This document shows, piece by piece, positions 1-14,729 of a DNA stretch of 14,729 nucleotides; positions within the stretch are counted from its first letter, which is position 1, and each line of letters starts with the position of its first letter. The notes beneath the pieces are model-generated. The model did not search any database, was not told the DNA's origin, and saw only the letters and a program-made list of their open reading frames with translations. Source of the stretch: an uncultured Erysipelotrichaceae bacterium (GTDB lineage Bacteria; Bacillota_I; Bacilli_A; RF39; UBA660); contig CADBRE010000023.1 in assembly GCA_902797005.1 (NCBI GenBank), positions 1 through 14,729 of the forward strand, written 5' to 3'. The position numbers and the translations under genes were made by a program.

Positions 1-495
1 TACTTCTTTAGGAAGTTTTTCACTTGTCATAACATATGGTGGGTTACTTATTAAGATATCATAGTTTTTGTCTTTTAAGTTCTTAAATAAATCGCTTTTA
101 ACTATTTTTACATTAAGATTTAATTCATTCTTGTTTTGCTTTGCCACTTTTAAAGCTTTACTTGAAATATCAGAAAGTGTTATATCTAAAGATGGATTCT
201 CAGCTTTTAAAGTTAATCCTATGCAACCAGTTCCTGTACACATATCTAAAACTTTTGCATTTTTTAGATTATATTTTTCAATATATTTTAGTGTTTTTTC
301 TATTAAGTATTCTGTTTCATATCTAGGTATTAATGTATTTTCATTAACATTTATTTTTCTTCCGTAAAAGTCCACATAACCTATTAAGTACTGAATGGGG
401 TAACCTTTTTCAAGCTTTTTTATATTCTTTTTATTTAGCTTTCCTAACTTTTTTAGTTCTTCTATTTCTAGTTTGCCAATATTATAAGTTTCCAT
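1..495 (-). CDS. prmC: PrmC, release factor glutamine methyltransferase (partial, C-terminus off the window)
   Basis: S-adenosylmethionine-dependent methyltransferase that methylates the glutamine of the GGQ motif of release factors, here most likely the product of prfA just upstream. I translated 165 codons from ATG 495 to the window edge. Visible are PIQYLIG (about 33-39), PRYETE (57-62, family PRPETE), the SAM-binding motif DMCTGTGCIG (84-93) and the catalytic NPPY (151-154). The start overlaps the prfA stop by 14 bases, implying translational coupling; I see no strong Shine-Dalgarno. ATG 501 and GTG 507 are alternatives, and an in-frame TGA at 508-510 limits any further extension. NPPY lies about 32 residues earlier than in the E. 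coli protein (183-186, from memory), so the N-terminal helical domain is shortened. The last part of the catalytic domain lies beyond position 1. Confidence 0.95.
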   Translation of the reverse strand, partial: METYNIGKLEIEELKKLGKLNKKNIKKLEKGYPIQYLIGYVDFYGRKINVNENTLIPRYETEYLIEKTLKYIEKYNLKNAKVLDMCTGTGCIGLTLKAENPSLDITLSDISSKALKVAKQNKNELNLNVKIVKSDLFKNLKDKNYDILISNPPYVMTSEKLPKEV

Positions 496-1552
496 CGCCA
501 TTCGCACTCATTTTTAGTCTTTGATCTTCTGTTATTAAAGCTTCTATAACTTCTTCTAAGTTTCCTTCCATAACTTTGTCTAGATGCATTATAGTAAAGT
601 TAATTCTATGGTCAGTTAATCTATTTTGTGGATAGTTATAAGTTCTTATCTTTTCAGCACGGTCTCCAGTACCAATTTTGCTTTTTCTATCAGCACCGAG
701 AGCTTCTTCTTGTTCTTTTAGTTTCAAGTCATATAGACGAGATTTTAGTATGGTTAAAGCTCTTTCTTTATTCTTTATTTGGCTTCTTTCAACCTGGCAA
801 TATACCATTAATCCAGTAGGTATATGCGTTACTCTTACAGCAGAGTCAGTCGTATTAACGCATTGTCCTCCAGCGCCTGATGAACGACACACATCTATTT
901 TTAGGTCTTTTTCAAGCAATTCTACTTCTACATCTTCTGCTTCAGGCATTACAAGTACTGTTGCAGTTGAAGTATGAACTCTTCCTTGAGATTCAGTTGC
1001 AGGAACCCTTTGTACACGGTGTGAACCACTTTCATACTTTAGTTTAGAATATACGTTATCTCCAGATAATATACATTCTAGATTAGAATAACCACCTGAT
1101 TCTCCAGGAACTTCATTAGTGATTTCAATCTTCCACCCCATTTTTTCAGCATATTTTGAGTACATTCTGAATAAATCACCAGCAAAGATGTTTGCTTCAT
1201 CACCACCAGCAGCTCCTCTTATTTCCATGATAACGTTTTTGTCATCATTAGGGTCTTTTGGTAGTAATAATACTTTTAATTCTTCTTCTAATCTAGTCTT
1301 TGCTTCATTTAAAGTTTCTAACTCTTCGTGCGCAAATTCGGCCATTTCTGGGTCCTTTGTCATTTCATGTGCAGCTTCAATGTCATCTAATGTACGAGCA
1401 TATTCTTTATATTTAATTACTGTTTCTTCTAAAGATGTTTTTTCTTTTGATAACTCTTTCATTTTTTTGAAGTCATTATATACTTCAGGTTTAGTTAATT
1501 CTTCAGTTAAAAAATTGTATCTTTCTTCTATTAATTTTAATCTATCTATCAT
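482..1552 (-). CDS. prfA: Peptide chain release factor 1 (RF1)
   Basis: RF1 recognises UAA and UAG stop codons in the ribosomal A site and triggers peptide release. At 356 residues it has the full family length. The stop-codon reading tripeptide PAT is at 184-186 and the catalytic GGQ at 228-230, in SSGAGGQCVN; Q230 is the predicted target of PrmC. PAT rather than SPF distinguishes it from RF2. The N-terminal 100 residues are the charged helical domain. The ATG is preceded by GAAAGGAAAG at suitable spacing. It lies 44 bases after rpoE with no convincing terminator between, and overlaps prmC, so rpoE-prfA-prmC is probably one transcript. Confidence 0.98.
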   Translation of the reverse strand: MIDRLKLIEERYNFLTEELTKPEVYNDFKKMKELSKEKTSLEETVIKYKEYARTLDDIEAAHEMTKDPEMAEFAHEELETLNEAKTRLEEELKVLLLPKDPNDDKNVIMEIRGAAGGDEANIFAGDLFRMYSKYAEKMGWKIEITNEVPGESGGYSNLECILSGDNVYSKLKYESGSHRVQRVPATESQGRVHTSTATVLVMPEAEDVEVELLEKDLKIDVCRSSGAGGQCVNTTDSAVRVTHIPTGLMVYCQVERSQIKNKERALTILKSRLYDLKLKEQEEALGADRKSKIGTGDRAEKIRTYNYPQNRLTDHRINFTIMHLDKVMEGNLEEVIEALITEDQRLKMSANGDGNL

Positions 1553-1596
1553 TTTTTCTTTCCTTTCTCTAATTAATTATTAAATATATTAACTAG

Positions 1597-2034
1597 CTAA
1601 AGGTCAGCTTCGCTTTCTTCATCAATTACAACAAGGTCTTTATATTCATCTTCTGCTTCATCATCGTCAATATCCCTTGTTTCATCAATGTACATATCTT
1701 CTTCTGCTTCTGTTTCATCTTCAACATTATTAATTTCTGTATCTTCTTCATCTTCATCTTCTAAGTCAGAAAGTTCGATTTTAGATGTGTGATTTTCTCT
1801 TAAATCCCAATATCCTTTGTCTAGTCCTATAAATCTTTTTTCAGTTGAAAGTAAAGTAAAGAAATCAGCGATATAGTCATCTTTAACTCTCTGATCCAAA
1901 TTCATTACATCACAAACACCATTAAAAAGATCAATAAGTTTCATCTTTTTACCTTTTTCTTTAAGTATAGCGTAAGCAACATCATCATATGACATTGTTT
2001 CTAATTGTTCTTCAGTTACAGATTTTAATTTCAT
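1597..2034 (-). CDS. rpoE: DNA-directed RNA polymerase delta subunit
   Basis: Delta is an accessory RNA polymerase subunit of Bacilli and relatives that promotes enzyme recycling and alters sensitivity to initiating nucleotide levels. With this start the protein has 145 residues. Residues 1 to about 75 form the conserved HARE-HTH domain (including YDDVAYAIL and a GLDKGYWDLR end), and the tail is extremely acidic: 33 of the last 59 residues are Asp or Glu. I chose ATG 2034 over the upstream in-frame ATG 2043 because AAAAGGA is 9 bases from the former but touches the latter. In B. subtilis rpoE precedes pyrG; here it precedes prfA and prmC. Delta is a useful taxonomic marker, since it is largely limited to Bacilli and their Mollicute relatives. 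Confidence 0.96.
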   Translation of the reverse strand: MKLKSVTEEQLETMSYDDVAYAILKEKGKKMKLIDLFNGVCDVMNLDQRVKDDYIADFFTLLSTEKRFIGLDKGYWDLRENHTSKIELSDLEDEDEEDTEINNVEDETEAEEDMYIDETRDIDDDEAEDEYKDLVVIDEESEADL

Positions 2035-2058
2035 TATAATCATTCCTTTTCCACTAAA

Positions 2059-2086
2059 ATTATACTTATATTTTAAAATATTTCAA
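2059..2086 (-). promoter_or_regulatory. Sigma-A type promoter for rpoE-prfA-prmC
   Basis: On the minus strand TTGAAA (2081-2086) is followed after 16 bases by a perfect TATAAT (2059-2064). It lies about 25 bases upstream of the rpoE start codon, in the divergent gap shared with the PBP gene. Confidence 0.7.
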
Positions 2087-2123
2087 GTACTTTCTTAATC
2101 TTTTTTATTATATTCACAAGTTT

Positions 2124-2152
2124 TTAAAATATATAGGCTTTTTACTTATAAT
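2124..2152 (+). promoter_or_regulatory. Possible promoter for the class A PBP gene
   Basis: A perfect TATAAT at 2147-2152 has a weak -35 match, TTAAAA, 17 bases upstream (2124-2129). Transcription would start near 2159, leaving a leader of only about 20 bases before the ATG at 2180. The surroundings are so AT-rich that the -35 call is tentative. Confidence 0.45.
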
Positions 2153-2179
2153 TTTTTCTTTTTTACGAATAATAATAAC

Positions 2180-4114
2180 ATGAAAAAGATTATTTTGATA
2201 TATAAAATTATTGCTTTTATCTTTATATCCCTAATTTTACTATTGCTAGGGCTTTATTTGTATGCTCTTATAACGCCAAAAATGAATATTAAGAATACTA
2301 ATAGAATTGTAATGTTAGATAATAAAGGGGAGACATTTTATCAAAATACAGCCACTAATTCATGGGTTAATTTACAAGATATAAGCGAACACGCGATTAA
2401 TGGGATTGTTGCAACCGAAGATAAAAACTTTTGGAATCATAGGGGATTTGATTATTTGAGGATTATTAAAGCATTATATATGGATATAAAAAGCGGTGAT
2501 TTTGAACAAGGTGCTTCTACAATATCACAGCAGTATATTAAGAATCTTTTTTTAACATTTGATAAGACGTGGGAAAGGAAGATAGAAGAAGCATATTTAA
2601 CTTTTGAATTAGAAGTACATTATTCTAAGGAAGAAATTCTGGAAGGATATTTAAATACTATTAACTATGGAGCAGGAAACTACGGGATAGAAGAAGCTAG
2701 TATGTATTATTTTAATAAACATGCTAGAGATCTAACTTTATCTGAAGCTTCAATAATCGTAGGTATACCTAAAAATCCAACTTATTATAATCCTATATAT
2801 TATTTTGAAAACGCTAAAGAGAGGCAAGCTGTTGTTTTAGACGCAATGGTTAGCAATGAATATATTACTGAAGATGAGGCTAGTGAAGCTTACAATACAG
2901 ATTTAGAGTTTTATGGAAAAAAACAAAACAACTATATAGTAAGTGCAGAATACTACAAAGATGCTGTTATGGAAGAGCTAAATAGTATAAAAGAAATACC
3001 AAAATCATTGATAGAAACTGGTGGATTAATTGTTTATACTCATTTAAATAGTAATACACAAGAAGGACTAGAAAAAATTGTGAGTGAAGAAATGGATAGA
3101 ACTGATGACTTGCAAGTCGGAGTTATGATAAGAGATCCAAAGACCGGAAATGTTGTTGCTTTAATTGGAGGCAAAAATTATAATGAAAGCCAATTTAATA
3201 GAGTTACTCAAGCTAAGAGGCAAGTGGGTTCTACATTTAAGCCAATTCTTTATTATGCTGCTTTAGAGAATGGTGTTACAGCTTCTTCTACTTTTACTAG
3301 TGAAGCAACAAGTTTTTCTTTAGGCAATAAGGAAATATATACACCCGCCAATTATGGCAACAGATATCCCAATAAAGCAATAACTATGGCTGAAGCAATC
3401 GCGCTTTCGGATAATATCTACGCAGTTAAAACTCATTTATTTTTAGGCACTAATATTCTTAGAGATACTGCAAAAAGAATGGGAATTAATGAAGCTATAG
3501 AAAGCACTACTTCTTTAGCTCTTGGTACACAGGAATTAACTATGCTTGATTTTTCAAATGCATTGAATACTTTAGCTAATTATGGAATTAAAAATGATGC
3601 ACATTTTATTAGTAAAGTTACGGATTTGGATGGAAATATTATTTATGAGGAAAAATATGATGAAGAAACTGTTCTAGATAAAAGATATGTATATATTTTA
3701 AATGATTTAATGACTAAGACATATAATTATGATTATATTGATTATGCTTCTCCAACTCTTCTTTCTGTTAAAGGTCTTTTTGAGAAAAAGTATGCTGCTA
3801 AATCTGGAACTACTAATACAGATTACTGGGTTGTAGGATATAATCCTGAAAGTTTAGTACTTGTATGGAACGGGTTTGATGATAATAAAAACATTGATGA
3901 TGTGCCTAATAAGATAACTAAACGTATATGGGCAAGGGCAATTGAGATGTATAATGAAGAAAAAGATGAGTCTTGGTATGATATCCCTAGTGGAGTAACT
4001 GCATCTTTTGTCAACCCTATAAATGGAAGTACAACAGACTTATCTATTAAGGATGTTCTTTATTATGTAAGAGGGAGTGAACCGACATATTTGCCTGATA
4101 AGGTAATAGATTAA
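2180..4114 (+). CDS. Class A penicillin-binding protein (bifunctional glycosyltransferase/transpeptidase)
   Basis: Polymerises lipid II into glycan strands and crosslinks the peptides, outside the membrane. The 644 residues start with a short basic cytoplasmic end and one membrane segment (about 4-32). The GT51 domain follows: EDKNF with catalytic Glu80, QGASTISQQ (110-118), RKIEE (133-137, second Glu) and KEEILEGYLN (150-159). The transpeptidase domain has the nucleophile motif STFK (351-354), SDN (410-412) and KSGTT (541-545), so both activities look intact. There is no PASTA repeat and no long C-terminal tail. No clear Shine-Dalgarno precedes the ATG, but the start fits the membrane anchor. 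It is the only gene here transcribed towards the origin, convergent with noc and divergent from rpoE. It shows that the organism makes peptidoglycan, excluding a wall-less Mollicute. I cannot say which paralogue (PBP1-, 2c- or 4-like) it is. Confidence 0.96.
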   Translation: MKKIILIYKIIAFIFISLILLLLGLYLYALITPKMNIKNTNRIVMLDNKGETFYQNTATNSWVNLQDISEHAINGIVATEDKNFWNHRGFDYLRIIKALYMDIKSGDFEQGASTISQQYIKNLFLTFDKTWERKIEEAYLTFELEVHYSKEEILEGYLNTINYGAGNYGIEEASMYYFNKHARDLTLSEASIIVGIPKNPTYYNPIYYFENAKERQAVVLDAMVSNEYITEDEASEAYNTDLEFYGKKQNNYIVSAEYYKDAVMEELNSIKEIPKSLIETGGLIVYTHLNSNTQEGLEKIVSEEMDRTDDLQVGVMIRDPKTGNVVALIGGKNYNESQFNRVTQAKRQVGSTFKPILYYAALENGVTASSTFTSEATSFSLGNKEIYTPANYGNRYPNKAITMAEAIALSDNIYAVKTHLFLGTNILRDTAKRMGINEAIESTTSLALGTQELTMLDFSNALNTLANYGIKNDAHFISKVTDLDGNIIYEEKYDEETVLDKRYVYILNDLMTKTYNYDYIDYASPTLLSVKGLFEKKYAAKSGTTNTDYWVVGYNPESLVLVWNGFDDNKNIDDVPNKITKRIWARAIEMYNEEKDESWYDIPSGVTASFVNPINGSTTDLSIKDVLYYVRGSEPTYLPDKVID

Positions 4115-4117
4115 AAT

Positions 4118-4148
4118 AAAACTTGAAACTATTTTTGTTTCAAGTTTT
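4118..4148. terminator. Bidirectional rho-independent terminator between the PBP gene and noc
   Basis: A perfect 12-bp inverted repeat, AAAACTTGAAAC (4118-4129) and GTTTCAAGTTTT (4137-4148), encloses a 7-base loop. A-rich sequence on the left and T-rich sequence on the right give a U-tract on either strand, so it can end both convergent genes. It overlaps the noc stop codon. Confidence 0.85.
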
Positions 4149-5322
4149 AATCTTTTTTTATTTTTATAATAATTTGATACATATCATTAAAGTCAAATTC
4201 TTCAGTATCAACAATAAATCCCATGTCTTCTATTTTTCTAATTTGATCACGAGCATAACCGATTGCTTTACTTAAGCTTTTTTCTTGAAATCCAGTTTCA
4301 TCAGAACTTGGAGATGTCTCTTCTGTATCAATTTCATTTGTATTATTAACTGGCATTTCTTCAAATTGTAGATTTGTACTTTCACCAGTTTGATTATTTC
4401 TAAACTCTTCAATTAAGCTATTTGTAGTTTTTTCTTCTGCTACGCTTTCTGTTGGACTAACAAAGTCAAAACTCATTATTTCGGGTTCTATTTCTTGAAA
4501 TGGATTAATTGCCAAATCATTTGTGCTTTCTTTTACATTGCTTTCATTAGTTTTAGATGATGGCTCATTAACTTCTAATGTCTCTTCTGGTTTTAGTAAC
4601 ATATCTATATCGTTTGGTTTATTAGAAGCAAATATATCTTGTGCATTTGCCTTTATCTCATCAACATTTACATTATATGATTGAGATACTGGTTCTGCAT
4701 TGATTTGTGTGTTTCTGCCAAGTAATTTGTTGATTTCTTCATCCGTTTGTCTTACCGTTAATCTTTCATTCATTATTCTATTTAGCATCATGATTTGCAT
4801 GTTAGTGTCAGTTATGCTCAAAAGACTTCTTGCATGTCTTTCGCTTATTTTATTGTTTAGTAAAGCATCTTTTACTGGAATTGAAAGGTTAAGTAGTCTT
4901 AATTTATTTGCAACTGCAGATTGGGATACACCCATTCTTTTAGCTAAATCTTCTTGAGTTAAATATCCCATGTCTAAGATTTTTTTATAAGATTGTGCTT
5001 CTTCAATTGCAGTTAAATCTTTTCTTTGCAAGTTTTCAACTAATGCAACTTCTGCACTTTGTCTATCATCCATTTCAACAATAATAGCAGGGACAGTTGA
5101 AAGTCCAGCCATCTGAGAAGCTTTATATCTTCTTTCACCAGCTATGATTTCAAATTTATCTCCTAATCTTCTAAGTACTAGTGGTTGAATTACACCATGC
5201 ATTTTTATTGATTCAGATAATTCTTTTAGTTCTTCTTCATTAAAGGTTAAACGTGGTTGAAACCTATTTGGAACAATTTCATCTATTCTAACGTTTATTA
5301 TTTCTTTATTAGCTTCATTCAC
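4147..5322 (-). CDS. noc: Noc-like ParB-family nucleoid occlusion protein with a long acidic linker
   Basis: ParB/Noc CTP-switch protein that loads at a DNA palindrome and spreads as a clamp; Noc blocks division over the nucleoid. The N-terminal CTPase domain has VPNRFQPR (17-24), GERRYKA (62-68) and ENLQR (96-100). The helix-turn-helix covers about 121-165. Wording such as TAIEEAQSYKKI and ERHAR follows Noc rather than Spo0J. Of the four Noc/ParB specificity positions, three are Noc-type (Gln134, Lys140, Arg162); the fourth is Asn145, not Lys. Residues about 205-345 are acidic, Ser/Thr/Asn-rich and probably disordered. The conserved C-terminal domain returns at 349-391, ending YQIIIKIKKD. 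The start is GTG with AAGGGG 9 bases upstream. An in-frame TAA (5323-5325) directly precedes it, so the usual N-terminal amphipathic membrane helix cannot be present. It follows rsmG, as in Bacillus, but soj and spo0J are not next to it. Confidence 0.88.
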   Translation of the reverse strand: MNEANKEIINVRIDEIVPNRFQPRLTFNEEELKELSESIKMHGVIQPLVLRRLGDKFEIIAGERRYKASQMAGLSTVPAIIVEMDDRQSAEVALVENLQRKDLTAIEEAQSYKKILDMGYLTQEDLAKRMGVSQSAVANKLRLLNLSIPVKDALLNNKISERHARSLLSITDTNMQIMMLNRIMNERLTVRQTDEEINKLLGRNTQINAEPVSQSYNVNVDEIKANAQDIFASNKPNDIDMLLKPEETLEVNEPSSKTNESNVKESTNDLAINPFQEIEPEIMSFDFVSPTESVAEEKTTNSLIEEFRNNQTGESTNLQFEEMPVNNTNEIDTEETSPSSDETGFQEKSLSKAIGYARDQIRKIEDMGFIVDTEEFDFNDMYQIIIKIKKD

Positions 5323-5345
5323 TTAAATCAGCCCCTTATCTTTTT

Positions 5346-5376
5346 ATTCTATTTATATTCTACTTTATTTTGTCAA
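5346..5376 (-). promoter_or_regulatory. Possible internal promoter for noc
   Basis: On the minus strand a perfect TTGACA (5371-5376), inside the last codons of rsmG, is followed after 19 bases by TAGAAT (5346-5351). The spacing is longer than ideal. It could give noc separate expression from the mnmE operon. Confidence 0.35.
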
Positions 5377-6081
5377 TTTTTTCAAGTCTTTTATTATCTT
5401 TGAATACTCTCTTGGAAATATTTTGTCTGTTTTTGTAGTTTTTTTGATCTTTAGAATACTTCTATTTGAGTTTTCGATAGGTAAGTGATATGTAATTGTA
5501 TCTTCTAAATAGCTTCCTAATTGTTTTAATTTGTTTTTAGACATTTCTAGTTCTTCTTCAAAATGTGATTTTAATGGTAAGAAATACCCATTAATCTTTA
5601 AAGCTGGAACTTCTAATTCGGTCAATACCATTAAATTAGCTACGGCACGACAAGTAACAACATCAAAAGATTCTCTATGTTTTTTTGAAAAGTCTTCAGC
5701 TCGTTCATTTACTATCTTTACATTGTTAATATTTAATTTTTCTTTTACAATTTTCAGAAAGCCACATTTCTTAGCATTAGATTCTACTAATGTTAAACTT
5801 GCATTAGGTAAGGCTAGGGCTAATACCATTCCCGGAAATCCTGCACCTGTACCTATATCAAGTATTGATTGTGCTTCTTTTATTTCGTCTATTTTTAATA
5901 AATATAAGCAATCAAAGAAATGTTTTAAATAAATATCTTCATCACTTGTGATAGCAGTTAGATTAAATTTTTCATTATATTCTTTTAATAAATCTTTATA
6001 AGAATCTAGTTTTTTTATTGTTTCTTCACTTAAAGCAATATCTATCTTATTTAGTTCAATTATGAACTGTTCTTTATTCAT
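5365..6081 (-). CDS. rsmG: 16S rRNA (guanine-527-N7) methyltransferase RsmG (GidB)
   Basis: Transfers methyl from SAM to N7 of G527 (E. coli numbering) in the 530 loop of 16S rRNA; loss gives low-level streptomycin resistance in several bacteria. The 238 residues match the family. Visible are FNLTAI (39-44), the SAM motif LDIGTGAGFPG (74-84) and a CRAVANL segment in the second half. The ATG overlaps the mnmG stop by 8 bases and has AAGGAG 7 bases upstream inside mnmG, so the two are translationally coupled, as in many bacteria. Confidence 0.97.
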   Translation of the reverse strand: MNKEQFIIELNKIDIALSEETIKKLDSYKDLLKEYNEKFNLTAITSDEDIYLKHFFDCLYLLKIDEIKEAQSILDIGTGAGFPGMVLALALPNASLTLVESNAKKCGFLKIVKEKLNINNVKIVNERAEDFSKKHRESFDVVTCRAVANLMVLTELEVPALKINGYFLPLKSHFEEELEMSKNKLKQLGSYLEDTITYHLPIENSNRSILKIKKTTKTDKIFPREYSKIIKDLKKLTK

Positions 6082-7933
6082 AAGGATACTCCTTCTTTAG
6101 ATATACTAATAACATTGTTATATCAGAAGGGTTAACACCGCTTATTCTTGATGCTTGCCCAATTGTTAGTGGTCTAACTTGTTCAAATTTTTGTCTTGCT
6201 TCTGTTGCTATGTTTCTTACTTTAGAATAGTCTATATCTGTAGGTATTTTCTTGTTTTCTAGATTTAACATCTTTTCTACTTCTTTTTCAGTTTTTTCTA
6301 TGTATCCAGCATATTTTACGCTTATTTCAACTTGTTCTTTTGCTTTTTTATCAAATGTTTTTCCTAATAGTTTTTCTATGTCGTCTATTGTGATTTCTGG
6401 TCTCTTTAATAGTTCCAACGCTACTATTCTTCCAGTTAGGATACTAGATCCTTTTGATGATAAATATTCATTATTTTCTTTTGTTGCTTCAATTTTAGTA
6501 TTTTCTAGTTCTTCTTTTAATTCATCAATTGCCTTTAATTTATTTTGAAAAATTTCATATTTTTCATCTGTTATTAATCCAGCTTTTCTTCCATATTCAG
6601 TTAATCTTATATCTGCATTGTCATGTCTTAATAATAGTCTAAACTCTGCACGAGATGTTAGAAGTCTATAAGGCTCGGTTATTCCTTTATTTATTAAATC
6701 ATCAACAAGAACTCCTATATAAGCTTCATTTCTTTTTAAGATTAATGGTTCTTTATTTTCAAGAGCTAGTGCTGCATTTATACCAGCTATCAATCCTTGC
6801 GCAGCTGCTTCTTCATATCCACTTGTACCATTAATTTGACCAGCAGTATATAAACCTTTAATTTTCTTAGTTTCTAAAGTCATTTTTAGTTCAGTTGAAT
6901 CTATAGCATCATATTCTATCGCATATCCATATTTAACTATTTTTGCATTGTGAAGACCATCCATAGTATGGACTAATTTCTCTTGAAGTTCTTCAGGCAT
7001 CGTAGTTGAAAAGCCACCTACGTATATTTCATCTCCGCCTTTTCTTTCAGGTTCAAGGAATATTTGATGTCTATCTTTGTCTCTAAACTTAACAACTTTA
7101 TCTTCAATTGATGGACAATATCTAGGGCCAATACCTACAATTAGTCCACTATAAAGAGCGCATTTATCTAAGTTATCAAGTATTATTTTATGTGTTTCTT
7201 CATTAGTGTAAGTTAGATAGCATGATTCTTGCTTGTCTATTTCGTATGTAGGCTCATAGAAATTTGAAAAAGTTAATAACTCTTCATCGCCTTTTTCCTC
7301 ATGAGTTTCACTATAATCTATAGAACTTTTTAATACTCTTGGAGGTGTTCCTGTTTTAAGTCTTCTCATAATTAAGCCATGTTCTTGCATACTTTCGCTT
7401 AAATATAAAGATGGTTTTTCTCCGTGTGGACCGCCTTTATGTTTTTCATGACCTCTTAAAATATCTGCATTTAAGTATGTACCTGTAGTTATTATAACTT
7501 TTTTAGATAGTATTCTTTCTCCTGATTCAGTTATTACTCCCTTGATTTCATTATCTTCTACAATAATTTCTTTAACTAAATCTTCTTTTAAATCTAAGTT
7601 TTGCGTATTTTTTAAAGTTTTAAGCATGTTTTCAGGATAAGTTGTTTTATCTGCTTGACATCTTAAACTTCTTACACCTGGTCCTTTTTTTGAATTAAGC
7701 ATTTTTATTTGTAAATGAGATTTATCAGCATTTTGGCCCATTTCTCCACCTAATGCGTCTATTTCTCTTACTACTATACCTTTTGCTGATCCACCTATTG
7801 ATGGGTTGCAAGGCATGTCCGCTATATTGTTAAAATTACCAGTTATTAAAAGTGTCTTATGACCAATTCTAGCAGTTGCTAATGATGCTTCACATCCTGC
7901 ATGTCCTCCACCTATAACTATTACTTCATACAT
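6074..7933 (-). CDS. mnmG: tRNA uridine 5-carboxymethylaminomethyl modification enzyme MnmG (GidA)
   Basis: FAD-dependent partner of MnmE; the complex installs (carboxymethyl)aminomethyl groups at C5 of wobble U34 in tRNAs reading split codon boxes. With this start it has 619 residues. It begins MYEVIVIGGGHAGCEA, with the Rossmann GGGHAG (8-13) that binds FAD. It also carries the conserved GPRYCPSIEDK cysteine motif and the AGQINGTSGYEEAAAQG flavin-binding segment. I prefer ATG 7933 to the in-frame GTG 7942, because AAGAAGGTG lies 6 bases before the ATG and overlaps the GTG. It is 13 bases from mnmE, whose stop abuts this ribosome-binding site, and overlaps rsmG. Confidence 0.97.
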   Translation of the reverse strand: MYEVIVIGGGHAGCEASLATARIGHKTLLITGNFNNIADMPCNPSIGGSAKGIVVREIDALGGEMGQNADKSHLQIKMLNSKKGPGVRSLRCQADKTTYPENMLKTLKNTQNLDLKEDLVKEIIVEDNEIKGVITESGERILSKKVIITTGTYLNADILRGHEKHKGGPHGEKPSLYLSESMQEHGLIMRRLKTGTPPRVLKSSIDYSETHEEKGDEELLTFSNFYEPTYEIDKQESCYLTYTNEETHKIILDNLDKCALYSGLIVGIGPRYCPSIEDKVVKFRDKDRHQIFLEPERKGGDEIYVGGFSTTMPEELQEKLVHTMDGLHNAKIVKYGYAIEYDAIDSTELKMTLETKKIKGLYTAGQINGTSGYEEAAAQGLIAGINAALALENKEPLILKRNEAYIGVLVDDLINKGITEPYRLLTSRAEFRLLLRHDNADIRLTEYGRKAGLITDEKYEIFQNKLKAIDELKEELENTKIEATKENNEYLSSKGSSILTGRIVALELLKRPEITIDDIEKLLGKTFDKKAKEQVEISVKYAGYIEKTEKEVEKMLNLENKKIPTDIDYSKVRNIATEARQKFEQVRPLTIGQASRISGVNPSDITMLLVYLKKEYPYE

Positions 7934-7946
7934 ATTTTTCACCTTC

Positions 7947-9302
7947 TTATTTTCCTAAACAGAACTTAGAGAATATTTCATCAAGTAGTTCATCTTTATA
8001 TGAATCACCAGTTAGTTCTCCTAAAAGTTCCCATAATCTTTGTATGTCAATTTGCACTAAGTCGACAGGAGTACCTAATTTGTTTGAATTATATATTTCT
8101 TTAGTTAATGATATTGCATTTTTTACAATTGAAATTTGTCTAGCATTAGACAAGTAAGTATAATCTCCCGAATCAATTTGCTGTAAATTGAACATCTTAT
8201 TTATTTCTTCATAAATATTATTTATGCCTTCATTATTTTTAAACGAAGTTTTAATTATATTAAAATCTTTTAACTTTTCTATTTCTATTTTTTGCTCTAA
8301 GTCATTCTTATTTACTAAAGCAATTACTTTTTTATCTTGTAGTGATTTAATTATTTCTTCATCTTCTTCAGTTAAATGGCGGCTACCATCAAATATTGCT
8401 ATTATAAGGTCAGCTTCTTCAATGATCTTTTTGCTTTTTTCTACACCGATTTGTTCTACTATATTATCAGTTTCCCTAATTCCAGCCGTGTCGATTAAAT
8501 TTAATGTTATGCCATTCAATATAATTTTTCCTTCAACTATATCTCTTGTTGTTCCTTCTATATCTGTAACTATAGCTTTTTCTTCATCAAGTAGCTTGTT
8601 TAATAATGAACTTTTTCCTACATTTGGCTTACCAATTATTCCAACCTTTATACCATCTTTAATCATTTTACCAATATTGCTTTGTTTTAAAATCTTTTGT
8701 AGTTCGTCTTGTATTTCTTTAATGCTTGTGTCTAATAATTCATTAGTATAAACAATTGCGTCTTCATATTCAGGATAATCTATGTTAACTTCTATATTTG
8801 CAATAATATTTAAGAGCTTATCTCTAAGATTCTTTATTAATCTTGATATCTCACCTGTAGCACCTTTAATTCCCATTTTTCTTGATGACTCATTCTTTGC
8901 TTCAATTAAATCACTTATTGATTCAGCTTCAATTAAGTCTTTTTTACCATTTAAGAATGCTCGTTTTATAAATTCACCAGGTTCGGCTAATCTACATCCA
9001 TGAGTTAATAATAGCTCTAGTATTTTATTAGTACAAGCTATTCCACCATGAGAGTTTATTTCCACAACATCTTCACCAGTATAAGATTTTGGAGAATGGA
9101 AAACGCTTACTAATACTTCATCAATAGTTTCTTCATTATCCATAATAAAACCATAGTTAATGGTAAACCCTTTAACTTTTGTTAGGTCTTTACCTTTAAA
9201 AATAGAATTGACTACCTCAATAGCTTTAGATCCACTTACTTTAATTATATTAATAGCACTTACACCTACTGATGTTGCTATTGCCGCAATTGTGTCTTCC
9301 AT
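7947..9302 (-). CDS. mnmE: tRNA modification GTPase MnmE (TrmE)
   Basis: Potassium-activated GTPase that works with MnmG on wobble U34 of tRNA. It has 451 residues. The N-terminal folate-binding domain starts MEDTIAAIATSVG. The G domain, inserted in a helical domain, shows G1 GKPNVGKS (224-231), G2 GTTRD (250-254), G3 DTAG (271-274) and G4 NKND (331-334). The C-terminal FCLGK supplies the conserved catalytic cysteine. The ATG has AAAGGCGGG as ribosome-binding site. It has its own strong promoter and is separated from jag by a terminator, so it heads an mnmE-mnmG-rsmG(-noc) operon. Confidence 0.98.
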   Translation of the reverse strand: MEDTIAAIATSVGVSAINIIKVSGSKAIEVVNSIFKGKDLTKVKGFTINYGFIMDNEETIDEVLVSVFHSPKSYTGEDVVEINSHGGIACTNKILELLLTHGCRLAEPGEFIKRAFLNGKKDLIEAESISDLIEAKNESSRKMGIKGATGEISRLIKNLRDKLLNIIANIEVNIDYPEYEDAIVYTNELLDTSIKEIQDELQKILKQSNIGKMIKDGIKVGIIGKPNVGKSSLLNKLLDEEKAIVTDIEGTTRDIVEGKIILNGITLNLIDTAGIRETDNIVEQIGVEKSKKIIEEADLIIAIFDGSRHLTEEDEEIIKSLQDKKVIALVNKNDLEQKIEIEKLKDFNIIKTSFKNNEGINNIYEEINKMFNLQQIDSGDYTYLSNARQISIVKNAISLTKEIYNSNKLGTPVDLVQIDIQRLWELLGELTGDSYKDELLDEIFSKFCLGK

Positions 9303-9328
9303 ATATATTCCCGCCTTTCTTCTATGAG

Positions 9329-9357
9329 ATTATACCACTTTAGGTTAAATGTGTCTA
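9329..9357 (-). promoter_or_regulatory. Strong sigma-A promoter of the mnmE-mnmG-rsmG-noc operon
   Basis: On the minus strand TAGACA (9352-9357, one mismatch to TTGACA) is followed after exactly 17 bases by a perfect TATAAT (9329-9334). A TGG directly before the -10 makes it an extended -10 element. The Noc-binding palindrome lies just upstream of the -35. Confidence 0.8.
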
Positions 9358-9362
9358 GAAAT

Positions 9363-9378
9363 TATTTCCCGGGAAATA
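9363..9378. promoter_or_regulatory. Noc-binding site (NBS), perfect 16-bp palindrome
   Basis: TATTTCCCGGGAAATA matches the published Bacillus Noc-binding consensus (ATTTCCCGGGAAAT core, 9364-9377) at every base. The flanks extend the palindrome to 18 bp (9362-9379). A CCCGGG core is conspicuous in such AT-rich DNA. It lies between the jag terminator and the mnmE promoter; its right half overlaps the U-tract of that terminator. The same window encodes a Noc protein with mainly Noc-type specificity residues, so site and reader are both present. No sequence similar to parS (core CACGTG) was seen. Confidence 0.88.
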
Positions 9379-9404
9379 AAAAAGTAGCATTTTGTAAGCT
9401 ACTT
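9374..9404 (-). terminator. Rho-independent terminator after jag
   Basis: Read on the minus strand, AAGTAGC and GCTACTT (9398-9404 and 9382-9388) form a 7-bp stem over a 9-base loop, followed by TTTTATTT. The stem overlaps the jag stop codon. It closes the rnpA-yidC-jag unit. Confidence 0.8.
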
Positions 9405-10019
9405 GTTATCTTTTTCTTTATATCTAATAACTACACGACGATTTGGTTCTTCACCCTCACTTATAGTTTCAATGTATTCAAACTTTTGTAATGCATTGTG
9501 AACAATTCTTCTTTGGAATGAATTCATAGGATCAAGTTTAATATCTACTTTAGTTAATGTTACTTGTCTAGCTAATTTTTTAACATCTCTTTCTAAGAAA
9601 TAGTTTTGTTTTTCTTTATAATTCTCTATGTCAAGTATAATATTTACTTTTAAACCAAGTTGAGCATTTATGCAATATCTAATATACTTTTGAATTGAAT
9701 CTAATATTCGACCATTCTTTCCTATCAATATGGCATTGTTATTTGAATGAACAGTATAATAGATTTGAGAACCTCTTACTTTTTTTTCAATTTGTCCTTC
9801 AAGATTAAATCCTTTTAAAATATTTTCAAGTATTTGTTTACCTAAGTCTGCAATGTCTGAAATCTTTACTATTTCAAGAACCGTTTTCTTTCCTGAAAAT
9901 AATCCACCTTTTTCTTCACTTGTTTTAAATAGAATATCTTCTTCTGTACATTCTAGTTCAACTAAAGCTGTTTTTAATAAATCCTCTTTATTTTTTCCTT
10001 TGTAAACATACTTTTCCAT
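9399..10019 (-). CDS. jag: Jag/KhpB-type RNA-binding protein (Jag-N, KH, R3H)
   Basis: RNA-binding protein usually encoded next to yidC; KhpB homologues partner KhpA and influence cell elongation and division in streptococci. With this start it has 206 residues. A Jag-N domain (about 1-50) includes a GGLFSGKK turn, the KH domain (about 70-135) has LIGKNGRILDS with GKNG at 100-103, and the C-terminal R3H domain has FQRRIVHNAL (Arg170 to His174). I prefer ATG 10019 to the in-frame GTG 10028, because AAGGA is 10 bases from the ATG and only one base from the GTG. The linker between Jag-N and KH is short compared with long pneumococcal forms. Confidence 0.93.
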   Translation of the reverse strand: MEKYVYKGKNKEDLLKTALVELECTEEDILFKTSEEKGGLFSGKKTVLEIVKISDIADLGKQILENILKGFNLEGQIEKKVRGSQIYYTVHSNNNAILIGKNGRILDSIQKYIRYCINAQLGLKVNIILDIENYKEKQNYFLERDVKKLARQVTLTKVDIKLDPMNSFQRRIVHNALQKFEYIETISEGEEPNRRVVIRYKEKDNK

Positions 10020-10037
10020 TACTTCCACTTCCTTTTT

Positions 10038-10946
10038 CTAATTATCTTTTCTTTCTTTTAATTTTTTAAGAACTATGTTTTGTAATATTGCAAATACACT
10101 AGTAGCTATCCAATAAAGTCCAATACCTACATTTAATGTAAATGACATAAATGTTATAAATACTACCATCATTGTACTCATCATTTTTGTTTGTGATTCT
10201 TGCTCAGGACTTACTGAAGCTGCTTGAGTATTCTTAAATGAGAAGTATGTAGATAGCCCAATTGCTATTACAACTACAATATAGTACCATTTTCCTGATG
10301 TTATTGCTTGCCATGGTGTTGTTCCTAAATATAATCCAAAAGTTGTTTCTTCTAGTATTACTGGTATTCTTTGAATTGCCTCTAAAAAGGCAAAGAATAA
10401 AGGTAATTGTATAAGTGATACTAAACATCCTGATGCAGGTTTAATATTATATTTTTTATATATCAACATCATTTCTTGTGATTTTTGCATCATTGACTCT
10501 TGATCAGTACGATTTGCATATTTTTTTTCTAATCTTTGAAGTTCGGGATTAGCTTTTTTCATATTTTCAGACATGTCTATTGTCTTTTTGCTTAAAGGTA
10601 ATACTAATAGTCTTAAAAGAACACCTAGAAGCATTATTGCTATTCCGTAGTCTTTAATTAGTTTTCCAACTTTTACAATTATCCAAGCTAAAGGCTTAAC
10701 AAATATGTTAGTCCAAAGTCCTTCATATCCTCCAGATTGAATAGTAAGGTTTTCACATTGAGGAAGTGAATCAAGATCAATTTCATTATTATTATATATT
10801 TCTATTCTTTCTTGTTTAGTTGGCCTACAAAGAATGTTTTTTGTATAAGTTGCTTTACTTTCCTCATCTCTAAATGTTTTAGTACATCCTGTAGTTAATA
10901 GTGTCGCTACTAAAACTATAGCTATAATTTTCTTTGCATTTTTCAT
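10038..10946 (-). CDS. yidC: Membrane protein insertase YidC (Oxa1 family, lipoprotein form)
   Basis: Inserts and folds membrane proteins, alone or with Sec. The 302 residues begin with a lipoprotein signal: a basic start, a hydrophobic core, then LTTGC with the lipid-modified Cys at 21, typical of Gram-positive YidC1/SpoIIIJ. About five membrane segments follow, at roughly 81-118, 171-195, 220-237, 256-273 and 275-294. Arg112 in LLRLLVLPLS is the conserved groove arginine. A charged cytoplasmic loop (about 119-165) lies between the first two segments. The large periplasmic domain of Gram-negative YidC is absent. Its ATG overlaps the rnpA stop by one base (TAATG) and has AAAGGAG upstream. Confidence 0.97.
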   Translation of the reverse strand: MKNAKKIIAIVLVATLLTTGCTKTFRDEESKATYTKNILCRPTKQERIEIYNNNEIDLDSLPQCENLTIQSGGYEGLWTNIFVKPLAWIIVKVGKLIKDYGIAIMLLGVLLRLLVLPLSKKTIDMSENMKKANPELQRLEKKYANRTDQESMMQKSQEMMLIYKKYNIKPASGCLVSLIQLPLFFAFLEAIQRIPVILEETTFGLYLGTTPWQAITSGKWYYIVVVIAIGLSTYFSFKNTQAASVSPEQESQTKMMSTMMVVFITFMSFTLNVGIGLYWIATSVFAILQNIVLKKLKERKDN

Positions 10947-11266
10947 TATTTTTCTCCTTTTATTTGTTTAATAAGTATTTCTTTTAAATCTTCGTAAGAT
11001 GCATCTACTGCGTCTTTCCTAATTATTATAACATACTTTCTGTTTAAGTCTATTCTATTTTTCATTAATATATCCTTAACTCTTCGTTTAATCCTATTTC
11101 TTATATGTGCTTTACCAAGTTTTTTGCTTACTGACACACAATACTTATTAAATATGGTATCGCTTTCTATATTATATATAATATAAAATTTAGATACTGT
11201 CTTTTTACCAGTTTTAACAATTTGTGCTATTTCATCACTTTTTTTTATTATAAATTGCTTATTCAT
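10946..11266 (-). CDS. rnpA: Ribonuclease P protein component
   Basis: Basic protein subunit of RNase P, which helps the catalytic RNA cut 5' leaders from pre-tRNA. With this start it has 106 residues and begins MNKQFIIKKSDEI. The family signature KLGKAHIRNRIKRRVK, holding the RNR motif that contacts the RNA, lies near 58-73. An upstream in-frame ATG (11302) would add 12 unlikely residues. ATG 11266 is chosen because GAGGTG sits 7 bases before it. It overlaps yidC by one base. The RNA subunit gene is not in the window. Confidence 0.95.
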   Translation of the reverse strand: MNKQFIIKKSDEIAQIVKTGKKTVSKFYIIYNIESDTIFNKYCVSVSKKLGKAHIRNRIKRRVKDILMKNRIDLNRKYVIIIRKDAVDASYEDLKEILIKQIKGEK

Positions 11267-11309
11267 ACATTTCACCTCTGAAGTTATGCTAATATTGTAC
11301 ACTAAAATA

Positions 11310-11335
11310 AATAAAAAAACTAGATTCCTCTAGTT
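11310..11335 (-). terminator. Rho-independent terminator between rpmH and rnpA
   Basis: On the minus strand AACTAGA, loop GGAA, TCTAGTT is followed by TTTTTAT. The stem (11318-11335) touches the rpmH stop codon. It probably makes rpmH more abundant than rnpA-yidC-jag, which would depend on readthrough or on a weak promoter (possible -10 TACAAT just downstream). Confidence 0.8.
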
Positions 11336-11459
11336 ATTTATTTACTAAATTTTTTCTTCCTTTAGCTCTTCTAGCCTTTAGAATGTTTGCACTTCTAGAA
11401 AGGAAACCTTGTTTTTTAGCTTTAGTATTTTTCTTTTGAACAACAGGTGTTTTTTTCAT
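11334..11459 (-). CDS. rpmH: Large subunit ribosomal protein bL34 (divergent, 41 residues)
   Basis: Small, very basic 50S protein. I read 41 codons, starting MKKTPVVQKKN and containing QGFLSRSANILKARRAKGRK. Ordinary bL34 starts KRTYQPS or similar and has HGFRxRM...GRxVLxxRRxKGR. Here the TYQPS box is missing and about five residues are gone between GFxxR and RRxKGR, while the two basic blocks remain. The position between rnpA and the origin, the strong Shine-Dalgarno AAGGAGG and the consensus promoter make the identity secure. It is too short for most gene callers' length cut-offs. Confidence 0.9.
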   Translation of the reverse strand: MKKTPVVQKKNTKAKKQGFLSRSANILKARRAKGRKNLVNK

Positions 11460-11505
11460 TTTTCTTCCTCCTTCAAATAATTCAATTTTTCACTTGACTT
11501 AATTG

Positions 11506-11534
11506 ATTATAAAACATAGAATAGTATTTGTCAA
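11506..11534 (-). promoter_or_regulatory. Consensus sigma-A promoter of rpmH
   Basis: On the minus strand a perfect TTGACA (11529-11534) and a perfect TATAAT (11506-11511) are exactly 17 bases apart, about 50 bases before the rpmH start. It is probably the strongest promoter in the window. It lies at the edge of the upstream DnaA-box cluster, so origin-bound DnaA could affect it. Confidence 0.88.
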
Positions 11535-11538
11535 TTAT

Positions 11539-11679
11539 TTATTCACTTATTAACATCAATTGTGGATAAAGTTATAAACATGTTGACAACAAAAATGTTG
11601 ATAATGTGGATAACTTGGTTAAACCCTTGTAAAATAAGGATTTATGTGTTGACAACCAGTGGATAAACTATGTGGATAA
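11539..11679. other. oriC, upstream DnaA-box cluster (incAB-like)
   Basis: The 307-base gap between rpmH and dnaA holds three perfect DnaA boxes, TGTGGATAA, at 11561-11569, 11605-11613 and 11671-11679. One-mismatch boxes are AGTGGATAA (11658-11666), TGTTGATAA (11596-11604, directly abutting a perfect box), TTATAAACA (11572-11580) and TTATTCACT (11539-11547). TGTTGACAA occurs twice (11581-11589, 11647-11655) as a weaker variant. All perfect boxes point the same way. The rest of the gap is AT-rich and holds the rpmH and dnaA promoters. Confidence 0.92.
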
Positions 11680-11700
11680 TAAAAAAATTAAAATTTTACT

Positions 11701-11728
11701 TTGAAAATAGAATAAAAAGGGTTAAAAT
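11701..11728 (+). promoter_or_regulatory. Probable dnaA promoter
   Basis: TTGAAA (11701-11706) and TAAAAT (11723-11728) are 16 bases apart, about 40 bases before the dnaA start and just after the last perfect DnaA box. This position suits autorepression by DnaA. Confidence 0.55.
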
Positions 11729-11766
11729 ATTGTTAACAAGTCAAAATTATGTAGTGGGGTGATTCT

Positions 11767-13152
11767 ATGGACGGAGTAAATATATGGCAAAACTTTTTAA
11801 ATCAAATTAATGACAAAGTCAGTAGTCTCTCTTTTAATACATGGTTTAATAGCTTAAAACTTTTAGCAATTAATGATGAAGAAATAATTCTTGCTGATCC
11901 TGGTAAAGCTATTAAAGATCAATTAACTATTTATTATAAGGAACTAATTGATGAGACTTTATTAGAGCTTACAGGAAAAACTTATAAACTAATATTTAAA
12001 GATGAAAATACTTATGTACCACCTGAAAGGACAAATGTTAATAATAATTCAGTTATCAACAATGTAGAAATAGATAAAAAGAGAATTGATAATTATAAAA
12101 CTAATTTAAATCCTAAATACACATTTGATAATTTTGTTGTTGGTGAAGCTAATCGATATGCTTTTAGTAGCTCACTTGCAGTTGCACAAAATCCTGGAAA
12201 GCTTTACAATCCATTATTTATTTATGGTAAAAGTGGACTAGGTAAAACACATTTAATGCATGCGATAGGTAATTATATTACTGCAAACTCTGATTTAAAG
12301 GTATTATATACTGATGCAGATACATTTATGAATGAGTTTGTTAAAATGACTAGGGATACTGGTGATAAAGACCAAAACTTAAGTTATATAGAACTGTTTA
12401 AGAGTAAGTATAGAGATATAGATGTACTTATGATTGATGAAATTCAATTCTTAGGAAGTGCGACAGCAACGCAGCAAGAGTTTACCAATACTTTTAATAG
12501 TTTATATTATAATGATAAACAAATAATTATATGTTCAGATAGAAGTGTTAATGACTTAAAAATGTTTGAGGATAGACTTAGGACTAGATTTAACTGGGGA
12601 CTTAAAGCTATTATTAACGTTCCTGAATATGATTTAAAAGTAAAAATTATAAAGAATAAAATAAAAGAAGTTGATGAAAGCTTAGATTTATCTGATGAAA
12701 TTATTGATTTTATAGCATCAAACTGTGGAAGTGATGTTAGAAATCTTGAAGGGTCTGTTAGAAGATTACAAGCTTATGCAGCAATTATGAACATAAAACT
12801 TTATGATTTACAAACAGCTATAGAAGCACTTGATGAATACGCAAATGGAAGAGGAACATTTACAGATAATTCAATAGGTAAAATAATGAATATAGTAGCT
12901 AATTACTTTAATTTATCAACAGATGATTTAACTGGTAAACGAAGGAGTAAAGAAATAGCTAATGCTAGAATGATAGCTATGTATTTATGTAAATTGTTAA
13001 CTGAAGAAACTCTTGAAAGAATTGGACTTGAGTTTGGTGGAAGAGATCATTCAACAGTTATACACGCTTGTGAAAAAATTGGAGATGACATTAAAACAAA
13101 TAGTGAGCTAGAGAAGATAATTTCAGAGTTAAAAGTAAAGATGAGTGAATAA
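11767..13152 (+). CDS. dnaA: Chromosomal replication initiator protein DnaA
   Basis: ATP-dependent initiator that binds DnaA boxes, melts the origin and loads the helicase. The 461 residues hold domain I (about 1-80, starting NIWQNFLNQI), a short Asn-rich domain II (about 85-112) and the AAA+ domain III. Domain III shows Walker A GKSGLGKT (154-161), Walker B LMIDEIQFL (221-229), sensor 1 near SD 257-258, a likely arginine finger Arg274 in LRTRFNWG, and sensor 2 Arg325. Domain IV ends with the DNA-binding signature GRDHSTV (425-431). The ATG follows GTGGGGTGA. It is flanked on both sides by DnaA boxes. Confidence 0.99.
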   Translation: MDGVNIWQNFLNQINDKVSSLSFNTWFNSLKLLAINDEEIILADPGKAIKDQLTIYYKELIDETLLELTGKTYKLIFKDENTYVPPERTNVNNNSVINNVEIDKKRIDNYKTNLNPKYTFDNFVVGEANRYAFSSSLAVAQNPGKLYNPLFIYGKSGLGKTHLMHAIGNYITANSDLKVLYTDADTFMNEFVKMTRDTGDKDQNLSYIELFKSKYRDIDVLMIDEIQFLGSATATQQEFTNTFNSLYYNDKQIIICSDRSVNDLKMFEDRLRTRFNWGLKAIINVPEYDLKVKIIKNKIKEVDESLDLSDEIIDFIASNCGSDVRNLEGSVRRLQAYAAIMNIKLYDLQTAIEALDEYANGRGTFTDNSIGKIMNIVANYFNLSTDDLTGKRRSKEIANARMIAMYLCKLLTEETLERIGLEFGGRDHSTVIHACEKIGDDIKTNSELEKIISELKVKMSE

Positions 13153-13225
13153 GTTGTGGAAAACTTTACTTTATTAACAATGTAAAATAGTGTTTAAACC
13201 CAGTAATTTCGGAGGTTTACATTAA

Positions 13226-13276
13226 TTATCCACATTATCCACGCCTATAATAAAAATATATATATTAATAATAAAA
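13226..13276. other. oriC, dnaA-dnaN intergenic unwinding region
   Basis: Two DnaA boxes in direct tandem, TTATCCACA (13226-13234, perfect) and TTATCCACG (13235-13243, one mismatch), are followed by CC and then 31 bases of pure A/T (13246-13276). This is the box-box-AT-rich order of the basal unwinding system known in B. subtilis. A further one-mismatch box, TGTGGAAAA, is at 13156-13164. A TATAAT at 13246-13251 inside the AT tract could serve as -10 for dnaN, but no good -35 fits. A regular DnaA-trio run is not evident. Confidence 0.82.
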
Positions 13277-13288
13277 GGAGGAAAATAT

Positions 13289-14410
13289 ATGAAATTAAAA
13301 ATTAATAGAAATATTTTATTAGAAAATTTAAATAATGTAGGAAGGGCATTATCAACAAGGAATATAATTCCTATTATAAATGGTATTTTATTTGAACTAA
13401 GTGAAGAAGGACTTAACTTAACAGCTACTGATAATGAAATAACAATAAGATCTTTTATCAAAAGAGAAGATATCAAAGAAATCGAGTCAACTGGTAGTGT
13501 TGTTATTTACGGAAGGTTTATATTAGATATATTAAGAAAACTATCAAGTGAAGATGTAGATATAGAGGAAATTGATGGATGTAAAGTTGTCATTTCAACT
13601 CCAACTAGTAATTATAGTTTAAATACATTTAATGTAATGGATTATCCAATTATTAAAATGGATACTAATGAGGATTCAATAAAGTTAACAGCTGGTAATT
13701 TTAAGGAAATTGTTAATCAGACTGTATTTGCTACTAGTACTCAAGAAAGCAAACCTTTACTAACAGGTATTAACCTTAAGATTATTGGAGACAGGTTGGA
13801 ATGTGTTGCTACTGACTCATATAGATTAGCTAAGAAAAGTGTTTTATTTAGTTTAATGGGTTCTAAAAATGTTAATTTAGTTATACCTGCTAGAAATATA
13901 AATGAATTTGTTAAGTTAATTGATAATGATGAGTTAGAAATTGAATTATATGCATTTTCAAATAGAGTTTTATTTAAATATGAAAACTTATTATTCCAAT
14001 CAAGTTTATTAAATGGTACTTATCCTAATACTGATACACTAGTGCCTACTGATTTTGAAACTATTTATAGAGTAAATGTTAATGAATTCTATAATGCAAT
14101 GGATAGGGCTTCTATACTTGCTCAAGCAAAAGATAAAAATATTGTTTCTTTAGAATCAAAAGGGAATAAACTTGTATTAACTTCTAGTTCTGTTGAAATT
14201 GGTAAAATTGAAGAAGAAATAGATTATGAAACTGTTAAGGGAGATAATATTAGAATTTCATTCAGTGTTAAATATATGATGGAAGCTTTAAGAAGCTTTA
14301 CTGGTAAGGAAGTTAATATCTACTTTAATGGAGAAATAAAACCTATTATAATAAGAGAAAATGATAATGGTGATTTATTACAATTAATTCTACCTATTAA
14401 AACATACTAA
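13289..14410 (+). CDS. dnaN: DNA polymerase III beta subunit (sliding clamp)
   Basis: Ring-shaped processivity clamp that tethers DNA polymerase and many repair proteins. The 373 residues are full length for the three-domain clamp. It begins MKLKINRNILLENL, has ATDSYRLAKK near 174-183 and ends with the conserved LILPIKTY. The ATG has an ideal AAGGAGG 7-8 bases upstream. It follows dnaA across the origin's AT-rich element and is closed by its own terminator. Confidence 0.98.
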   Translation: MKLKINRNILLENLNNVGRALSTRNIIPIINGILFELSEEGLNLTATDNEITIRSFIKREDIKEIESTGSVVIYGRFILDILRKLSSEDVDIEEIDGCKVVISTPTSNYSLNTFNVMDYPIIKMDTNEDSIKLTAGNFKEIVNQTVFATSTQESKPLLTGINLKIIGDRLECVATDSYRLAKKSVLFSLMGSKNVNLVIPARNINEFVKLIDNDELEIELYAFSNRVLFKYENLLFQSSLLNGTYPNTDTLVPTDFETIYRVNVNEFYNAMDRASILAQAKDKNIVSLESKGNKLVLTSSSVEIGKIEEEIDYETVKGDNIRISFSVKYMMEALRSFTGKEVNIYFNGEIKPIIIRENDNGDLLQLILPIKTY

Positions 14411-14418
14411 AAACTTAT

Positions 14419-14454
14419 AAAATTGGTCAAAAACTGGCCAATTTTTAATTTTGT
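14419..14454 (+). terminator. Rho-independent terminator after dnaN
   Basis: AAAATTGGTC (14419-14428) pairs with GGCCAATTTT (14436-14445) over a 7-base loop, with one G-U pair, followed by a T-rich tail. It separates dnaN from the comK-like gene, which therefore needs its own promoter. Confidence 0.8.
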
Positions 14455-14461
14455 CATTATT

Positions 14462-14478
14462 TTCGACATTATTCGACA
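14462..14478. promoter_or_regulatory. Tandem Spo0A boxes upstream of the comK-like gene
   Basis: TTCGACA occurs twice (14462-14468 and 14472-14478), separated by 3 bases. Each is the exact reverse complement of the Spo0A box TGTCGAA. A 10-bp repeat, one helical turn, is the arrangement used by Spo0A dimers at abrB. TCGACA (14473-14478) could also act as a -35 for an extended -10, TGCTAGTAT (14497-14505), 21 bases on. Such an overlong spacer with Spo0A boxes on the -35 resembles Spo0A-activated spoIIG. The core match is seen; the regulator is inferred, as spo0A is not in the window. Confidence 0.6.
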
Positions 14479-14532
14479 AATTTTGCACTTTCTGTGTGCT
14501 AGTATATCGTCCTTGAAAGGAGGGTTTAGGGT

Positions 14533-14729
14533 ATGGATTATAGAATTAATAATAAAACACTAGCAATTATTCCAAGTGGTGAGCACAAAAGTAAAGTTTT
14601 AGAGAAAAAGAGGAATTATGAGATTGATACAACTACTTTTAGAGTAATAGAAGACTCATGTGAATACTTTGGTCAAAGCTATGCTTCTAGAGTTAAAGGA
14701 TCATTCAATTATATTAAAGTTAAATATAA
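14533..14729 (+). CDS. ComK-like competence transcription factor (partial, 5' end only)
   Basis: Sixty-five codons run open to the window edge. The first half (YRINNKTLAIIPSGE) and especially RVIEDSCEYFGQSYASR followed by VKG (residues 37-56) align without gaps with the N-terminus of Bacillus ComK, which has SCRFFGSSYAGRKAG at the same place. ComK is the master activator of DNA-uptake genes in Bacilli; related proteins occur in genera with no demonstrated competence. The ATG has AAAGGAGG 9 bases upstream. It follows the dnaN terminator and the tandem TTCGACA repeats. In Bacillus this position holds rlbA (yaaA) and recF. The C-terminal half is not visible, so completeness is unknown. Confidence 0.8.
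   Translation, partial: MDYRINNKTLAIIPSGEHKSKVLEKKRNYEIDTTTFRVIEDSCEYFGQSYASRVKGSFNYIKVKY

Follow-up and report, generated by a model that had tools for sequence, protein, structure and literature searches.

The exact palindromic 16-mer TATTTCCCGGGAAATA at positions 9363..9378 of the window (the whole analysed stretch of 14,729 nucleotides) is very probably a binding site (NBS) for Noc, as judged from the sequences of the site and of the protein encoded nearby. Noc is a well-studied example of a ParB duplicate that came to recognize another site and took on another task. In the family to which this genome belongs, the Noc-NBS pair resembles Noc in its sequences and parS in the arrangement of its sites. 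It appears likely that this pair is an origin-restricted, ParB-parS-like variant in which the NBS is the loading site for a Noc that acts as a clamp of the origin domain and not in genome-wide occlusion; in this family, then, Noc probably marks the origin.

The 16-mer, which has no strand, is enclosed in a perfect, likewise strandless palindrome of 18 bp (9362..9379) and has the same core as the assay oligonucleotide of PMC8429893; according to the available excerpts of PMC8429893 and PMC7383237, the published NBS assay oligonucleotide includes the identical 16 letters. The initial annotation had described an exact copy of the Bacillus NBS extended to an 18-bp palindrome, and this description is accurate. 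Within the window, TATTTCCCGGGAAATA is the sole match at up to three mismatches (mean of 0.06 in shuffled sequences). The site is followed on the minus strand by the operon mnmE-mnmG-rsmG-noc, which spans positions 9302 to 4147 and consists of mnmE (7947..9302, the first gene, downstream of the NBS), mnmG (6074..7942), rsmG (5365..6081) and noc (4147..5322), all on the minus strand; the gene order and the gap of 42 bases between rsmG and noc (5323-5364) are as originally annotated. On the other side lie jag (9399..10028, minus strand), which belongs to the upstream transcription unit, and dnaA (11767..13152, plus strand), used here as the oriC marker, which starts 2.4 kb from the NBS on the side opposite to the mnmE operon.

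A promoter-like site of the sigma-70 type, TAGACA-17-TATAAT with TG before the -10 (9329..9357, minus strand, 11 of 12 matches), starts 5 bp downstream of the 16-mer on the minus strand and is conserved in G074, the second genome of the genus; it is likely to be the mnmE promoter, with the proviso that promoter-like matches are not more common in the window than in shuffled sequences. The previously given distance of 6 bases between the NBS and the -35 is correct when measured from the 14-bp core and becomes 5 bp when measured from the 16-mer. In addition, a perfect TTGACA-17-TATAAT match is located upstream of rnpA (11506-11534, minus strand). A predicted hairpin with a U-run at the end of jag (9378..9404, minus strand) touches the NBS, the U-run extending to the first base of the 16-mer; it is missing from the output of the terminator scan of the window. 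In G074, extra bases separate the jag hairpin from the NBS, so that the overlap is not conserved. Thus, the claim that the NBS overlaps the U-tract of the jag terminator holds for the window at the level of a predicted structure and fails in the congener.

Since the palindrome is next to a hairpin and a promoter, places at which other palindromes are also found, it might instead serve another regulator or be part of the terminator, or it might be a chance match. Such an explanation is extremely improbable. At the G+C content of the window, about 0.0003 exact copies are expected in the 1.019 Mb of the own assembly, compared with 2 observed. At least one NBS with no more than one mismatch was identified in 106 of the 117 family genomes (116 genera), for a total of 315 sites (median of 2 per genome), against 7 for the reversed pattern over the same 117 genomes; 105 genomes carry 1-8 sites each. 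Moreover, the motif recurs in unrelated contexts (rsmI, dnaX, rsmG and parS clusters), as fits a site that is read as DNA. The earlier argument that conservation of the site to the base in a distant lineage of Bacilli suggests a functional system is supported to the extent that the genome carries an exact NBS and encodes a matching Noc.

In the remaining 11 of the 117 genomes, no NBS was found at up to one mismatch, and 9 of these 11 encode a Noc-type protein; a coupled loss of noc and NBS was considered and rejected, there being no clear association between the two. The other two genomes yielded, respectively, no Noc match (G103) and a ParB-like match only (G089). Conversely, four genomes (G011, G025, G064 and G112) contain one or two NBS, yet the Noc search gives only weak matches of ParB strength; the family assemblies are fragmented metagenome assemblies. 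In one genome without an NBS at this threshold (G101), variant palindromes with two mismatches are present, which suggests drift. Another genome (G034) has an altered parS (TGTTACACGTGTAACA) in nine copies (L292:11956-12976) and no NBS while Noc is present, a possible case of co-evolved specificity.

The own assembly (1.019 Mb, 175 contigs, 90.7% complete) contains two exact NBS, none with one or two mismatches and three with three mismatches. Many degenerate NBS dispersed over this genome were considered as well and rejected: matches at up to three mismatches equal those of the reversed pattern (5 and 5). The second exact NBS is located inside rsmI on contig C90, 6.4 kb from a parS cluster. 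The initial annotation had named the lack of any other NBS-like site in the genome as a refutation, and with a single additional NBS in the whole-genome scan its proposal survives narrowly. Contig C90 encompasses the end of gyrB, gyrA, the parS cluster, tadA, dnaX, recR, rsmI, pth and mfd; four of the five parS in the cluster are exact and the fifth has a mismatch. Gene order suggests that this contig follows on the window at its dnaN end. A soj-parB pair is encoded separately, on contig C108. A role of Noc as a substitute for an absent ParB was rejected because ParB, Soj and the parS cluster are all present.

The locations of the sites were analyzed in 45 genomes, namely 24 listed with coordinates, 20 from a set of 22 genomes chosen mostly for contiguity (one duplicate and one genome without a site were dropped) and the own genome; this is not a random sample. 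These genomes hold 148 sites, of which 147 were examined, the one left out being a one-mismatch site on contig C15 of G015. The dnaA segment, defined by the order noc operon - dnaA - gyrA - parS - tadA - dnaX - rsmI - pth - mfd - spoVT, with neighboring genes used where dnaA is on another contig, accounts for 143 of the 147 sites and for 109 of the 110 exact ones. Four examined sites lie outside this segment, one of them exact (in G015). The 25 contigs with both dnaA and an NBS contain 70 sites in total; none of these is more than 27.1 kb away from dnaA, and 67 are within 20 kb. For example, the dnaA contig of G094 is 1.04 Mb long and all four of its one-mismatch sites are at most 27.1 kb from dnaA. 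Under a uniform distribution, with one site counted per contig, the chance of such clustering is about 10^-12, a value that is only rough because the 28-kb limit was set post hoc and the genomes are related. Hence in this family the NBS behave like parS, that is, as a few sites clustered near oriC.

The similarity to parS extends to the places that the sites occupy. The gyrA-tadA-dnaX gaps contain 73 sites in 25 of the 45 genomes, and 64 of the 147 NBS, in 22 genomes, are located within 150 bp of a parS (up to two mismatches). In several cases, the two sites alternate in composite arrays of nearly constant spacing, some units of which carry a mismatch in either site: five parS-NBS units with an offset of 28-29 bp in G110 (L156:13340-15200, gyrA-tadA gap), four units with an offset of 34-35 bp in G059, four units at 36-37 bp in G487 (MAG UBA3789; L307:17760-18260, gyrA-tadA gap) and, in G022, an 80-bp tandem array of 12.8 copies with a consensus of one NBS and one parS (L215:11134-12148, gyrA-tadA gap). 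This interleaving, together with the presence of a separate soj-parB, raises the question whether Noc is simply a second ParB, with its main job in the recruitment of SMC or Soj at a composite parS/NBS locus that serves as a redundant centromere. This reading is rather unlikely given that no NBS is present inside the parS cluster of the own genome and that the ParA-binding motif, as described in the accessible part of PMC12704722, is missing before NRFQPR in all 52 distinct family Noc sequences.

The second recurrent place is rsmI, which carries an NBS in 14 of the 45 genomes. In the rsmI alignment, ATT TCC CGG GAA ATA is found at one column in 13 of 26 genomes while the neighboring synonymous codons vary. 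These codons encode ISREI with the rare TCC CGG (e.g., L043:9781-9794), and CGG makes up about 1.8% of the arginine codons in the family loci (some of which overlap) and 1 of 296 in the counted genes of the own genome. The rsmI genes without the site have AGA, AGG, CGA or CGT at this codon, the exception being G090, where CGG occurs together with a version of the site that differs by one base. Because the 13 sequences are defined by carrying the site, the argument rests on its recurrence at one place against rare codons and not on the mutual identity of these sequences. In dnaX, 13 NBS were detected in 12 genomes; a single conserved dnaX site was rejected, the 13 sites being in a poorly alignable region and mostly at different columns. 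In G082, a parS is located inside dnaX (L240:19269), the gene that carries an NBS in other genomes. A one-mismatch NBS in G087 (C121:2578, L249) precedes the dnaA match by 141 bp, in the interval between rnpA and dnaA, and is a candidate dnaA promoter site.

The 391-amino acid protein encoded by noc in the window (GTG start) contains the ParB_N and HTH_ParB domains, a long variable linker and a Noc-type C-terminus. It scores below the curated cut-off of TIGR04285 (282.5 against 315 bits), with a match that covers only positions 1-205 of 255, and among solved structures its best sequence matches are to Noc (7nfu, E = 7e-58). A tree was built from 76 of 147 rows; its Noc side and ParB side are separated by a branch with 98/90 support, and the family Noc proteins form a 100/98 branch inside the Noc side; the Noc and ParB labels are taken from one residue, with L134 and L095 on the opposite side and four rows unlabeled, and the tree contains no Noc of family f17. 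Of the residues responsible for NBS specificity in Bacillus subtilis Noc, given in the available text of PMC7383237 as Q158, K164 or K169, and R186, the counterparts Q134, K140 and R162 are invariant in 15 of 15 family Noc proteins, and the position of B. subtilis K169 is N145; the Q-4x-K pattern is present in 51 of 52. The arrangement typical of parS specificity (R...G before HAR) is not found in Noc, which has R162, and the separate ParB has the G. As far as sequence comparison goes, the protein is an orthologue of Noc that carries the specificity residues for NBS and is distinct from the ParB of this genome. GERR in 52 of 52 and ENxQR, invariant in 15 of 15, agree with CTP binding by the family Noc.

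B. subtilis Noc depends on an N-terminal amphipathic helix, as reported in the accessible portions of PMC4331003 and PMC8429893. The GTG start of the window noc immediately follows an in-frame stop and only 18 residues precede NRFQPR, so there is no room for an amphipathic helix. A regular expression for motifs like the membrane-targeting one (MTS-like) detected none in 52 distinct family Noc proteins, which were taken from family loci outside the named set, whereas of 13 outgroup Noc proteins picked up by a similar script, 12 begin with a helix sequence of the MK..FSR type. In 45 of these 52, the start is at most 22 residues before NRFQPR; longer frames exist in 7. The Bacillus-type N-terminal membrane helix is therefore absent from the window Noc as its gene reads, and the long linker might still provide a contact with the membrane at another place. 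Listed Noc-type open frames of the family are 343-728 amino acids long, except for one of 237 that is cut at a contig end, compared with 272-300 in the outgroup; the C-terminus of the family proteins, judged by eye, is Noc-like, and the linker between is long and variable. Short motifs common to some relatives are present in this linker, at residues about 205-345 (NPFQE... and NSLIEEFR...), and might bind partners. A 675-amino acid Noc-like protein from family f17 (L278, genome G143) has a hydrophobic C-terminal end, GFWNLFK, to which contact with the membrane may have moved.

Classical genome-wide nucleoid occlusion as in B. subtilis, with many NBS on the chromosome arms, few at the terminus, and membrane tethering, is compatible with the orthology of Noc and the identity of the NBS core. 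A fixed pattern could also miss degenerate sites: among Bacillaceae and other named relatives, the exact 14-mer is present in only 3 of 12 genomes, so the exact pattern undercounts there. For this reason, the exact 14-mer was rejected as a basis for comparison with these relatives, and the comparison relies on the one-mismatch search and on published counts. Nevertheless, this reading is very improbable and, for the family, largely refuted: the own genome contains two sites, with degenerate ones no more numerous than in the reversed control at three mismatches, family sites are limited to the origin segment and the membrane helix is missing. Neither in the own genome nor in the family do NBS cover the chromosome outside the terminus. 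Furthermore, the same pattern at one mismatch does find dispersed sites in genomes outside the family, among the matches listed: eight, all one-mismatch, on the single 3.0-Mb contig of G137 (f11), the nearest about 287 kb from dnaA; 19 on ten contigs in Psychrobacillus (G485), two of them 24-27 kb from dnaA; 16, all one-mismatch, on 13 contigs in G386 (f13); and 7-9 on six or seven contigs in each of three f19 genomes. In G143 (f17), by contrast, the listed matches are clustered: the five sites are all about 26 kb or less from dnaA and are found beside parB, close to tadA and dnaX, and in two gaps of the noc operon (rsmG/mnmG and mnmG/mnmE). Since the Noc proteins of f19 have no recognizable N-terminal helix while the NBS-like sites, almost all of them with a mismatch, are dispersed, loss of the helix and clustering are not strictly coupled. 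With no N-terminal helix and no sites elsewhere, the family Noc is unlikely to be a chromosome-wide, membrane-tethered occluder of the Bacillus type.

The site at 9363 itself invites another interpretation, already put forward in the initial annotation, namely autoregulation: Noc bound there, abutting the -35, would repress or activate mnmE-mnmG-rsmG-noc, and the other sites would be secondary. In the congener G074, the rsmI NBS is kept exactly and the mnmE-promoter NBS has one central base changed; the -35 and -10 of this promoter are identical and their distance from the NBS is preserved. An NBS with at most one mismatch is present in the noc operon in 16 of the 45 genomes, at four places (upstream of mnmE, the mnmE/mnmG gap, inside rsmG and the rsmG/noc gap); 8 are upstream of mnmE, four of these exact, with jag and mnmE covered together in 32 of the 45 genomes. 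G143, from another family, has sites in two gaps of this operon. However, the operon lacks an NBS in 29 of the 45 genomes, of which 25 carry one in the parS gap, dnaX or rsmI; only two genomes (G006 and G047) have sites in the operon alone, and the position within the operon varies. In 40 named family-like loci, chosen by similarity from the best 80 matches, no NBS was found between jag and mnmE in any of the 25 with both genes, and an NBS anywhere in the stretch around noc was found in 3 of the 40. A family-wide operator at the mnmE promoter was accordingly rejected. Autoregulation as the main role thus seems doubtful. Of the idea that Noc controls its own operon, the exact site, the matching Noc, the conservation in G074 and the 16 genomes with operon NBS speak for a possible local effect, which is not general in the family; likewise, the palindrome is retained with one change in the alignment of the congener and is missing between jag and mnmE in the 25 named loci.

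The origin-domain reading is preferred over these alternatives. The distribution over the chromosome that is known from Bacillus is missing here, so that autoregulation would be at most a side effect. According to the proposed scheme, the palindrome at 9363-9378 would serve to load the Noc whose gene lies 4 kb away, in a family whose genomes typically appear to have from one to a few NBS, almost always at most about 27 kb from dnaA and often interleaved with parS. Noc would bind the NBS and close with CTP into a sliding clamp; the clamps would load the DNA around oriC and mark the newly replicated origin domain beside ParB. Its likelier outputs would be to regulate the segregation of the origin, the initiation of replication or division, the last over the origin only. 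As the mnmE promoter would be covered, too, by clamps that load at 9363, some feedback on noc is plausible. A role at the origin has precedents: as reported in the accessible parts of the respective papers, Staphylococcus aureus Noc restrains replication initiation (PMC5540599), and in B. subtilis Spo0J and Noc jointly prevent premature Z rings upon an early replication block (PMC6852036).

A more far-reaching and tentative version, considered less likely than its opposite, is a composite two-clamp centromere, in which alternating parS and NBS by oriC would serve as entry points for ParB and Noc, the two cooperating in origin segregation or the control of initiation, with membrane-tethered genome-wide occlusion being a later specialization of the Bacillales type. 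No paper on origin-clustered or parS-interleaved NBS was found in a search of titles and the starts of abstracts, mostly in non-subscription literature. A large lineage that keeps NBS specificity, with origin-restricted sites mixed with parS and without the membrane helix, provides a missing comparison that bears on the role of a Noc that does not occlude the whole chromosome and on whether the change in specificity came before or after the spread of the sites. The parS-NBS arrays are a natural example of neighboring loading sites for what would be two CTP clamps that differ in specificity.

Among the known systems, the family Noc-NBS resembles that of B. subtilis and S. aureus in the orthologue beside rsmG, the Q-K-R residues and the same NBS core (PMC7383237 and PMC8429893, in their accessible parts), and in the ParB-type CTPase and DNA-binding domains. 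The differences are that about 70 NBS are reported over the chromosome of B. subtilis and 41 over that of S. aureus (available text of PMC4331003 and PMC5540599, respectively), whereas the family has few, near dnaA where examined, and that its Noc lacks the N-terminal amphipathic helix and has a longer linker. KorB-type CTP clamp repressors, as presented in the available part of PMC11790492, are similar in being ParB-family clamps at promoters and provide a model for autoregulation; KorB, however, is an Escherichia coli plasmid system. With ParB-parS (Spo0J), the family shares few clustered sites, within tens of kb of oriC and some within genes, and a paralogous clamp protein, but the predicted specificity of Noc is for NBS, R replaces G before HAR, there is no soj beside noc in the window, and a canonical ParB with parS coexists in the own genome.
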